Shown here: piece after piece, positions 1 to 64,000 of the stretch
Layout of the letters: every line of letters starts with the position of its first letter
Position numbering within the stretch: position 1 is the first letter of the stretch
Assembly (NCBI RefSeq): GCF_029953635.1
Contig: NZ_CP124543.1
Location: 971,455-1,035,454 of the forward strand
Reading direction: 5' to 3'
DNA length: 64,000 bases
DNA from: Halotia branconii CENA392
GTDB taxonomy: Bacteria > Cyanobacteriota > Cyanobacteriia > Cyanobacteriales > Nostocaceae
The notes under the pieces: model-generated
Databases searched by the model: none
Told to the model about the DNA's origin: nothing
The model's input: only the letters and a program-made list of their open reading frames with translations
Program-made: the position numbers and the translations under genes

Positions 1-480
1 GTCTTATCTCCTGGCCCTGGTAGACCGAGTGATTTTCGAGTTCCAGAGATGGTTCACGCTTGTATCCGTCGCCAAATTCCCATTTTCGGAGTTTGTTTAG
101 GACTGCAAGGCATCGTCGAGGCCTTCGGCGGACAACTTGGAGTTCTCAATTATCCCCAACATGGTAAATCATCGCGGATTTTCGTTACCGATTCCGATTC
201 TGTTCTTTTTCAGGGCTTACCAGAATCTTTTACAGTTGGTAGATACCACTCATTGTTTGCCATTGCCCAACAGCTACCAAGAGAACTTAACATCACAGCA
301 ATTTCTAATGACGACGTAATTATGGCAATTGAACATCAGACACTGCCAATTGCTGCTGTGCAGTTTCATCCAGAATCCATCATGACCTTATCTGGAAAAG
401 TTGGTTTGGCAATGATTCAAAATGTGGTCAGTAAATATACTTTAAGTAAAGAGTTATTGGGCATGGGACACTTGTACTGA
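1..480 (+). CDS. trpE: Anthranilate synthase, glutamine amidotransferase part (3' end of a TrpEG fusion)
   Basis: The reading frame is open from the first base, so this is the 3' end of a longer gene. It encodes a class I glutamine amidotransferase domain that releases ammonia from glutamine for anthranilate synthesis from chorismate. Visible motifs are the oxyanion strand SPGPGRPSDF at the window edge, the nucleophile elbow GVCLGLQ (catalytic Cys) and the FHPES motif with catalytic His and Glu. Cyanobacteria of this group often carry a TrpE-TrpG fusion of about 730 residues, so I infer that the TrpE half lies upstream. A stand-alone TrpG is the alternative. The last residues (GHLY and stop) are written by a repeat module that also occurs near 7438-7505, so the native C-terminus has been replaced. 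It heads a plus-strand row of trp genes. Confidence 0.9.
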   Translation, partial: VLSPGPGRPSDFRVPEMVHACIRRQIPIFGVCLGLQGIVEAFGGQLGVLNYPQHGKSSRIFVTDSDSVLFQGLPESFTVGRYHSLFAIAQQLPRELNITAISNDDVIMAIEHQTLPIAAVQFHPESIMTLSGKVGLAMIQNVVSKYTLSKELLGMGHLY

Positions 481-519
481 GTTTAGCCTGAGCGCAGCCG
501 AAGGGCGTAGTCGAAGTAT
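466..519 (+). repeat. Interspersed repeat module at the 3' end of trpEG
   Basis: The stretch reading ACTTGTACTGAGTTTAGCCT and continuing with a GCCGAAGGGCG core recurs at 7440-7491 and, inverted, at 16295-16340. Here it contains the TGA stop of the preceding gene. The rest of the gap to trpC (520-628) is low-complexity 'CTAGCCCC' repeats. Confidence 0.7.
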
Positions 520-628
520 GGGGCATAGGGCATACAGTTACCAATTATCAGTTTTCACTGTTCACTCCCTCTGCTCCCCCGCTCTTTCTAGCCCCCCAGT
601 CTCTAGCCCCTAGCCCCTAGTCCCTTTT

Positions 629-1456
629 ATGATCAACAAAATTGCTCCTCCTAGCCATATTCTTGAAGAAATTGTGCGGCATAAAAAGCAGGAAGTCGCA
701 CAAATGCAGCAAGCACTACCTTTGACTTCTTTGCAAAATAAGTTAAATCATGCTGCGCCTGTGCGAAATTTCTTGAGCGCTTTGCAACAAAGTTCCCACC
801 GACCTAGCTTAATTGCCGAAGTTAAAAAAGCGTCACCGAGTCGCGGAGTGATCCGAAATGATTTTAACCCAGTAGCGATCGCCCAAGCTTACGAACGGGG
901 TGGTGCGGCTTGTCTCTCAATTTTGACTGACGAGAAGTTTTTTCAAGGCAGTTTTGTTAATTTGCGGAGTGTGCGTCAGCAAGTTGCATTACCTTTACTG
1001 TGTAAGGAGTTCATTATTGACCCTTATCAAATTTATTTAGCACGGACAGCTGGCGCTGATGCAGTGTTATTGATTGCTGCTATTTTAAGCGATCAAGAAC
1101 TCCAAGATTTTTTGCGAGTGATTCACGATTTAGGTATGAATGCGCTGGTAGAAGTTCATACTATCGCTGAACTAGATCGGGTGCTGAAACTTGAAGATAT
1201 CCGTTTAGTAGGAATCAACAACCGTAATTTAGATAATTTTACAGTTGATTTAGCCACAACACAGTTACTTTTGGCACAGCGACACAAACAGATGCAAAGT
1301 TTGGGGATTACCGTTGTGAGTGAATCGGGATTATATACACCTGCTGATTTATCTGTTGTGGCTGAGGCTGGAGCGCGGGCGGTTTTGGTGGGAGAGTCTT
1401 TAATTAAGCAAAGCGATGTAGAACAAGCTGTGCATAATATTTTGAGCCTTGTTTAA
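629..1456 (+). CDS. trpC: Indole-3-glycerol phosphate synthase
   Basis: This 275-residue TIM-barrel enzyme closes the indole ring of carboxyphenylamino-deoxyribulose phosphate, the fourth step of the tryptophan branch. The family signature [10 protein letters not shown] lies at residues 62-71 and carries the catalytic Lys. [17 protein letters not shown] and the C-terminal phosphate-binding SESGL and LVGESL strands follow in the expected order. The length is normal for a monofunctional TrpC, so this is not a TrpCF fusion. It lies between trpEG and trpA in the same direction, with repeat-filled gaps on both sides, so one transcript is likely but not shown. Confidence 0.96.
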
Positions 1457-1468
1457 ACCCAATTTATT

Positions 1469-1534
1469 GATGTAGGAGGTAGAAGCCTCGACGATGGAGG
1501 TCAAAGCATCAACGATGAAGCTCAAAGCCTCAAT
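1469..1534 (+). repeat. Tandem 21-24 bp repeat between trpC and trpA
   Basis: Three consecutive units start with GATG and end with a CCTC or CATC core followed by RAY: 1469-1492 (24 bp), 1493-1513 and 1514-1534 (21 bp each). Unit length is a multiple of three and the array is open in one frame, giving degenerate heptapeptides such as NDEAQSL. No start codon or ribosome site leads into it, so I read it as a minisatellite in the operon spacer. Confidence 0.6.
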
Positions 1535-1618
1535 AACAAGAAATATAGCGTGGCTATTGCTAACTGCTAATTGTTGATTATTCCAAAACTATTAACTAAT
1601 CATTAACTAATTTTCAGA

Positions 1619-2446
1619 ATGACTTCTATCTCCGATTCCTTTCAAACTTTACGCGATCGCCAACAGTGTGCTTTGATTCCCTTTATTACCGCTGGCGATC
1701 CCAACTTAGAAACTACTGCCGAAGCTTTACGCATTTTAGATCGCAATGGTGCTGATTTTATTGAGTTGGGCGTTCCTTACTCCGATCCTTTGGCAGATGG
1801 GCCAGTAATTCAAGCCGCCGCCACTCGTGCTTTGCAAAGAGGCACAAAATTAGAGCAAGTTCTCCAGATGTTGCAAACTGTGAGTCCTAGCTTGAAAGCC
1901 CCAATCATCTTATTTACTTACTACAACCCGATTTTGCACCGGGGTATCAAGACATTTTTAACCCAAATTGCCGCCGCTGGAGTGCGAGGGTTAGTAGTAC
2001 CAGACTTACCCCTAGAAGAAGCAGCACAATTAATCCAGACCGCTGCATCTTTTAATATTGAAGTAATTTTACTCGTAGCGCCTACCAGTTCACAAGATCG
2101 GATTATAGCGATCGCTCGTCAATCTCAGGGATTTATCTACCTAGTCAGTGTCACAGGTGTTACAGGTATCCGTTCTCAAATCCAAGACCGCGTCAAACAT
2201 CTGATCACAGACTTACGCAGCGTCACCGACAAACCCATCGGCGTAGGTTTTGGCATCTCAGGGGCAGAACAAGCACATCAAATCAGAGAATGGGGTGCAG
2301 ACGCAGTAATCGTTGGTAGCGCCTTCGTCAAACGCCTCGCCCAGAGTACTCCCACCGAAGGACTACAAGCCGTAGAACAACTTTGCCGCGAACTCAAAAC
2401 AGCAATAACCCCTGCATCCTTACAACAAGTTGGTGCTGCTAAGTAA
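1619..2446 (+). CDS. trpA: Tryptophan synthase alpha subunit
   Basis: The 275-residue protein is a TIM barrel that cleaves indole-3-glycerol phosphate and channels indole to TrpB. The signature [16 protein letters not shown] places the catalytic Glu at residue 49 and Asp at residue 60, the same numbering as the well-studied enterobacterial enzyme. The GVTGIR loop and the phosphate-binding GVGFGIS and [10 protein letters not shown] segments are present. The length is standard. The gene lies 73 bases upstream of trpB, its physical partner in the alpha2-beta2 complex. The start is the only ATG that preserves the usual N-terminus. Confidence 0.97.
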
Positions 2447-2519
2447 AAAATCTTGGTATTTTTCTACCTTTGCGTCTTTGCGCCTTTGCGTGAGCTTTTT
2501 CTAAAAAAGGATTTTAACA

Positions 2520-3749
2520 ATGGTCAGCATACAAAACATCAAAACAACAACTCAACAACCAGACTCCTTAGGCAGATTTGGCAAATTCGGCGGTAAATAC
2601 GTCCCCGAAACTCTAATGCCCGCCCTAGCAGAACTAGAAACAGCATATCAACAATATCGCCACGACCCCAACTTCCAAACCCAACTGCAAAACCTCCTAC
2701 GAGATTACGTCGGACGACCCAGCCCCTTATATTTTGCCGAACGCCTCACAAAACATTACGCTAGACCTGATGGCACGGGAGCGCAAATTTATTTAAAACG
2801 TGAAGACTTAAATCACACAGGCGCTCACAAAATTAATAACGCATTGGCTCAGGCTTTGCTAGCCAAGCGCATGGGTAAACAACGGATTATTGCCGAAACC
2901 GGAGCCGGACAACACGGAGTAGCAACTGCAACTGTATGTGCGTTGTTTGGTTTAAAATGCGTGATTTACATGGGCATCCACGACATGGAACGACAAGCCC
3001 TCAACGTATTTCGGATGAAGTTGATGGGAGCAGAAGTTCGCCCTGTAGAAGCAGGTACAGGAACCCTCAAAGATGCCACCTCAGAGGCGATTCGGGATTG
3101 GGTAACGAATGTCGAAACTACCCATTACATCTTAGGTTCTGTAGCTGGCCCTCATCCCTACCCAATGATGGTGCGTGACTTTCATGCTGTCATCGGTCAA
3201 GAAACGCGCGCTCAATGTCAAGAAAAATGGGGAGGATTACCGGATATTTTACTTGCTTGTGTGGGTGGCGGTTCCAATGCGATCGGCTTATTCCATGAAT
3301 TTATGGATGAATCTGCTGTACGGATGATTGGAGTTGAAGCGGCTGGTGAAGGTGTAGATACTCAAAAACATGCAGCAACTCTGACACGAGGACAAGTTGG
3401 AGTTTTACATGGTGCAATGAGTTACCTATTGCAAGATGATGATGGTCAAATAATTGAAGCACATTCGATTAGTGCAGGGCTAGACTATCCTGGCGTAGGG
3501 CCTGAGCATAGTTATTTAAAAGATTTGGGGCGCGCTGAATATTACAGCGTCACTGACGAGCAATCCTTAGAGGCATTTCAGAAACTTTCGCAACTAGAAG
3601 GAATTATTCCAGCTTTAGAAACTGCCCATGCGATCGCATATCTAGAAATTCTTTGTCCTCAGCTCGATGGTAATCCCAAAATTGTCATCAATTGCTCAGG
3701 ACGTGGTGACAAGGATGTGCAGACTGTAGCAAAAATTCTTAATCATTAG
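2520..3749 (+). CDS. trpB: Tryptophan synthase beta subunit
   Basis: This 409-residue PLP enzyme condenses indole with serine. The PLP-binding lysine is Lys104 in [13 protein letters not shown], and the phosphate-binding glycine loop is [10 protein letters not shown]. The ammonium-release and subunit-contact motifs around [23 protein letters not shown] (split here as [13 protein letters not shown] and [10 protein letters not shown]) identify TrpB1, the form that works with TrpA, rather than TrpB2. Length and all catalytic segments are complete. It follows trpA closely. The 128 bases after its stop hold a long inverted repeat. Confidence 0.97.
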
Positions 3750-3767
3750 ACTCAAAAAATTTCTTTT

Positions 3768-3840
3768 TTCTCTCTGCGATCTCAGCGTCTCTGTGGTTTA
3801 TAAATTTTTATTTAACCGCAGAGGCGCAGAGAACACAGAG
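3768..3840. repeat. Inverted repeat in the trpB-trpD gap
   Basis: The arm CTCTGCGATCTCAGCGTCTC, continuing TGTGGTTTA, is mirrored after an AT-rich loop by TAACCGCAGAGGCGCAGAG. The RNA would fold into a long imperfect hairpin. This 'CAGAGGCGCAGAG' palindrome is a common interspersed repeat in Nostoc-like genomes. It could attenuate or stabilise the mRNA, but its main nature is repetitive. Confidence 0.6.
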
Positions 3841-3877
3841 TAAAGAGGTGACAGAGGATTTTATTTGACTATTAATT

Positions 3878-4972
3878 ATGATCACTGCAACTCAAATTCC
3901 ACCTGACAAAGTCTCTCTAACTCTGGATGGTTATGACTGGCCAAGTTTATTACAACAGTTATTCGCTCGGCAATCTTTGACTCGCACTCAAGCTGCGGAT
4001 TTAATGCAAGGTTGGCTCATAGATGCTATTCCTCCCGTTCTTTCAGGGGCAATTTTGGCGGCAATTCAAGCTAAAGGCGTATCTGCTGAAGAATTATTCG
4101 GCATGGCTAGTGTCTTACAATCTCAATCTTTTGCTACTCCCCAGTCTGCGTTTCCCTTAATTGACACTTGTGGAACTGGTGGAGATGGGGCTGCAACTTT
4201 TAATATTTCCACTGCTGTAGCTTTTGTAGCAGCGGCTGCTGGGGTAAAAGTTGCCAAGCATGGTAATCGTTCGGCATCTAGTAAGACTGGTTCTGCTGAT
4301 GTGTTGGAAGCTTTGGGTGTCAATCTCAATGCTAGTTCTGAAAAAGTGCAAGCAGCAGTAGGGGAAATTGGCATTACCTTTTTGTTTGCTCCTGGTTGGC
4401 ATCCCGCACTCAAGGCGGTTGCTGCTTTGCGAAAAACTTTGAAGGTACGGACTATTTTTAATTTGCTGGGGCCTTTAGTTAATCCTATGCGGCCGACAGG
4501 GCAAATTATCGGTGTCAATGATCCGCTGTTAATAGAAGAAATTGCTCAAGCTTTATCGCAGTTGGGATGCCGAACTGCGATCGCTCTCCACGGACGCGAA
4601 CGTTTAGATGAGGCTGGTTTGGCGGATATCACTGATTTAGCTGTCCTCCAAGAAAAAAAGGTGCGCTGTCTAACACTAAATCCTCAAGAACTGGGTTTGA
4701 GTCCTGCACCAACTACAGCGTTGCACGGTGGAGATGTCCAAGAAAATGCGGAAATCCTCAAGGCAATTCTGCAAGGAAAAGGTACTCAAGCACAGCAAGA
4801 TGTAGTCGCTTTAAATACAGCCTTAGCCCTGCAAGTTGGTGAGGCGATCGCTGGCGAAACAGACATCTTAGCAGGTTGCGTCAAAGGTATTGTCCTAGCT
4901 AAAGAAGTCCTACGAAGCGGCGCGGCTTGGACAAAACTAGAGCAACTCGCCGAATTTTTACACGATTCTTAA
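3878..4972 (+). CDS. trpD: Anthranilate phosphoribosyltransferase
   Basis: The enzyme transfers phosphoribosyl from PRPP to anthranilate, the second step of the Trp branch. The 364-residue protein has a helical N-terminal domain followed by the PRPP-binding motif [14 protein letters not shown], the anthranilate-contact stretch [20 protein letters not shown] and the magnesium-binding acidic pair in DEAG. It is a stand-alone TrpD, not fused to TrpG. The gene runs in the same direction as the rest of the cluster and is 57 bases from the DAHP synthase gene. Confidence 0.96.
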
Positions 4973-5029
4973 CCACTGACCACTAACAACTGACCACTGA
5001 CAATTAACAACTAACAAAGGAAAAATCAA
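4973..5029 (+). repeat. Short tandem repeat spacer (ACTGACCA type)
   Basis: The spacer is built from degenerate ACTGACCACTAACAACTGAC units, the classical short tandem repeats of heterocystous cyanobacteria. It ends in AAAGGAAAAATCAA just before the next ATG, which supplies the ribosome binding site. Confidence 0.7.
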
Positions 5030-6106
5030 ATGATTGTAGTACTTAAAACTGGTACACCTGCTGAGGAAATTACTCGTCTGAGCAAAGAATTAAGTGATAC
5101 TTGGAAAGTAAAAGTAGAAAAAAGCATTGGCAAGCATAAAGTTGTTCTAGGAATGATTGGTGAAACTGCAACTCTTGATCGGCTGCAAATTCAGGAGTTT
5201 AGCCCTTGGATTGAACAAGTATTGCGAGTAGAAAAACCTTTCAAGCGAGTTAGTAGAGAGTTTCGACATGGAGAAGCTAGCGAGGTTATTGTATCTACAC
5301 CTAGCGGTCACGTTTCTTTCGGAGAACATCATCCTATTGTGGTGGTGGCTGGCCCTTGTTCTGTGGAAAATGAAACGATGATTGTAGAGACAGCCAAGCG
5401 AGTAAAAACCGCAGGAGCCAAGTTTCTCCGTGGGGGAGCTTACAAACCCCGCACCTCACCTTATGCGTTTCAAGGCTATGGTGAAAGCGCTTTAGATTTA
5501 TTAGCCGCAGCTCGTGAAGCTACAGGTTTGGGTATCATCACAGAACTGATGGATGCTGCTGATTTGCCAGCAGTGGCAAGAGTTGCTGATATCATCCAAA
5601 TCGGTGCTAGAAATATGCACAACTTTTCGTTATTAAAGAAAGTCGGCGCTCAAGATAAACCTGTACTGCTGAAGCGGGGAATGTCTGCCACCATTGACGA
5701 GTGGTTAATGGCAGCAGAGTATATTTTGGCATCAGGAAACCCAAATGTAATTCTTTGCGAACGGGGAATTAGAACCTTTGATGGTAAATATGCCCGGAAT
5801 ACTTTAGATTTATCGGTGCTGCCAGTATTGCGATCGCTCACCCATTTACCAATTATGATCGATCCTAGCCACGGTACTGGTAGATCAGAATATGTGCCAC
5901 CGATGGCAATGGCTGCGATCGCTGCTGGTACAGATGCTTTAATGATTGAAGTACACCCCAATCCCGCCAAAGCTTTATCTGATGGCCCCCAATCTCTCAC
6001 CCCAGATAAATTTGACCGCTTAGTTCAAGATATGTCAGTGATTGGCAAAGTCGTTAATCGCTGGTCTACGCAGACATCGCAGACTCCTGAGTTGTTACAC
6101 ATTTAA
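5030..6106 (+). CDS. aroF: 3-deoxy-7-phosphoheptulonate (DAHP) synthase, type I beta
   Basis: The enzyme joins phosphoenolpyruvate and erythrose 4-phosphate in the first shikimate step. The 358-residue protein begins with a ferredoxin-like domain (about residues 1-75), which in Thermotoga-type enzymes is the feedback-inhibition module. The barrel follows with VAGPCSVENE, LRGGAYKPRTSPYAFQG, KRGMSATIDEW and the metal-site motif IDPSHGTGR. An AAGGA ribosome site lies 10 bases upstream of the ATG. Being last in the trp row, it probably increases chorismate supply when the Trp genes are expressed. Paralogues elsewhere in the genome are expected. Confidence 0.95.
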   Translation: MIVVLKTGTPAEEITRLSKELSDTWKVKVEKSIGKHKVVLGMIGETATLDRLQIQEFSPWIEQVLRVEKPFKRVSREFRHGEASEVIVSTPSGHVSFGEHHPIVVVAGPCSVENETMIVETAKRVKTAGAKFLRGGAYKPRTSPYAFQGYGESALDLLAAAREATGLGIITELMDAADLPAVARVADIIQIGARNMHNFSLLKKVGAQDKPVLLKRGMSATIDEWLMAAEYILASGNPNVILCERGIRTFDGKYARNTLDLSVLPVLRSLTHLPIMIDPSHGTGRSEYVPPMAMAAIAAGTDALMIEVHPNPAKALSDGPQSLTPDKFDRLVQDMSVIGKVVNRWSTQTSQTPELLHI

Positions 6107-6470
6107 GTAGCACGAAAGGCAAGCAGGGGGCAGAGGAAGAAGTTTGTATAAATCTTTTCACTATCCCCAATGCCCCATGCCCAACGGGGATGGAAAATCT
6201 ATTCAGGCGATCGCTGATGATTTCTATTGATTTATTCCCCGCCAGATGTCTACTATCTTGGCAAAACGCATTGAAGATTTAACAAAAATATTTAAAACAC
6301 AACGTCAACGAACAGGAGGCGATCGCGCTGATAAAATTGCCCCTATTTGGGCAAGAAATGGGAGAATCTATAAAGGCGATCGCAGATGATTTAGAAACAA
6401 TTTAATTTTATAGAATATAGCGATCACACCACTAAAGTTAGTCTAGGTTCACTTAAAGACCAAGGAGTCA
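6107..6470. other. Gene-poor stretch with HIP1 clusters
   Basis: No convincing gene is present. HIP1 or near-HIP1 octamers recur at short spacing. An open frame of 47 codons at 6246-6389 starts with ATG and includes GGDR and KGDR codons made by HIP1 sites. It has no ribosome site and resembles no family I know, so it may be a decayed gene or chance. Confidence 0.4.
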
Positions 6471-6569
6471 TACCGTTTTACTTTAAAGTTGATACATTTG
6501 GGCAAGCAGGGGAGCAGGGGGAAAGAATTAAAGACCAATCATCTGTTTCAAATAGTTCGTGAAATGGTA
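6471..6569 (+). mobile_element. MITE family 1, short copy
   Basis: The left end is TACCGTTTTACTTTAAAGTT with GATACATTTG following, and the right end is the inverted partner TTCGTGAAATGGTA. The 99-bp element lacks most of the internal module found in longer copies at 7367-7561, 22187-22379, 40496-40830 and 60633-60956. It encodes no transposase. Confidence 0.7.
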
Positions 6570-6627
6570 TCAGCAGTTAAAATCATTGTGTAATGTTATT
6601 TAAATAAGTAACCTGGCGAATAGCAAA

Positions 6628-6861
6628 ATGCAAACTTTAAGAGCTATCTATGAAAATGGTGTATTTCGCCCTCTAGAAAAACTTGAATTGGTTGAAGGGC
6701 AATCTGTTCAACTAATAATTGACACTAATCCTGTTACTCCTAAAGAAATGTTACAACTAGCAGTTGAGGTTTATGAGGGACTATCAGAAACAGATATTGA
6801 CGAAATTGAGGAAATTGCTTTAAAGCAAAATTATTTTTTTGCGGATAGAACTGAAGAATGA
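6628..6861 (+). CDS. DUF104 / AF2212-like antitoxin
   Basis: The 77-residue protein starts MQTLRAIYENGVFRPLEKLEL and continues VEGQSVQLII, the hallmark of the AF2212-like antitoxin family (DUF104), usually paired with PIN-domain toxins. An acidic C-terminal tail would bind the toxin. Its stop overlaps the start of the next gene by four bases (ATGA), the typical translational coupling of toxin-antitoxin pairs. The toxin partner here is interrupted by a stop codon, so the antitoxin may be an orphan. Confidence 0.8.
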   Translation: MQTLRAIYENGVFRPLEKLELVEGQSVQLIIDTNPVTPKEMLQLAVEVYEGLSETDIDEIEEIALKQNYFFADRTEE

Positions 6862-7268
6862 GTCAAGAGCAAGTTCTTTTAGATACCGATACGCTGTCAG
6901 CAATAATGCGTCAAAATCCGCTTGTTATTCCTAAAGCTCAAGCATATTTAACTCAACACAGCAGGTTTACATTTTCTATTATTACTCGTTATGAAATTCT
7001 GCGAGGATTAAAAGCTAAAGGGGCTAACAAACAACTTCGAGCGTTTGAAAAATTTTGTACCAACAATATTATTATTCCTTTAACTGATGAGATAATTGTC
7101 TAAGCATCTGATATCTATGCCGAACTCAGAAAGAAAGGAACTACCATTGGGGATGCTGATATTTTGATCGCTGCTTCAGCAATAATTAATAACATAGCTG
7201 TTGTTACTAACAATCAATCCCATTTTGGTCATATTTCTGGACTGACTATATATAACTGGTTGGCTTAA
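6858..7268 (+). pseudogene. PIN-domain (VapC-type) toxin with an in-frame stop
   Basis: The frame opens at the ATGA overlap with the antitoxin gene and encodes a PIN ribonuclease start (LLDTDTLSAIM, with the first acidic residues; ITRYEILRGL). A TAA at 7101-7103 follows DEIIV, but the same frame continues with ASDIYAELRKKGTTIGDADI and LIAASAIINNIAVVTNNQSH (HF after), ending in YNWLA and a TAA at 7266-7268. The rejoined length is 136 residues, normal for VapC, and both halves of the PIN active site are present. A single substitution from CAA, AAA or GAA explains the stop. As read, only an 81-residue piece is made, lacking the last acidic residues, so the toxin is probably dead. Confidence 0.85.
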
Positions 7269-7366
7269 ATACCTCAATTTAGGCGATCGCACCGATGAAA
7301 TTTAAGCGATCACCAAGACATCCGCGATACTTGTGGTTTAAAAGCACCGCAGTTTGAAGCCTCTAA

Positions 7367-7561
7367 TACCGTTTCACTTTAAAGTTGATACATTTGAGCA
7401 AGCAGGGGAAGCAGCACTTCGGCTGCGCGGTAGTTGAGCGCACTTGTACTGAGTTTAGCCTGAGCGTAGCCGAAGGGCGAAGTCGAAGTAGTCGAAACTC
7501 AGTGACCGGAGGCAGGGGGAGTAAGAAAAGTAATTTGTATCAATAATTTCGTGAAATGGTA
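7367..7561 (+). mobile_element. MITE family 1, 195-bp copy
   Basis: The left end TACCGTTTCACTTTAAAGTT and the right end TTTCGTGAAATGGTA are imperfect inverted repeats of about 30 bp. Between them lie GCAAGCAGGGG, the CACTTCGGCTGCGCGGTAGT module, the ACTTGTACTGAGTTTAGCCT module and GGAGGCAGGGGGAGTAAG. No coding capacity. The flanking 7269-7366 and 7562-7639 hold nothing else I recognise. Confidence 0.8.
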
Positions 7562-7639
7562 TAAATCTCGGCATAGTGTACTTAATTCCTAATGGTGAAA
7601 TTAAGTTTGTACCTGGATGGATAAAATTAAAAAACTTAC

Positions 7640-9082
7640 TTAATGGCAATTATCACAATGTCCGCACCGCCAGTTAGCAGCTTCTCGGTCAAAACCAAAA
7701 GCATGTAATAAAAATTGCCAACGACACTGCTTAGTAGTTAGATATTGATGCATTTGTTTAGCAGCTTGTGATTGCGTCGTCGGTTGATTTTTGATTTTTG
7801 ATGTGATGGTGTAATGAAAAGGGTCAAGCCAGTTTAACTGACCGCTGCTGTGGAGTAAAGCAAGTGCTGTAGCACCATCAGGAAATTGTTTTGTGACTGC
7901 ATTAACTTCTCCTGTTTTTGGTAGTTTTTTGACTAATTGTTGCGCTATTTGTTGTTGCGATCGCATTTGCTCTTGAAAAAATTCCTGTCTTTGTTTATCC
8001 TCTGGATCTAACCACCCTGTAGGTTCACTCACCAATGTCAGTGCTTGAGCCGGTTTTCCATCCCTCCCAGCCCGTCCGATTTCTTGCACATATTCAGACA
8101 ATAAATGCGGGGCGTGAAAATGAATTACCCAGCGAACATCAGGTTTATTAATCCCCATACCAAAAGCACAGGTACAAACTACAAAGGGAATTTTACCACC
8201 TAACCAATTAGCTTCTACTGCACGGCGTTCTGTTGCACCCAGTCCAGCGTGATAACTAGCTGTGTCATAGCCCATACCTGCTAACCATGCGGCTAAATTT
8301 TCACTATCTCGCCTTGTGCGAACATAGATCAAACCTGGCTGTTGCGGTCTATTTTGAATAAATTGAAGTAATTGCTGTTTTCTACTCCGTGGTGTCCAAG
8401 CTATGCGGACGCTGGTATGCAGATTAGGACGATAGGGATTAAGGCGAAAAACCTCCGGTTGCTGTAGTTGTAAAACTGTAGAAATGATTTTTTGAGCTAG
8501 AGGATCAGCCGTAGCAGTAAAAGCAGCAATGCTAATTTTTGTTCCTGGTGGTTTTGATTTGAGCAATGCAGGACGCACTGCCCCTAATCTGCGATAAGCT
8601 GGCCGAAATGTATCTCCCCACTGCACAAGGCAATGAGCTTCATCTAAAATTATGCCGTTAATACGCAATTGTGGGTGACATAATCTTTCCCAGACTGGCG
8701 TGCTTAGTAAAGTTTCTGGCGATAGATAAAGTAATCTTAGTTGTTGTCGTTCCAACGCTTGCAATGTCGTCCGACGTTGGGATGATGGCAATTCACTATG
8801 TAAAAGTGCAGCTTTTTGATGATGCTGGAGTAGTTCCTGCACTTGATTTTCCATCAGCGCTACTAAAGGTGAAACTACTAAAGTTAATCCTGTTTGCAGA
8901 AGTGCAGGAAGTTGAAAACAAATCGATTTGCCGCCACCTGTTGGCATGATAATTAATGCGTCTTTTTGGGCTAATAAAGTATTGACAATTTCTCCTTGTG
9001 GCGGACGGAAATCTTCGTAACCCCAAATTTTTTTGAAAGTAGTACGGACTTCGTTGCAAGATGGTGTTATTGGATGATTCAT
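7640..9082 (-). CDS. recQ: ATP-dependent DNA helicase, short RecQ type
   Basis: The 480-residue protein is a superfamily 2 3'-5' DNA helicase. In order it shows motif 0 (DFRPPQGEIV), Walker A MPTGGGKSICFQ, the DEAH box, the AFTATA motif, and motif VI QEIGRAGRDGKP. The C-terminal end carries Cys residues (CRWQ, then RCGHCDNC) of the RecQ zinc site. It lacks the complete winged-helix and HRDC domains of E. coli RecQ (about 610 residues), as do several cyanobacterial RecQ-like proteins. It may act in recombination repair. No operon partner is evident. Confidence 0.92.
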   Translation of the reverse strand: MNHPITPSCNEVRTTFKKIWGYEDFRPPQGEIVNTLLAQKDALIIMPTGGGKSICFQLPALLQTGLTLVVSPLVALMENQVQELLQHHQKAALLHSELPSSQRRTTLQALERQQLRLLYLSPETLLSTPVWERLCHPQLRINGIILDEAHCLVQWGDTFRPAYRRLGAVRPALLKSKPPGTKISIAAFTATADPLAQKIISTVLQLQQPEVFRLNPYRPNLHTSVRIAWTPRSRKQQLLQFIQNRPQQPGLIYVRTRRDSENLAAWLAGMGYDTASYHAGLGATERRAVEANWLGGKIPFVVCTCAFGMGINKPDVRWVIHFHAPHLLSEYVQEIGRAGRDGKPAQALTLVSEPTGWLDPEDKQRQEFFQEQMRSQQQIAQQLVKKLPKTGEVNAVTKQFPDGATALALLHSSGQLNWLDPFHYTITSKIKNQPTTQSQAAKQMHQYLTTKQCRWQFLLHAFGFDREAANWRCGHCDNCH

Positions 9083-9231
9083 TTACATTAGTAGATGCGT
9101 GGAGTTTTAAATCAGTGAACAGTTAACAGTAACAACTGATAACTGTTGAATATATCCTCTACTAATGATTTACTGGTTCAGTAATATTATCAGACGATTA
9201 TGGAGACGCAAAATCTCACGTCTCCACAACA

Positions 9232-11313
9232 CTATTGGGGAAAATAGGCAATAATCATGGCAATTTCCGGATGACTTCGAGCGATCGCTTCTGGTGCATG
9301 ACCTAAAAGCGAAAATAGTTGATGTTTATGCTCAACAGTTCCATTTAAAAGTAGTATATCGTTGGGTTTGAGTAACCGAGAAACTTGCCGGACAAAGTTA
9401 CCTCGCACCCGTTGAATGGGTGTATCTTCTGGTAATCCCATATCAGTTAATACGGCAGTTGCACCTCTAACTGAAACTACTTGTAAAAGTTGTAGGGATG
9501 CTTTAAGTTCTGTTGACAGACTTTTGGCTAGTTGGATACTTTGTCCAAAAGAATTAGCATAAGTTTGTTGGGTGGTAAAAGCTAGAAATACTCGTGTTGT
9601 ATGCTCAATTGGCAAGGGAAATCGAGTTACCAAAACAGGTACAGAACTGCGTTGGACAATTTTATCAATGACACCGCCAAATAAGTTTTCTTGATAACTG
9701 GAGTAACCTTTCCAACCACAAACAACCAAACTCACTTGCTTTTCTTCTGCCACACGGGCAATACCCTTATCAATCGATTCATCAATTCGATCAATTGGGG
9801 TAACATTTGCCACAGCTGCATGGGCAATCATTTCTGCGGTTGAGAGTAATTGGCTTTGCTTAGCTTTAGCCTCTGGGGAAATAGGATCACCTTTTTCAAG
9901 TAAAATGTGAAGTGGTAACAAAGTCCCATTTGCTGATTTAGCCAGCAAAATTGCTAACTGTAATAAATTATCTTCTGTACTGGGGTTAGCAACTGGAACT
10001 AATACGCGATCGCCTAGATGTCCTCCTGGATGGCTTTGGGTACTAACTTCTGGCTTAAGTTTTTTTCCCCACTGACTTGTTACCCAAGGAGAAGCAATAC
10101 AGGTAACTAAGATCATGGCGATCGTGCCATTTACTGTTAATTGGTCAACTAGCTTGATATTATAAGCAACGGTGATCGCAGCCAGAGTAGATGCCGCCTG
10201 AGCTACTGATAGCCCAAACATCACCATAATATTGTCAAAGTTGAATCCAAATAACTTGCCAGATCCCCAAGCAGGGATGTACTTGGCAATTATTGCCACA
10301 GCCACCATTACACCTGACACTACCAGCGATCGCGGTTCTTGAATTAAAATGCCGGGATTAACTAACATCCCTACAGAAATCAAGAAAAATGGCACAAATA
10401 GCGTATTTCCAATAAATTGAATCCGATTCATCAAAGGACTCAGTTGGGGAATCAATTGAGTAATCGCAACTCCCGCTAAAAAAGCCCCAATAATCGGCTC
10501 AATTTGCACTAATTCTGCCCCATAAGACACTACAAACAAGGTAGCCAATACAAAAGTAAATTCTGCTCCCTCATCATGTCCAAAGCGCTGAAAAAACCAG
10601 CGTCCTAAACGAGGTAAACCCCACAAAATCAAAAATGTGTAGATAGTCAGTGAGGGAATCATGAATAACCAAAAACTCAAGGTCAAACTACCTTGATGCG
10701 CTCTCACCACCACTGCTAAAACTAAAAGTGCCAGAATATTGGTGATTAAAGTGCCTCCTAAAGTCGTAGTTAAGACCTGAGAACGCATGATGCCTAATTT
10801 ACTGGCTACAGGCAAAGCTAGTAGAGTGTGGGAGGCAAAACACGAAGCAACTAAAACGGCTGCCAATGGGCTATAACCAATGGCTAACATTGCTCCCGTA
10901 CCCAATGCCATCGGCACTAGAAAAGTCGCAAACCCAAAAATCAGCGCTTTATCAGCGTTATATTTCAGGTCATCTAAGCTAGTTTCTAGACCTGCCATGA
11001 ACATGAGAAATAACAAGCCTACCGTACCCAAAAGTACAATAGTACTATCTCGTGCTAATAATCCAAATCCATTTGGCCCAACCACAACGCCTGCCAAAAT
11101 TAATCCCACAATCCCAGGTAAACGGACTTTCTCAAATAGCAGGGGTGCGATTAGCATAATCCCCAGAATCATCAAAAAAACCGGTACAGGATCTTTAATG
11201 GGTGTAGATAATACAGAAGCTATCCAGTAATTAGATATACTTGCCCCAAGAGTCGCGATCGCATCTGGTGTCATAGATGTTTGTAAGGCACTATAGATAG
11301 TTGACTGACTCAA
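9232..11313 (-). CDS. CPA2-family cation:proton antiporter with C-terminal universal stress domains
   Basis: The 693-residue protein has about twelve hydrophobic helices between residues 35 and 425, typical of Na+/H+ or K+/H+ antiporters of the CPA2 family (KefB/NapA type). The cytosolic tail from about 440 contains universal stress protein (UspA-like) folds. The segment VVCGWKGYSSYQENLFGG followed by SVPVLVTRFP matches the Usp nucleotide-binding glycine motif, suggesting control by a nucleotide. A TrkA-type domain is not seen. The ion specificity cannot be read from sequence. It is transcribed alone. Confidence 0.9.
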   Translation of the reverse strand: MSQSTIYSALQTSMTPDAIATLGASISNYWIASVLSTPIKDPVPVFLMILGIMLIAPLLFEKVRLPGIVGLILAGVVVGPNGFGLLARDSTIVLLGTVGLLFLMFMAGLETSLDDLKYNADKALIFGFATFLVPMALGTGAMLAIGYSPLAAVLVASCFASHTLLALPVASKLGIMRSQVLTTTLGGTLITNILALLVLAVVVRAHQGSLTLSFWLFMIPSLTIYTFLILWGLPRLGRWFFQRFGHDEGAEFTFVLATLFVVSYGAELVQIEPIIGAFLAGVAITQLIPQLSPLMNRIQFIGNTLFVPFFLISVGMLVNPGILIQEPRSLVVSGVMVAVAIIAKYIPAWGSGKLFGFNFDNIMVMFGLSVAQAASTLAAITVAYNIKLVDQLTVNGTIAMILVTCIASPWVTSQWGKKLKPEVSTQSHPGGHLGDRVLVPVANPSTEDNLLQLAILLAKSANGTLLPLHILLEKGDPISPEAKAKQSQLLSTAEMIAHAAVANVTPIDRIDESIDKGIARVAEEKQVSLVVCGWKGYSSYQENLFGGVIDKIVQRSSVPVLVTRFPLPIEHTTRVFLAFTTQQTYANSFGQSIQLAKSLSTELKASLQLLQVVSVRGATAVLTDMGLPEDTPIQRVRGNFVRQVSRLLKPNDILLLNGTVEHKHQLFSLLGHAPEAIARSHPEIAMIIAYFPQ

Positions 11314-11517
11314 ATATTAGTACCTTCTCAAAACTTCAATCGCATTAACACTGTTTTTAGATATATATTTCTTTAACCTAGGAACTTGGAAGTCAAATAA
11401 TTTCGGAAATTGAGGCTGCCTAAGCAAGAATTGCTTTTATTGAACTGTTCCCTGCAATGCACTGAGCGTAGCCGAAGTGTTCTCTGCCTCTACTAATTGA
11501 AAAATCAAACCCGATTC

Positions 11518-11973
11518 CTATACATCTACACTTACTAAATCAACATCAGCAAGCCATATAGTTCGGCTTGGGGCTAATGTCCCTTCTTCTAGAATAGGAG
11601 AACGCCAATCTACAGCATAAAGCCAATTGTTTTTGAGGCTAAAAATACCTTGGATAATCCGACGTGTCGGCTGTTCACTAAAATCAACTTCAACTACATC
11701 CCCCAATTTGAAAGCTGGAATAGAAACAGTGGCATTTTCCCATAAATTGGTTGCATAAAATTCTCGTCTTGGCAAGTAGAGTGTTTCACCAAAGCAAACA
11801 ATCGCGTATATCCACTCTTGCGCTTCCCAATGCACACCACAGCAATAGCCTGACAAATCAGAACCTGATAAAAAAACTTTCTCATGCATTTGAACTACCA
11901 GTGGTGGCATGACTTGACCCCAAGGCGGAGAAATATGCCAGCAAGACTCTAAAGCGGTAATCTGGTTAATCAT
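11518..11973 (-). CDS. Conserved cyanobacterial protein, DUF1392-like
   Basis: The 151-residue protein begins MINQITALESCWHISPPWGQ and contains LSGYCCGVHWEAQEWIYAI and several Trp residues in beta-strand-like stretches (GIFSLKNNWLYAVDW). I recall this pattern from DUF1392, a family almost confined to Anabaena and Nostoc, of unknown function. No membrane segment or signal peptide is present. A small antiparallel beta domain is likely. Confidence 0.7.
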   Translation of the reverse strand: MINQITALESCWHISPPWGQVMPPLVVQMHEKVFLSGSDLSGYCCGVHWEAQEWIYAIVCFGETLYLPRREFYATNLWENATVSIPAFKLGDVVEVDFSEQPTRRIIQGIFSLKNNWLYAVDWRSPILEEGTLAPSRTIWLADVDLVSVDV

Positions 11974-12035
11974 AATACTTTAACTTTATAGTTCCCTTTT
12001 TATACATACACTCGCTTACACCAGTATTATCCGGA

Positions 12036-12290
12036 ATGTATGGATTAAGGAAACTTATCTATTTATTGAGGCAGATAGGGAAAGAGAAATCTGTATCAAT
12101 TTTATTTGATCAATTGCCTATAAAACTCTCCCAACTTAGAGCCGTAGTCGCAGTTGCAGATTGTGGCAACTTTAGTGAAGTAGCCTTGGAATTGGAGCTT
12201 ACCCAGCTAGCAATTAGTTATGCTATTGCTACTTTAGAAGAGGAACTGGATGTGTCTTTGTTTGCCAGAGACCGTGAGCTGACGGCATAG
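12036..12290 (+). pseudogene. Truncated LysR-family regulator (DNA-binding half only)
   Basis: From about residue 29 the protein reads LSQLRAVVAVADCGNFSEVA and continues LELELTQLAISYAIATLEEEL, the winged helix-turn-helix of LysR regulators. It stops at residue 84, just before the linker helix, inside a repeat (GCATAGCTACGCTTAAGGCG and on). The effector domain of roughly 220 residues is missing and is not found downstream. The N-terminal 28 residues do not look native. I take it as a fragment of a former regulator. A functional stand-alone HTH is the less likely alternative. Confidence 0.75.
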
Positions 12291-12404
12291 CTACGCTTAA
12301 GGCGGAGCATCTCGTAGAGAAATAATCGCAAAGGCTTAGTTTTCGTCACCAGTGCGTAAGTTTTAATTGATTACAATTTTAGGGCGTTTTAAAATCATTG
12401 ATAT

Positions 12405-12794
12405 CTATTTAAAAAACTTTTTTGCCGAAAAGTCACCTTTTTTGGGTGAATATTCAGAGCAATCTTGAGCCTCTTCAGTCATCACAATATCAGGTTTGAC
12501 TGCACACTTAAGATAATTATTATTTGAATAAAATTGACAGTTTCTGCAAGGGACTTTATGTAATCCTTTAACTTCAAAAACCATCTTATTATCTAAAACC
12601 GTCCGAATTTTGCGTAAAATCAGAAAAAAAATCACCCAACTGGAAAGTAAACCAACAGGAGCCAAAGATACTAATACATCAGGAACATTTGAAACATCAA
12701 CTTGTACTTGCTCTTGTTTAACATCACTTCGATTTGCTTGAAGAGTATTTCTGTTGACTGTTAAGTTTTTTTCTAGTGTTTGTTTAATAAACAT
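12405..12794 (-). CDS. Conserved small membrane protein with a four-cysteine motif
   Basis: This 129-residue protein has one hydrophobic helix at about residues 38-62 (VLVSLAPVGLLSSWVIFFLI). A conserved C-terminal motif follows: PCRNCQFYSNN, then LKCAV, then EEAQDCSEY. The four Cys residues (CxxC, C, C) suggest a metal site or disulfides. The motif is familiar from unnamed cyanobacterial proteins, but no function is known to me. The ATG at 12794 is followed by a Lys-rich, signal-anchor-free N-terminus. Confidence 0.7.
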   Translation of the reverse strand: MFIKQTLEKNLTVNRNTLQANRSDVKQEQVQVDVSNVPDVLVSLAPVGLLSSWVIFFLILRKIRTVLDNKMVFEVKGLHKVPCRNCQFYSNNNYLKCAVKPDIVMTEEAQDCSEYSPKKGDFSAKKFFK

Positions 12795-13429
12795 ATTATT
12801 TATCCTTGAATATTATATATTTTTACCGCCTTAATGTTGTGATCAAGAGATAATTTTTAATGGTGAACAGTAACAATCAATTGCTACTTGCTAAATAGCA
12901 ATAAGAAAGAATCAGATACCAGAGATGAAAATACTTTATATTTCGGATAACTGCTGACTATAATTACTGTTTTATGTTTGTCAAAATATTTTTGACAGAG
13001 TCTAGCAGTCACCGTAAGCAGGAAGACAAAGTAATACAAGATCTCCGTAGCTTGTTCAAAATATAGTATGCTCAACGTTCCAATTATATATTTAACAGAA
13101 TAAGATTTATCCTATCTCTGCCGATAGTTTTGCTTGTCATTTAAGGTTGTATGTCCAAAGAAGTATATTAAAAACTAGGTGATGAATATATGTTCCTGTA
13201 TTAAAGTAGACTGACATTTGAACTAAATTCTCAATTCTAAGCAAAAAATATTGTAGCTTCCTAATTTTTGAGGTTAATTCTTAAAAGAAGAAATCATCAT
13301 CTGATTAGATCATATATATAGTAAATAAAACGAGCAACTATTATATTAGACATAAATCCTCACTTGATTAGTTGCCTGTATCAAGTCTTTGGTTATTTAT
13401 CGACTGACTACGTAATAAGTTTGACAAAA
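12795..13429. other. AT-rich gap without a supported gene
   Basis: The region is AT-rich and has stops in all frames except a 63-codon frame on the minus strand (12884-13075) with no ribosome site and no recognisable motif. No repeat or RNA signature was recognised. Confidence 0.4.
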
Positions 13430-13661
13430 TATAGTAATCCGGTTTGATTTGGTAAATCACTCGTAGAGGTAGGGAACACTTCGGCTACGCTCAGTGCATC
13501 GCAGGGAATAGCCAAGAAGGGATAAAGCGAAAAGTCAAGCCAGTCTCGTGGGTGGCTTTGCCGACTTGAGAGAACTGGCGTTGTGCGTCTCGGTTTCCGG
13601 GCGCAGAACTTTTCAAGACAATGTACTGAATCTTGTTCAAAAATCAAATAGGAGTCCTATA
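13430..13661. mobile_element. MITE family 3 (TATAG...TTTGATTT ends)
   Basis: The left end TATAGTAATCCGGTTTGATT and the inverted right end (reading TATAGGACTCCTATTTGATT on the minus strand) share most of their first 20 bases. The interior carries the CTCGTAGAGG, CACTTCGGCTACGCTCAG and AACTGGCG modules seen in other repeats here. A left-end-only copy lies at 54123-54165. No coding capacity. Confidence 0.65.
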
Positions 13662-13729
13662 TATTTTTGTCTGCTCGTTAAACAATAGTAAAATTTTTAT
13701 AATTTCAGCAAAAATTTAATACACAGCCA

Positions 13730-14530
13730 ATGTTGATCACAAAAATTAGACAAAAAGTAACTGCTTTTCTATTTACAGTCGTATTGGGGATTCTACTAGT
13801 TTCTTGTCAACCAGTACCATTAGCTGGTTCTCAATCTCCCACAGTAACTCCGACTCCTACTGAATCGCGTCCTCCTGTAGCTTCGACTCAAAATGAATTA
13901 AGTGCTAACCCAGCCAAGCTACCGCCATTACCTTACGATTATGGGGTACTAGGAAAAGCAATTGATGCTGAAACAATGAAATTGCATCATGACGCGCACC
14001 ATGCAAGCTATGTCAGTAAACTGAATGACGCTTTAAAAAATTATCCAAATCTGCGAAAAAAAAGTGTTGAAGCTTTGTTGAAAGATTTAAACAGTGTGCC
14101 AGAGGATATTCGCACAAAGGTACGCAATAACGGCGGTGGACACGTCAACCATACAATGTTTTGGCAGATTATGAGTCCTCAAGGTGGTGGAGAACCAAAA
14201 GGAGCGATCGCTAAAGAAATTAACCAAACCTTTGGCAGTTTTGATGACTTTAAAAAACAATTTAATGCAGCAGGTGGCGATCGCTTCGGTAGTGGTTGGG
14301 TGTGGCTAGTACGTAACCCCCAAGGTAAACTCCAAATCACCACCACAGCAAATCAAGATAGCCCAATTACAGATGGTGCATATCCAATCATGGGTAACGA
14401 TGTTTGGGAACATGCCTATTATCTGCGCTATCGCAACCGTCGCGGTGAATATTTAGATAATTGGTGGAATGTAGTCAACTGGCCAGAAATTGACAAGCGA
14501 TCGCAACTTTCATTGCAACAGCGCGGTTAA
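13730..14530 (+). CDS. sodA: Superoxide dismutase (Mn/Fe family), lipid-anchored
   Basis: The 266-residue protein begins with a lipoprotein signal whose lipobox LVSC puts the lipid-modified Cys at residue 26, then a Pro/Thr-rich linker. The SOD domain follows from about residue 64. Metal ligands are visible: His in [11 protein letters not shown], His in [10 protein letters not shown], and Asp and His in [10 protein letters not shown]. The GGGHVNH and GSGWVWL contexts favour the manganese type, as in the membrane-anchored MnSOD described in Anabaena. It would remove superoxide at the membrane or periplasmic face. It sits upstream of rpiA with a 74-base gap. Confidence 0.93.
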
Positions 14531-14604
14531 CATCCAGTAAAGCGAAAAATGTACGTAACTTTAGGTTATGTTCATTTTAGAAGTTTTATGGAGCAGATTT
14601 GGGC

Positions 14605-15315
14605 ATGACCGCAGCAGCAGACCCAGTAAAGTTGATGAAGCAAGAAGTTGGCAAAGCCGCCGCCGCCCTGGTAAAGTCAGGTTCAATAGTCGGTTTGGGT
14701 ACAGGCTCAACCACAGCTTATACAATTCAGTTTTTGGGCGATCGCCTCAAGTCTGGTGAAATTAAAGATATCGTGGGCATCCCTACTTCTTTTCAATCAG
14801 AAGTTTTGGCCAAGCAGTACGGTGTTCCTCTTACCACCTTAGACGCTATTGACCACATTGATATTGCGATCGATGGCGCTGATGAAGTTGATCCCCAAAA
14901 AAATCTCATCAAAGGTGGTGGTGCAGCACATACCCGCGAAAAAGTAGTCGATTACTTGGCAGAACAATTTATCGTTGTGGTTGATAGCGGTAAGTTAGTT
15001 GATCGTCTGGGATCAAGTTTCGCCGTACCAGTAGAAGTGATCCCAATGGCTATTACCCCCGTGATCAATGCAATTAAAAAACTTGGCGGAAAACCAGAAC
15101 TCCGCATGGGTGTAAAAAAAGCTGGGCCAGTCATCACCGATCAAGGCAACATGGTTGTAGATGTTAGATTTGATTCAATTGACGACCCAGTTAACCTGGA
15201 AAAAACATTAAATAATATTCCAGGAGTCTTAGAAAATGGCATCTTCGTCAACTGTGTAAACTTGGTTTTAATTGGCGAAGTTAAAGACGGCAAACCCTTA
15301 GTCAGAGAACTATAG
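14605..15315 (+). CDS. rpiA: Ribose-5-phosphate isomerase A
   Basis: The enzyme interconverts ribose 5-phosphate and ribulose 5-phosphate in the Calvin and pentose phosphate pathways. Motifs are the phosphate loop [31 protein letters not shown] with the catalytic acidic residues, GGAAHTREK, and the C-terminal [12 protein letters not shown] prefer the ATG at 14605 (MTAAADPVK), giving 236 residues. A TTG two codons earlier is possible. The GGAG 11 bases upstream serves as ribosome site. Length is normal. Confidence 0.95.
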
Positions 15316-15321
15316 ATTTTC

Positions 15322-15383
15322 CTTAGTGTCTTAGTGTCTTGGTGGTTCAAAAATCATCACCACTAAGTCACAAAGACACTAAG
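15322..15383. repeat. Inverted repeat downstream of rpiA
   Basis: CTTAGTGTCTTAGTGTCTTG GTGGTT is mirrored by ACCACTAAGTCACAAAGACA CTAAG after a short loop. The hairpin could act as a processing or termination site for rpiA mRNA, but there is no T-run and the sequence is a common dispersed repeat in this group. Confidence 0.55.
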
Positions 15384-15416
15384 ATGTTAAATGCAAGCTA
15401 CAACTCTTTCTGAGAT

Positions 15417-16109
15417 ATGGCTGATTCTGTGAAACATGGCTTCAATAATAACGCTTTGATTCCTCCTTTAGAAAGTGGCGATCGCTTAAACCGTCACGAA
15501 TTTGAGCGCCGCTATACAGCAATGCCTCATATTAAAAAAGCAGAACTAATAGAAGGAGTCGTCTACTTGGCATCACCTCTACGTTTTAGAAGTCATGGAC
15601 AACCTCATGGACAGTTAATTACTTGGTTGGGAGTTTATCAAGTTTGCACTCCAGGCGTAGCGCTAGGCGACAATGCTACCGTTCGTTTGGATTTAGACAA
15701 TGAACCACAACCTGATGTTTTGCTGTTGATAGATAAACCAGCAAGAGGACAAGCACAAATTAGTGAAGATGACTATGTAGAAGGCGCACCGGAATTAGTA
15801 GCGGAAGTAGCAGCCAGTAGTGCATCTATTGATTTGTATGACAAAAAACGCGCCTACCGCCGCAATGGCGTACAAGAGTATATTGTCTGGCAAGTTTTAG
15901 AGAACAAACTTGACTGGTTCTATTTACAAAATGGTGAATACTTACCACTTGTGGCAGATGCAAACGGTATTATTAAGAGTCAAGTATTTCCTGGTTTATG
16001 GTTATCGATTAACTCGTTAATTACAGGAGATATGACTAAAGTTTTAGCAGTGTTGCAACAAGGGTTAAATTCCTCAGAACACACACAATTTGTGCAGCAG
16101 TTAGCTTAA
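15417..16109 (+). CDS. Uma2-family (DUF820) PD-(D/E)XK endonuclease-like protein
   Basis: The 230-residue protein has the Uma2 layout: an N-terminal strand FERRYTAMPHIKKAELIEGV, the acidic core RLDLDNEPQPDVLLLI, the second strand APELVAEVAASSASIDLYDK KRAYRRNGVQEYIVW (read consecutively) containing the ExK-type active site. This family is heavily expanded in filamentous cyanobacteria and its biological role is unknown. Two more members lie in this window. Start chosen at the ATG because it follows the hairpin directly and no better site exists downstream. Confidence 0.88.
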   Translation: MADSVKHGFNNNALIPPLESGDRLNRHEFERRYTAMPHIKKAELIEGVVYLASPLRFRSHGQPHGQLITWLGVYQVCTPGVALGDNATVRLDLDNEPQPDVLLLIDKPARGQAQISEDDYVEGAPELVAEVAASSASIDLYDKKRAYRRNGVQEYIVWQVLENKLDWFYLQNGEYLPLVADANGIIKSQVFPGLWLSINSLITGDMTKVLAVLQQGLNSSEHTQFVQQLA

Positions 16110-16262
16110 TAAAACTTTAGAGAAATATATAGCATTCAACCTGAATTGGTTCAACTTCAACCAATCAGTACTTGATTCTCAAGGACATGTAATTGATAAG
16201 TAAGTCGGTGAAATAAAACCAAACTATGTAAATATTAAAGTAAATAAGGCTCAAACTCTTTC

Positions 16263-16390
16263 TCCCCCTGCCTCCGGTCACTGAGTTTCGACTACTTCGA
16301 CTTCGCCCTTCGGCTACGCTCAGGCTAAACTCAGTACAAGTGCGCTCAACTACCGCATAGCCGAAGTGCTGCTTCTCTTCTTCCCCTGCC
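16263..16390 (-). repeat. Repeat module of MITE family 1 without terminal repeats
   Basis: GCCTCCGGTCACTGAGTTTC, then CGAAGGGCGAAG (inverted), AACTCAGTACAAGTGCGC and GCCGAAGTGCTGCTTC match the interior of the element at 7367-7561 in opposite orientation. The TACC ends are absent, so the module can occur alone. Confidence 0.65.
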
Positions 16391-16436
16391 CCCCTGTTTT
16401 ATTCTTTGACAGGAGGGCGCTTTTTCCATAGACAAT

Positions 16437-16751
16437 CTATGCACCCAAAGAAGGTTGATCTTGAGGCATAGTCAGAGCCATAGCTGCTGCAAAAGCCATC
16501 TCTGCTGCCATTTGATAAGCAAGTTTGATATTAGATGTAGTATCTTTATTATGGGAAGAACGAAAAGTTTTGCGAGTACGCGATTCTTCTTTAACATCAC
16601 CAGCCACAACAGCTCGCTGCAAAATGATATAGGCATCTAGGTCTTCTGAGTCGTAACTTGTTTGCAGTAGCACTTGTATCTGGTTTTGGTCTGCCACGCT
16701 CAAGTAGCCAGTAGTTAAAGCTTGTTGAACAATTTCTTTAATTAAAACCAT
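16437..16751 (-). CDS. Small cyanobacterial protein sharing the N-terminal helix domain of a ComFB protein
   Basis: The 104-residue protein starts MVLIKEIVQQALTTGYLSVA. Its first 60 residues line up with residues 1-60 of the ComFB-type protein at 58105-58650: both read I-x-x-IV-x-QAL-x-x-GYL, then a tyrosine-leucine-arginine pattern and a Gly-(D/E)-V just before a basic stretch. The ComFB core itself is absent here. The C-terminal half is Ala/Met-rich. Function is unknown; a shared regulatory or dimerisation role is inference. Confidence 0.6.
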   Translation of the reverse strand: MVLIKEIVQQALTTGYLSVADQNQIQVLLQTSYDSEDLDAYIILQRAVVAGDVKEESRTRKTFRSSHNKDTTSNIKLAYQMAAEMAFAAAMALTMPQDQPSLGA

Positions 16752-17281
16752 AATCTTAAACCAAGTGTGTGAGTTAACAGTGATGCCTTTGTGTACGAGT
16801 TAGCTGTTGTGTGTGTAGATTTTGTCAATAATTTATAATGAATAGATACCAAAACACATCACCCATTTGGATCACCTGATCGGGTGATTGACACATTTTG
16901 GATTATAGGCAGTGATAAAAACCTTTTAACTTTGTTGGTTGTTTAAAAACCTCAGTTGTAAAAAGTATCGCAGATATCATTTTTACTTTAAATAATGTAG
17001 CAAATAATTCCTTTACTATTTTAGAGTAACTTGAATAGCTTCCGGATGTATAAGCCTAGATAATGATAAATTATCAATTGTGTTTCTTGTAGATGTTTAA
17101 TATATATCAATTAATCTAAAACTTGCCAATTTCCAACTTGGTAATGTATATTTTTTAGCATGAAGATAAAATATTTGACAATCAAGATTACAAAAGTAAT
17201 AATGTTGGCTTAATCGTAAATTTTATATATAAACAAAATAGAAGTAAACTTACTTCTTCAGAGTGAACCACTAAAAGGAAA
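16752..17281. other. AT-rich gap without a supported gene
   Basis: A near-palindrome around 16861-16890 (ACCCATTTGGATCACCTGAT CGGGTGAT) contains ATCACCTGATCGGGTGAT, a possible operator or hairpin. Otherwise no gene, repeat or RNA signature is recognised. Confidence 0.35.
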
Positions 17282-17500
17282 ATGTGTTATCGTTATAAAC
17301 AACTATTATTAAAAAACATTAATGTAGTTATAATTGTGACTTGGTTGGTATGTAAATCATCGGTGTGCAACATGGTTAGAGCAGCATACTCTAGAAATTC
17401 GTTGCAAGAAAGTCGTCATCGCAGTCGAGGAAGTGCTTACTTGTTTGCACCGATGGTGAATTTTAATGTGATGGCTGAAGTTGGCGATACTCCACCCTAA
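17282..17500 (+). CDS. Possible small protein of unknown function
   Basis: A 72-codon frame begins with ATG eight bases after AAAAGGAA, an acceptable ribosome site. It has a hydrophobic N-terminal stretch (INVVIIVTWLVC) and a basic middle. I recognise no family. The surrounding kilobase is empty, and the frame could equally be chance. Confidence 0.25.
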   Translation: MCYRYKQLLLKNINVVIIVTWLVCKSSVCNMVRAAYSRNSLQESRHRSRGSAYLFAPMVNFNVMAEVGDTPP

Positions 17501-18009
17501 TGGAGTTTTACTTAGATAAAATACTCAAAATAATTAAACAATAATCACATTTTGGTGGATAGAATAAATTCTCCTCATAATTTGAGATCTTTCCATAAAA
17601 ATGTAGGAATGTTGAAAACATCGTGAAATTGGGTTTTTGAAAAAGAAAAAACTCAACTTTATTGATAGGAAATAGCTTGAGGCTCAACAACTGTATTGAC
17701 CGTGCATCCAGCTATTCATATCATTTTGTCTCTAACACCCAATTTTTTAAATTCTGAGGCTAGACGCTGTAACTCACTAAAGTATTAGTTTGGGAATGCA
17801 TCCCGAAAAAATATCAATATCATTACTTTGATATTGAAACACTGGGACAAAGTTTTTTGTCGGCCAAGACGATTGATGTGCAGGTAAATTTGGAAAACTT
17901 TGTATTCCTGAAAACTAAATTCTTAAATTGATAGCAGGATAAGCACTACTACCAGAAATAACAGATATTCAATACTGTCAACAACAATTCATTTGAGACA
18001 TATTCAGCC
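17501..18009. other. AT-rich gap upstream of the acyltransferase gene
   Basis: No gene is supported. A 60-codon minus-strand frame at 17508-17690 lacks a ribosome site and family features. The sequence just before 18010 presumably holds the promoter of the next gene, but no clear boxes stand out. Confidence 0.3.
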
Positions 18010-18705
18010 ATGAATAACAAGCGATACTCCTCAAAATGGCAGCGCTTACAAGAACTATTAGTAGTCACTTTGTTAGGAGATATTCCTACCATTGCTTTAG
18101 GCCCAAAGTTGCGAAATTTGATATATCGCAGAATTTTTGCTCGGATGGGCAACCCAGTTTATATTCAAAATGGTGTTGAATTTATTAGCGCTGACTGTAT
18201 TGAAATAGGCAAGGGAGTATACCTTTTTAAGGGTGTGCGTATTGATGCCAAAGGACACCAAAATAATCGGGTGTATCTAGATAATGGAGTTGCCATTGAG
18301 CGTAACGTTGATATCGGGTGTATGGAAAACACTTACATACATATTAGTGAAGAAACCTTTATCGGAACCGATGTCTGTATTGCTGGGCCTGGAAACATCA
18401 AAATTGGTAAACGTTGTATGATAGCAGCCCACTCTGGCATATATGCTAACCAACATAATTTTACAGATCCACTAAAGCCAATCAAATATCAAGGTATTAC
18501 TCGCAAGGGCATTGTGATTGAAGATGATTGTTGGTTAGGGCATGGAGTAACAGTATTAGATGGTGTTACTATCGGTCAAGGCAGTGTTATTGGCGCTGGA
18601 GCCGTTGTCAATAAAGATATTCCTCCCTTTTCTGTTGCTGTAGGCGCGCCTGCGCGAGTGATCAAAAGCCGAATTGCCAAGGATTTAGTCACATCTTCTG
18701 ACTGA
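18010..18705 (+). CDS. Left-handed beta-helix (hexapeptide) acyltransferase
   Basis: The 231-residue protein consists mostly of hexapeptide repeats of the [LIV]-G-x4 type (for example IEIGKGVYLF, IKIGKRCMIA, VTIGQGSVIGAGAVV). The catalytic-type His lies in ANQHNF, and the C-terminal VAVGAPARVIKSR is the standard cap of the WcaF/NodL/Cap acetyltransferase group. It likely transfers an acetyl group to a sugar of a surface polysaccharide. The sugar substrate is unknown, and no polysaccharide cluster surrounds it. Confidence 0.85.
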   Translation: MNNKRYSSKWQRLQELLVVTLLGDIPTIALGPKLRNLIYRRIFARMGNPVYIQNGVEFISADCIEIGKGVYLFKGVRIDAKGHQNNRVYLDNGVAIERNVDIGCMENTYIHISEETFIGTDVCIAGPGNIKIGKRCMIAAHSGIYANQHNFTDPLKPIKYQGITRKGIVIEDDCWLGHGVTVLDGVTIGQGSVIGAGAVVNKDIPPFSVAVGAPARVIKSRIAKDLVTSSD

Positions 18706-19091
18706 AAAACTCTAAGAAGTCGGTGCAACTGGAAACTTGTTGTTGTTAGTGAACGTCACCAAATTAAACAGCTAAAAACGACCTTTTCAGGTGCATCTAC
18801 AAGAGCAGACAAATCATATAGCCCAACTTGCGTAAACTCGCATCCCTGTCTTTTAAATGCAGCACGGTTTTCTTACCAAGCTACTGTATTGCTGATTTGC
18901 GATCGCGTGTTTGCAAACAAAAGGTACTTTGTGATTGAACTGTATCTAGTTAAGTAGCCAAAGGTTCTCCACTTTGACCAGAGTCATCTAAAAAAGGGAC
19001 GAGATTTGGGTAATATAAAGGAACTATCTTTTTCTGCATGGCGGATACCAACAGAAAAGCTCTGTTTCTCATAACCCTTGGAGATATTTCT
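18706..19091. other. Gap upstream of psbI
   Basis: Nothing coding is recognised. The last 70 bases must carry the psbI leader, and GGAG at 19079-19082 is the probable ribosome site. Two interior stretches resemble broken codons, but I could not assign them. Confidence 0.35.
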
Positions 19092-19208
19092 ATGGTGACT
19101 TTAAAAATCGCTGTTTATATTGTTGTTGCTTTCTTCGTGAGTATCTTTATCTTCGGATTTTTGTCAAATGACCCAGCTCGTAACCCCGGTCGTCGGGATG
19201 CAGAGTAA
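19092..19208 (+). CDS. psbI: Photosystem II reaction centre protein I
   Basis: This 38-residue open frame reads [20 protein letters not shown] and continues [18 protein letters not shown]. It matches PsbI, a single-helix subunit at the periphery of the photosystem II core next to CP43 and D1, in length, hydrophobic helix and the invariant DPARNPGR tail. GGAG lies nine bases upstream of the ATG. The gene stands alone upstream of the DUF3769 gene. It is easily missed by size-filtered gene finders. Confidence 0.97.
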
Positions 19209-19426
19209 TTCCCGATAATTATCCGCGACTGCCGGTAGGCGAAAAACACCAGACTTAAGAACACTTGTTTCAACGGGACGGCAGTTGCTGATGACTCTTT
19301 GCAACGCAGTGTTTTCTTCCGGGCGGTTTGCTGCTTGTAAGCAAAAAGCAAAATCGGAAGGCTAAAAGTGTAAATTCCTCCTTCCGGCTATCAATTGGCT
19401 ATTTGCTAGCTTGATTGTTCCTAGAT

Positions 19427-21907
19427 ATGCTGCATTCAGTTCCACCGCCCGCACTGCTTCCCGTTACCGAACCTGTACAAACTGCAAATTCTATCTCATT
19501 TGCTAGTAATCTTCAGTTTCCTTCTGTCGTAGGAACTGAAAGTAGTACTTCAGAAAATTTAACAAAAGCCCATACACAAAAGGAAACGCCACAAATACCA
19601 AGTGTGCGGCTACTAACTACCACTGAAGCTACTAGAAATAACTCAGTAGCACCTAACTCTCTAGAAACCCTCCCTCCAGAATTTCCTCCTGTCAACGTCT
19701 CTAGGAGTGCTGCCAATTTGGGGCAACCCCAGGTAGTGGGCTATCCCCAAGCCTCTAATTCTGATGACGGCAGTAATTCAAATTTACCTATTGTTCCCAG
19801 CCTCACAAACAGTAGAAACTCATTACCAACCAAAACGCCAGTCTTAGCTGAAAAATTAGCTCCAACAGCACAACAGGCTTCCGGAAAAATCAATATTTCT
19901 GTATCTACTGCTGATTATTCACCAAGTTCTCAACCAGTAAGAAATACTATACAATTTAAGTCTCGCAGCCCGATAAACACATCTGCAACGCCTTCTACTA
20001 TAGAGTTTAACTCAACTCAACAAACTGCACCCGCACCTGCCCCTACGCCTCCAGCCAGAATGAGAGTTGTAGAAGTCACATCAGATCAGCAGGTATATGA
20101 CGAACAACGGCGAATTGTCACAGCACAAGGTAATGTGATAGTGCGCTTTGATGGGGCAGTCATAGATGCCGATCGCTTGCAAGTAAATTTAGACAATTTA
20201 ATTGCCGTTGGGGAAGGTAACGTAGCCTTGACAAGGGGCGATCAGGTATTACGAGGACAACGTTTTACCTATAACTTTGTCCAAGACAGTGGAGAATTAG
20301 AAAATGGTAGGGGAGAGATTAATATCCCCTCAGCCCAAACAGACTTTGCTTTCTCACCTAATGATGTCACAGCAGGTAGTGTACCCCAGCGTCCTCCAAG
20401 CGATCGCATTCGGGCTAATCAGCCTACTACTGGTGTCAGTAGTCCGGGAGGAGTTGATTTTGTGTTAGGTGGTAGGCCAGATGCGAGAAACCTTGCATCA
20501 CCCAAAGCAGGGGGTGTAGTCAAGCGAGTACGGTTTGAGGCTGCACGAATTGAATTTTACCCGCGCGGCTGGCAAGCTAGGGATGTGCGGCTGACTAATG
20601 ACCCGTTTTCGCCGCCAGAACTAGAACTGCGAGCAGATAAAGTAACTCTGACGCGGGAAGCACCGTTAGTAGACCGCATCAAGACAGAGCGCCAGCGTTT
20701 AGTATTTGATCAGGGGATCACTATCCCGATTCCAGTAGATCAGCAGATTATTGACCGTCGCGAAAGAGAAGTTACACCTGCGCTCGTCTCCCCTGGTTTT
20801 GACGGAGATAAACGGGGTGGTTTGTTTGTAGAACGCGGCTTTACACCAGTAGATACAGAACAAACCCGCTGGACAATTACACCCCAGTTTTTTGTGCAGA
20901 AAGCTGTGCAAGAAGGCACAAGTGATATATCCTCGCTATTTGGTGTCAAAACAAAACTAAGTGCTGTTTTGAGTCCACGAGCTTCACTCCGAGGTTCTGG
21001 GGAATTGACCAGTTTAAATTTAAATAAATTAGATGAAAATTTACGGGCAAGTTTGCGATTGCGCCAACAACTAGGCGATATCAATCCCCACATCTTGAAT
21101 TTAGAATACAGCTACCGCGATCGCCTTTATAACGGTACTCTCGGTTTTCAAACTGTCCAGAGTAGTCTGGGTGGTGTAATTATCTCTCCAGTCATTCCTT
21201 TAGGTAATAGTGGTGTTAACCTCAGCTATCAAGCAGGCGCTCAATATATCAACGCCAACACCGACCGCCAAGACTTGCTAGAAGTCAACCGGGAAAACAA
21301 TCGCATCTCCCTAGGTCGCTTACAAGCCAGCGCTGACCTCAGTACTGGTGTATTGTTGTGGCAGGGTAAACCACTACCACCTACACCGACTGAGGGATTA
21401 AAATACACAGCTAATCCTGTAGTTCCTTACTTGCAAGCTGTAGCTGGTGTTACAGCCACTAGTAGTTATTACACTAATGGAGACAACCAAACCACTCTAA
21501 CTGGTAGAGTTGGCTTGGTAGGACAGGTGGGTCATTTTTCTCGCCCCTTTTTAGACTACACGGCTTTTAATGTTATTTATTCCCAAGGCGTAAACAATGG
21601 CTTATCGCCCTTTTTGTTTGATCGTTCTGTAGATAATCGAGTTTTAAGTGCTGGAATTTCCCAACAAATTTACGGGCCATTACGCTTAGGCTTTCAAACA
21701 TCAGTTAACTTGGATACAGGTGAAGAAAGTAGTACCGACTACATTTTAGAATACAGCCGCCGCACTTATGGTCTTACCTTGCGTTACAATCCGGTGTTGG
21801 AATTAGGCGGTATCAGCATCCGGATTAGTGACTTTAACTGGGCTGGCGGTACTGATCCATTTTCTGATGTTAAACCAGTTGTAGGTGGTGTGCGACAGGA
21901 TTATTAA
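19427..21907 (+). CDS. DUF3769 protein with OstA/LptA-like domain and beta-barrel-like C-terminus
   Basis: The protein is about 826 residues. An extended Pro/Ser/Thr-rich N-terminal region (to about residue 210) leads into an OstA/LptA-like strand-rich domain (VTSDQQVYDEQRRIVTAQGN, then VIVRFDGAVIDADRLQVNLD). The last 400 residues have alternating strands and aromatic girdles (LNLEYSYRDRLYNGTLGFQT, YILEYSRRTYGLTLRY) like an outer membrane barrel. This arrangement matches cyanobacterial DUF3769 proteins, which probably take the role of LptD in lipopolysaccharide transport. The start could be the TTG at 19415 or the ATG at 19427. I prefer ATG. No classical signal peptide is visible at either. 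Confidence 0.8.
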   Translation: MLHSVPPPALLPVTEPVQTANSISFASNLQFPSVVGTESSTSENLTKAHTQKETPQIPSVRLLTTTEATRNNSVAPNSLETLPPEFPPVNVSRSAANLGQPQVVGYPQASNSDDGSNSNLPIVPSLTNSRNSLPTKTPVLAEKLAPTAQQASGKINISVSTADYSPSSQPVRNTIQFKSRSPINTSATPSTIEFNSTQQTAPAPAPTPPARMRVVEVTSDQQVYDEQRRIVTAQGNVIVRFDGAVIDADRLQVNLDNLIAVGEGNVALTRGDQVLRGQRFTYNFVQDSGELENGRGEINIPSAQTDFAFSPNDVTAGSVPQRPPSDRIRANQPTTGVSSPGGVDFVLGGRPDARNLASPKAGGVVKRVRFEAARIEFYPRGWQARDVRLTNDPFSPPELELRADKVTLTREAPLVDRIKTERQRLVFDQGITIPIPVDQQIIDRREREVTPALVSPGFDGDKRGGLFVERGFTPVDTEQTRWTITPQFFVQKAVQEGTSDISSLFGVKTKLSAVLSPRASLRGSGELTSLNLNKLDENLRASLRLRQQLGDINPHILNLEYSYRDRLYNGTLGFQTVQSSLGGVIISPVIPLGNSGVNLSYQAGAQYINANTDRQDLLEVNRENNRISLGRLQASADLSTGVLLWQGKPLPPTPTEGLKYTANPVVPYLQAVAGVTATSSYYTNGDNQTTLTGRVGLVGQVGHFSRPFLDYTAFNVIYSQGVNNGLSPFLFDRSVDNRVLSAGISQQIYGPLRLGFQTSVNLDTGEESSTDYILEYSRRTYGLTLRYNPVLELGGISIRISDFNWAGGTDPFSDVKPVVGGVRQDY

Positions 21908-22115
21908 TTAAAGCTTCAGATCTGACATCACCAAAAGCAACATGATACATCAATATCTTTTTCAACTTATGGATGTCTTGCAGTAGAGAATCTAAACTCC
22001 AGTGTGGTAGTTGAGCAAAAGCTTCATCAGTAGGTGCAAAAACTGTCAGAAAATCAGGACTTTTGAGAGTTTCTACAAGTTTCGCCGCTTTAGCAACTTC
22101 TATTAAGAGAAAGGT
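21907..22115 (-). pseudogene. Fasciclin (FAS1) domain fragment
   Basis: Reading the minus strand from 22115, the frame encodes VAKAAKLVETLKSPDFLTVF followed by APTDEAFAQLPHWSLDSLLQ and KLKKILMYHVAFGDV. This is the FAS1 core with the FAPTDEAF motif and the YHV motif of H2. The frame is closed by TAA upstream (22116-22118), has no start, and runs into the end of the preceding gene, so it is a remnant of an extracellular adhesion protein gene. Confidence 0.8.
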
Positions 22116-22186
22116 TAGTTGCAGTTGAGCATACAGCAGTAGATTTATTTACGCTACACGGGTCAGTTGTCAGTTGTCAGTTGTCA

Positions 22187-22379
22187 TACCATTTCACGAA
22201 ATTATTGATACAAATTACTTTTCTTACTCCCCCTGCCTTTGGTCACTGAGTTTCGACACTTCGACAGGCTCAGTGCGGCGCTGCGCGGCAGTTGAGCGTA
22301 GCCGAAACTCAACTACCGCGTAGCCGAAGTGCTGCTTCCCCAGCTTGCCCAAATGTATCAACTTTAAAGTGAAAAGGTA
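22187..22379 (-). mobile_element. MITE family 1, inverted copy
   Basis: The element runs from TACCATTTCACGAAATTATT to CTTTAAAGTGAAAAGGTA, which is the reverse orientation of the 7367-7561 copy, and has the same interior modules. 193 bp, no coding capacity. Confidence 0.8.
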
Positions 22380-22382
22380 TCA

Positions 22383-22470
22383 GCGGTGCATTGAGTTTCG
22401 ACTACTTCGACTTCGCTCAGTACAAGTGCGCTCAACTACCGCGTAGTCTAAGTGTCGAAGTGCTGTCCCC
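22383..22470 (-). repeat. Second repeat module next to the MITE
   Basis: GCATTGAGTTTCGACTACTT through GCGCTCAACTACCGCG repeats the interior of family 1 again, directly beside the complete copy, without terminal repeats. Confidence 0.55.
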
Positions 22471-22527
22471 CTGCTTCTTCTTGACTAGTACTGCTAAACT
22501 GGGGAATAACCACAACAACCACTGAAT

Positions 22528-22767
22528 ATGCTAAAGCGTTCTAAGTTCGAGACCACTCAGTCTCAAATTATGCATCGTGCCGAAGATTTGATTGGTGCAG
22601 CCTCAAATCGTTATCGCATCACAGTTCAGGTGGCAAATCGTGCCAAACGTCGGCGTTACGAAGACTTTGATAATCCTGCGGAAGATGTAATGATGAAGCC
22701 AGTACTGAGGGCAATTATCGAAATGTCTGATGAACTAACTCAACCCGAAATTATTGGCGAATTATAA
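22528..22767 (+). CDS. rpoZ: RNA polymerase omega subunit (cyanobacterial form)
   Basis: The 79-residue protein reads [20 protein letters not shown] and continues [20 protein letters not shown]. This matches cyanobacterial RpoZ, which folds around the beta' C-terminus and supports RNA polymerase assembly. The family's conserved Asn-Arg-Tyr and Ala-(N/K)-RAK segments are intact. It is preceded by repeat-rich DNA and is probably monocistronic. Confidence 0.95.
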
Positions 22768-23024
22768 AATTTTGTCAGTGGTCAGCGATGCCTGAGTTTC
22801 GATAATTTAACAGGTTCAGTGCAGCGCTACGCGGTAGTTAAAGTGTGGTTAGTAGTCAGTGGTAAAGAGAAAAGTCTAATGGGAGGATACTCTTACCAGA
22901 GAACTTTTCAATCACATGTTTTTAAGGCCACTGGAGTATTAAACCAGATAAAAAACAACTGACAACTGACTATTGACAACTGACCCGCGTGGCGTAAGTA
23001 AAAAATGGCTTTAGAGAAGGTAGG

Positions 23025-23615
23025 ATGAGCAAAAAATCATCGTTCATTCAAGTCTTACTCCAGCCTTGGCAGGCACTCACTGTCTTAATGGTGGTGAGTG
23101 TACTTGTTTTAGGTTTAGGAGTGGGTAAATTAATGCCAACAAATTTACTTGGCATTTCATCAGCCCTAGCTCAAAGAGTAAGTCCTGGAGACGTTTGGCA
23201 GCAAGTGTATCAGCAATTGCCCGACTTACCCAAGGAAAATAAGTATAACCGTAAAGATTCGGGGAAAGTTGCCGACAATAACACCTTAGCAAGTCGTCTA
23301 ATTCGTTATCACATCTATATAAAAGGACGTTCCCCGATTTATCGCTTAGATTGGAAGCTGACTTTGGCTGATTACCTGGGTGTCAATGAAATTATGTATG
23401 ACACCACCTATCCAGGTAATGATACATTACAACAAAATCCGATCGCAGGCGATCGCACCGCCATCAAAAACCTGACTCGTCAGCAAAGAAACGCTTTAGT
23501 ACAAGTTTTAGTTAATATCTTTAATCCCAGTTCTCCAAATACTCAAGTTCCCAGTCCCAGTCCATCAACGCCTTCACAGCAGCCCCAACGAGGAGGTGCT
23601 GATCTATTAAAATAA
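23025..23615 (+). CDS. Conserved cyanobacterial protein with an N-terminal membrane anchor
   Basis: The 196-residue protein has a hydrophobic helix at about residues 16-38 (ALTVLMVVSVLVLGLGVGKL), a probable signal anchor or signal peptide (SSALAQR follows). A conserved globular part DVWQQVYQQLPDLPKENKYN follows, and a low-complexity Pro/Ser/Gln tail closes the chain. I recognise the pattern from unnamed cyanobacterial proteins but know no function. It probably faces the periplasm or lumen. Confidence 0.75.
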   Translation: MSKKSSFIQVLLQPWQALTVLMVVSVLVLGLGVGKLMPTNLLGISSALAQRVSPGDVWQQVYQQLPDLPKENKYNRKDSGKVADNNTLASRLIRYHIYIKGRSPIYRLDWKLTLADYLGVNEIMYDTTYPGNDTLQQNPIAGDRTAIKNLTRQQRNALVQVLVNIFNPSSPNTQVPSPSPSTPSQQPQRGGADLLK

Positions 23616-23866
23616 CTAAGTATCAAAGCTTGCAAAAATAAACACAACTCCTGTTTAGTTATCTAACGGAATAGTTGGACATTTCTAAAGCTATTTGATC
23701 ACATTTGGCAGACACGCACACAGGCTTGTGCTTGTTCATTTGTTAGATTTATCATCTGTTCCTCAATTGTGATATGAGTAATAATAAGCGTTAATTTTGC
23801 GGTTTCTACCAAGAGTGGATTGTGTTTAAGCGATAATAAATACATTTCCCCACAGAAGCGTAGTTT

Positions 23867-25966
23867 ATGACCTGCTGCCTGAACTCAGCTTGCCACAATC
23901 CGCCCAACCCTGATGGCACAATGTTTTGCTCTAACTGTGGTACAGGGTTAGTCGTGTTGAGAAACCACTATCGCCCGATTAAATCATTAGGTGGTGGGGG
24001 ATTTGGTAAAACTTATTTGGCAGAAGATATAGACAAACTAAATGAGCATTGTGTCATCAAGCAATTTGCACCGCAAGTACAAGGAACAGCATCACTCAAC
24101 AAAGCCACAGAATTATTTGAGCAAGAAGCAAAGCGACTGCAACAACTAGGAGAACATTCACAAATTCCGACATTGTTGGCGTACTTTGAAGAAGATACTC
24201 GCCTGTATTTGGTACAGCAATTTATCAACGGGCAAAATTTATTAGATGAATTAAAAAAGCAGGGACTTTTTAACGAGCAAAAAACCAGAGAATTATTGCT
24301 CGATTTGTTATATATTCTCAAAACAGTTCATCAACACAAAGTCATTCACCGCGATATCAAGCCAGAGAATATCATTCGTCGCAGTGATGGCAAGTTGGTG
24401 CTAATTGACTTTGGTGCATCTAAGCAACTGACAATGACGGTAATGCCTCGTCCAGGAACAAAAATTGCTTCCTTTGGTTATGCACCGTTGGAACAGATGC
24501 AGGATGGTGAAGCTTACCCAGCCAGTGATTTATATAGTGTGGGTGCAACTTGCTTTCACCTGTTGAGTGGAATTCACCCTTATCCACTTTTCCTACAGCA
24601 AGGTTACACTTGGGTTGCTAATTGGAGACAGCATTTACCACAACCAGTCAGTCAAGAATTGGGGGAAATGCTGGATAAATTGCTACAAAAAGAATACCAG
24701 CAGCGTTATCAGTCAACTGAGGAAGTCTTACAAGATTTAAATCCCCCACCACCTTCAATACCCCCAACTCAATCAGGGATTCCAGCGCAAGCTTTACCAC
24801 CTGTTATAGTACCTTCTCAACCTCCGATACCAACGCCAGTAGCACCGACAAAGTTACCAGTAAAACTCACGTTAAAACTAAAAGCACGGCAACAAAGATT
24901 ACTTGCGGGTGTGGCTATTACTCTGGGGGGATTAGTGTTAACCCAGTTCGTTGGCTATGTTCGCTATGGCTTATTTCCAACTAATCCCGTATCTCTAATT
25001 GCTAACAAAGATAGCGATGTTTTCTTAAAAAGAACTCTAACAGGGCATTCTTACTGGGTTGGTTCCGTCGCTATAAGCCCTAATGGTAAAACCCTTGTCA
25101 GTGGTAGTGGTGACGGAACCATCAAACTATGGAATTTGGCAACAGGAGAGCAAATCCGCACTTTAATAAGGCATTCCAGCCCAGTTAAGACCTTTACCAT
25201 CAGCCCAGATGGTAAAACCCTTGCTAGTAATGGTGTAATTGATATTCTTGGTAAACGTGATAATGACAAGACCATCAAACTATGGAATCTGGAAACAGGA
25301 AAGCAAATCCGCACTTTCATAGGGCATTCTGACTCGGTTAATTCCGTCACCTTTAGCCCAGATGGCAAAACCCTTGCTAGTGGTAGTGGTAGTTTCTCCT
25401 TTACTCTTAATAATGCTAATAATAGCAATGACAAGACCATCAAACTATGGAATCTGGAAACAGGAAAGCAAATCCGCACTTTCATAGGGCATTCCTCCTG
25501 GATTAATTCCGTCGCCATCAGCCCAGATGGCAAAACCCTTGTCAGTGGTAGTAGTGACGAAACCATCAAACTGTGGAATTTAGAAACAGGAGAGCAAATC
25601 CGCACTTTCACAGGACATTCTGAATCGGTTAATTCCGTCGCCATTAGCCCAGATGGCAAAACCCTTGTCAGTGGTAGTAGTGACGAAACCATCAAACTGT
25701 GGAATTTAGAAACAGGAGAGCAAATCCGCACTTTCACAGGACATTCTGAATCGGTTAATTCCGTCGCCATTAGCCCAGATAGCAAAACCCTTGTCAGTGG
25801 TAGTAGTGACGAAACCATTAAACTGTGGAATTTAGAAACAGGAGAGCAAATCCGCACCTTCACAGGGCATTCTGATCCGGTTAATTCCGTCGCCATCAGT
25901 CCAGATGGCAAAACCCTTGTTAGTGGTAGTAGTGACGAAACCATCAAAATTTGGCGGCTAGAGTAG
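23867..25966 (+). CDS. Ser/Thr protein kinase fused to a seven-repeat WD40 propeller
   Basis: The 699-residue protein has four parts. Residues 3-24 hold a zinc-ribbon-like Cys set (CCLNSAC and FCSNC). The kinase domain spans about 35-300 with the glycine loop LGGGGFGKTYLAED, the ATP Lys in CVIKQF, HRDIKPEN and DFG. A Pro-rich linker and a membrane helix (about 346-368) follow. Seven WD40 repeats (about 388-699) make a complete propeller, with KTIKLWNLETG-type repeat ends. The kinase is cytoplasmic and the propeller probably periplasmic or lumenal, if the helix crosses once. The last repeats are nearly identical in DNA. Its substrate is unknown. Confidence 0.92.
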   Translation: MTCCLNSACHNPPNPDGTMFCSNCGTGLVVLRNHYRPIKSLGGGGFGKTYLAEDIDKLNEHCVIKQFAPQVQGTASLNKATELFEQEAKRLQQLGEHSQIPTLLAYFEEDTRLYLVQQFINGQNLLDELKKQGLFNEQKTRELLLDLLYILKTVHQHKVIHRDIKPENIIRRSDGKLVLIDFGASKQLTMTVMPRPGTKIASFGYAPLEQMQDGEAYPASDLYSVGATCFHLLSGIHPYPLFLQQGYTWVANWRQHLPQPVSQELGEMLDKLLQKEYQQRYQSTEEVLQDLNPPPPSIPPTQSGIPAQALPPVIVPSQPPIPTPVAPTKLPVKLTLKLKARQQRLLAGVAITLGGLVLTQFVGYVRYGLFPTNPVSLIANKDSDVFLKRTLTGHSYWVGSVAISPNGKTLVSGSGDGTIKLWNLATGEQIRTLIRHSSPVKTFTISPDGKTLASNGVIDILGKRDNDKTIKLWNLETGKQIRTFIGHSDSVNSVTFSPDGKTLASGSGSFSFTLNNANNSNDKTIKLWNLETGKQIRTFIGHSSWINSVAISPDGKTLVSGSSDETIKLWNLETGEQIRTFTGHSESVNSVAISPDGKTLVSGSSDETIKLWNLETGEQIRTFTGHSESVNSVAISPDSKTLVSGSSDETIKLWNLETGEQIRTFTGHSDPVNSVAISPDGKTLVSGSSDETIKIWRLE
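25505..25960 (+). repeat. 126-bp tandem WD40 coding repeats
   Basis: AATTCCGTCGCC recurs at 25505, 25631, 25757 and 25883, exactly 126 bases apart (42 codons, one WD40 blade). The units differ by only a few bases, while the upstream blades are clearly diverged. This indicates recent duplication or gene conversion inside the kinase gene. Confidence 0.85.
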
Positions 25967-26050
25967 CGTTAGCGGTAGCGGGGCGTTTAGCCCGTACTGA
26001 GTTCGCTGTTTTGAATATTTAGCTAGATACAGAACAACTAACCTAAACTA
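25922..26050 (+). repeat. Direct repeat A: tail of the WD40 kinase gene and downstream DNA
   Basis: The 3' end of the kinase gene (AAAATTTGGCGGCTAGAGTA) and the following ATTTAGCTAGATACAGAA...CCTAAACTA recur at 26546-26650 in the same order and direction, with small differences. Confidence 0.75.
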
Positions 26051-26063
26051 TCTGGGTAACTTT

Positions 26064-26291
26064 TTATTTATCGTCGCTATTTCCCGCGTCAATTCTCTGT
26101 TTAATCGCTTCCTCAACTGTGCGAATATTTTCCTCTACTTGTATTCCATCTACTGTAGCAAGCGGAGGCATAATTTTCCATTTCAAACTAGGATGATGAA
26201 ACAGCACACGCATAGCTTCTAGATCATCGCGGTGTTCTAATACATATTTTCTCAACTCAGGTACATTCATCTCTTCAAAGTTCGGTTTCAT
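26064..26291 (-). CDS. DUF6887-like small protein
   Basis: The 75-residue protein starts MKPNFEEMNVPELRKYVLEH and continues RDDLEAMRVLFHH. This N-terminus is the DUF6887 pattern, a cyanobacterial family found next to DUF6888. It overlaps the DUF6888 gene by 17 bases on the same strand. The pair has a compact, coupled layout like toxin-antitoxin modules, but I know of no experimental proof of function. Confidence 0.65.
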   Translation of the reverse strand: MKPNFEEMNVPELRKYVLEHRDDLEAMRVLFHHPSLKWKIMPPLATVDGIQVEENIRTVEEAIKQRIDAGNSDDK

Positions 26292-26571
26292 CTACAAACC
26301 TCCAAGGTTCATGAGAGGGTACGATAATTTGTATGTCCTCACTTGCCAAAATATAGATATCTCCAGTTTTGTCATCGAATCTAAACAACCGGATATCACA
26401 ATAGTAGTTAGACAACATTTGACAAACTATTAAACAAGTTATAGCTTGCTGTGCATTGGTATATATAGTATTTTCCTCAATTGTGGCATAAATAATATTA
26501 AGCTTTAAAGGGTTACAAAATCTCGGCCAACAAATGACAACTTGCAGTGGTAGTCGTGACAAAACCATCAA
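26275..26571 (-). CDS. DUF6888-like small protein, start uncertain
   Basis: The conserved part begins at NAQQAITCLIVCQMLSNYY, followed by LFRFDDKTGDIYIL and EIIVPSHEPW-like residues, the DUF6888 pattern. In this frame the only ATG codons lie at 26566-26571, within a copied piece of WD40 sequence read antisense, so the first 30 residues are not native. An ATG nearer the conserved part (about 26488) is in another frame. The gene may have lost its original start, or it may begin at a non-standard codon near 26480. Confidence 0.55.
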   Translation of the reverse strand: MMVLSRLPLQVVICWPRFCNPLKLNIIYATIEENTIYTNAQQAITCLIVCQMLSNYYCDIRLFRFDDKTGDIYILASEDIQIIVPSHEPWRFVDETEL

Positions 26572-26650
26572 AATTTGGCGGCTAGAGTAGTAAGTGCTGA
26601 GTTAGCAGTTTTGAGTATTTAGCTAGATACAGAAAAAGTAACCTAAACTA
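26546..26650 (+). repeat. Direct repeat B: copied tail of the WD40 kinase gene
   Basis: AGTGGTAGTCGTGACAAAAC codes for the last WD40 residues (GSRDKTIKIWRLE and stop) without the rest of a gene, followed by TTTAGCTAGATACAGAA and CCTAAACTA as in 25922-26050. It is a partial duplicate on the far side of the DUF6887/6888 pair. Confidence 0.75.
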
Positions 26651-26670
26651 ATAGAATCTGAATAAATAGC

Positions 26671-26690
26671 TTAATCAAGATTATCTGGAT
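26671..26690 (+). repeat. Direct repeat left of the Uma2 gene
   Basis: TTAATCAAGATTATCTGGAT occurs here and again, identical, at 27368-27387. The match extends one base further upstream (a C). Confidence 0.8.
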
Positions 26691-26741
26691 TTATCTCATC
26701 TCAGTTCTATGATAGAAACAAGCCACTCTCTGGTTTAATTT

Positions 26742-27335
26742 ATGTCTCCCCTTGTCTTGGAAAAACCTTCGACCTCTAATACTTCTTACGTTCTTCTATA
26801 CAATGTCAGTTGGGAACAGTTAGAACAGCTTGATGTCGCCCTTACAGGAACAAGCGCACGACTAACTTATTTAGATGGGATTCTTGAAATTATGTCCCCA
26901 CTTTCTGACGACCATGAGGATAACAAAAAAACTCTGGCGATGTTGCTGGAAGTTTATATGCGGGCAAAGAATATCCGCTTTTATGGACGGGGAAGTGCAA
27001 CTATAGGTAAACAAGAAGACAAAACTCGGCGAGAACCAGATGAGTCTTATAATTTAGGCACAAAAAAATCTATTCCTGATTTAATTGTGGAAATAACTGT
27101 CACGAGTGGTGGAATTAATAAGCTACAAATTTATCAACGTTTGCGAGTACCTGAAGTTTGGTTTTGCGAAGATGGTTTATTATCAGTTTATTGTCTGCAA
27201 GTTGATAGCTATATAAAAGTTCCTAAAAGTACTTTATTGCCTGATTTGGATTTGGATTTGTTAGCAAAATATGCACTAAGGGCTGACCAATATGATGCTG
27301 TGACTGAATATAGTGAGATAATCACTAAGGAATAG
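26742..27335 (+). CDS. Uma2-family (DUF820) endonuclease-like protein
   Basis: The 197-residue protein shows the Uma2 pattern: an N-terminal strand VSWEQLEQLDVALTGTSARL, a YLDGILEIMSPLSDDHEDNK start block, the acidic RREPDESYNLG, and the PD-(D/E)XK-like KKSIPDLIVEITVTSGGINK followed by VPEVWFCEDG. It belongs to a different subgroup from the copy at 15417. Role unknown. The gene is bracketed by identical 20-21 bp direct repeats, suggesting a cassette gained or lost by recombination. Confidence 0.88.
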   Translation: MSPLVLEKPSTSNTSYVLLYNVSWEQLEQLDVALTGTSARLTYLDGILEIMSPLSDDHEDNKKTLAMLLEVYMRAKNIRFYGRGSATIGKQEDKTRREPDESYNLGTKKSIPDLIVEITVTSGGINKLQIYQRLRVPEVWFCEDGLLSVYCLQVDSYIKVPKSTLLPDLDLDLLAKYALRADQYDAVTEYSEIITKE

Positions 27336-27367
27336 TAATTCAGCAATTGAATAATCACAACATAAAC

Positions 27368-27387
27368 TTAATCAAGATTATCTGGAT
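27368..27387 (+). repeat. Direct repeat right of the Uma2 gene
   Basis: Identical to 26671-26690. The two copies enclose the complete Uma2 gene and its likely promoter. Confidence 0.8.
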
Positions 27388-27585
27388 CTATGCCAAGCAA
27401 TGTCTGAAGTTACGTTAAGTTATAATCAGCAGTCCAACGTTTAAAACAAATGAACTGAAAACTTGCCGAAGCACAAGAAAAACTGCCAGAGGTAATTGAT
27501 ACTATTACCTCAGAACCTCAATTAATCTTCAAGCAGTATAAATTTAGTTGCTGCGATTGTAGAACATAAATTTTTTCAATACTTC

Positions 27586-27717
27586 ATGGCTTGGTATCAA
27601 CAACAAAAAGCCTCTTCCCTCGCAGATGCTTTTGCAGAATTATGTCAACTTTGTGCTGAAGAGAATTACATTTTAGAAACTCCTGAACGATGTAGCGATA
27701 AGAGTCTCCTTACTTGA
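27586..27717 (+). pseudogene. Remnant of a conserved protein gene
   Basis: A 43-residue frame reads MAWYQQQKASSLADAFAELC and continues QLCAEENYILETPERCSDKS. Upstream in a different frame (about 27450-27540) the codons LAEAQEKLPEVIDTITSEPQ make a plausible earlier part, separated by a stop and a frame change. This looks like a broken gene of roughly 90 codons. I do not recognise the family. Confidence 0.4.
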
Positions 27718-28274
27718 GTAGCTTTTTAACAATAAGAAGCGCCAGAAAGATTTCTGGCTGTAAAACTAAGCGAAGTTACTTAAATTACTGGCGAACAGGT
27801 ATTGCGATCGCTAGAGCCTCAATCTAACTTACATCTAATGTAACTATAACGGGATAATAGTTTTGTTAGCACTTTTACCGGAGGTGCAAGGGAATAGTTG
27901 ACAACTGACCACTGACACGAAATTCCGCCCCTTCCAGGAGTGGGATAAGCTTAAAATGCCCCAAAATTTATGCAATTAGGTAGTTAAGTAAGTATCCTCA
28001 GACATAAATAATTAATTGATTCCAAAGTTCCCTTGATCAAGAATACGTTCTCAGGTACGGTTATCTACTACAGAAATCCCCCCTTTGCTTGCTGTCTAAC
28101 CAAGATCAGACGCGGTAAATTGGATATGTAGCCATTAAAGATGAATTTTACAAAAAGCTACAATCAATCAAAATCTCGCTGACTTGTTGCGGGCTAATAC
28201 AACCCACACCCCGAAACATTTTTGCCAACAGGGGGAGCAACCATTAGCAATACAATTTTTCAAGCGACTGTGCT
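27718..28274. other. Gap upstream of the DUF1517 gene
   Basis: No gene is supported. A repeat fragment ACGAAATTCCGCCCCTTCCA GGAGTGGGATAAGC at 27918-27955 is related to the one at 36521-36556. The last 150 bases hold the leader of the next gene. Confidence 0.4.
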
Positions 28275-29240
28275 ATGCGTAAAAAACTACAACAAACAAT
28301 CAAACCGCTGTTAAAAACTTTCTTTGTTCTAAGTCTAGTTTTAGGCTTAGTGCTGAGTCATGCCGATGGAGCATTTGCCCGTGGTAGTGGTGGTAGAATC
28401 GGCGGCGGTTCCTTTAGAGCGCCTTCTAGCCGTACCTATACACCGCGTACTTATGCGCCTCGTGGTGGTGGAGGATACTATCCTGGCGGTGGTTTTGGCT
28501 TTCCTTTTTTAATTCCCTTCTGGGGTATTGGAGGAGGCTTTGGTGGTCTGTTCAGTATCTTAATTTTCTTGGCGATCGCTAACTTTTTAGTACAAACCTT
28601 CCGCCGTGTCGGCAGTGGCGAAGGAGAAGTAGGCTATAGCAGCAATCCTTCTGTTTCTGTGACTCGTTTGCAAGTTGGTTTATTAGCTCAAGCTCGTGAT
28701 TTGCAAACTGAACTTAACCAAATTGCTGAAACTGCCGATACCAATTCTCCACAAGGCAGAGCAGAAGTTTTGCAAGAAGCTAGCCTAGCTTTGCTGCGCC
28801 ATCCAGAATACTGGGTATATGCAGGTGGTGGTACACAACAAGCGAAGTTAAATTCAGCAGAATCTCAATTTAACCGTCTTTCATTGGCAGAACGGAGCAA
28901 ATTTAGCGAAGAAACTCTTTCTAATGTCAATAATCAGCTCAAAGCGGCTCTAAAAAAAGATGCTTTACCGAGCGCTGGTGAAATCGATAATCCAACTAGT
29001 TTAATTGCCGAAGGTCCTGGAGAGTATCTAATTGTTACTTTATTAGCAGCTACACTAGGCAAATTTGAAATACCAACAATCAACAGTGCTGATGACTTAC
29101 GTCAAGCCTTGCGACAAATAGGTGGTATGTCCAGTGAGCAACTTCTGGCCATAGAAGTTCTTTGGACTCCTCAAGCTGAAGGTGATACCTTAACATCTGA
29201 CGATGTTTTGGCTGAGTATCCTGATTTGAAATTGGTTTAA
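28275..29240 (+). CDS. DUF1517 family membrane protein
   Basis: The 321-residue protein begins with a hydrophobic signal-like helix (FFVLSLVLGLVLSHADGAFA), then a Gly/Ser/Arg/Tyr-rich stretch (SGGRIGGGSF, PRGGGGYYPGGG), a second membrane helix (GGLFSILIFLAIANFLVQTF) and a soluble domain from about residue 110 with VTRLQVGLLAQARDLQTELN, GRAEVLQEASLALLRHPEYW and a C-terminal LLAIEVLWTPQAEGDTLTSD. This is the DUF1517 layout, related to plant chloroplast proteins whose role in the envelope or thylakoid is not settled. A strong terminator follows 23 bases after the stop. Confidence 0.85.
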   Translation: MRKKLQQTIKPLLKTFFVLSLVLGLVLSHADGAFARGSGGRIGGGSFRAPSSRTYTPRTYAPRGGGGYYPGGGFGFPFLIPFWGIGGGFGGLFSILIFLAIANFLVQTFRRVGSGEGEVGYSSNPSVSVTRLQVGLLAQARDLQTELNQIAETADTNSPQGRAEVLQEASLALLRHPEYWVYAGGGTQQAKLNSAESQFNRLSLAERSKFSEETLSNVNNQLKAALKKDALPSAGEIDNPTSLIAEGPGEYLIVTLLAATLGKFEIPTINSADDLRQALRQIGGMSSEQLLAIEVLWTPQAEGDTLTSDDVLAEYPDLKLV

Positions 29241-29262
29241 CTACGAGTTATATAAGCAACAC

Positions 29263-29295
29263 AAAGCAGGGTATGTGCTACCCTGCTTTCTTTAT
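29263..29295 (+). terminator. Rho-independent terminator after DUF1517
   Basis: The arms AAAGCAGGGTA (29263-29273) and TACCCTGCTTT (29279-29289) pair perfectly around TGTGC and are followed by CTTTATTTT. Position, stem and T-rich tail fit termination of the DUF1517 transcript. Confidence 0.85.
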
Positions 29296-29503
29296 TTTCA
29301 TTAACAGTGGCGGGAAACTCCATCCCTTCGTGGATGGTTAAATTAATTATCAGTTAACAGTGATAACTGATTACTTCTTCCCTATGCCCCCTTCGGGTTC
29401 GCAGTCGCCTGCGGAGGGAAACCCTCCCGCAGCGCTGTCTCACCATGCGCCATGCCCTATTCCCTATACTTCGGCTAAATTAAGTACAAGTGTTCTATGT
29501 CCG

Positions 29504-29541
29504 AAAACTTCATCCCACTTGCGGGATGAAGTTTTTTATTA
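29504..29541. terminator. Perfect 13-bp hairpin between convergent genes
   Basis: AAAACTTCATCCC (29504-29516) pairs with GGGATGAAGTTTT (29523-29535) around ACTTGC, followed on the plus strand by TTATTATT. It lies ten bases from the stop of the minus-strand gene at 29551 and can serve as a bidirectional terminator. A related CATCCCTTCGTGGATGG hairpin is at about 29320. Confidence 0.75.
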
Positions 29542-29550
29542 TTCTTAAAC

Positions 29551-29982
29551 TCAGGTATTTGGAGATGACTGGGCATTCGCCAAGCGATCGCGAATGACCG
29601 ATAATTGTTCTTTGGTATTAACTGGATTTCTTGGTGCTGGCAGTTCGGTGTTAGGCCAATTGGGTAAATCGTTGCAAGGACACAACAAAGCCGGCATCCC
29701 TACGTTCCGCATAGCTACTGGCATACTGCAACGACTGCAAGGCGCTAGTTCCCATGTTGGCATCAACAGTTCGGCAAGGGTTTCATGAGTACCTTCTAGG
29801 TAACAGTCACCAGATTCCGGCAAAAGAATTTTTTGCCAACACTGTTCAAATTCATCGCTATAACCATCGCCTTGGAACACTGATTGGGGCAAAAAGCTTG
29901 CCTTACCATTGTTTGTTATTACTCTTTTTCCTAACTGAAACCAGTAGGCTAGATATCTTTTGACTTCTTGTTTTGTTGCCAT
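29551..29982 (-). CDS. Conserved cyanobacterial protein with CxxC motifs
   Basis: The 143-residue protein reads MATKQEVKRYLAYWFQLGKR and later CSRCSMPVAMRN and LLCPCNDLPNWPN. The CxxC and CPC motifs suggest a small metal-binding site. No membrane segment. Homologues in many cyanobacteria are unnamed, and I know no function. It lies upstream-to-downstream with cobU on the same strand but with a 56-base gap. Confidence 0.7.
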   Translation of the reverse strand: MATKQEVKRYLAYWFQLGKRVITNNGKASFLPQSVFQGDGYSDEFEQCWQKILLPESGDCYLEGTHETLAELLMPTWELAPCSRCSMPVAMRNVGMPALLCPCNDLPNWPNTELPAPRNPVNTKEQLSVIRDRLANAQSSPNT

Positions 29983-30038
29983 ACCATGATTTTAAATTTT
30001 AGATGAGCAATTTTGGGTTTTGAATGCTTAATTTTGAA

Positions 30039-30638
30039 TTAAGATTTTGGTGCTGGCAAAGGTGAACCAAGGACACTGAGATTGAGAACATGTCCACCTG
30101 TGACTAAATAGACAACCTCGCAAATTGTGCCTAACTGACGCACTAAACAACCCAGGCGATCGCGGAATTTCCTACCTAAAGGATAAGCTGGTATTATGCC
30201 CCAGCCTGTTTCTTCTGCTACGAATAGCATATCAGCAGCAACTAGTTGTACTGTTTCTAAAAATTCTGATAGCGTATTTTCCCAGTCCACCTCATCTTGT
30301 TCCAAAAGGTTAGCTACCCAAGTTCCCAAAGAATCAACTAAAAGGCAAGTATTTGGCTTGGCATCAGCAAGAGTGGCAGAAAGTTCTATTGGAACAGCAA
30401 GTGTTACCCAGTCTTCGGGACGGCGTTGTTGATGTTTGTGAATGCGTTGATGCCACTCTTCGTCCGCTGGGTCTTCGAGAGCCGTTGCTACATAAACAAC
30501 CATTTTTCCTGATTGCATTGCCAGCAATTCTGCCCATTCACTTTTACCAGATCTGGCTGGACCTGTAACTAAGATAACTTCACCCACAGCTATTTTCTGG
30601 CTCCTGATTACTTTCTTTCTACTACAACCTGATGCCAC
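30039..30638 (-). CDS. cobU: Adenosylcobinamide kinase / guanylyltransferase
   Basis: The enzyme phosphorylates adenosylcobinamide and then adds GMP in the nucleotide-loop assembly of cobamides. The 199-residue protein has the P-loop ILVTGPARSGKSEWAELLA, YVATALEDPADEEWHQRIHK HQQRRPEDW (with the guanylylated His region), LVDSLGTWVANLL and EETGWGIIPAYPLGRKFRD. Length is slightly longer than usual because of about 18 N-terminal residues, so a downstream start such as the V of VGEVILVTG is possible. No other cob gene is in the window and no cobalamin riboswitch was recognised. Confidence 0.93.
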   Translation of the reverse strand: MASGCSRKKVIRSQKIAVGEVILVTGPARSGKSEWAELLAMQSGKMVVYVATALEDPADEEWHQRIHKHQQRRPEDWVTLAVPIELSATLADAKPNTCLLVDSLGTWVANLLEQDEVDWENTLSEFLETVQLVAADMLFVAEETGWGIIPAYPLGRKFRDRLGCLVRQLGTICEVVYLVTGGHVLNLSVLGSPLPAPKS

Positions 30639-30892
30639 TTAATTTATTCACTATATATAGCGCTTCTCGGTTGTGTGCAATACACTCCTTTCAGAAAAAG
30701 GGTCTAGGAACTAGAGGCTAGAGTAGTGTATTTTATTTTTTTAGCCATACAACACGTTAAATGTTCAATTAGTAGTGAGCAAAGTTACAATTTCTAATTG
30801 TAGTTTTTGAGGTTCAACATACCAGGAACTTTCTTTATCAGATTTATACCAAAAAAATAAATGATGGGTATTACTCCTCATGGCAAAAGTGA

Positions 30893-30956
30893 TATACTGT
30901 GCTAAGTAGATGCACCCTGATGATCTGGAGAGCTGCTTAAGTAGCTCTCTTTTTTT
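30893..30956 (+). ncRNA. Candidate small RNA with its own terminator
   Basis: A perfect hairpin, GAGAGCT (30928-30934) with AGCTCTC (30943-30949), is followed by seven T residues, a textbook terminator. No plus-strand gene lies upstream: the nearest, cobU, runs the other way. A TATACT box at 30893-30898 would start a transcript near 30905, giving an RNA of about 50 nt containing ATGCACCCTGATGATC ahead of the hairpin. The -35 region is weak. It could instead be the leader of argJ with an attenuator, since argJ starts 139 bases later. Confidence 0.45.
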
Positions 30957-31094
30957 GAGTTTTGATAGTTATTCTGTAAGCATTTGGGATGAAATGAGCA
31001 GTTATTAATAACTAACAACTAACCATTAAACTAATGAGTAATACTTGGTATAATCACCAGTCGAGCGCCTATTATAGTTGTAAGGTAAAGAATA

Positions 31095-32408
31095 ATGGCA
31101 GACTGGCAAGAAATTACTGGAGGTGTCACAGCTCCAAGGGGATATCAGGCAGCTGGAATAACCGCAGGACTAAAACCTTCAGGATTGCCTGATTTAGCCT
31201 TAATATTGTCGGATGTTGAGGCGATCGCAGCTGGTGTATTCACTACTAGCCAAGTCAAAGCCGCCTGTGTAGATTATTGCCGCCAACGCTTGCAAGCTAA
31301 ACATGGCGTTCGGGCAATTCTTTGTAATGCTGGACAAGCAAACGCTGCCACTGGTGAGCAAGGTGTACAAGATGCTCAAGAAAGTGCTGAGTTATTGGCT
31401 CGTGAATTGCATATTTCACCATCATCAATTTTACTCGCTTCTACAGGCGTGATTGGTCAACGGATTAAAATGGATGCTCTGCGTCATGGCATTCCTCAGT
31501 TAGTAGCTGCGCTTTCTGAAACAGGTTCAGATGCCGCTGCCGGGGCAATTATAACTACAGACTTAGTACCGAAATCTATTGCCCTAGAAACAACCATAAG
31601 CGATCGCCCAGTTAGAATTGGTGGCATTGCCAAAGGTTCGGGGATGATTCATCCTAATATGGCAACCATGTTGGCATTTGTTACCTGTGATGCAGTTGTT
31701 TCAACAACTTTGTGGCAACAAATGTTAGCTAGGGCAGCTGATAGAAGTTTCAATTCTATTACTGTTGATGGTGATACCAGTACCAATGACAGCTTAATCG
31801 CCCTTGCCAATGGTCAATCTCGTACTCCAGCAATTACTGAAATGGGAGCAGAAGCCGAAAAATTAGAGGCGATGTTAACAGCAGTTTGTCAACATTTAGC
31901 AAAAGCGATCGCCCGTGACGGTGAGGGTGCAACCTGCCTGATAGAAGTACAAGTGACAGGGAGTCATGATGAACTCTCAGCCCGTCAAATAGCCAAAACC
32001 ATTGCTGGCTCATCCTTAGTTAAGTCTGCAATCTTTGGACGTGACCCCAACTGGGGACGTATCGCCGCTGCCGCCGGACGTGCAGGTGTGCATTTTGATC
32101 AAGAAAACCTGCAAATTAAGTTAGGCGATTTTTTGATGTTAGAAAATGGTCAACCTTTAACCTTTGATCGTGCAGCAGCAAGTGCTTATTTGAAACAAAT
32201 TGCAGCTGAGTCTTCCTTACCCAAAGATTTTATAGCTACAAATAATAGTAATGATTTGTCTGTAGACAGAAGCATTATACAGTCTCAACGGATTGATAAT
32301 CCTGTAATCATTGCAGTTAGTGTTGGCAATGGCTCTGGTTCTAGTAAAGCTTGGGGCTGTGACTTGAGTTATGATTATGTGAAAATTAATGCGGAATATA
32401 CTACTTGA
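31095..32408 (+). CDS. argJ: Bifunctional ornithine acetyltransferase / N-acetylglutamate synthase
   Basis: The enzyme recycles the acetyl group from acetylornithine to glutamate in arginine synthesis. The 437-residue precursor is cut by itself before the Thr in KGSGMIHPNMATMLAF, giving alpha and beta chains. The N-terminal GGVTAPRGYQAAG, the TSQVKAACV segment, NAGQANAATGEQG and the FGRDPNWGRIAAAAGRAG block are all present. An insertion of about 20 residues (ATNNSNDLSVDRSIIQSQRI) near the C-terminus is unusual compared with the family. The gene is monocistronic. Confidence 0.94.
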   Translation: MADWQEITGGVTAPRGYQAAGITAGLKPSGLPDLALILSDVEAIAAGVFTTSQVKAACVDYCRQRLQAKHGVRAILCNAGQANAATGEQGVQDAQESAELLARELHISPSSILLASTGVIGQRIKMDALRHGIPQLVAALSETGSDAAAGAIITTDLVPKSIALETTISDRPVRIGGIAKGSGMIHPNMATMLAFVTCDAVVSTTLWQQMLARAADRSFNSITVDGDTSTNDSLIALANGQSRTPAITEMGAEAEKLEAMLTAVCQHLAKAIARDGEGATCLIEVQVTGSHDELSARQIAKTIAGSSLVKSAIFGRDPNWGRIAAAAGRAGVHFDQENLQIKLGDFLMLENGQPLTFDRAAASAYLKQIAAESSLPKDFIATNNSNDLSVDRSIIQSQRIDNPVIIAVSVGNGSGSSKAWGCDLSYDYVKINAEYTT

Positions 32409-32867
32409 TTTGAGAATAAGGCATAAGTTTTGAGATAATTCTACGCCTTTTTTAGCCATAGCGGATCTGATTTTAAGATCAATGAACGGCGCTTAGAGAT
32501 TTTAGGGGGTTATAATTTATTGCAACAGAATCTTAGTAAACTAGATATACTAAAATGCTTAGATAGAAATATCAAGTAATAAAAAACTCTGTTATGGGGC
32601 ATGGGGCATGGGGCATTGGGCATGGGAAAGGATTACTAATACTACGAAAATATAGCTCTGGAGCAGCTTTATATTACTAATCTCTAATTAGGCTCTAGAT
32701 TTGATCAATTACGATAAAATCTCTAGAGAGCTTTTAATGGTAATTTTCTCAAGAAAAACAATTGATAAATATTTGCATAAAACTTTATAGACTCTTGAGA
32801 AATAATCTCAACTTATATCAGGATTTCTGCTAATCTGTCTGTTATTGATTCATTAACGAGGCTCTAA
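32409..32867. other. Intergenic region with GGGCAT heptamer repeats
   Basis: At 32594-32626 the sequence is TGGGGCATGGGGCATGGGGC ATTGGGCATGGG, a short tandem repeat of the TGGGCAT type seen also at 33620-33646, 42617-42650 and 63541-63571. The rest is AT-rich leader for exbB. No gene is supported. Confidence 0.5.
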
Positions 32868-33521
32868 ATGGGAATCAACAATATGTTTACAGCTGGCGGC
32901 GTGGTGATGTGGCCGTTACTGGGGTTTTCTGTACTAGCGGTGGCCTTGATTATTGAGCGTATTAGATTTTGGGTCAGAATCAATAGCCGTCAAAGCCGTG
33001 TCATCAGAGAGGTTTTGAATCTCTATCGCCTAGAAAATGTAGTTGGTGCAATCGATAAACTGCGACAAAATGCAGATTTACCTCTTGCACGGATTTTTTT
33101 AGCAGCCTTGGAATTAGAAGAACCAAATCCCGAAGAGTTTCGTTTAGCCTTGGAAAGTGAAGCACAAGCTGAAATACCTTTACTCAAACGCTTTCAAAAT
33201 ATCTTTGAAACAATTATTGGTCTAGCTCCATTATTGGGTTTGTTGGGTACAGTGTTAGGTTTGATTGCTTCTTTTGCATCCTTGGATATCGGTGATGTGG
33301 GAGGAACAAAAACAGCAGCTGTAACTGCTGGGATTAGTGAAGCTTTGGTATCCACAGCATCAGGATTAGTAGTTGCTATATTTACACTTTTATTTGCTAA
33401 TTCCTTTCGGGGATTGTATGTACGCCAAATGGCGCTGATTCAGGAGTATGGAGGACAACTAGAGTTACTTTACCGCCGTCGCTACGAACGAGGAGAGAAA
33501 AGTTATGCGTCTACCAGATGA
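32868..33521 (+). CDS. exbB: MotA/TolQ/ExbB proton channel family protein
   Basis: The 217-residue protein has three membrane helices (about residues 9-30, 115-140 and 160-185). The conserved ExbB core reads LGLLGTVLGLIASF and ISEALVSTASGLVVAIFTLL, with the pore-lining polar residues. It pairs with ExbD to power TonB-dependent uptake or other proton-driven work. Its stop lies inside the beginning of a ruined exbD gene (33505-33617). An intact exbD lies 9 kb away at 42167-42571, so the functional pair is probably split. Confidence 0.9.
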   Translation: MGINNMFTAGGVVMWPLLGFSVLAVALIIERIRFWVRINSRQSRVIREVLNLYRLENVVGAIDKLRQNADLPLARIFLAALELEEPNPEEFRLALESEAQAEIPLLKRFQNIFETIIGLAPLLGLLGTVLGLIASFASLDIGDVGGTKTAAVTAGISEALVSTASGLVVAIFTLLFANSFRGLYVRQMALIQEYGGQLELLYRRRYERGEKSYASTR

Positions 33522-33617
33522 AGCAGAGATATCAACGTAGATCAATATTGTGCCAATGATTGATGTGATATTTGCGATAAAGGGGCAAAATTAGCGATCG
33601 CTACCCAAAAGCTTTAA
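33505..33617 (+). pseudogene. exbD: exbD remnant, internally deleted
   Basis: The frame starts ATG, MRLPDEAEIST, a stop (TAG), then INIVPMIDVIFAI, followed after a frame change by GAKLAIATQKL and TAA. The intact exbD at 42167 begins MRLPDEPDIPTQINIVPMID and ends GAKLAIATQKP, so both ends remain here while about 90 codons of the middle are gone, plus one nonsense change. It overlaps the end of exbB, the position expected for the original operon partner. Confidence 0.9.
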
Positions 33618-33650
33618 AATGAATGGGGCATTGGGCATTGGGCATGGTTT

Positions 33651-34898
33651 TTATTCCATTGTTTTGATTTGTTGATTTGCTGCTTTTTGCGCTCTTTGCA
33701 TTGCCTGTTGTAATGGTTGTTGTCCTAATAAGGCGCTGACAAATTGGTTATCAAAGTTGTTGACGATCGCAGCTGGATATTTTCCTACCTGCCAAGGTAT
33801 AGCATAATTTATTCCGGCTACCAATGGCGATCGTAATGGGTCTTGGTCATAACCCAAATTTTGAGCTACCGATTTACGTGTTGGTAATGCAAACCCTGTC
33901 CCTGTCCATTTTTGCATTCCGGCTTTGCCAGTCAGGTAAGCAATTAACTCCCAGGCAGCAGCTTTGTGCTGCGATTGTTTGTTCATCACGTAGGCAACGG
34001 TAAAGACCATTGTACCTTTTTTACTATTAATCTTAGGTATTTCTGCGGTGGCAAATTTGAGTTGGGGAAAGGTTTCTTGTAGGTAAGGAATTGCCCAATT
34101 GCCCTCAATCACCATTGCTACCTTACTCTGACCAAACATTTCACTACCTGAATTAGTCCCAACATCAGATTTTTGGGCAGAGGTACGGTCTTTTTGATAC
34201 TGATCTACCACTAACTGTAATCCCTGCAAGGCGGCTGCGCTAGCAAAAGCAGCGTTACCATTTTGGTCTACAAGTTGCCCACCAAAAGCTGTAATTTTGT
34301 AAGCTTGACGCGCTAACTCTGGACTGACACCAAAGCCGTATCTGTTTAGTTTGCCTGTTAATTGTTGAGAATAGTTGCGTAGTTCATCCCAAGTAGTCGG
34401 CGGATTACTCAAACCCGCAGCGGCGAAAGCTGTTTGGTTATAAAACAAAGCGAGGGTGGAATAATCTTTAGGCAAACCATAGATTTGGTTTTGGTATTTG
34501 AAACTATTTAGTAAGGTAGGTTCAAAGTCTGCTAAATTAAACTCTGGGGTAATGTAAGCATCTAGGGGTTCTAGAACATTTTGGCTCATTAAAAAAGGAG
34601 CTTCTAAGGCATCGAGATAAAACACATCAGGAGCAGCTTCCCCAACCAAACGGGTTTTAATTACATCCATGTATTGGTCGGAAATTACCTCATATTTAAC
34701 TTTAATTGTAGGATTTTGGGCTTCAAAGTCTTGTAATACTTGTTTTAATAGTTTTTGCTCTACCGGAGAGCCTCCCCAGCCACTGAGTTTGATAGTAGTT
34801 GCGGTGGGGGCTGATAATTGTAAACTATGGCAAGCAATAATAGTAATTGCGATCGCAATTACCAATCCCCAAAATTTCCATAAATTCTTTGTGATCAC
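33651..34898 (-). CDS. Sugar ABC transporter substrate-binding lipoprotein
   Basis: The 415-residue protein has a lipoprotein signal (helix to residue 22, lipobox IIAC with Cys23). It is a family 1 solute-binding protein: IKLSGWGGSPVEQKLLKQVL, APDVFYLDALEAPFLM, YGLPKDYSTLALFYNQTAF and WELIAYLTGKAGMQKWTGTG. Such proteins deliver sugars or oligosaccharides to ABC permeases. No permease or ATPase gene is adjacent, so the partners must be elsewhere. The next gene on the same strand, upstream, is a sugar kinase. Confidence 0.88.
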   Translation of the reverse strand: MITKNLWKFWGLVIAIAITIIACHSLQLSAPTATTIKLSGWGGSPVEQKLLKQVLQDFEAQNPTIKVKYEVISDQYMDVIKTRLVGEAAPDVFYLDALEAPFLMSQNVLEPLDAYITPEFNLADFEPTLLNSFKYQNQIYGLPKDYSTLALFYNQTAFAAAGLSNPPTTWDELRNYSQQLTGKLNRYGFGVSPELARQAYKITAFGGQLVDQNGNAAFASAAALQGLQLVVDQYQKDRTSAQKSDVGTNSGSEMFGQSKVAMVIEGNWAIPYLQETFPQLKFATAEIPKINSKKGTMVFTVAYVMNKQSQHKAAAWELIAYLTGKAGMQKWTGTGFALPTRKSVAQNLGYDQDPLRSPLVAGINYAIPWQVGKYPAAIVNNFDNQFVSALLGQQPLQQAMQRAQKAANQQIKTME

Positions 34899-34960
34899 AA
34901 ACTAATTAAGAATAAGTCGCATATCGTGTGAGTTATGAATTTGTATTCCCTATGCCTATC

Positions 34961-36217
34961 TTAATTTTTTACACCCCGCATTGCCAATAATGCTGTACCA
35001 TAAGCAGCTTCTGTATTTACTGACGAAACCACTGGTACTTTTAAATATCGTTGGCGAATTGTAGTCCAGGTCTGATTCGCTGCGCCTTTGCCAGCAGTAT
35101 AAACACGACTCAAGGGGTCTGCTTGCATAAGCTGTAATAATTTGTATCCTTGCGATTCTATACGGGCAATGCTTTCTAATAGTCCGTGCAGAAATTCGAC
35201 AGGATCATCTGGACGTGGTGTCAATCGTGGGGGTAGATGAGGATCATTGATGGGAAAGCGATCGCCTGCTTGCAATAATGGATAATAATCTAACTCGCTA
35301 GCTTTTGATGCATCAATTTGGCGGCTAAAACTTTCTAACTCAACGTCTGTGAAAAAATACTTCAACACTGCACCCCCAGTATTAGAAGCGCCTCCAGTCA
35401 GCCATAAATCACCCAGACGATGGCTGTAAATTCCGTATTGTGAATTTTCTATGCGGGTGCGGCTTAAGAGTTTGATTACCAACGTTGAACCTAAAGAAGT
35501 CACCGCTTCCCCAGGCAATTTTGCCCCACTGGCAACAAAGGCAGCAATACTATCAGTTGTCCCAGTACATACTAAACAATCATTGGGTAAACCAAAATTA
35601 GCTGCAATTTTCGGACGTAATTCCCTAATAGGACTACCAGGAGGTAAAACTTTGGGTAACTGAATCGGTATTTGCAGATTTTCTAGCCATTTGGGATATT
35701 TCAGCTCTTCTACGTCATAACCCAGTTTTAAAGCATTATGATAATCGCTAATAGCCAACTCTCCATGTAGTAGAAATGCTAACCAGTCGGCTTGATGCAA
35801 AAAATATCTCGCTTCCGTAAAAGTAGGTTGTTGCGACATCCACAGCAATTTGGCCAGACTAGAGGTGGCACTGATGACTGGATGATTAGCAGGTGCAATG
35901 CTTCTTAATTTCTCTATTACAGTTAATCCTCGCCCATCGTTATAAAATAAAGGTGCATCTACAGGTTTGCCAACAGCATCAACCAGCAAGACAGTAGAAG
36001 AAGTACCATTAATTGCGATCGCTTTGATTTTTCGCCGCAATTCTTCAGATATTTTAGCTAACAGAGTCAACAATGCCGTCTGCCAATCAGTCACCCAGTC
36101 AGAAACATGAGAATTTCCCCAAGGATATCGTGCTTCTGCTTGAATGCAAGCGGCATCATCAATCACCACAGCGCGTGCGCCAGAAGTACCAAAGTCGATC
36201 CCCAGATAAAAATTCAT
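34961..36217 (-). CDS. FGGY-family carbohydrate kinase
   Basis: The 418-residue protein opens with the phosphate-1 motif YLGIDFGTSGARAVVIDD and contains GTSSTVLLVD, CTGTTDSIAAFVASG and GGASNTGGAVLKYFF, with the C-terminal AYGTALLAM adenosine region. It is shorter than xylulokinases (about 490) and close in layout to the cyanobacterial and plant SePSK/AtXK1 group, which phosphorylates D-ribulose. I infer a ketopentose substrate. A divergent gap separates it from psaM. Regulation is not visible. Confidence 0.82.
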   Translation of the reverse strand: MNFYLGIDFGTSGARAVVIDDAACIQAEARYPWGNSHVSDWVTDWQTALLTLLAKISEELRRKIKAIAINGTSSTVLLVDAVGKPVDAPLFYNDGRGLTVIEKLRSIAPANHPVISATSSLAKLLWMSQQPTFTEARYFLHQADWLAFLLHGELAISDYHNALKLGYDVEELKYPKWLENLQIPIQLPKVLPPGSPIRELRPKIAANFGLPNDCLVCTGTTDSIAAFVASGAKLPGEAVTSLGSTLVIKLLSRTRIENSQYGIYSHRLGDLWLTGGASNTGGAVLKYFFTDVELESFSRQIDASKASELDYYPLLQAGDRFPINDPHLPPRLTPRPDDPVEFLHGLLESIARIESQGYKLLQLMQADPLSRVYTAGKGAANQTWTTIRQRYLKVPVVSSVNTEAAYGTALLAMRGVKN

Positions 36218-36364
36218 AGTTTTATCAATTTTTTAAATTTTTTAATGACTAAATATCTGCTTTTGTTGCATCTTGTTACAAGATATTCCACAATCTTGGC
36301 AAAACAAGGAAAAGTAGTAAACGAACGGTTCAAAATCAATTTGAAGCTCAGGAGGTTTCCAAGT

Positions 36365-36460
36365 ATGAATATATCAGATACTCAAGTCTACATCGCTCTA
36401 GCTGTGGCGCTGATTCCAGGGATTCTGGCTTGGCGTTTAACTACAGAACTTTACAAGTAA
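36365..36460 (+). CDS. psaM: Photosystem I reaction centre subunit XII
   Basis: The 31-residue frame reads MNISDTQVYIALAVALIPGI followed by LAWRLTTELYK. This is PsaM, a single-helix peripheral subunit of photosystem I near the trimer or monomer interface. A strong AGGAGG ribosome site lies about nine bases before the ATG. The frame can be read further upstream, but the family start and the ribosome site fix it here. Confidence 0.96.
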   Translation: MNISDTQVYIALAVALIPGILAWRLTTELYK

Positions 36461-36556
36461 AGAAAGCTGTCAGTAGTCAGTGGTCAGTTGTTAGTTATTT
36501 TTACTACTGACTACTGACTACTGGCGCGAAATCCTGCCCCTTCAAGGGGTGGGATC

Positions 36557-36676
36557 AATACCGTTAGGTTAGGGAATTTCTTTGTTGAGATAAGTAAGGG
36601 GAGAAGAGAAGCAGGAAAAGAGAAGAATTACTCAACAATGACCCTTTTTCCTTCCCTGCTTATCCGAACCGTATTG
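36557..36676. mobile_element. MITE family 4 (CAATACSGTT ends)
   Basis: The left end CAATACCGTTAGGTTAGGGA and the minus-strand right end CCAATACGGTTCGGATAAGC form imperfect inverted repeats. The interior is purine-rich (GGGGAGAAGAGAAGCAGG). It lies between psaM and the convergent glycosyltransferase-like gene, immediately before the latter's stop. The 36521-36556 flank is a separate hairpin repeat (CCCCTTCAAGGGG). Confidence 0.6.
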
Positions 36677-36690
36677 GAGGTGGGATGAGC

Positions 36691-37773
36691 TTAAAGACTG
36701 CGAAAATACCTAATTATAGCCTGAGCGATCGCTTCATTACCATCTTTAGCAACACCCTGGGATTGCTTCGGTTTTTGGGGTTGTTGATGAAGAAAATCCC
36801 AAGTCCCATGAAAAAACTCAGTTGGGGTAAGAATTTGATGTTGATGGTAATTAACAATACCTTCTAAAAGAAAAGCTGCTTCCGCAAAGTCATCACGGGG
36901 AATAGTAACCAGAGGTATTCCCAGGCGTGTAGCTTCCGCAAAAGTGCCGTAACCAGGTTTAGAAATAACACGCCCACAAATAGACATAAAATCTACAGGA
37001 CGATATTTGCGGTCAGTAACTTTGATTAAATTAGGTAAATCAGGAGCAGATTGATCAAAGATCATGAATTGCCAATCTAGAAAATGTTTCAGATTGTCAT
37101 AGGGAATCTGATTTAAACCTAAGCCTCCAAAGGTCAGTAAAATAGTTTTTTCTAAAGGCGCAGTTATCCTCCAATTAGCACGTAAATCATCCGCAAAGTA
37201 ACGAGGAGAACCACCAGTTAAGCCGACATCTGTGATATTATTGAAAACCTGCATTGGCTCGTGAAAAGGAAGACGAAATAGGCGATCGCACTTTGAGTAA
37301 CAATCACTAATCCAATCAGCAATAGCAATAAATTCGTCTCCCCAATCTCGGTAAATCAAATCCCAGCCAAAATTACTCATCATCCAGCAAGGAATATTTG
37401 CCGCTTTGGCGAATAAAGGAGTTAGAAAAGGAATATCTGCCAAGATGAGATTGACGCGATTTTGGCGAATAAAATTGACTTCAGAAGCTATCAAAGAATT
37501 TTGATGTTTCTGAATATCTAGCAACTTTTCTTTAGTCGCTTCCTTATCCATTGTCAAGCTATCTGCTTGAATTACACCCAAGTCAAATGATCGGGGACGA
37601 TGAATAAAATCTCCTTCTATATAGCACTCTAGTAACCACCGTGGGGCAGTTGTCACCATAATTAGCAAGACTTCTGGACACAACTTTTGAATTGTCGCCG
37701 CTACCGATGCTGTGCGAGTCGCATGGCCGAAACCGTGGTTAGTGATGGCTACGTATAAAATTGGACGTTCCAT
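36691..37773 (-). CDS. Glycosyltransferase-like protein (GT-B fold)
   Basis: The 360-residue protein begins ILYVAITNHGFGHATRTASV AATIQKL, the N-terminal donor/acceptor loop of the GT-B (MurG-like) fold. TILLTFGGLGLNQIPYD is the linker, and CGRVISKPGYGTFAEATRLG IPLVTIPR is the C-terminal nucleotide-sugar motif (KPGxGT). The architecture also resembles the N-terminal half of plant L-arabinokinase. The true acceptor is unknown. It ends next to a MITE and is not in an operon. Confidence 0.8.
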   Translation of the reverse strand: MERPILYVAITNHGFGHATRTASVAATIQKLCPEVLLIMVTTAPRWLLECYIEGDFIHRPRSFDLGVIQADSLTMDKEATKEKLLDIQKHQNSLIASEVNFIRQNRVNLILADIPFLTPLFAKAANIPCWMMSNFGWDLIYRDWGDEFIAIADWISDCYSKCDRLFRLPFHEPMQVFNNITDVGLTGGSPRYFADDLRANWRITAPLEKTILLTFGGLGLNQIPYDNLKHFLDWQFMIFDQSAPDLPNLIKVTDRKYRPVDFMSICGRVISKPGYGTFAEATRLGIPLVTIPRDDFAEAAFLLEGIVNYHQHQILTPTEFFHGTWDFLHQQPQKPKQSQGVAKDGNEAIAQAIIRYFRSL

Positions 37774-37874
37774 TTAATTTCTAACTTTCACTTTGTTAGT
37801 CTGTTTTACTGAAAGAAATCACAAAATTCGTATTATCAGCGCACGTTTAGCTACTAAAAAAGAATGTCAAGATT

Positions 37875-38057
37875 ATGAAAAATACACAAAATTCTGAATC
37901 TAACCAAAATTTAGAAGACGACTTACTAATTGAATATAACTTTGATTACAGGAAGGCTCGTCCTAATCGTTTTGCTACTCAAGAAAATGAGACTTCTATA
38001 ATAGAGGACTTACGCAAAACTAACGCAATTTCGTCATTACGAGCGATAGCGACGTAA
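37875..38057 (+). CDS. Small acidic/basic protein, 3' end replaced by a MITE
   Basis: The 60-residue frame reads MKNTQNSESNQNLEDDLLIE YNFDYRKARPNRFATQENET. The YNFDYxKARPNRFA motif is typical of small cyanobacterial proteins of about 75-90 residues, often next to BrnT-like or other toxins, which continue with a CopG/BrnA-like helix part. From residue 44 on the codons belong to the MITE at 38006, so the native C-terminal half is missing. Probably a broken antitoxin-like gene. The ATG has the reasonable leader CAAGATT. Confidence 0.55.
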   Translation: MKNTQNSESNQNLEDDLLIEYNFDYRKARPNRFATQENETSIIEDLRKTNAISSLRAIAT

Positions 38058-38129
38058 TCGCAAAAATCCTGCGATTGCTTCCCTACACTTCGTTTCGGTC
38101 GCAATGACGATTTTGGCTTGCGTAAGTCC
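38006..38129. mobile_element. MITE family 2 (GGACTTACGC inverted repeats)
   Basis: The ends GGACTTACGC (38006-38015) and GCGTAAGTCC (38120-38129) are perfect inverted repeats. The interior contains a second inverted pair, GTCATTACGAGCG and CGGTCGCAATGAC. The element sits between two convergent genes and encodes the final residues and stop codons of both. Confidence 0.85.
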
Positions 38130-39297
38130 TGCTAAACTTTTGTATTTCCTCAATTAATTGGTCGATTTCTGATTCCAAAGTCAAGTAATGGACTGTGGCG
38201 CGAATACAATCAGGATCGGCAATTGTGCGAGTGAATATTTTTTGTGACTCTAAAAACTGCACTAAATTGAAACTCGCTTGAGGTTGTGACTCAGTGAGTT
38301 GAAAAGAAACTAAACCGCTTTCAGGTGGTGAAGTTCGGAGACATTTAACATTAGGTAGCGCTGCCAACTTCCGCCACAAATACTCACTTTTAGAGCAAAT
38401 TTGCTCGTAACGTTCTTGTGAAGTTCCCCATTGTCGATGAACAGCGATCGCCTCTTTAAATCCTACATATAAAGAGTAAGCTGATGTTGATACTTCATAT
38501 CTTCGTCCATCCGGTTGCCAAGACACAGGCTGCGATCGATTATCTACAACAATGCCACGCAAACCAATAAATGTCGGTTGCAGACTTTCTCTGGCTTCTG
38601 ACCGCACATACAAACCACCAATACCAGCGGGACCACATAACCACTTATGACCAGTGAAAGCATAAAAATCTGCTTGCAATTCACTCAAGTTTAAGGGTAA
38701 TAAACCAGCAGATTGAGCAGCATCTACTAAAACTAAAGAATTATTCCTTCGACACACTTCCACTATTTTGTCAAGAGGTAAAACTTGACCCGTATTCCAG
38801 AAGACATGACTTAAAATTACCAAACGAGTATTAGGGCGCAAGTGTTGGGCAACAACTTTCGCGGGGTCGCCTTCATTTAAAGTTGCCATTAAAGGGCAAG
38901 TAGTCACTTCTACTGCGTATCTGCGGCCAATTTCCTGCGCCGTCGCAATTACCCCTGGGTGTTCGCAGTCAGAAAGCAGTATGTGGTCGCCAGCTCGCCA
39001 ATCAATACCCCACATGGCAATATTGCAGCCGACAGTGACATCTTCGGTTAAAGTAATTGTTGATGATGATACATGAAATTCCGAGGCGATCGCTTCTTTG
39101 ATCGCTTGCTTTTGTTGAGTCAGCCACGCATAAGCTTCATTTCCAAAAGGGCCGAGGTGTTGAATGTGAGCTTCAGCTTGAGTAACTGCATCCATTGCTT
39201 GCTGAGGCATTGGCCCTTGCCCACCATAGTTAAAATATGTCTTATTTGCTAAAGCTGGAAATTGCTCTCGATGGTGATGCAAATTAGTTTTGATCAT
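38083..39297 (-). CDS. Class V PLP-dependent lyase/aminotransferase (cysteine/cystine lyase type)
   Basis: The protein opens HREQFPALANKTYFNYGGQG PMPQQAMDA and contains LVDAAQSAGLLPLNLSELQA DFYAFTGHKWLCGPAGIGGL (PLP Lys in TGHKW). It is closest in pattern to the C-DES cystine lyase of Synechocystis, which releases persulfide or sulfide from cystine, and to NifS/SufS-like enzymes, but lacks an obvious active-site Cys loop. The ATG at 39297 is preferred. An in-frame ATG ten codons earlier (39327) would overlap the PadR gene by 23 bases. The last 17 residues (from about SRTYASQNRHC) are encoded by a MITE. Confidence 0.85.
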   Translation of the reverse strand: MIKTNLHHHREQFPALANKTYFNYGGQGPMPQQAMDAVTQAEAHIQHLGPFGNEAYAWLTQQKQAIKEAIASEFHVSSSTITLTEDVTVGCNIAMWGIDWRAGDHILLSDCEHPGVIATAQEIGRRYAVEVTTCPLMATLNEGDPAKVVAQHLRPNTRLVILSHVFWNTGQVLPLDKIVEVCRRNNSLVLVDAAQSAGLLPLNLSELQADFYAFTGHKWLCGPAGIGGLYVRSEARESLQPTFIGLRGIVVDNRSQPVSWQPDGRRYEVSTSAYSLYVGFKEAIAVHRQWGTSQERYEQICSKSEYLWRKLAALPNVKCLRTSPPESGLVSFQLTESQPQASFNLVQFLESQKIFTRTIADPDCIRATVHYLTLESEIDQLIEEIQKFSRTYASQNRHCDRNEV

Positions 39298-39304
39298 AGA
39301 AATA

Positions 39305-39841
39305 TTAATTAGTACTAATGACTTCAATAGCCGTCTTCAACCAATCAATGTAAGTTTGCTCTCGCTGCATAATTAAGTCCAGCACCAGTTGATGCATAAC
39401 TTGCTCACGATTTATAGATGCTTGGTTGAGAGGCAGCACTTTGATTGCTTGACAATTGACCATCTTTTCACCGTGAACTACTAGCTGTTGTTTTAGTAAG
39501 TTGATGATTGCTTCATTAGGTAGTTGAGCTGCAAAAAATAATTGCATCAGCAACGGTTCTCGTACCGTCGGTAATGGTTGAGGACATTGCAGCCAGCGAA
39601 CTAATTCAGCTTTTCCAGCATCAGTTGTACTATACACCTTTCGGTTGGGGCGATCGCTCTGAATTTCAACAGTACAAGTAATCCAGCTCTGTGCTTCAAG
39701 CTTATCAAGGGTTCTGTAGATTTGCGCTTGGTCTGCCGGCCACAAGTGAGCAATACATTGATCAAAGCAGTTTATTTTCAGGTCGTAACCTGTCATTTGT
39801 TCTTGCTGAAGGAGACCTAGAATGATGTGCGCTAAAGACAT
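39305..39841 (-). CDS. PadR-family transcriptional regulator
   Basis: The 178-residue protein has the PadR winged helix at residues 1-75: MSLAHIILGLLQQEQMTGYDL, then WPADQAQIYRTLDKLEAQSW and RPNRKVYSTTDAGKAELVRW. A C-terminal helical dimerisation domain (about 90-175) follows. PadR proteins usually repress a neighbouring gene in response to a small molecule. It is directly upstream of the lyase gene on the same strand, which is the likely target. A 14-bp palindrome lies 69 bases upstream of its start. Confidence 0.9.
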   Translation of the reverse strand: MSLAHIILGLLQQEQMTGYDLKINCFDQCIAHLWPADQAQIYRTLDKLEAQSWITCTVEIQSDRPNRKVYSTTDAGKAELVRWLQCPQPLPTVREPLLMQLFFAAQLPNEAIINLLKQQLVVHGEKMVNCQAIKVLPLNQASINREQVMHQLVLDLIMQREQTYIDWLKTAIEVISTN

Positions 39842-39909
39842 AGGCGGTTTTCCGAAAGTAAATTAGTGGAAACCATATCTGTTCATTCTCATATAATCTT
39901 ATGCTAGTA

Positions 39910-39923
39910 TATGATTAATCATA
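39910..39923. promoter_or_regulatory. Candidate operator palindrome (TATGATTAATCATA)
   Basis: This is a perfect 14-bp palindrome in the divergent region between padR and the plus-strand gene at 39911. Its position suits an autoregulatory PadR operator, but the sequence is AT-only except for two GC pairs, so chance is not excluded. It includes the ATG assigned to the plus-strand gene. Confidence 0.35.
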
Positions 39924-40468
39924 CAAGAAACAACTTAATTACCAACTATCGGATCAGATTTTTTTCAGTTGTTTGCTACTGTCTATTTGTCAGGAATATT
40001 AAAGCAGAACTTATTCAAGCTATTAAAGCTATTGCCACGGGAGGATCAGTTCAATTGGCTTCTAACATACTCCAACAAAGAATACACCAACATCAACATT
40101 TACGTGATTTACGAAACAAATTACTACATCTTCACAAAGCGTTGATTGAAACAGAACGCATTGCCTACGAACAAGTTAGTGGACGAGTATCAAATAGAGA
40201 ACTGCTACAACTTGTCATCAGTCATGAACAATTTGCTTGGCTGCACAGCATTTCTGAGTTGGTTGTGCAAATTGATGAAACCCTTGTAGCAGATGAACCA
40301 GTATCGCTGGAAAATGTCCAAAGCTTGATTGCCAACGCCCGGATGTTAATCTCACCATCTGAGGTTGGTAATACATTTGCCAGAAAATACTACGCAGCGT
40401 TGCAACGTGAACCTGATGTAGTGTTAGCTCACGCAGATGTGTCACAGTTTCTAGCATCCGAGAAATAA
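39911..40468 (+). CDS. Hypothetical helical protein divergent from padR
   Basis: The 185-residue protein is mostly alpha-helical, with heptad-rich stretches (LASNILQQRIHQHQHLRDLR, then NKLLHLHKALIETERIAYEQ). It has no membrane segment in its main part. The first 30 residues (MINHTRNNLITNYRIRFFSV and so on) are untypical, and the ATG falls in a palindrome, so the real start may be near residue 29 (codon after KNIKAELIQ-like). I recognise no family. Its divergent position to padR hints at shared regulation. Confidence 0.55.
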   Translation: MINHTRNNLITNYRIRFFSVVCYCLFVRNIKAELIQAIKAIATGGSVQLASNILQQRIHQHQHLRDLRNKLLHLHKALIETERIAYEQVSGRVSNRELLQLVISHEQFAWLHSISELVVQIDETLVADEPVSLENVQSLIANARMLISPSEVGNTFARKYYAALQREPDVVLAHADVSQFLASEK

Positions 40469-40495
40469 ATCAAATTAAGTTCATCCCACTCCTAA

Positions 40496-40830
40496 TACCG
40501 TTTCACTTTAAAGTTGATACATTTGGGCAAGCAGGGGAGGCAGTGCGGTCTTGGGGAGCCAGTCCGCCCTTGCGGTTTCCCGACTTGAAGGAACTGGCGT
40601 GGTTTCCCCTCTTGTGCGACTGCCGCACCCCTTGTGGGTCTTGGGGAGCCAGTCCGCCCTTGCGGTTTCCCGACTTGAAGGAACTGGCGTGGTTCCCCCC
40701 AGGAGCAACTGCCGTGGAGCAGGGGAAGCAGCACTTCGGCTACGCGGCAGTTGAGCGTAGTCGAAACTCAGTGACCGGAGGCAGGGGGAGTAAGAAAAGT
40801 AATTTGTATCAATAATTTCGTGAAATGGTA
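40496..40830 (+). mobile_element. MITE family 1, 335-bp copy with internal duplication
   Basis: The ends TACCGTTTCACTTTAAAGTT and TTTCGTGAAATGGTA are those of the 7367-7561 copy. The interior holds two direct copies of a 57-bp module (40548-40604 and 40638-40694, 90 bp apart) beginning GTCTTGGGGAGCCAGTCCGC. The inverse element at 60633-60956 has one copy of the module. Several open frames across it are artefacts of the repeat. Confidence 0.85.
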
Positions 40831-41131
40831 TAAAAGGGGATAGAATTTCGTGTCAGTAGTTAGTTGTTTTCGCCAGCTGTATCCGGACGGTGGCGGGGCG
40901 ACTATCCCTGACACTCCTCAAAGAAGTGAGCTTCCCGCCGCCTTTGGTGAAAAATTAGCACCGTGATTTATCTTACCAAAGAGGCGGAGGGGCAGAGGGA
41001 AAGGGGGCTATTATATCATGTCCGCGTAATTAGTTATAATTCCCGCATCTGTGCAAAAAGCATGAAACCCTCTTTCTCCCTGCCCCCTGCCCCCTGCTCC
41101 CTGCTCCCCTGCCTCTTCTGACGGTGCATTT
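40831..41131. other. Intergenic repeats before the SDR gene
   Basis: Contains CGCCAGCTGTATCCGGACGG (a 14-mer of it recurs at 51400-51414), a GGCGGGAAGC-type stem and TGCCCCCTGCTCCCT repeats. No gene is supported. Confidence 0.4.
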
Positions 41132-42115
41132 TCAAATTTGAGGTGAGCTAAGTGCTTTGATTAATAGCAGTGACCACGGTACTTTAATATCTGGAATAAG
41201 CCAAGGATATTTTCTCAGTCCAGGTAAAGCCGAGGGTATCAGAAAACGCAAAGAGCGTAGGGATGCAGGAAGATTCCCATCTTGATCTACAATTCCATAT
41301 TGTTGAGCTAGTTCCGCAACAATCTGTACATGTCCAGTACGATGCATTACATTTGCATCTGAAGCTAATTTAGCAATCACCCGTCCTGTGAGTAAGGGAG
41401 TTTCCCAGTTGTATCGTTCACTGAGTAATGAGTTTTTCTGGTCAGTAGTTTTCTTTTGAGCCATTTCATCTGCGAAGCGAGAAATATGCTCAGTACCAAC
41501 AATACCCGGCCAAATTGAGACAGAAGCAATATTATGGGGTTTGAGGTCAACAGCCATATCAGCCGCTAATCTATCGCACGCTGCTTTACCACTACCATAA
41601 GCTGTACCGAAGATATAGGACATACTGCCCCAGGAAGAAATAGTACAAATTAGTCCTTGTTGATACTGACTCATGATTCGAGCAGCAAAAACACTCGCAA
41701 CATAGTGGCTACGCAGACCAACATTATTACAAGCATCCCAAAGACTGGGTTCACAATCCCAAAAAGGCTGGCCTTGAGCGTCTGTTAATGCCTGAACTCC
41801 TGAGTAAGCATTATTGACTAGTAAATCGAGTTTTCCCTTTTGCTCATCTTGGATACGCTCAAAGAGCAAACGCACCTGTTCATCATTACTGTGGTCTACT
41901 TGGATGGGAATGCATACACCACCAACTTTCTCTACTGCTGATTGAGTTTCTCTAAGACTGCCAGAAACATTATGATTGGCATCAGAGATATTGTCTAACC
42001 TGCGCCCTGTAATGTACACAGTTGCACCTGCTTCACCGAGACCAATAGCAATTCCCTTGCCAATGCCCCTCGTCGCACCTGTGACTAGTGTCACTTTACC
42101 CTCAAGGTATTTCAT
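41132..42115 (-). CDS. Short-chain dehydrogenase/reductase
   Basis: The 327-residue protein has the classical SDR cofactor motif VTLVTGATRGIGKGIAIGLG (TGxxxGIG), then VYITGRR, LLVNNAY for the NNAG position, the catalytic Ser region ICTISSWGSM and YxxxK in YGSGKAACD. It is longer than average (about 250) and resembles the DHRS1 group of C-terminally extended SDRs. NAD(P) specificity is not certain, though the Arg in TGRR suggests NADPH. It stands alone. Confidence 0.88.
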   Translation of the reverse strand: MKYLEGKVTLVTGATRGIGKGIAIGLGEAGATVYITGRRLDNISDANHNVSGSLRETQSAVEKVGGVCIPIQVDHSNDEQVRLLFERIQDEQKGKLDLLVNNAYSGVQALTDAQGQPFWDCEPSLWDACNNVGLRSHYVASVFAARIMSQYQQGLICTISSWGSMSYIFGTAYGSGKAACDRLAADMAVDLKPHNIASVSIWPGIVGTEHISRFADEMAQKKTTDQKNSLLSERYNWETPLLTGRVIAKLASDANVMHRTGHVQIVAELAQQYGIVDQDGNLPASLRSLRFLIPSALPGLRKYPWLIPDIKVPWSLLLIKALSSPQI

Positions 42116-42166
42116 TGATCAACCTGATAGAGCGATCGCTGCTTATAATATTAGCTAAATAAATTA

Positions 42167-42571
42167 TTAGGGTTTTTGGGTAGCGATCGCTAATTTAGCT
42201 CCCTGGACTCGACGTAAACGATCCATAACTGCCACTACCTGACCGTGCTTAACTCGTTCATCAGCATTAATAATTACTAAACCTTCAGAATTAGAACCAA
42301 TTAATACACGTACTTCTTGTGCCAATTCATCTAGAGAAATTTGTTTACGGTTAAGGCTAAGTGTGCCAGTTTGGTCTAAAGTAACGGTAATTGGCGCAGA
42401 TGATGCCTGTTGTTGTGCCATCGCCGCTTTAGGCAAATTGACTGGTAAACCTTCTGAGCGAGTTAAAAATAGAGTTGACATGATAAAAAATGTCAAAATC
42501 GCAAATATCACATCAATCATCGGCACGATATTGATTTGGGTTGGAATATCTGGTTCATCTGGTAGACGCAT
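42167..42571 (-). CDS. exbD: Biopolymer transport protein ExbD
   Basis: The 134-residue protein has the ExbD pattern: cytoplasmic MRLPDEPDIPTQINIVPM, one membrane helix with the essential Asp (IDVIFAILTFFIMSTLF) and a periplasmic domain with VTLDQTGTLSLNRKQISLDE and GLVIINADERVKHGQVVAVM. It is a single gene, divergent from its expected partner, and is the only complete exbD in the window. The relic after exbB (33505-33617) shares its first and last codons. Confidence 0.92.
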   Translation of the reverse strand: MRLPDEPDIPTQINIVPMIDVIFAILTFFIMSTLFLTRSEGLPVNLPKAAMAQQQASSAPITVTLDQTGTLSLNRKQISLDELAQEVRVLIGSNSEGLVIINADERVKHGQVVAVMDRLRRVQGAKLAIATQKP

Positions 42572-42616
42572 AAGATTTATAACAACGACGGTAAAATAAT
42601 TCTAATTGAAGGGATT

Positions 42617-42650
42617 GGGCATAGGGAATAGGGCATGGGGCATAGGGAAG
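42617..42650. repeat. GGGCATAGGGAATAGGGCAT short repeat
   Basis: Tandem copies of the TGGGCAT/AGGGAAT heptamer class. Located between exbD and the hybrid kinase gene. Confidence 0.6.
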
Positions 42651-42722
42651 AAAAGAAATTGGGGAAAGAAATGTCTCCTTGTCTGTTTCTCTTTCCTGCT
42701 CCCCTACCCTCTATTCAACTAT

Positions 42723-44819
42723 TTAACTCACTGGAACTGATAGAGGTAGTTGCAAAAGATTGGCAACCGCAGCAATTAATTTGTTAGGGTCAACAGGCTT
42801 CGATAAATGCCGTTGAAATCCAGATGAAAGAATTTTACGACGGTCTTCTTCTCGTGAATATGCAGTTAAAGCGATCGCAGGGATGCATCCTCCTTTTTCT
42901 GGTTCTAAGGAGCGCAATTTGCGAATCAGTGTATAACCATCTTGTTCTGACATGCCGATGTCGCTAATTAAGACATCTGGTTGTGATTGTTCCAAAAATG
43001 CCAAGGCAGCATCGACTGATCCTACCGCAGTCGTGATCGCCCCATATTCTTCAAACATAAAGGCAAGAAAGTTACGGGTATCAGCTTCATCATCTACAAC
43101 CAGCACTTTTAATCCGGTGAGGGGGGTAGAAGTATCACTAACAACCGCAGATTTTTGTTTCTCTGCTGTTTCAGCATCCTTATTGTCTGGCGTTAATGGT
43201 AGTTTGACGGTAAAGATGGCTCCTTGTCCTTCACCTGGACTTTCGGCAACGATTGTGCCACCGTGTAGTTCCACTAAATGACGCACGATCGCTAGTCCCA
43301 ATCCTAGTCCATTGTGCGATCGTGTTGTTGTGCTGTCTGCTTGCCGAAAACGTTCAAATACTTTAGGCAAGAACTCTGACCCGATGCCAATACCTGTATC
43401 AATAACTTGGATTTGGGCGTAATCAGATGTATTCAAAGCCAAACTACCAACAGTAGAGGAAAGCTTAATTTCTGGATTAGGAAATATTACTTCAGTTCCC
43501 TGTTTGAGACTTTCTATGCGGACTTCTACCTTACCACCTTCAGGTGTAAACTTAATGGCGTTAGTGAGTAAATTCCAGACAATTTGCTGCAACCGAGCTG
43601 GATCGCCATATACTGTGCCTAATGTACCATCAAGGATAGTATTTAATTGGATACTTTTTGTTTCGGCTAGGGGGCGGACTGCTTCTAGAGCTGCTTCCAT
43701 CACAGAAATAAGATTGACAGCAGATAAATTTAGCCTTAACTGACCTCGGATGATCCGTGATACATCCAAGATATCTTCAATCAGTTGCACTTGAGTTGTA
43801 GCATTGCGTTCAATCGCTTCTAAAGCACGAGCAGTGGCTGTGTCATCTAATTTTTTAGAACGAAGTATTTTTGACCAACCCAGCATTGAGGTCAATGGTG
43901 TGCGGAGTTCATGGGAGAGAACGGCCAGAAACTCGTCTTTCATCCGATTTGCAGCTTCTGCTTCTTGTCTAGCTGTCTGTTCTCGAATTACCTGAGTGCG
44001 GACTTCTTCTGCTTGCTTGCGTTCTGTAATGTCTTCGAGAGTGCCTACATACCCTAGTAACTTCCCTTGTGCAGAAAGCATCCGTGAAGTGCGAACTTCT
44101 ACCCAACGGACATTACCATCAACGGTTTGAAAACGAAAATCTTCTGAATACTCACAACCTGCATTTAAATAAGTAGACCAAGCAGCGATCGCTCTTTCTT
44201 GATCTTCTGGATGTACAGATTCTAACCACTTTTTTCCTAAACTTTCTCCCGCACTCAAGCCACAAATTGCCTGATAACAAGGATTAGTATACCTACAATA
44301 ACCTTCAGTATCAGTCTCAAAAATTCCTATAGGTGAGCAGGTACTGAGGGAGCGAAACCTTTCTTCACTTTGCTTGAGTTCAGCATTAACAGCTGTGAGT
44401 TGGGCCGCTTGTCGTTGAATTGCCAGGGTTTTTTTAAATAATTCGACGAATACTGTAACTTTAGAAGTTAATATATCGCTATCTAAGGGTTTGAGCAAAT
44501 AGTCAACTGCACCCAAGGCATAGCCTTTAAACTGCATTTGGTCACTAGTGCTAAAAGCAGTTAAAAAGATGATCGGAGTCTGACGCGATCGCCCCCGACT
44601 GCGAATTAAGGTCGCAGTTTCAAAGCCATCCATCCCTGGCATCTGCACATCTAGCAAAATTACCGCAAAATCTTGATGCAGCAGACACCGCAAAGCTTCT
44701 TCTCCGGAAGTGGCTCTGACTAGCTTTTCTCCCAGCCCCTCCAAAATAGCCTCTAATGCGAGCAAGTTTTCTACTTTATCATCCACTAGGAGGATGTTGA
44801 CTTTGGGTTCCGGCTGCAT
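42723..44819 (-). CDS. Hybrid sensor histidine kinase: receiver-PAS-HisKA-HATPase-receiver
   Basis: The product is about 698 residues. A receiver domain (ILLVDDKVENLLALEAIL, phospho-acceptor Asp in VILLDVQMPG) is followed by a PAS domain (FRSLSTCSPIGIFETDTEGY), the dimerisation/phospho-His helix FLAVLSHELRTPLTSMLG, the ATPase (LLTNAIKFTPEGG, DTGIGI, GLGLGLAIV) and a C-terminal receiver with Asp in DVLISDIGMSEQDG. ATG at 44819 (MQPEPKVNILL) is preferred. A start eight codons earlier would overlap the CheB gene. It forms an operon with cheB and cheR. Confidence 0.9.
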   Translation of the reverse strand: MQPEPKVNILLVDDKVENLLALEAILEGLGEKLVRATSGEEALRCLLHQDFAVILLDVQMPGMDGFETATLIRSRGRSRQTPIIFLTAFSTSDQMQFKGYALGAVDYLLKPLDSDILTSKVTVFVELFKKTLAIQRQAAQLTAVNAELKQSEERFRSLSTCSPIGIFETDTEGYCRYTNPCYQAICGLSAGESLGKKWLESVHPEDQERAIAAWSTYLNAGCEYSEDFRFQTVDGNVRWVEVRTSRMLSAQGKLLGYVGTLEDITERKQAEEVRTQVIREQTARQEAEAANRMKDEFLAVLSHELRTPLTSMLGWSKILRSKKLDDTATARALEAIERNATTQVQLIEDILDVSRIIRGQLRLNLSAVNLISVMEAALEAVRPLAETKSIQLNTILDGTLGTVYGDPARLQQIVWNLLTNAIKFTPEGGKVEVRIESLKQGTEVIFPNPEIKLSSTVGSLALNTSDYAQIQVIDTGIGIGSEFLPKVFERFRQADSTTTRSHNGLGLGLAIVRHLVELHGGTIVAESPGEGQGAIFTVKLPLTPDNKDAETAEKQKSAVVSDTSTPLTGLKVLVVDDEADTRNFLAFMFEEYGAITTAVGSVDAALAFLEQSQPDVLISDIGMSEQDGYTLIRKLRSLEPEKGGCIPAIALTAYSREEDRRKILSSGFQRHLSKPVDPNKLIAAVANLLQLPLSVPVS

Positions 44820-44823
44820 GAGT

Positions 44824-45396
44824 TCATTTCCGTATATAATCACAAAGGTTGACTAGCAAAGGAGCAATTTCTGAAAGGGACACAATCCAGTCTACTGCAA
44901 CAGCAGCAATTGCAGCTTTGGGCATAATTGAACTTTCAGCTGTAGCTGGCTCTTGAACAATGGTAATTCCTTTGTGCGCCTGTACTTTTTTAAGGCCTTG
45001 CGTACCATCTTGATTTGCTCCTGTCAATATTACACCAATGACTTGCTCTCTATAGATGTCTGCTGCCGATTCAAATAACACATCAATAGATGGACGGGCA
45101 AAAGAAACAGGCTCATCAGTAGAAAGAGCAAAATAGCCTGGTTCTACTAGCAAATGATAATCTGGAGGCGCTAAGTAGATCTGTCCTGGGAGAATTTCTT
45201 GTTTATCTTCGACTTCTCGAATCGGCAAAGATGTATGTTCCTGCAATAATGCTTGGAGTGTTCTGTCAGAATCTTTGTGACGATGTTGCACGATCGCAAT
45301 TGGTGTCAGAAAATCTAGTGGTAAATTGACTAAGATATTTTTTAGTGCTGACAACCCTCCTAACGAAGTTCCAATAACTATAATTTTAAAGGACAC
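44824..45396 (-). CDS. cheB: CheB-type protein-glutamate methylesterase domain
   Basis: The 190-residue protein is only the catalytic CheB domain, without a receiver. Catalytic residues appear as Ser in IGTSLGGLSALKNIL, His in IVQHRHKDSD and Asp in GVILTGANQDGTQGL. It starts with GTG directly at the stop of cheR, so they are translationally coupled. Unlike classical CheB, it must be controlled by the adjacent hybrid kinase or by protein contact. No methyl-accepting chemoreceptor is in the window. Confidence 0.88.
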   Translation of the reverse strand: MSFKIIVIGTSLGGLSALKNILVNLPLDFLTPIAIVQHRHKDSDRTLQALLQEHTSLPIREVEDKQEILPGQIYLAPPDYHLLVEPGYFALSTDEPVSFARPSIDVLFESAADIYREQVIGVILTGANQDGTQGLKKVQAHKGITIVQEPATAESSIMPKAAIAAVAVDWIVSLSEIAPLLVNLCDYIRK

Positions 45397-46227
45397 TTAG
45401 TTTAGCCTCCGGTACAGTTTCTCACCCTGAGCTATTTCTTCGTAATGGTTTTCACAGGGAGTAAATCTGATTGATTCTTGTCTTCCTAAACCTAAGATAC
45501 CAAATGTGCATAGACTGTTATAAAACAGCGTGTGTACTCGCTTTTGCAGTGTCGGATTGAAGTAGATGAGGACATTACGACAAAGGATGACATTAAACTC
45601 ATTAAAAGAACTATCACTTGCCAGATTATGCTGGGCGAAGATCACATTGTCTCTCAAAGATGCTCGAAAAATGGCGTTGTCATAAGCTGCGGTGTAATAT
45701 TCTGAAAAAGACTTTTGCCCACCTGCTCTCAGGTAAAGCTGAGTATATTCTTGCATTAATTTCAAAGAAAAAATGCCATTTTTGGCATTTTGTAATACCC
45801 TTTCGTTAGTGTCGGTGGCATAGATTCGACAACGGTGGTAAAGTTTTTCTTCTTGGAGTAATATTGCCATTGAGTAGACTTCTTCCCCCGTTGAGCAGCC
45901 AGCGTGCCAGATGCGAATAAAAGGATAAGTTCGCAATAAGGGAATTACCTGCTGTCTAAAAGCAATGTAGAAACTGGGGTCACGAAACATTGATGTTACA
46001 TTTACGGTTAAATTTAACAAAAACCGATCTAGACAGGGGCGATGATGCAGCAGTCGCTCTTGTAATGCAGAAATATTGGTTAACCCCTCCAAACGCACAA
46101 AGCTGTGAATGCGACGTTTAAGTGAAGAAAGAGCATAATTGCGAAAGTCATAACCGTAATACTGGTAAACCCCTTCCAAGAGCAACTGTATTTCGATGTC
46201 CTCCAAGCTGGATTTAGGCAGATCCAT
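45397..46227 (-). CDS. cheR: CheR-type methyltransferase
   Basis: The 276-residue protein has the CheR N-terminal helical domain (YGYDFRNYALSSLKRRIHSF) and the SAM-binding domain with IWHAGCSTGEEVYSMAI, YATDTNERVL and VILCRNVLIYFNP. It methylates glutamates of a receptor-like protein using SAM. Its stop directly abuts the cheB start. The cluster cheR-cheB-hybrid kinase resembles the non-chemotaxis signalling modules of filamentous cyanobacteria. Confidence 0.9.
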   Translation of the reverse strand: MDLPKSSLEDIEIQLLLEGVYQYYGYDFRNYALSSLKRRIHSFVRLEGLTNISALQERLLHHRPCLDRFLLNLTVNVTSMFRDPSFYIAFRQQVIPLLRTYPFIRIWHAGCSTGEEVYSMAILLQEEKLYHRCRIYATDTNERVLQNAKNGIFSLKLMQEYTQLYLRAGGQKSFSEYYTAAYDNAIFRASLRDNVIFAQHNLASDSSFNEFNVILCRNVLIYFNPTLQKRVHTLFYNSLCTFGILGLGRQESIRFTPCENHYEEIAQGEKLYRRLN

Positions 46228-46498
46228 AGTCTAAATTGTGGGAGAGATGCTGAGATCATTATGGACTTTAGGAGGCTTAGATCCGCGGCTTTTCCAAAAA
46301 GTCGGGAATCTGCAAAGCAAATCGCTACAAGGTCAATGCATAAGTCCTAAATTTACTTTATTGCTTTATCCCAACGATAATTCTTGACATCGACCTACTT
46401 AATTGGTATGTTTAAGAATTAAAATTCTACTGTCAATACCCTCATAGATATTAAACGGTACTTTGCAATATTTATCAGTACGGGAGAAAGTCCGTAAA

Positions 46499-49069
46499 CT
46501 AGTACTGAATATTTTTCAGGCGATCGCACGCCATCACCATTGCATCAATCATCTTAGGTAAGTCTTCTAAACTAGAATCTAAGTCAATTTTGATCGCATG
46601 ATCTTTAATTTCATCATCTGGATTTGGTAAAGTTTTTCGATATAGTTCCAAATGTTTAAAAATATCAGCAATAATGGGTTTAGCTTGTTGGAGGCTAGCA
46701 TAAATAAAACCCAAAGGATTGTTCATTTCGTGAGCTACCCCTGCAACTAAATTACCTAATGCAGACATTTTCTCACTTTGGACAACTTGTAATTGAGCTT
46801 GTTGTAAATTTTGTAAGGTTTGTTCTAATTCTTGAGATTTCTGCTTGAGTGCGGCTTCCGATTGGCGAATCAATTCTTCTGCTTGTTTGCGGACTGTAAT
46901 ATCTTGAAATGTACCAAGAATCCCAATGACGTTTCCTGATGCATCTAGTAATGGTGCTTTATTAGTTTCTAACCAAGCTTGTTTACCATCAGCTTGTAAT
47001 TGCGGTTCGATAATTCCAATTTCTGGAATTTTAGAATCCATTATGCGGCGATCGCATTCTCGAAAGAAATCAGCTTCTTCTTTTTTCCAGGCTAAATCGT
47101 AGTCGATTTTACCTTTGATTTGTTCAGTGGAATCAAGCCCCGCAATTTCTGCAAATAATTGGTTGCAACCTAAATAAATGGAATTGAAATCTTTCCAAAA
47201 TACAAATTGAGGGATTGTATTAAGAACTAGTTGAAGCAGTTGTTGAGATTCTTGTAACTGAATTTGGGTTTGATGTTGATCGGTGACATCCATTAAAACA
47301 CCATTTAATATAATTGAGCCATCGGGTTGCATTTCGGGTTGAGAAACTGCCTTTACCCATTTGACAACACCTGATGTTGTAATAATGCGCCATTCGTGTT
47401 GAAAGGGAGTTAAAGTTTGAATTGAATGTTGCACTTCTTTGTGGATACTAGGGCGATCATCGGGATGTTCCATTGAGCCGAAGTTCTTCTTCCCGTTCAT
47501 GAAATCTTGGGCTGATACTTCATACAAATCAATGCAACCGGAACTGACGTAAACAACAGACATAGTACCATCTGCTGCTATCTGATATTGGTAAATCATG
47601 CCGGGAAGATTATCGGCAAACTTCTGAAACCTAGCTTTAGTAGCTTGCAATTCCGCAAGGGATATTTCCAACTTCTGGGCATAAGTTTGGGACTCTTGAT
47701 AGAGGCGAGCATTCTCTAGAGAAATGGCAGCTTGAGTACAAATAAAATTGATTATTAATAGGTGATCGCTAGTAAACACTCTACTGGTTGAGCGATTTTC
47801 TAAATATAAAATGCTAACTAATTGCCCTTGGTTAAGCATTGGCAAACACAACATACTTTGAGGTTGATGTTGGTGAAAATAATCGTCATTTATGAGCAGA
47901 TTAGTTTTTGAATCGTCAATAATTACAACTTCCAGAATATTTTTAACATACTGAATTAATTTAACAGGAATTTGATCAGATTTTTCGATTTCTTCTGAAT
48001 AAAGTTGTACATTTTCAGATGTAGCAATCACTCGAATTTGCCATTGCTCGTTATTATTTGGCATGAGCAACACGCAACGATTAGCTCCTGAATTTTGTAA
48101 AATAATTTTAGTTAATTTTTTCAGAAGTTCATCGAGTTGGATAGTACCTGCAATTATTTGGGAGGACTTGAGAATAGCCGCAAAATCCAAGGCATTCTCA
48201 AAACTTGCGACATTACTAGTTTCTTGGAGTTGATTTAAACAATTTTCTAAATCAAATTTTATTCCCAATGCACTTTGATAGCGGTCTTCAGCGTTTTTCG
48301 CCATCAATTTGCTAACAACATCTGAAAGTACAGATGGAATTTGTGGGTTAACTTTGTGTACCAAGGGTGCTGTTTTGGCAATATGACAATGCACCAACTC
48401 CATCGAATCATGTGATTGAAAGGGTAACTCTCCTGTAAGTAATTCGTAGAAAGTTACACCTAAAGAATAAAAATCAGTGCGGTAGTCAATCCCTCGATTT
48501 ATCCTTCCTGTTTGTTCGGGAGAAATATAAGCTAGTGTCCCTTCTAATACGTTGGGATTGATTAGGGTTTGGGTTTCTCGTGGCAATAAAGATGCAATAC
48601 TAAAGTCAATTAATTTAACTTGTTTGGTTTCGGGATTAATTAAAATATTGCTAGGTTTTATATCTTTATGAATAATGCGATCGCGGTACAGTATCTCTAA
48701 GGCATTGCACAGTGCGATCGCTATTTGTAAAAACTTTTGTAAAAACACAGTATATCGTGTGTCTACAGAGGCAAAATAATCTTTTAAAGAAATCCCCCCA
48801 AAGTCCTCCATGACCAACGCATAACCATTTTGGTACGGTTCTAGGTTATAAGTTTGGATAATCAAAGGTGAGTTAAGATTTTTAGCGATAATGTACTGAT
48901 TGCGAAATTGTACCAGTTCGCTGAAACTAGGATGGGGATTTTTCAGTAGCTTAACCACTACTCTTAAAGAGTCAGTTTCTCGATACCCCCGATAAACTAA
49001 AGTTCTGGAACTATCATAAAGTTGTTCATTGAGGTGATATCCGGGAATACTGATTAAAGTGTTAGCCAT
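46499..49069 (-). CDS. Ser/Thr kinase-GAF-PAS-PAS-HisKA protein lacking its ATPase domain
   Basis: The 856-residue protein opens with a protein kinase (residues about 8-270: YRGYRETDSLRVVVKLLK, HKDIKPSNILIN, KLIDFSIAS in place of DFG). A GAF domain (about 300-460) and two PAS domains with PAC (about 470-730) follow. The end is a phospho-His helix, VAGVAHEMNNPLGFIYASLQ. Translation stops after DRLKNIQY, where homologues continue with a loop and the HATPase. The usual AAA-type NTPase between kinase and GAF is also absent. It may still act as Ser/Thr kinase and phospho-receiver. Confidence 0.85.
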   Translation of the reverse strand: MANTLISIPGYHLNEQLYDSSRTLVYRGYRETDSLRVVVKLLKNPHPSFSELVQFRNQYIIAKNLNSPLIIQTYNLEPYQNGYALVMEDFGGISLKDYFASVDTRYTVFLQKFLQIAIALCNALEILYRDRIIHKDIKPSNILINPETKQVKLIDFSIASLLPRETQTLINPNVLEGTLAYISPEQTGRINRGIDYRTDFYSLGVTFYELLTGELPFQSHDSMELVHCHIAKTAPLVHKVNPQIPSVLSDVVSKLMAKNAEDRYQSALGIKFDLENCLNQLQETSNVASFENALDFAAILKSSQIIAGTIQLDELLKKLTKIILQNSGANRCVLLMPNNNEQWQIRVIATSENVQLYSEEIEKSDQIPVKLIQYVKNILEVVIIDDSKTNLLINDDYFHQHQPQSMLCLPMLNQGQLVSILYLENRSTSRVFTSDHLLIINFICTQAAISLENARLYQESQTYAQKLEISLAELQATKARFQKFADNLPGMIYQYQIAADGTMSVVYVSSGCIDLYEVSAQDFMNGKKNFGSMEHPDDRPSIHKEVQHSIQTLTPFQHEWRIITTSGVVKWVKAVSQPEMQPDGSIILNGVLMDVTDQHQTQIQLQESQQLLQLVLNTIPQFVFWKDFNSIYLGCNQLFAEIAGLDSTEQIKGKIDYDLAWKKEEADFFRECDRRIMDSKIPEIGIIEPQLQADGKQAWLETNKAPLLDASGNVIGILGTFQDITVRKQAEELIRQSEAALKQKSQELEQTLQNLQQAQLQVVQSEKMSALGNLVAGVAHEMNNPLGFIYASLQQAKPIIADIFKHLELYRKTLPNPDDEIKDHAIKIDLDSSLEDLPKMIDAMVMACDRLKNIQY

Positions 49070-49128
49070 ACTGCTACATACTTAAGACTGCTAGATATAG
49101 TGTTCCCATATATATAAACTATTAACTC

Positions 49129-50214
49129 ATGACTAACAGACGACAATTTTTACAAGCAATAGCAGTAACTTCTAGTTTGTCTTTAGCTGGATGCGGCTGG
49201 AGACTGGCTGATGTTAAGGCTAGTGCCAATAATTCCGGTAACAATGACCGACTAGATATTTATACTTGGACGCAGTACGCCGACCAAAAATTATTGCAAA
49301 CTTTTAGTACCCAAACGGGTATGAAAGTGCTTGTAGATGTATACGATTCTAACGAAGTAATGCTAGCTAAACTGTTAGCTGGAGGTGGAGGTACTTATAG
49401 CCTGATTTATCCATCTGATTATATGGTGCAGAAGATGGTAGATAAAAATTTGTTAATAGAAATAAATCACGATCGCTTAATTGGTTTAGATAATTTATTT
49501 GCCGAATTTCAAAACCCTAGTTACGACTCTCACAACCGCTACAGTATTCCTTTTAATTGGGGAACTACAGGTTTAATTTATAATTCTGAAGTCTTGAAGA
49601 ACGCACCAGAAGATTGGGACTATCTTTGGCAAAATCAAGCAATACTTAATAAGCGGATGACATTGCTTAATGATGTTCGTGAAGTGATGGGTGCAGTCTT
49701 ACGGATGTTGGGTTACTCCTATAACTCCAGAAATGAAAAAGAAGTGAAACAGGCTTATGAAAAATTAACAGAAATTAAACCAGCGATCGCAGCATTTGAC
49801 ACTGATGCTTGGCAAAATCAAATTTTGGCAGGAGATTTATTATTAGCAATGTGCTATTCAGCAGATGCAATTCGAGTTAGTAAAGAAAACCCCAAACTCA
49901 AATATGTAATTCCTCGTAGTGGTTCTTCGCTATGGACAGACACAATTGTCATTCCTAAAACAGCCCCTAACTTGCCTGGAGCCTATGCCTGGATTAACTT
50001 TATTTTACAGCCAGAAGTAGCTGCTATGATTAGTCAACGGATGAGTGTTTCCATACCTAATAGTGCGGGATTTGAACAATTACCCAAGAAAATTAAAAAT
50101 AATGTTAATTTATTTCCTCCAATTTCGCTGCTAGAAAAATGTGAACGTCTTGCTCCTCTGGGAGATTTTGAAGAAGTTTATGAGCGTTATTGGACTCAAT
50201 TAACTAGTAGTTAA
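49129..50214 (+). CDS. potD: Spermidine/putrescine ABC transporter substrate-binding protein
   Basis: The 361-residue protein carries a Tat-like twin arginine (TNRRQFLQA) plus a lipobox LAGC with Cys22, so it is probably a Tat-exported lipoprotein. The mature part matches PotD/PotF: LDIYTWTQYADQKLLQTFS, VYDSNEVMLAKLLAGGG, LIYPSDYMVQKMV, IPFNWGTTGLIYNSE and the C-terminal AYAWINFILQPEVAAMI. It binds polyamines outside the membrane. It is 24 bases upstream of potB. Confidence 0.9.
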   Translation: MTNRRQFLQAIAVTSSLSLAGCGWRLADVKASANNSGNNDRLDIYTWTQYADQKLLQTFSTQTGMKVLVDVYDSNEVMLAKLLAGGGGTYSLIYPSDYMVQKMVDKNLLIEINHDRLIGLDNLFAEFQNPSYDSHNRYSIPFNWGTTGLIYNSEVLKNAPEDWDYLWQNQAILNKRMTLLNDVREVMGAVLRMLGYSYNSRNEKEVKQAYEKLTEIKPAIAAFDTDAWQNQILAGDLLLAMCYSADAIRVSKENPKLKYVIPRSGSSLWTDTIVIPKTAPNLPGAYAWINFILQPEVAAMISQRMSVSIPNSAGFEQLPKKIKNNVNLFPPISLLEKCERLAPLGDFEEVYERYWTQLTSS

Positions 50215-50238
50215 AATAATTAATTATCAATTCAGCTT

Positions 50239-51153
50239 GTGTCTACAAAAAATCATTCTTCTCAACTTAATTCTCCAGGCGATATTGCCCAAATAGAAAA
50301 ACTGTATCGTCCGCGGTTAAACTTACAACCATTGATATTGCTTGCACCTTCTGGTATTTGGTTGTTACTTTTATTAGTACTACCAGCGTTAATCATTTTA
50401 GAATTGAGTTTAGTACCAGATATTAGACCAGGAGATTTAGTAAATCCGAGTGGATTTAGTAACTATATTCGGATACTTGACCCACTTTATTTACAAGTAA
50501 TTTTCCGATCATTATGGTTGGCGATCGCGACAACAGTAATTTGTTTAATTTTGGGCTTTCCTGTGGCATATTGGATTGCTGTAATAGCACCAAAACGTTG
50601 GCAAAATTTATTACTATTAGGGTTTATTTTACCTCTGTGGACTTCCTCTTTACTGCGTTCTTATGCTTGGATTACTATTCTGCGTCCTACGGGATTATTA
50701 AATAGTATATTAACAAGTTTAGGTTTACCAGCTTTAGAATTGTTAAATCGGACTCCAGCCGTATTAATTGGGATGAGTTACAGCTTATTACCCTATATGG
50801 TGATAATTTTATATGCCTCTTTAGAAAAGTTAGACAAGCGGTTACTAGAAGCAGCAGCCGATTTAGGTGCAAATCCTGTCCAAACTTTTTGTCAAGTGAC
50901 TATACCCGAAGTTTTGCCAGGAATCGCTGCTGGTTCCATCCTAGTTTTTATTACAGGTTTAGGAGATTTCGTTGACCCAGAATTACTCGGTGGTGCTTCG
51001 AGTATGACAGCAGCGCGGTTAGTTTATAATCAGTTTTTAGGAGTTACCCAAAACTGGGGATTTGGTTCAGCTTTGAGTATGACATTAATTTTAGCTGTGA
51101 GTATTGCGATCGCTTTTTTGATTAAATTTGGTGAAGCTACACCCAAACGCTAA
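50239..51153 (+). CDS. potB: Polyamine ABC transporter permease, PotB type
   Basis: The 304-residue protein has about six membrane helices. The conserved cytoplasmic EAA loop (LLEAAADLGANPVQTFCQVT and IPEVLPGI) contacts the ATPase. GTG start at 50239, 24 bases after the potD stop. The family pair of PotB (the heterodimer partner PotC) and the ATPase PotA are not in this window. After it come 270 bases of AT-rich DNA and the leuS gene on the other strand, so the operon ends here. Confidence 0.9.
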   Translation: MSTKNHSSQLNSPGDIAQIEKLYRPRLNLQPLILLAPSGIWLLLLLVLPALIILELSLVPDIRPGDLVNPSGFSNYIRILDPLYLQVIFRSLWLAIATTVICLILGFPVAYWIAVIAPKRWQNLLLLGFILPLWTSSLLRSYAWITILRPTGLLNSILTSLGLPALELLNRTPAVLIGMSYSLLPYMVIILYASLEKLDKRLLEAAADLGANPVQTFCQVTIPEVLPGIAAGSILVFITGLGDFVDPELLGGASSMTAARLVYNQFLGVTQNWGFGSALSMTLILAVSIAIAFLIKFGEATPKR

Positions 51154-51299
51154 ACTTTTGATCACTCACTTTTAAGCTCATCTCACCAAATTTCTTCTAG
51201 TATATAAGCGCGAATTTATATGACCTTGACTTAATACAATACCCTACTTACGATGTCCAAATAATTTTTTCATTTGGTCAAGCTTTGCTTATGCCCACA

Positions 51300-51316
51300 G
51301 TGCGGCATTGCCGCAC
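51300..51316. terminator. GC-rich hairpin after potB
   Basis: GTGCGGC and GCCGCAC (loop ATT) form a 7-bp GC stem about 150 bases after the potB stop. The tail is weak (GTTGTTTAAAAA), so the terminator role is uncertain. Confidence 0.35.
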
Positions 51317-51426
51317 CGTTGTTTAAAAATATTAACCTCCCCTACTATTTTTTATTTTCTTTAATGCGAATTAGAGGGCTTTACCCCTGATTCGCCAGCT
51401 GTATCCTTCTAAGGCACAAGATGAGC

Positions 51427-54057
51427 TTAAACAACTACAAAATTCACTAACTTACCAGGAACCACAATCACCTTCTTAATTTCTTTACCCTCGATATAAC
51501 GCTGAGTAACTTCTAATTCACGGGCATACTTCTCCAACTGGGCTTTATCAGCTTGTGCTGGCACTTGCAAGTCAGCCCGCTTTTTGCCATTAATCTGAAC
51601 CACCAAAATAATTTCGTCAGCTACCAAAGCACCAGGGTCAAAAGACGGCCAAGTTTGAGTGTGAACAGAGTTACTATTACCCAATAAATGCCACAACTCA
51701 TCAGCAATGTGTGGTGCAAAGGGAGCCAGCATTACCACCAAAGTCTGAATGCCTTCTGCATAAATTGGCGAAGTTTGACAGTTAGCATCAGTTAAGGCGT
51801 TACTCAACTTCATCAATTCTGAAACAGCCGTATTAAATTGATATTCATCCTCTAAGTCTTCTGTTACTGCTTTGATAGCAGTGTGAATCGACAACCTTAA
51901 TTCCTTTTCTGGCTTACTTAAATCATTAAGTTGCGCTTTTTTACGGCATACTCCAGCAGCAGCATAATCACTCACCAAGCGCCATACCCGATTTAAAAAG
52001 CGAAACTGACCTTCGACATCGGCTTCATCCCATTCCAAATCCTTTTCTGGCGGCGCTTTAAATAAAATAAACATCCGCGCTGTGTCCACACCATATTTGG
52101 CAATTACATCTTCTGGCGCTACACCATTACCTTTGGATTTCGACATGGTAGCATACAGGCGTTGCAATGGTTCACCTGTTTGGGGGTCACGAGGATCGCT
52201 TGCATTGACATGACTAGAGGGAATCCACTTATCTTTACCTCCCTTATTGGGATTTAGGTAAGTTAAACCCTGCACCATTCCTTGAGTTAACAAACGTTGA
52301 AATGGTTCGTCAAAATTCAGCAAGCCTCTATCTCGTAATACTTTGGTAAAGAACCGCGAATACAATAAATGTAAAATCGCGTGTTCAATTCCACCCACAT
52401 ACTGATCAACTGGCATCCAGTCATTAGTTTTACTGGAATCAAAAACCTGCTGTTCATTATTAGCATCAGGAAACCGCAAGAAATACCACGAGGAATCAAT
52501 AAAGGTGTCCATCGTATCGGTTTCTCGCTTAGCTGGTGTCCTACAAGTTGGACAAGGCACATTTACCCAACTTTCCATCTGAGTCAATGGTGAACCGCCG
52601 CGTCCAGTAAATTCTACTTCTTCCGGTAACTGTACTGGCAAATCTTCATCAGGAACAGGCACTATCCCACAACTAGGACAATGAATTACTGGTATGGGCG
52701 CGCCCCAATAGCGTTGCCTAGAAATTAACCAATCCCGCAAGCGATATTGTATCTTTTCTTTACCAAAACCTTGTTCTTGAGCATATTTAACAATCGCTGC
52801 TTTAGCCTCCCCAGAAGCCATGCCAGTAAATGATCCAGAATTGATTAAAATTCCTGGTTCGGTGTATGCCTCGTTATACTTTACTAGGACAAGTTGTGTA
52901 ACTTCATCTGTATCTGATGTATCTGATGTTGGAGTTAAGTCAAAATCTACATCATCGGGCGCAGCAATCACAAACTCAACTAGCAAGTCATAAGCTTGAG
53001 CAAACTTAAAGTCCCGCACATCATGGGCTGGTACACCCATCACCGCCCCAGTACCATATTCATACAATACATAGTCAGCAATCCAAATAGGCACTTCTTC
53101 CCCTGTAAATGGGTTAATTGCCTTACCACCTGTGGGGATGCCTCGCTTGGGTTTGTCTTCGGCAGTCCGTTCTAACTCACTTTGATGAGAAACCTCCTTA
53201 ATAAAGGTTTCTACTGCTGCTTGTTGTTCTTTGGTGGTGACGCGCTTTGTTAAAGGATGTTCTGGTGCTAGAACTACGTAACTAACCCCATAAACGGTGT
53301 CTGGACGGGTGGTATACACACCAATTTTTTCATTCATTCCCACAATAGGAAATTCTAAATATGCCCCTATCGATTTACCAATCCAGTTGGCCTGCATTAA
53401 TTTAACGCGTTCTGGCCAACCTGTTAATTTATCCAAATCGTTGAGCAATTCTTCGGCGTATTCGGTAATCTTCAAAAACCATTGGCGCAATAATTTACGC
53501 TCGACTATCGCTCCACTGCGCCAAGAACGCCCTTCATTATCAACTTGCTCGTTAGCCAGTACAGTTTGGTCAATCGGGTCCCAGTTTACCGCTGCTTCTT
53601 TTTGATAAGCTAACCCGGCTTGTAAAAATTGCAGAAAAATCCATTGTGTCCACTTGTAATAATCTGGTGAACAAGTAGCAAGTTCGTTATCCCAATCGAT
53701 GGATAAACCCAAATGCTGCAATTGCTGACGCATTTGCGCCATATTTTGATAAGTCCACTTGGCTGGCGGAACTCCTCGGTCGATGGCGGCATTTTCTGCT
53801 GGCAAACCAAAGGCATCCCAACCCATAGGATGTAGTACCCGATACCCTTGCATTCGCTTGAGGCGGGCAATCACATCAGTAATTGTGTAATTACGGACAT
53901 GACCCATGTGTAGGCTCCCAGATGGATAGGGGAACATGGATAAAGCATAGAATTTGGGCTTGTTGCTATCTTTAGGTGTCTTGTCTAAGCCGTGTTCTGC
54001 CCATGTCTTTTGCCATTTTTCCTCAATTGCTGCCGGGTTGTATCGGGAATCCACCAA
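51427..54057 (-). CDS. leuS: Leucyl-tRNA synthetase
   Basis: The 876-residue protein charges tRNA-Leu. Class I signatures are present: HMGH in [18 protein letters not shown] and KMSKS as [15 protein letters not shown]. The editing domain ([20 protein letters not shown]) and the C-terminal anticodon-binding region with [20 protein letters not shown] are intact. Length matches bacterial LeuRS. One stretch ([20 protein letters not shown]) in the editing domain carries a short Thr/Asp-rich expansion near residue 375. Monocistronic; a family 3 MITE end lies upstream. Confidence 0.97.
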
Positions 54058-54122
54058 AAATTCTCCTACTGGACTTTAAATCTTATCTGCCTACATATTG
54101 TAGATGCTAGGCAAGAGAATAT

Positions 54123-54165
54123 TATAGTAATCCTGTTTGATTTGGTGAATCACTCGTAGAGGCAG
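54123..54165 (+). repeat. Left half of MITE family 3
   Basis: TATAGTAATCCTGTTTGATT then TGGTGAATCACTCGTAGAGG matches the left end of 13430-13661, but no right end follows. Confidence 0.6.
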
Positions 54166-54188
54166 GAAACAGGGAAGAAGGAATAAAT

Positions 54189-54629
54189 TTGAATCCAAAA
54201 ATAAAATTATCTCCACAAGTGCGGGTTTTTGTTTACGGCACGCTCAAACCAAGTGAAGCTAATTATCAAAAATACTGTGCTGGCAAGGTGTTACATGCCC
54301 AAAGAGCAGTTATCAAGGGACAATTATTTAATTTGCCGTTTGGCTATCCAGCACTAACGTCTGGAGAATGCTTTGTCCACGGTTATTTACTTTCGTTTAA
54401 CGATTTAAATATTTTAGATGCCTTAGACGAACTGGAAGATTACCAACCCACTAGGCAAATGTCGGCAAACCTCTATAATCGCCAAGAAGTGGAGATTTGC
54501 GATCGCCAAGGTTTACCTCTGGGTCAAGCTTGGGTATACTTCATGACTATGGAGCGAGTTTACCAATTAAAAGGCATCCCCCAACCGGATGGCTGGTGGA
54601 GTAGTTGTGGCTCAATCCCCCCACCATAG
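54189..54629 (+). CDS. Gamma-glutamylcyclotransferase-fold protein
   Basis: The 146-residue protein begins VRVFVYGTLKPSEANYQKYC, with the YGTL substrate loop of the GGCT/AIG2 fold. GFPALTSGECFVHGYLLSF-like strands (here FGYPALTSGECFVHGYLLSF) and the acidic DALDELEDYQP, which carries the catalytic Glu, follow. It may cyclise gamma-glutamyl amines or amino acids. The start codon is TTG at 54189, so a GTG ten codons later is an alternative. Substrate unknown. Confidence 0.82.
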   Translation: MNPKIKLSPQVRVFVYGTLKPSEANYQKYCAGKVLHAQRAVIKGQLFNLPFGYPALTSGECFVHGYLLSFNDLNILDALDELEDYQPTRQMSANLYNRQEVEICDRQGLPLGQAWVYFMTMERVYQLKGIPQPDGWWSSCGSIPPP

Positions 54630-54661
54630 CTACGAATTGTAAATCAACTATCGCTTGGCGA

Positions 54662-55279
54662 TTAATTAATGTTTTGTTCAATTTCCCTAAGTTCAGACTG
54701 CTGCAAATTGACTGGCTTTTCCGGAGAGGCTACCGCTGCTTTAGGAATTTCGATTACCGGATTATTTAAAGTTACCATCAGCGGTGAAGCAGAAGATCCA
54801 GGTGTTGTCGTCACTTGTGTCGATTCTGCTTTTGGTTTTTGAGCCAGTTGCAGTGTTCTAGACTCACCACCTGGTAGCAAGCCAGATACTGCGCCGATCA
54901 CACAAGCAGCTACGGCTGCACCACCAAATAACCAAGCTAACCGAGAACGGCGATCTAAACGCGCCATTACTTGCTGGACTGTTACTTCTGGTGACTGTTG
55001 GGCTGCTGGTACTGGGAGAGTCCGCAAGCCTTGCCGTAGCTTTAACAGTCGGGCATACAAGCATTGAACTGAGGCATCGTTATCTAGCCATTCTTCTACT
55101 TGTCTGCTTTCGGCAGCTGTAACTTCACCATCAAGATAAGCACTCAATAACTCGAAGCGATCGCGCTTCATCATATCCATAGCACCCGTTGATTCATTGG
55201 TATGCTGATCCATTCCGTCTGACAAATTTCCAATAAGTTGCAAGTGGGAAGAATCGTAAAACTGAGAATCAGTAGTCAT
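54662..55279 (-). CDS. Anti-sigma factor with cytoplasmic RseA-like domain
   Basis: The 205-residue protein has an N-terminal domain reading MKRDRFELLSAYLDGEVTAA ESRQVEEWLD, the RseA/anti-ECF helical fold, followed by one membrane helix (LAWLFGGAAVAACVIGAVSG) and a short Ser/Thr/Pro-rich external tail. It would hold the ECF sigma factor encoded next to it. The order sigma then anti-sigma on the minus strand with a 155-base gap fits a regulatory pair. The true start may be the MDMMKRDRF Met codons. Confidence 0.85.
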   Translation of the reverse strand: MTTDSQFYDSSHLQLIGNLSDGMDQHTNESTGAMDMMKRDRFELLSAYLDGEVTAAESRQVEEWLDNDASVQCLYARLLKLRQGLRTLPVPAAQQSPEVTVQQVMARLDRRSRLAWLFGGAAVAACVIGAVSGLLPGGESRTLQLAQKPKAESTQVTTTPGSSASPLMVTLNNPVIEIPKAAVASPEKPVNLQQSELREIEQNIN

Positions 55280-55434
55280 CTTAACATTATTACCAATTCA
55301 TATGCGGGTAAAAGCAGCCAGCCATCCTGAGAAATTGATCAATTTTCTGACTAATGGCATAGTGTTAGACATTTCATCATCATTCTTAATCAATGCTTAA
55401 ATTCTGCCACTAGGCAGAGGAAAAGTATTGTAAG

Positions 55435-56091
55435 TTAGATATCTAGATAATTTTGCAACTGAGCTTGCAACCGAGATCTAGCTCTAGCGATTCTCGACTT
55501 CACTGTTCCTAAAGAAACACCGGTGATTTCGGCAATTTCTTCATAAGCCATGCCTTCGATTTCTCGCAGGACAATAGTAGTGCGAAACACCTCAGGTAAA
55601 TCGGCGATCGCCTCTCGCAACTGATCATAAAATTCTCTAGTTGTGAGTTCTTCTTCTGGTCCTGGAGTGTCTCCGGCAATTTCCCAATCCATTTCGCCAT
55701 CTTCTAATGAACGAGGAGCATCCAGTGACAAAGGACTGACAACTCGCTTGCGTTTTCGCAACTCATCGTAAAACAAGTTGGTCGCAATCCGGCTTAACCA
55801 GCCTCGAAACTTAGCCGGTTCTTGTAATCGGTTAACATTTCGATACACTCGAATCCAAACTTCTTGAGCCAAATCAGCTCTGTCAGACCAATCTGGAGCT
55901 AGGTGATACAAGACCCTATCGACTTGACTTTGATAGCGGCGCAATAGCTCTGCAAACGCAACACGATCTGGACGCAGCCCCACTTGACAGCGCAAAATTA
56001 GATCGTGATTAGATAGTTTGTCAACTTGCACCGATGCTTCCGGACACCTCGCATCAACCGTTGACCAGGATACAGTAATCGATTGACTCAT
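55435..56091 (-). CDS. sigG: ECF-family RNA polymerase sigma factor (SigG type)
   Basis: The 218-residue protein contains sigma region 2 (LAPDWSDRADLAQEVWIRVY RNVNRLQEPAKFRGWLSRIA) and region 4 (LPEVFRTTIVLREIEGMAYE EIAEITGVSLGTVKSRIARA RSRLQ). It belongs to the ECF class and pairs with the downstream anti-sigma factor. I recall that the Anabaena PCC 7120 SigG gene lies three genes from the ComFB-type cdgR gene, and the same neighbours occur here, which supports the name. That synteny is from memory. Confidence 0.88.
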   Translation of the reverse strand: MSQSITVSWSTVDARCPEASVQVDKLSNHDLILRCQVGLRPDRVAFAELLRRYQSQVDRVLYHLAPDWSDRADLAQEVWIRVYRNVNRLQEPAKFRGWLSRIATNLFYDELRKRKRVVSPLSLDAPRSLEDGEMDWEIAGDTPGPEEELTTREFYDQLREAIADLPEVFRTTIVLREIEGMAYEEIAEITGVSLGTVKSRIARARSRLQAQLQNYLDI

Positions 56092-56799
56092 AGATCGTAC
56101 TGGCTGTAAATTCTCCCTTTCTATTAGACCTGCTAATGGCCATGATGTTCCTACATCAGGGACGGATTTACGACTGGAACAATCAGGTATAGAAGTTTAG
56201 ATATGTTCATAGTTACAAAAAGCTTTATTTTTGTGGCACAGCGCTTGTATATCAACTCTTTTAGCCATTATTTATTACCGTTTAAGGCATAGCAATGTTA
56301 CGTATGGCTGTGCAACTAACAGTATTTGGCCACCTACCCTTGACAAAAAAACTATTCTATGTACAAAGAAAATGCCAGATTAAAGACTTAGCCACTTGAT
56401 TGAAAGTGGCTACTCGCTCCAGTAGTTGTTTATTCTTTGTGGTACGCTGGAATGAAAATTTTGCTACTAACATCATTGGTAACAATTTATTCTTTCATAT
56501 AGCTGAAGTATGGTGACTAAGATAATGTTAAATTAAAAAGCGTCAAGCGTCTTTTCTTCTCAAACACTAATTTCATCAATTGAGAACTTACAATTTATTG
56601 GAATTACATCCCTTAAAACTTAATCATGGTAGATAGAAAACCGATTGATTAGCATCTTTATTGAATACTAAATGGGTGTTTTAGATGTTTCTAACTAGAT
56701 GAGAGTAGCTCTTCTATTTGGTAAATACTTCGTTGATGCTTAAAGGTTTAATACCTAAGTCAAATTTTTGTACTAGGGGCAGCTATAGCTAACAAGATG
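56092..56799. other. AT-rich gap upstream of the ECF gene
   Basis: The promoter of the ECF operon (with possible autoregulation) should lie at its left end. I see no gene or RNA signature in the rest. A short inverted pair CCACTTGATTGAAAGTGG is at about 56390-56410. Confidence 0.4.
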
Positions 56800-56952
56800 T
56801 TATTTTTCAAATTTTTTTACCAGAACTGTAGTTGATGTTTGTGTATTCTGTTGGTAACTAGCACCCGTTTTATTTTGATCGGGTAAGCGGACTTGAAAAA
56901 ATAAATTGAGGGAAAACGTAATCGTCACTGCTAGTAAAAGTTTTTCAAACAT
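56800..56952 (-). CDS. Small putative membrane protein
   Basis: The frame from ATG at 56952 encodes 50 residues, MFEKLLLAVTITFSLNLFFQ and then VRLPDQNKTGASYQQNTQ: a short hydrophobic helix and a polar tail. GGGAGAAAGATC just before this ATG is a good ribosome site, better than for the longer 76-codon frame that begins at 57030. Similar small proteins exist in other cyanobacteria by memory, without a known function. Confidence 0.5.
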   Translation of the reverse strand: MFEKLLLAVTITFSLNLFFQVRLPDQNKTGASYQQNTQTSTTVLVKKFEK

Positions 56953-57225
56953 GATCTTTCTCCCACCCACACCATTAGTGATTGATTGCTGTACTTGGAA
57001 AGTTTCACAGACAAGTCTGATGAAACCCAACTTCCGTGCAGAACTGCTGATGGATAAAGTCGTTGACCAAAAGTTTTGTCTACGAGGATGTCAGCATAGC
57101 CTTAGTTTGCCCAATGGTATGAGAAGAGTTATAAGGGAACAGATAAGAATTGATAAATTCTTGATAATTAGATCATGAGCGCATCCAATTAGTCATTTGG
57201 ATATGTCAGGGATAAACAATAGGCT

Positions 57226-58047
57226 ATGGCAATGGTAAGAAATGAATCTGTAGCGCGTATAGTAATGTTTCTCTGTTTTGGCACAGCCATCTTATCGCTA
57301 GCTGTCCATTGGCGCGTCACTTCAACCCTAGAGAAATTTGAGAAGCCTACTTCCGCCACAGGAAACCGTCCTGGGAGCTTTCCAGGAAAATTTGCTGGGA
57401 GTATAGGGCAAACTGCTTTGGGTGCATCTACACCGCCTGAGGAAAACACTCAAGAAAAACCTGCCCAGAAAACTTCTAATGTTAGACCTGACAATATGTC
57501 GGGTCAAGTGAGTCAAAATGTTGCTGAAATAACTGATGTACCCAAAAACATGCGACTATCAGCGCCAGGGCAAAAGCAGAAGCAAAATGAATACCGACCT
57601 AAGTTTTTCTTACCCCAGTTTTTACCTCAACAAAAATCATCTAATAAACTGGAAGTGATGAAAACAGAAGTAGTGGTTGATTTAAGCGATCGCCGTACTT
57701 ATGTTTACACAGGAAACATAGTCATGGCTAGCTACCCGATTGCTGTAGGTAAGCAAGGTTGGGAAACACCCACTGGTTCTTTTGAAGTCAGACATAAGCA
57801 GCATGACCCGATTTGGCGGCATCCAATTACTGGCAAAATCTTTCCACCAGGTGCTGATAGTCCTTTGGGAGAGCGATGGATAGGTTTTTGGTCAGATGGA
57901 CGTAACGAAATTGGCTTTCACGGCACGCCAGATATCCATTTGCTGGGAACTGCGATCTCTCACGGCTGCTTAAGAATGCGTAATGCTGATGTTCGCTTGT
58001 TGTATGAGCAAGTGAAAGTAGGCACACTTGTAACAGTGCGCGATTAA
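57226..58047 (+). CDS. L,D-transpeptidase (YkuD family)
   Basis: The 273-residue protein begins with a membrane anchor (IVMFLCFGTAILSLAVHWRV), a Pro/Thr/Lys-rich linker (to about 145) and a YkuD catalytic domain. The domain ends HLLGTAISHGCLRMRNADVR, with the conserved HGC Cys nucleophile and His, and GFHGTPD earlier. It makes 3-3 cross-links or anchors proteins to peptidoglycan in the periplasm. It is divergent from the small gene at 56800. Confidence 0.92.
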   Translation: MAMVRNESVARIVMFLCFGTAILSLAVHWRVTSTLEKFEKPTSATGNRPGSFPGKFAGSIGQTALGASTPPEENTQEKPAQKTSNVRPDNMSGQVSQNVAEITDVPKNMRLSAPGQKQKQNEYRPKFFLPQFLPQQKSSNKLEVMKTEVVVDLSDRRTYVYTGNIVMASYPIAVGKQGWETPTGSFEVRHKQHDPIWRHPITGKIFPPGADSPLGERWIGFWSDGRNEIGFHGTPDIHLLGTAISHGCLRMRNADVRLLYEQVKVGTLVTVRD

Positions 58048-58104
58048 GCAAATCGAAAGTTAAGAGTATGCGTACTCTCAACTTTCAAATACTTAATCTC
58101 AATC

Positions 58105-58650
58105 TTACCCATCTGATTTTTGTTCAAAGTTAGGTGCGTAAGTTTGAAGTAAAGCACTAACTTGGCGTACAACTTCATTGCCAGTATTTTTGCCTAATGC
58201 TTGACGTTCTGGGAAGAAACTGGGGCGATCTAGGTAACGACTAATCGCTTCACTGACTTGTTGAGAAATCAACTCTTCGAGTTCGGCTTGAGCGCGTTGG
58301 CGTTGGTAGCTAGCACCTTCTTCGGTAGTAGCGTACAAAGGTGGAAGCCTATTAAGGGCATAAGCAGCAATATCTCCTACATCAAGGGAGCTTTCACTGG
58401 TAGCTTCAATTTCTGCTACTCTGGCGATCGCTTCGGTTAGTACCAATTCTTCCATGACGTTAATGAATTGTTTGCGAGGTACCGCCACTACCTCACCAGT
58501 CAATAGCGACCCCATCAGTCGATCTAGCGCCATGTACTCTTCGATTGAGAGTTCCGACGCATTATCACAGATTCGCCCGACTTCTGCTTCCATTGCTGGT
58601 GTGAGATAACCATCCTGGAGAGCTTGTTCTACAATTTTTTCAATACTCAT
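58105..58650 (-). CDS. ComFB-family cyclic-dinucleotide receptor
   Basis: The protein is about 181 residues. After the N-terminal helix domain (MSIEKIVEQALQDGYLTPAM) comes the ComFB core: FINVMEELVLTEAIARVAEI, SSLDVGDIAAYALNRLPPLY. ComFB proteins of cyanobacteria bind c-di-GMP and/or c-di-AMP, and the Anabaena member CdgR controls cell size. A start at 58650 gives MSIEKIVE. A start at 58677 adds nine residues. It lies between an L,D-transpeptidase and an M23 peptidase, with the ECF pair nearby. Confidence 0.82.
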   Translation of the reverse strand: MSIEKIVEQALQDGYLTPAMEAEVGRICDNASELSIEEYMALDRLMGSLLTGEVVAVPRKQFINVMEELVLTEAIARVAEIEATSESSLDVGDIAAYALNRLPPLYATTEEGASYQRQRAQAELEELISQQVSEAISRYLDRPSFFPERQALGKNTGNEVVRQVSALLQTYAPNFEQKSDG

Positions 58651-58777
58651 AACACTCATCTTGTTAAAGCAACCCAAGCAAGGTAGTGACGGTATAAATT
58701 CAATTTATTTTGCCCAATTTAGTTAGCAAAATCTATCTAAAATTGCGCGTAGACACGGTTTATTTTTGCCGTCTCTA

Positions 58778-59728
58778 CTATTCAACTCCATTGAATCGCC
58801 AAGGCACTGGATCAATAGCTTGCCCATTAACATATAAACCCCAGTGCAAATGCGGACCTGTGGAAGCGCCTGTAGAACCAACTGCACCAATTAATTGGCC
58901 AGTTTTGACAATATCGCCTTCTTTAACATTAATACGACTGAGGTGCATGAAAATACTTACCACTCCTTGACCGTGGTCAATGCCAACTACGTTACCGTGA
59001 ACCCGGAACCCTTGTGACACTCTGCCTACTAAAGCAACTCGCCCAGCAGCTGGGGCAACTACAGGCGAACCCGCAGCACCAGCGTAGTCAACACCACGAT
59101 GGTAGTAGTCATTAGCAAATTTACCATTGTAGTAGCGACGTACACCATAAATAGTACTAATCCGCCCTGTATTTGGTTTGCCAAATGAACCATTCCAATA
59201 CTTTTGAGGTGTTTGTAACGCTTTAAAAGCTGCTACACGCTTGAGTTCATACTCGGTAGCTCCATCTGCCGATTTACCTGGTGGTAAAGTAATGCGTTGT
59301 ACGGGGAATTTACGATTACGGACTGTTACTGCCAAGTTTTGCACTTGGCCGTCACCTGAAATCTTCAGTTTTCTGATGCCGGCTGTTTCTACTGGAGTTG
59401 TGGGAACAAAAGCCCGATATTTATTAGGGGCAATTGCAAACGTGGGATACGTTTTTTCGCCAATAGCTACTTTTGGATTACTACCGTTATCTGGATTATC
59501 TAAATTAATAATCACAGACAGCGTATCTCCTAACTCAGGATTACTCGGTGTCACTTTTACCTGTAAAGCATCAGCAGGTAATGTCAAAGTTATGGGAACA
59601 GAGGCAACTATGCCAATGAATAAGTTTATGACACGGCGATAAGGTTTATCGCCTGTAATGTTAAGACAGAGCAACTTGTTTTCGGAGTTTTTAGTGCAAT
59701 CCTTAATAGTCATAGAGCTATAAAACAA
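58778..59728 (-). CDS. M23-family metallopeptidase
   Basis: The 316-residue protein has a helical signal or anchor (VINLFIGIVASVPITLTLPA), a beta-rich middle domain (VTPSNPELGDTLSVIINLDN), and a lysostaphin-type M23 domain. The zinc ligands are in HRGVDYAGAAGSPVVAPAAG (His and Asp) and HLHWGLYVNG (HxH). Such enzymes cut peptidoglycan peptide bridges, alone or through an activator role. Substrate specificity is unknown. Confidence 0.92.
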   Translation of the reverse strand: MFYSSMTIKDCTKNSENKLLCLNITGDKPYRRVINLFIGIVASVPITLTLPADALQVKVTPSNPELGDTLSVIINLDNPDNGSNPKVAIGEKTYPTFAIAPNKYRAFVPTTPVETAGIRKLKISGDGQVQNLAVTVRNRKFPVQRITLPPGKSADGATEYELKRVAAFKALQTPQKYWNGSFGKPNTGRISTIYGVRRYYNGKFANDYYHRGVDYAGAAGSPVVAPAAGRVALVGRVSQGFRVHGNVVGIDHGQGVVSIFMHLSRINVKEGDIVKTGQLIGAVGSTGASTGPHLHWGLYVNGQAIDPVPWRFNGVE

Positions 59729-59970
59729 CTTCTTACTTTCTGTTGACCAACAGACTAGCTTAAAGAAGCTAGTGTTTCCAAACCGAAGTAGAGATTTGTG
59801 AAACAGTATATAATGTTAAGTGATATCAAGCAGCATCTTAAAAACCAAACTATACTAGCCTAGCTCAGGCGATCGCATCTTGGGGAAAATAAACCTTGTA
59901 AAGTAAAAAACTTAATCACAATATTTAAGCCTACGGTGATGAAGAAGATAATGTTTAATTGATTGCTAAC

Positions 59971-60606
59971 TCAAAGAACCGAGTCAAAAACCTGTTGGGC
60001 GGTAAGCTTCAGATTGGGGAAAATAGGAGAAATGATTAGGTCATGGTCTACGAAGTTTGTAACTTGGTACTCATCCCCTACAAGTTGACACACTGAGATA
60101 GTCGGCTGTTTAGGGTCTGCAATGAATTTTTTACCTCCTAACGCAGCATAATCTGCAATCCAGCATTCAGGGATGCCCATCTGCTCAAAGTCAGCAAACT
60201 TGAAATGATAATCGTCACGCCAGTTGGTTGAAACGACTTCGATAACTAAAGGTATTGATGCACCTTGACTGACAGTAGCTTCTGTTTTCCAGCGTTTTTC
60301 ATGGGATAAATTTGGGCGGTTTAATAAAAGTACGTCAGGAAAATATCCTGACTCTTTTTCAGGCGGCTTTACTATAGCTTGATTGGGAATGAAGTACGGA
60401 AGATTTAGTCGGTCAAATTCTACGCTGACTTTTCGAGCCAAAAATCCTTTTATTTCCTCATGTTCGCCTGTAGGCTGTGACATTTCAATAATATTGCCAT
60501 TGTGTAGCTCGTAACGTGCGCTGGGATTTTCTGGCAGCCATTCGATGAATTGATTAAAAGTGTATATTTTTGGTTGGGTTGGTATTTGAGCTTGGGTTTT
60601 GGTCAT
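59971..60606 (-). CDS. Uma2-family (DUF820) endonuclease-like protein
   Basis: The 211-residue protein shows FIEWLPENPSARYELHNGNI IEMSQPTGEHEE, then ESGYFPDVLLLNR with the Asp, and SQGASIPLVIEVVSTNWRDD YHFKFADFEQMGIPECWIAD, the PD-(D/E)XK pattern. It is the third family member in the window. Role unknown. A MITE begins 27 bases before its start codon. Confidence 0.88.
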   Translation of the reverse strand: MTKTQAQIPTQPKIYTFNQFIEWLPENPSARYELHNGNIIEMSQPTGEHEEIKGFLARKVSVEFDRLNLPYFIPNQAIVKPPEKESGYFPDVLLLNRPNLSHEKRWKTEATVSQGASIPLVIEVVSTNWRDDYHFKFADFEQMGIPECWIADYAALGGKKFIADPKQPTISVCQLVGDEYQVTNFVDHDLIISPIFPNLKLTAQQVFDSVL

Positions 60607-60632
60607 TAGTTACCATCTCCACATATTATTGA

Positions 60633-60956
60633 TACCATTTCACGAAATTACTGATACAAATTACTTTTCTTACTCCCCCTGCCTCCGGTCACTGAGTTTC
60701 GACTACGCGGTAGTTGAGCGTAGTCGAAACTCAACTGCCGCGTAGCCGAAGTGCTGCTTCCCCTGCTTCACGGCAGTTGCTCCTGGGGGGAACCACGCCA
60801 GTTCCTTCAAGTCGGGAAACCGCAAGGGCGGACTGGCTCCCCAAGACCCACAAGGGGTGCGGCAGTCGCTCCTGGGGGAAACCCCCAAGACCGCGCTGCC
60901 TTACCGCACTGCCTCCCCTGCTTGCCCAAATGTATCAACTTTAAAGTGAAACGGTA
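60633..60956 (-). mobile_element. MITE family 1, 324-bp inverted copy
   Basis: TACCATTTCACGAAATTACT to CTTTAAAGTGAAACGGTA is the reverse of the 40496-40830 element. It holds one copy (60791-60847) of the 57-bp module that is doubled there. It lies directly upstream of the Uma2 gene and could carry its promoter. Confidence 0.85.
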
Positions 60957-61175
60957 TGACTTTACCACCCTTATAGGAAGTGTTAATTCGTTCTTAAAGT
61001 CGTCACCGATTGCTTAATCAAATTAACCATAAACCTGAGTGTATTTATTGGGAGTGAAAATCAACATAGAAAAAGTTACTCTCTTTCCGTAATATTCAGT
61101 ACTATTTACCCTGACAAAGTTGAAGCTCAACGCTTTGCTGAACTATGTTTGGGGTAAGAGTAGCTGCATTGACAA
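60957..61175. other. Gap between the MITE and the devA terminator
   Basis: No gene or repeat is recognised. Confidence 0.3.
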
Positions 61176-61220
61176 AAAAATTTAATAAAAAAGTAAAAGG
61201 TAGAGCTTCCTACCTTTTAC
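61176..61220 (-). terminator. Terminator for the devA-devC transcript
   Basis: GTAAAAGGTAG (61193-61203) and CTACCTTTTAC (61210-61220) form a perfect 11-bp stem. On the minus strand it is followed by TTTTTTATTAAATTTTTTT. It lies about 130 bases downstream of the devA stop. Confidence 0.8.
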
Positions 61221-61348
61221 CCAGAAAAAAGCATTTTGTAACCAAATACAAAATTAAATATCACACATAGTTATGACATGACTATTACAAAATTACGACA
61301 AAAGTGTGAAATATTTGAACAGATGCACTTAATGTCAACAATTGTGGC

Positions 61349-62047
61349 TTATATTTTTACCATGACTTGAGAAGCATTGACTAGTTTGCCATCTTCCATG
61401 TAGAGAATGCGATCAGCGACATCTAAAATGCGATTGTCATGAGTAACCATGAGGATTGTACAGCCTTGTTCTTTAGCTAGTTTTTGCATGAGGTTAACTA
61501 CATCTCGGCCAGACTGACTGTCAAGGGCAGCCGTAGGTTCATCTGCTAAGACAATTTGAGGATAACTAACCAAGGCACGAGCGATCGCTACGCGTTGTTT
61601 TTGTCCCCCTGAAAGTTGATCAGGATAATGATGAAGGTGATTTGTTAGTCCTACCTGCTCAAGCATCTGGGCTGATCTTGTTTGCATCTGTTGTAACTCA
61701 ATATGCTGATGCAGTTCCAAACCCATTTTGACGTTCTGAAGTGCTGTCAAGCTACCATGTAAATTGTGTGCTTGAAAAATATAGCCATTACGTCGTCGTA
61801 CCTGTACTAATTGTTTAGCACTAGCATGGCAAACTTCTTGTCCTAGTACCTGTAAACTACCAAATTGGGCAGAACGTAATCCACCTACTAAGGTTAGCAA
61901 GGTAGTCTTACCAGAACCAGAAGGCCCGGTCAAAATAATCATTTCACCAGCGCTAACCTCTAAGTTGAGATTGAATAAAACTTGCTTACGAAGTGAACCT
62001 TGACCAAAGTAATGGTCGAGGTTATGGATAGAAATAGCTTTAGTCAT
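61349..62047 (-). CDS. devA: DevA-type ABC transporter ATP-binding protein
   Basis: The 232-residue protein has Walker A ILTGPSGSGKTTLLTLVGGL, the signature LSGGQKQRVAIARALVSYPQ and Walker B IVLADEPTAALDSQSG. It is the ATPase of a DevBCA exporter, which in Anabaena moves glycolipids across the envelope during heterocyst maturation. Other paralogues transport other compounds, so the substrate here is open. It is the last gene of devB-devC-devA on the minus strand, with 108 bases between devC and devA. Confidence 0.92.
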   Translation of the reverse strand: MTKAISIHNLDHYFGQGSLRKQVLFNLNLEVSAGEMIILTGPSGSGKTTLLTLVGGLRSAQFGSLQVLGQEVCHASAKQLVQVRRRNGYIFQAHNLHGSLTALQNVKMGLELHQHIELQQMQTRSAQMLEQVGLTNHLHHYPDQLSGGQKQRVAIARALVSYPQIVLADEPTAALDSQSGRDVVNLMQKLAKEQGCTILMVTHDNRILDVADRILYMEDGKLVNASQVMVKI

Positions 62048-62155
62048 TGGTATTGGGCATAGGGCATGAGAAGAAAGCAGAGGGGCAGGGGGCAGGTTGC
62101 AAGGGAGATGAAGAAAATTAACTTATCCTTTTCTCCCTGCTTTTTACTATGTTTT

Positions 62156-63328
62156 TTAGAACATGTCTGCGGGGTCAGCGGATTGGAGTTTACGAGTAGC
62201 GATCGCTCCGGAAATGGTACACATGATGATGGTCAGTAGTAATACCTGCAATGCCCGGATTGCAGTCATGTAAATCGGCAAGTTTGTAGCAGTGCGAGTT
62301 AGGTAATAAAGTCCTAAAGAAACTGCAACTCCTGGCATAAAACCCAAGACTGCTAAAATCACAGCTTCTTCAAATACCACACCTAATAGATAGTAATTGC
62401 AATAACCCATTGCTTTAAAGGTGGCGTATTCTCTAACGTGGGCATTAACATCCGTGGAGAGGACTTGATAAACGAGAATTACACCAACCGCGAATCCCAT
62501 AGATACACCTATGTTGAAGATAAATCCAATAGGGGAATTTCTTCTCCAAAAGTCGTTTTCAAATTCAATAAATTCTTCGTGGGTTAGGACTTTGATGTTA
62601 TCTGTAAGGCGTGCTTTCAATGCTGCTATTACATGTTTGCGATCAAAGCCTGGCTGTATTTGGATTAAACCTACACTAATACTAGAAGCTTGTTGTTGAG
62701 GAAATAGCCGCAAAAAGTTTTGATCGCTGGTAATGAGAGTTCCATCAGCACTAAAAGAAGCACCAAGGGTAAATAAACCAGTAATAGTTACTGTGCGTCG
62801 TTCTAATTCAGTCTTTACTGTTTTACCTAACTCAAGTTGGGCGATCGTCTTTTGGTAATTTCCTCTAGCAGCACGGTCAAATAAGACAGTATCTGGTAGC
62901 TTAATTTCTGGCAATTTTTGGATAACTTCCGGGAAATCAAAAGCTGGCTTGTCTGGATTGAACCCAATGACTAAAATCTCCGTATCGCTCCTTGTTTGGG
63001 GATTCTTCCAGATCATATTACTGATGTACATTGCTTCTGCCGATTTGACCCCTGGTACATCCATTGCTTGGTAAAGTCGCCGACGAGAAAATGTCGATAT
63101 TCTTTGTATGTTACGAGTTTGGGAACCGATTAAGACAACGTCTGAGCGCAAACTGCGGTGTAGTTTAGTATTACTATCATACAAAGCAGTCTGAAAACCC
63201 AGCTGCATAAACATCAGCAGATCAGCAAAGGCAATGCCCGACAGCGCTACCAACAAACGACTTTTTTCATGACTTAGTTGCAGCCATCCTAGAGGTGTTC
63301 GCCGCTTTAGTTGTTTGAGTAATCCCAT
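62156..63328 (-). CDS. devC: DevC-type ABC transporter permease
   Basis: The 390-residue protein has an N-terminal helix (LLVALSGIAFADLLMFMQLG), a periplasmic MacB-like core domain (residues about 45-260) and three C-terminal helices with the FtsX motif (YATFKAMGYCNYYLLGVVFE). It is the membrane part of the DevBCA exporter. The spacing to devA and devB, and their order, matches the known operon. The repeat-rich gap to devB (63329-63571) contains a GCCGCGCAGCGC module. Confidence 0.93.
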   Translation of the reverse strand: MGLLKQLKRRTPLGWLQLSHEKSRLLVALSGIAFADLLMFMQLGFQTALYDSNTKLHRSLRSDVVLIGSQTRNIQRISTFSRRRLYQAMDVPGVKSAEAMYISNMIWKNPQTRSDTEILVIGFNPDKPAFDFPEVIQKLPEIKLPDTVLFDRAARGNYQKTIAQLELGKTVKTELERRTVTITGLFTLGASFSADGTLITSDQNFLRLFPQQQASSISVGLIQIQPGFDRKHVIAALKARLTDNIKVLTHEEFIEFENDFWRRNSPIGFIFNIGVSMGFAVGVILVYQVLSTDVNAHVREYATFKAMGYCNYYLLGVVFEEAVILAVLGFMPGVAVSLGLYYLTRTATNLPIYMTAIRALQVLLLTIIMCTISGAIATRKLQSADPADMF

Positions 63329-63401
63329 TATTTAAGGAGTGAGTGAGGAGAAAAAGAAGCAGGGACAGGGGAAGAAGAAGCAGAGGTGCAGGGAGCACAG
63401 A

Positions 63402-63525
63402 GGCAGCACTTCGACTACGCGGTAGTTGAATCTCGACTTCGCGGCAGTTGAGCGTAGTCGAAACTCGATTGCCGCGCAGCGCTGCACTGAGCCTGTCGAA
63501 GTGTCGAAACTCAGTAATCGGGGCA
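63402..63525. repeat. Repeat module between devC and devB
   Basis: CACTTCGACTACGCGGTAGT, GCGGCAGTTGAGCGTAGTCG, GCCGCGCAGCGCTGCACTGA and GTGTCGAAACTCAG belong to the interior module family of MITE 1. The following 63541-63571 is a TGCCCAA heptamer array. Confidence 0.6.
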
Positions 63526-63540
63526 GAGGAGAATAATAAT

Positions 63541-63571
63541 CCCTATGCCCAATGCCCAATGCCCAATGCCC
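63541..63571. repeat. TGCCCAA heptamer array before devB stop
   Basis: ATGCCCAATGCCCAATGCCC AATGCCC is a tandem repeat of the type seen at 32594 and 33620. It ends directly at the devB stop codon. Confidence 0.65.
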
Positions 63572-64000
63572 TTATAGTTCTATGACTACTTTGACTTGCA
63601 TATTGGTTAAGTTGGCTGCTTTCTGGCTGGAAGCCTCATCTAGTCGCACATGGACTTCTACTACTCTGTTGTCGATATTGCTGGAGGGGTCAGTGTTAAT
63701 TACATTTTGCCGTCGTACCTGTAAGCCTTTACGCTCTACAATTCCTTGCAATTCGATAGGTAGAATGTCACCAATTACTCGCGCCCGTTGTCCTGAATGC
63801 ACTTTGTTGATGTCGCTTTCGTAGATCTCGGCGACTACATACATCTGATTGGTTTGCCCAATATCGGCAATGCCATCATTTGAGACTAATTCCCCTGGAT
63901 GGGTATGGATCTCGAATACCTGACCATATTGAGGCGATCGCTCTCCCAAGGTCTTCGGCCAACGCACGTAAGCTTGTTTTAAATCTGCCTCTGCCCGATT
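63572..64000 (-). CDS. devB: DevB-type membrane fusion protein (3' end of gene)
   Basis: The frame is open to the window edge, so only the C-terminal 142 or so residues are visible. It is an HlyD-type periplasmic adaptor: AEADLKQAYVRWPK, then QVFEIHTHPGELVSNDGIAD and YESDINKVHSGQRARVIGDI, ending VEVHVRLDEASSQKAANLTN. The stretch TLGERS in the AYVR...PQYGQ loop looks like a small insertion relative to the usual AYVRAPxxG of this family. It pairs with DevC and DevA. Confidence 0.9.
   Translation of the reverse strand, partial: NRAEADLKQAYVRWPKTLGERSPQYGQVFEIHTHPGELVSNDGIADIGQTNQMYVVAEIYESDINKVHSGQRARVIGDILPIELQGIVERKGLQVRRQNVINTDPSSNIDNRVVEVHVRLDEASSQKAANLTNMQVKVVIEL

Follow-up and report, generated by a model that had tools for sequence, protein, structure and literature searches.

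A miniature transposable element between a putative C-S lyase gene and a BrnT/BrnA relic in Halotia branconii CENA392 probably marks a rearranged junction

We analyzed a stretch of 64,000 nucleotides of the cyanobacterium Halotia branconii CENA392 (contig NZ_CP124543.1, positions 971,455 to 1,035,454), referred to here as the window. The region of interest lies between a lyase gene and a glycosyltransferase gene on the same strand (Table 1). The gap from the lyase stop to the glycosyltransferase start is 309 bp and holds, in the opposite sense, the relic of a BrnT/BrnA toxin-antitoxin pair together with a miniature inverted-repeat transposable element (MITE). The two flanking genes are conserved in the family: for each, 213 of 217 genomes contain a relative (E <= 1e-60; for the lyase, the own genome is included). 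Of 92 relatives, 72 have a glycosyltransferase gene downstream of the lyase in the same orientation, with a gap of 1-2043 bp (middle value about 135). The other 20 showed none in the stretch examined, where the end of the contig or of the flank may be the cause.

Table 1 Features at the junction, with positions counted from the first letter of the window.
Feature	Position	Strand	Basis or remark
MJ1255-like glycosyltransferase	36691..37773	-	next gene downstream of the lyase in most relatives read
BrnT toxin gene relic	37793..37897	+	last 34 of 95 codons
BrnA-type antitoxin gene relic	37875..38057	+	43 native codons; similarity to whole BrnA
MITE, 124 bp	38006..38129	.	perfect 10-bp terminal inverted repeats
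Element-derived lyase tail	38083..38129	-	one split codon, 14 whole codons and stop
L-cysteine/L-cystine C-S lyase (C-DES type, Aminotran_5), predicted	38083..39327	-	ORF, relatives and solved chains

The lyase ORF was called from a TTG, with an ATG 10 codons further in. Its best matches among solved structures were the C-DES chains 1elq (446.6 bits over residues 16-398) and 1n2t (444.7 bits), and the next listed chain scored 89.1 bits. The product is thus predicted to be a C-S lyase of the C-DES type, with the corresponding activity. Named carriers of relatives include Nostoc, Anabaena, and Calothrix, and the nearest named carrier is Atlanticothrix silvestris CENA357 (L115), at 91% identity.

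To compare the C-terminal ends, we collected 109 lyase loci besides the window and merged them by their last 200 residues into 92 distinct relatives. In all 92, the chain ended 0-7 residues past the residue aligned to F398, while in the window it ends 16 residues past it. The residues after F398 are S-RTYASQNRHCDRNEV; the final 15, RTYASQNRHCDRNEV, as well as the stop codon are read from element DNA. In the nearest relative (G011, 91% identity), the gene ends with F S Q N and a stop (TTT AGC CAG AAT TAG), and the window DNA diverges from this sequence after TTTAGC. Judged by this relative, the lyase appears to have lost two native residues and gained 15. The preliminary description of this DNA had proposed that the lyase gene runs into the element and stops inside it, and this was borne out. 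The proposed 16-17 element residues came to 15, from 14 whole codons and a split one. It had also named, as the observation that would speak against the proposal, homologues with the same C-terminal residues and no element; the 92 relatives carry no such tail.

The alignment of the window protein with 36 relatives (out of 61 that passed filters), 37 sequences in all, displays the domain columns that they share. The catalytic domain is intact, and the change is thus a C-terminal extension. The structure model of the lyase was of moderate quality (mean pLDDT 76.0), with a pLDDT of 90 for residues 391-400 and then 59 and 42 for the blocks over the tail. In this model, the last helix runs into the tail and is drawn to residue 411, and a description of the tail as disordered is therefore unsupported by the model. 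The subfamily consensus of the element, read in the same frame, gives RTYASPNRHCDRNEV followed by a stop. A tail close to that of the lyase would thus be expected from any copy entered in this frame. Given its position past the domain, the tail is probably tolerated, and it is probably near neutral.

The element measures 124 bp, or 128 bp when the outermost two bases on either side, which are less conserved, are counted in, and its inverted ends, GGACTTACGC and GCGTAAGTCC, are perfect. A search of the same genome (7.1 Mb) recovered 13 full copies at 97-100% identity, including the window copy, and a second subfamily at 81-85%, with 12 copies that are full or nearly so. In total, this search gave 45 matches at E <= 0.001, fragments among them, from the 40 of 102 first-look candidates that were scored. 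The copies are abundant and occur in both orientations. The 12-mer AGGACTTACGCA was found 167 times in the genome, compared with once for the reversed control. Within the window, the 10-mer end with one mismatch allowed was found 5 times versus 2.1 expected; the 10-mer alone is not rare there, and the weight of the element call lies in the genome-wide copies. The inverted ends and the dispersed copies agree with the preliminary description, which had reported a MITE family with perfect ends at this position. Matches at E <= 0.001 were present in 132 of 217 family genomes, the own genome included, and many of them were partial. The 10-mer end occurs in 11 papers, and none of the 10 titles listed deals with a cyanobacterial repeat.

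Within the subfamily of the window copy, most copies, read with their flanks, extend to TAGG...CCTG. On the brnA side, the window copy has G at its outermost position, and the other 12 of the 13 copies have T. Only one of the six frames of the 124-bp element is open throughout (42 codons) and the remaining five contain stops; an element of this length is too short to hold a transposase. We looked for an autonomous relative among 100 of the 167 end sites, those listed, and no two perfect ends faced each other at a distance of 0.8-3 kb. The facing pairs among these sites span 47, 91-92, 115-118, 126-128, 141, 163, 182, and 327 bp, which points to several element sizes with one set of ends. Two further copies, L020 and L021, about 0.4 Mb apart, have a shortened right end in common and identical sequence beyond it. 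Both strands of the element fold strongly (z of -6.46 and -6.00). No terminator-like site was detected in 37600-38300 (0.4 expected), and this interval contains one promoter-like site, at 37809-37836 on the + strand, versus 1.6 expected. Given the strong folds, a role of the element at the RNA level is possible.

On the other side of the element lies a small ORF. Matches to its product were found in 70 of 217 genomes, the own genome included. Apart from the window itself, none of the matches listed extends past query residue 50, and the similarity thus stops close to residue 44, where the element edge lies. Counted from the match start, relatives of the small gene read on the + strand are 66-76 codons in length. 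In 4 of the 6 other loci listed, the small gene is overlapped at its start by an ORF of 93-96 aa, and the one overlapping ORF that was tested is a BrnT toxin. The small ORF corresponds to BrnA residues 1-42 of the intact pair in genome G178, and we assigned it as a brnA relic because of this 83% identity over 42 residues to the whole neighbor of a BrnT. The BrnA domain profile PF14384 gave no match in the small ORF; two whole BrnA relatives score 21.2 and 22.2 bits against it, themselves below the cut-off of 26.1.

The remains of the toxin gene precede the antitoxin fragment. The BrnT fragment matches residues 62-95 (or 61-95) of 95, at 83-85% identity to the pair in G178, and its last 23 bp overlap the start of brnA, an overlap also found in that genome (locus L069). 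Against PF04365, it scores 33.2 bits (cut-off 34.5) over profile positions 55-77 of 77, compared with 100 bits for an intact BrnT relative. The arrangement resembles that of BrnT/BrnA type II toxin-antitoxin systems, with a toxin gene, putatively of the PF04365 family, upstream and an overlapping antitoxin gene downstream; it differs in that both genes are truncated in the window. About the first 61 of the 95 toxin codons are lost. For BrnT of B. abortus, a review names Asp6, Glu7, Lys9, Arg41, and Glu78 as important for ribonuclease activity (PMC5086665). By residue position, the first four of these would fall in the lost part.

The toxin break lies 19 bp from the glycosyltransferase start (37773) and 213 bases from the element. 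The pair is broken at both ends, and because the toxin is also cut 213 bases away, it is a relic whatever the element did. This qualifies the earlier proposal that the element probably halved the small protein. About 40% of the antitoxin is indeed missing from the C-terminus (43 of about 74 codons are kept), yet not simply through the element, as the toxin end is cut as well. The proposal that the small ORF ends within the element after 16-17 element residues did hold: its 43 native codons are followed by one split codon, 16 whole codons, and the stop, all from element DNA. At the element start in this frame, TAG is present in 10 of the 13 subfamily copies, TGG in 2, and GAG in the window copy, and therefore the 16-codon read-through rests on an uncommon base. 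The ORF formed by brnA and the element is probably not a functional gene, and the BrnA fragment would be without function because its toxin is gone.

Other brnT loci also showed damage. At L030 (G000:C1:4671710-4674771), a second brnT is cut to its C-terminal residues 60-91 and is followed by an apparently whole brnA-like ORF, as read by eye. A MITE copy of the second subfamily adjoins this locus; by eye, it is flanked by an ATAAA duplication and by a longer direct repeat. The related genomes G179 (L068) and G178 (L069) have nearly identical brnA genes, preceded by a whole brnT in L069 and, by eye, an apparently cut one in L068. The brnT at G000:C1:6280884-6281193 is apparently split over two frames, with matches to residues 3-41 and 39-94.

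We also searched for other genes that end in copies of the element. The scan covered 27 copies, including two fragments, and considered ORFs with at least 60 codons outside the element, so that the brnA relic is not counted. No ORF ended in the element in 24 of the 27 copies. The window copy gives 15 codons to the lyase. At L018, a 76-codon ORF takes 17 codons and a 102-codon ORF a bare stop from the copy, and L022 supplies a bare stop to a 118-codon ORF. Other putative genes may thus also end in copies. These results bear on the idea that the lyase tail, or the ORF formed by brnA and the element, has been selected for a new function. The open lyase frame and the retained domain would allow it. 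Against it, the tail has no counterpart in the 92 relatives and is modeled with low confidence, the brnA fragment has no toxin partner, and the 24 copies that end no such ORF give no sign of a general use of the element as a gene end. We regard selection for a new function as highly improbable.

The preliminary description had attributed the altered ends of both proteins to one insertion. Where one element has inserted cleanly, its two flanks begin with identical 5-mers. In 21 copies with intact ends, out of 30 fetched (L020, L021, and L024-L030 were left out because an intact end is missing), we compared the flanking 5-mers, counted from beyond the two outer bases on either side. The flanking 5-mers agreed at all 5 positions in fifteen copies, at 4 in three, at 3 in one (L017), and at 2 in two, namely L022, whose ends are both intact, and the window copy. 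When flanks from different copies were paired as a control, 4-5 of 5 bases matched in 38 of 420 pairings (9%). For L017, a 6-bp duplication fits by eye after a one-base shift. The MITE family thus makes 5-bp duplications (18 of 21 copies at 4-5 of 5), and all 12 siblings of the window copy in its subfamily have 4 or 5 of the 5 flank bases duplicated. The window copy is without a visible target-site duplication, as it is flanked by TAATA on the brnA side and CTAAA on the lyase side. Set against the 18 copies at 4-5, a match of 2 in 5 suggests that the flanks were probably joined by a rearrangement.

A single insertion could still account for the locus if the brnA fragment had already abutted the lyase end and the 5-bp duplication had since mutated. 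The element and its flanks are in place, and L022 likewise has no visible duplication despite its intact ends; at one copy, a mutated or slipped duplication is possible. However, the 12 siblings, which are 97-99% identical, all keep 4-5 of the 5 duplicated bases, and this reading needs the loss of 3 of the 5 bases while the element itself barely changed. We consider it unlikely, and the claim of one insertion altering two proteins does not stand on these flanks. As the two 5-mers are unlike and the two sides belong to different genes, one clean insertion is not the reading that we favor. Instead, we think it probable that the junction is rearranged, arising either from two insertions and a deletion or from one insertion and an adjacent deletion. 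The MITE now forms the junction between the 3' end of a conserved C-DES lyase gene and a decaying brnTA relic.

Two routes could lead to such a junction. In the first, one copy would have inserted in the lyase end (CTAAA) and another in brnA (TAATA), and the two would have recombined by homology, deleting the DNA between them. The missing duplication with its two different 5-mers is consistent with this, as are the abundance of copies in both orientations and the failure to find the intermediate pieces elsewhere. MITEs have moreover been called important hot spots for homologous recombination in a 2024 review (PMC10969869). The route requires two nearby insertions, and no intermediate was seen; we rate it as quite plausible, if somewhat short of an even chance.

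In the second route, a single insertion into the lyase end would have been followed by a deletion from the outer edge of the element, taking the rest of brnA together with the other duplicate. Adjacent deletions are known for insertion sequences. The outermost G on the brnA side, in place of the T of the 12 other copies, may place the break at the element edge, and CTAAA is still present on the lyase side. The G could be a point change, and the present sequence data do not tell this route from recombination between two copies. An edge deletion seems to us a possible origin, with perhaps one chance in three of being the right one.

For a rearranged junction of either kind, we searched the genome for the missing pieces. 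The C-terminal part of brnA was represented only by weak paralogues, three in number (ORFs of 107, 108, and 139 aa; best E 0.0025). The BrnT search returned the window relic, one relative at 51%, and five weaker pieces, so that the 5' part of brnT was present only in weaker paralogues. The DNA beyond the lyase stop of G011 gave ten short matches (best E 0.047), a search of little power since the DNA past this stop differs greatly between species. That the missing pieces were not found elsewhere weakly favors a deletion over an inversion. No reciprocal copy with exchanged 5-mers was seen among the 30 copies read out of 45 matches. Copy L026 was considered as an inversion partner, as it has CTAAA on one side, but it was rejected because it is a 64-bp fragment in the wrong orientation. 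The genus is represented by one genome, and no empty site in a close sibling is available for comparison.

We also examined the corresponding gap in G011. It is 770 bp long (L039 2701-3473) and holds a different ORF, XisI-like by eye, with what appears to be a cut XisH end. An element of 163 bp with the same ends as the MITE lies in this gap, without a visible target duplication. In the relatives L055, L056, L059, L064, L140, L164, and L178, the same 10-bp end was found 30-250 bp past the lyase stop. The G011 gap thus combines a two-gene module that is cut, as read by eye, with a same-ended element, and so the gap may be a recurrent pruning site. A wider reading is that recombination between two MITEs pruned the toxin-antitoxin genes from the two-gene unit and gave the lyase its translated tail in the same step, at a gap where such pruning perhaps recurs. 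We put this forward as speculation that is rather unlikely to hold in full.

Several precedents exist for repeats of this kind in coding sequence. In Erwinia carotovora, the ERIC-type MITE RU-1 lies at the 3' ends of the genes for the amidase ECA3499 and the L-threonine 3-dehydrogenase ECA0168; its DNA lengthens both proteins and reportedly eliminates the native stop of ECA3499 (Delihas 2007, PMC2759123). As in the window, a conserved enzyme gene ends in repeat DNA, which extends the protein past its domain, and at ECA3499 the repeat continues past the new stop. The Erwinia cases differ in the element family and the host, and only part of the repeat is in ECA0168. The parts of that paper available to us describe no convergent relic; the window copy differs in this respect and in having no target duplication. 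Rickettsia palindromic elements are likewise read in protein genes (PMC2229807, PMC10969869) and are also short repeats in frame within conserved proteins. They are described as in-frame inserts inside genes, whereas the element in the window supplies a C-terminus and a stop.

Among Nostocales, Anabaena sp. 90 is reported to contain 147 complete or partial MITEs of 77-541 bp, 132 of them intergenic and 15 in disrupted ORFs (PMC3542288). Their ends are unlike those of the insertion sequences of that genome, and they have caused pseudogenes. The likeness to the present element, MITEs of Nostocales in disrupted ORFs, is one of description, and the 10-mer end is absent from the main text of that article.

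MITE-supplied C-termini on conserved enzymes are already in print (Delihas 2007, PMC2759123), and the general point that repeats can supply protein ends has stood there since 2007. The junction in H. branconii illustrates that a small non-coding repeat can give a conserved enzyme a new end while its domain is left untouched, and that a rearrangement resembling a single insertion can be revealed by the absence of a target duplication.
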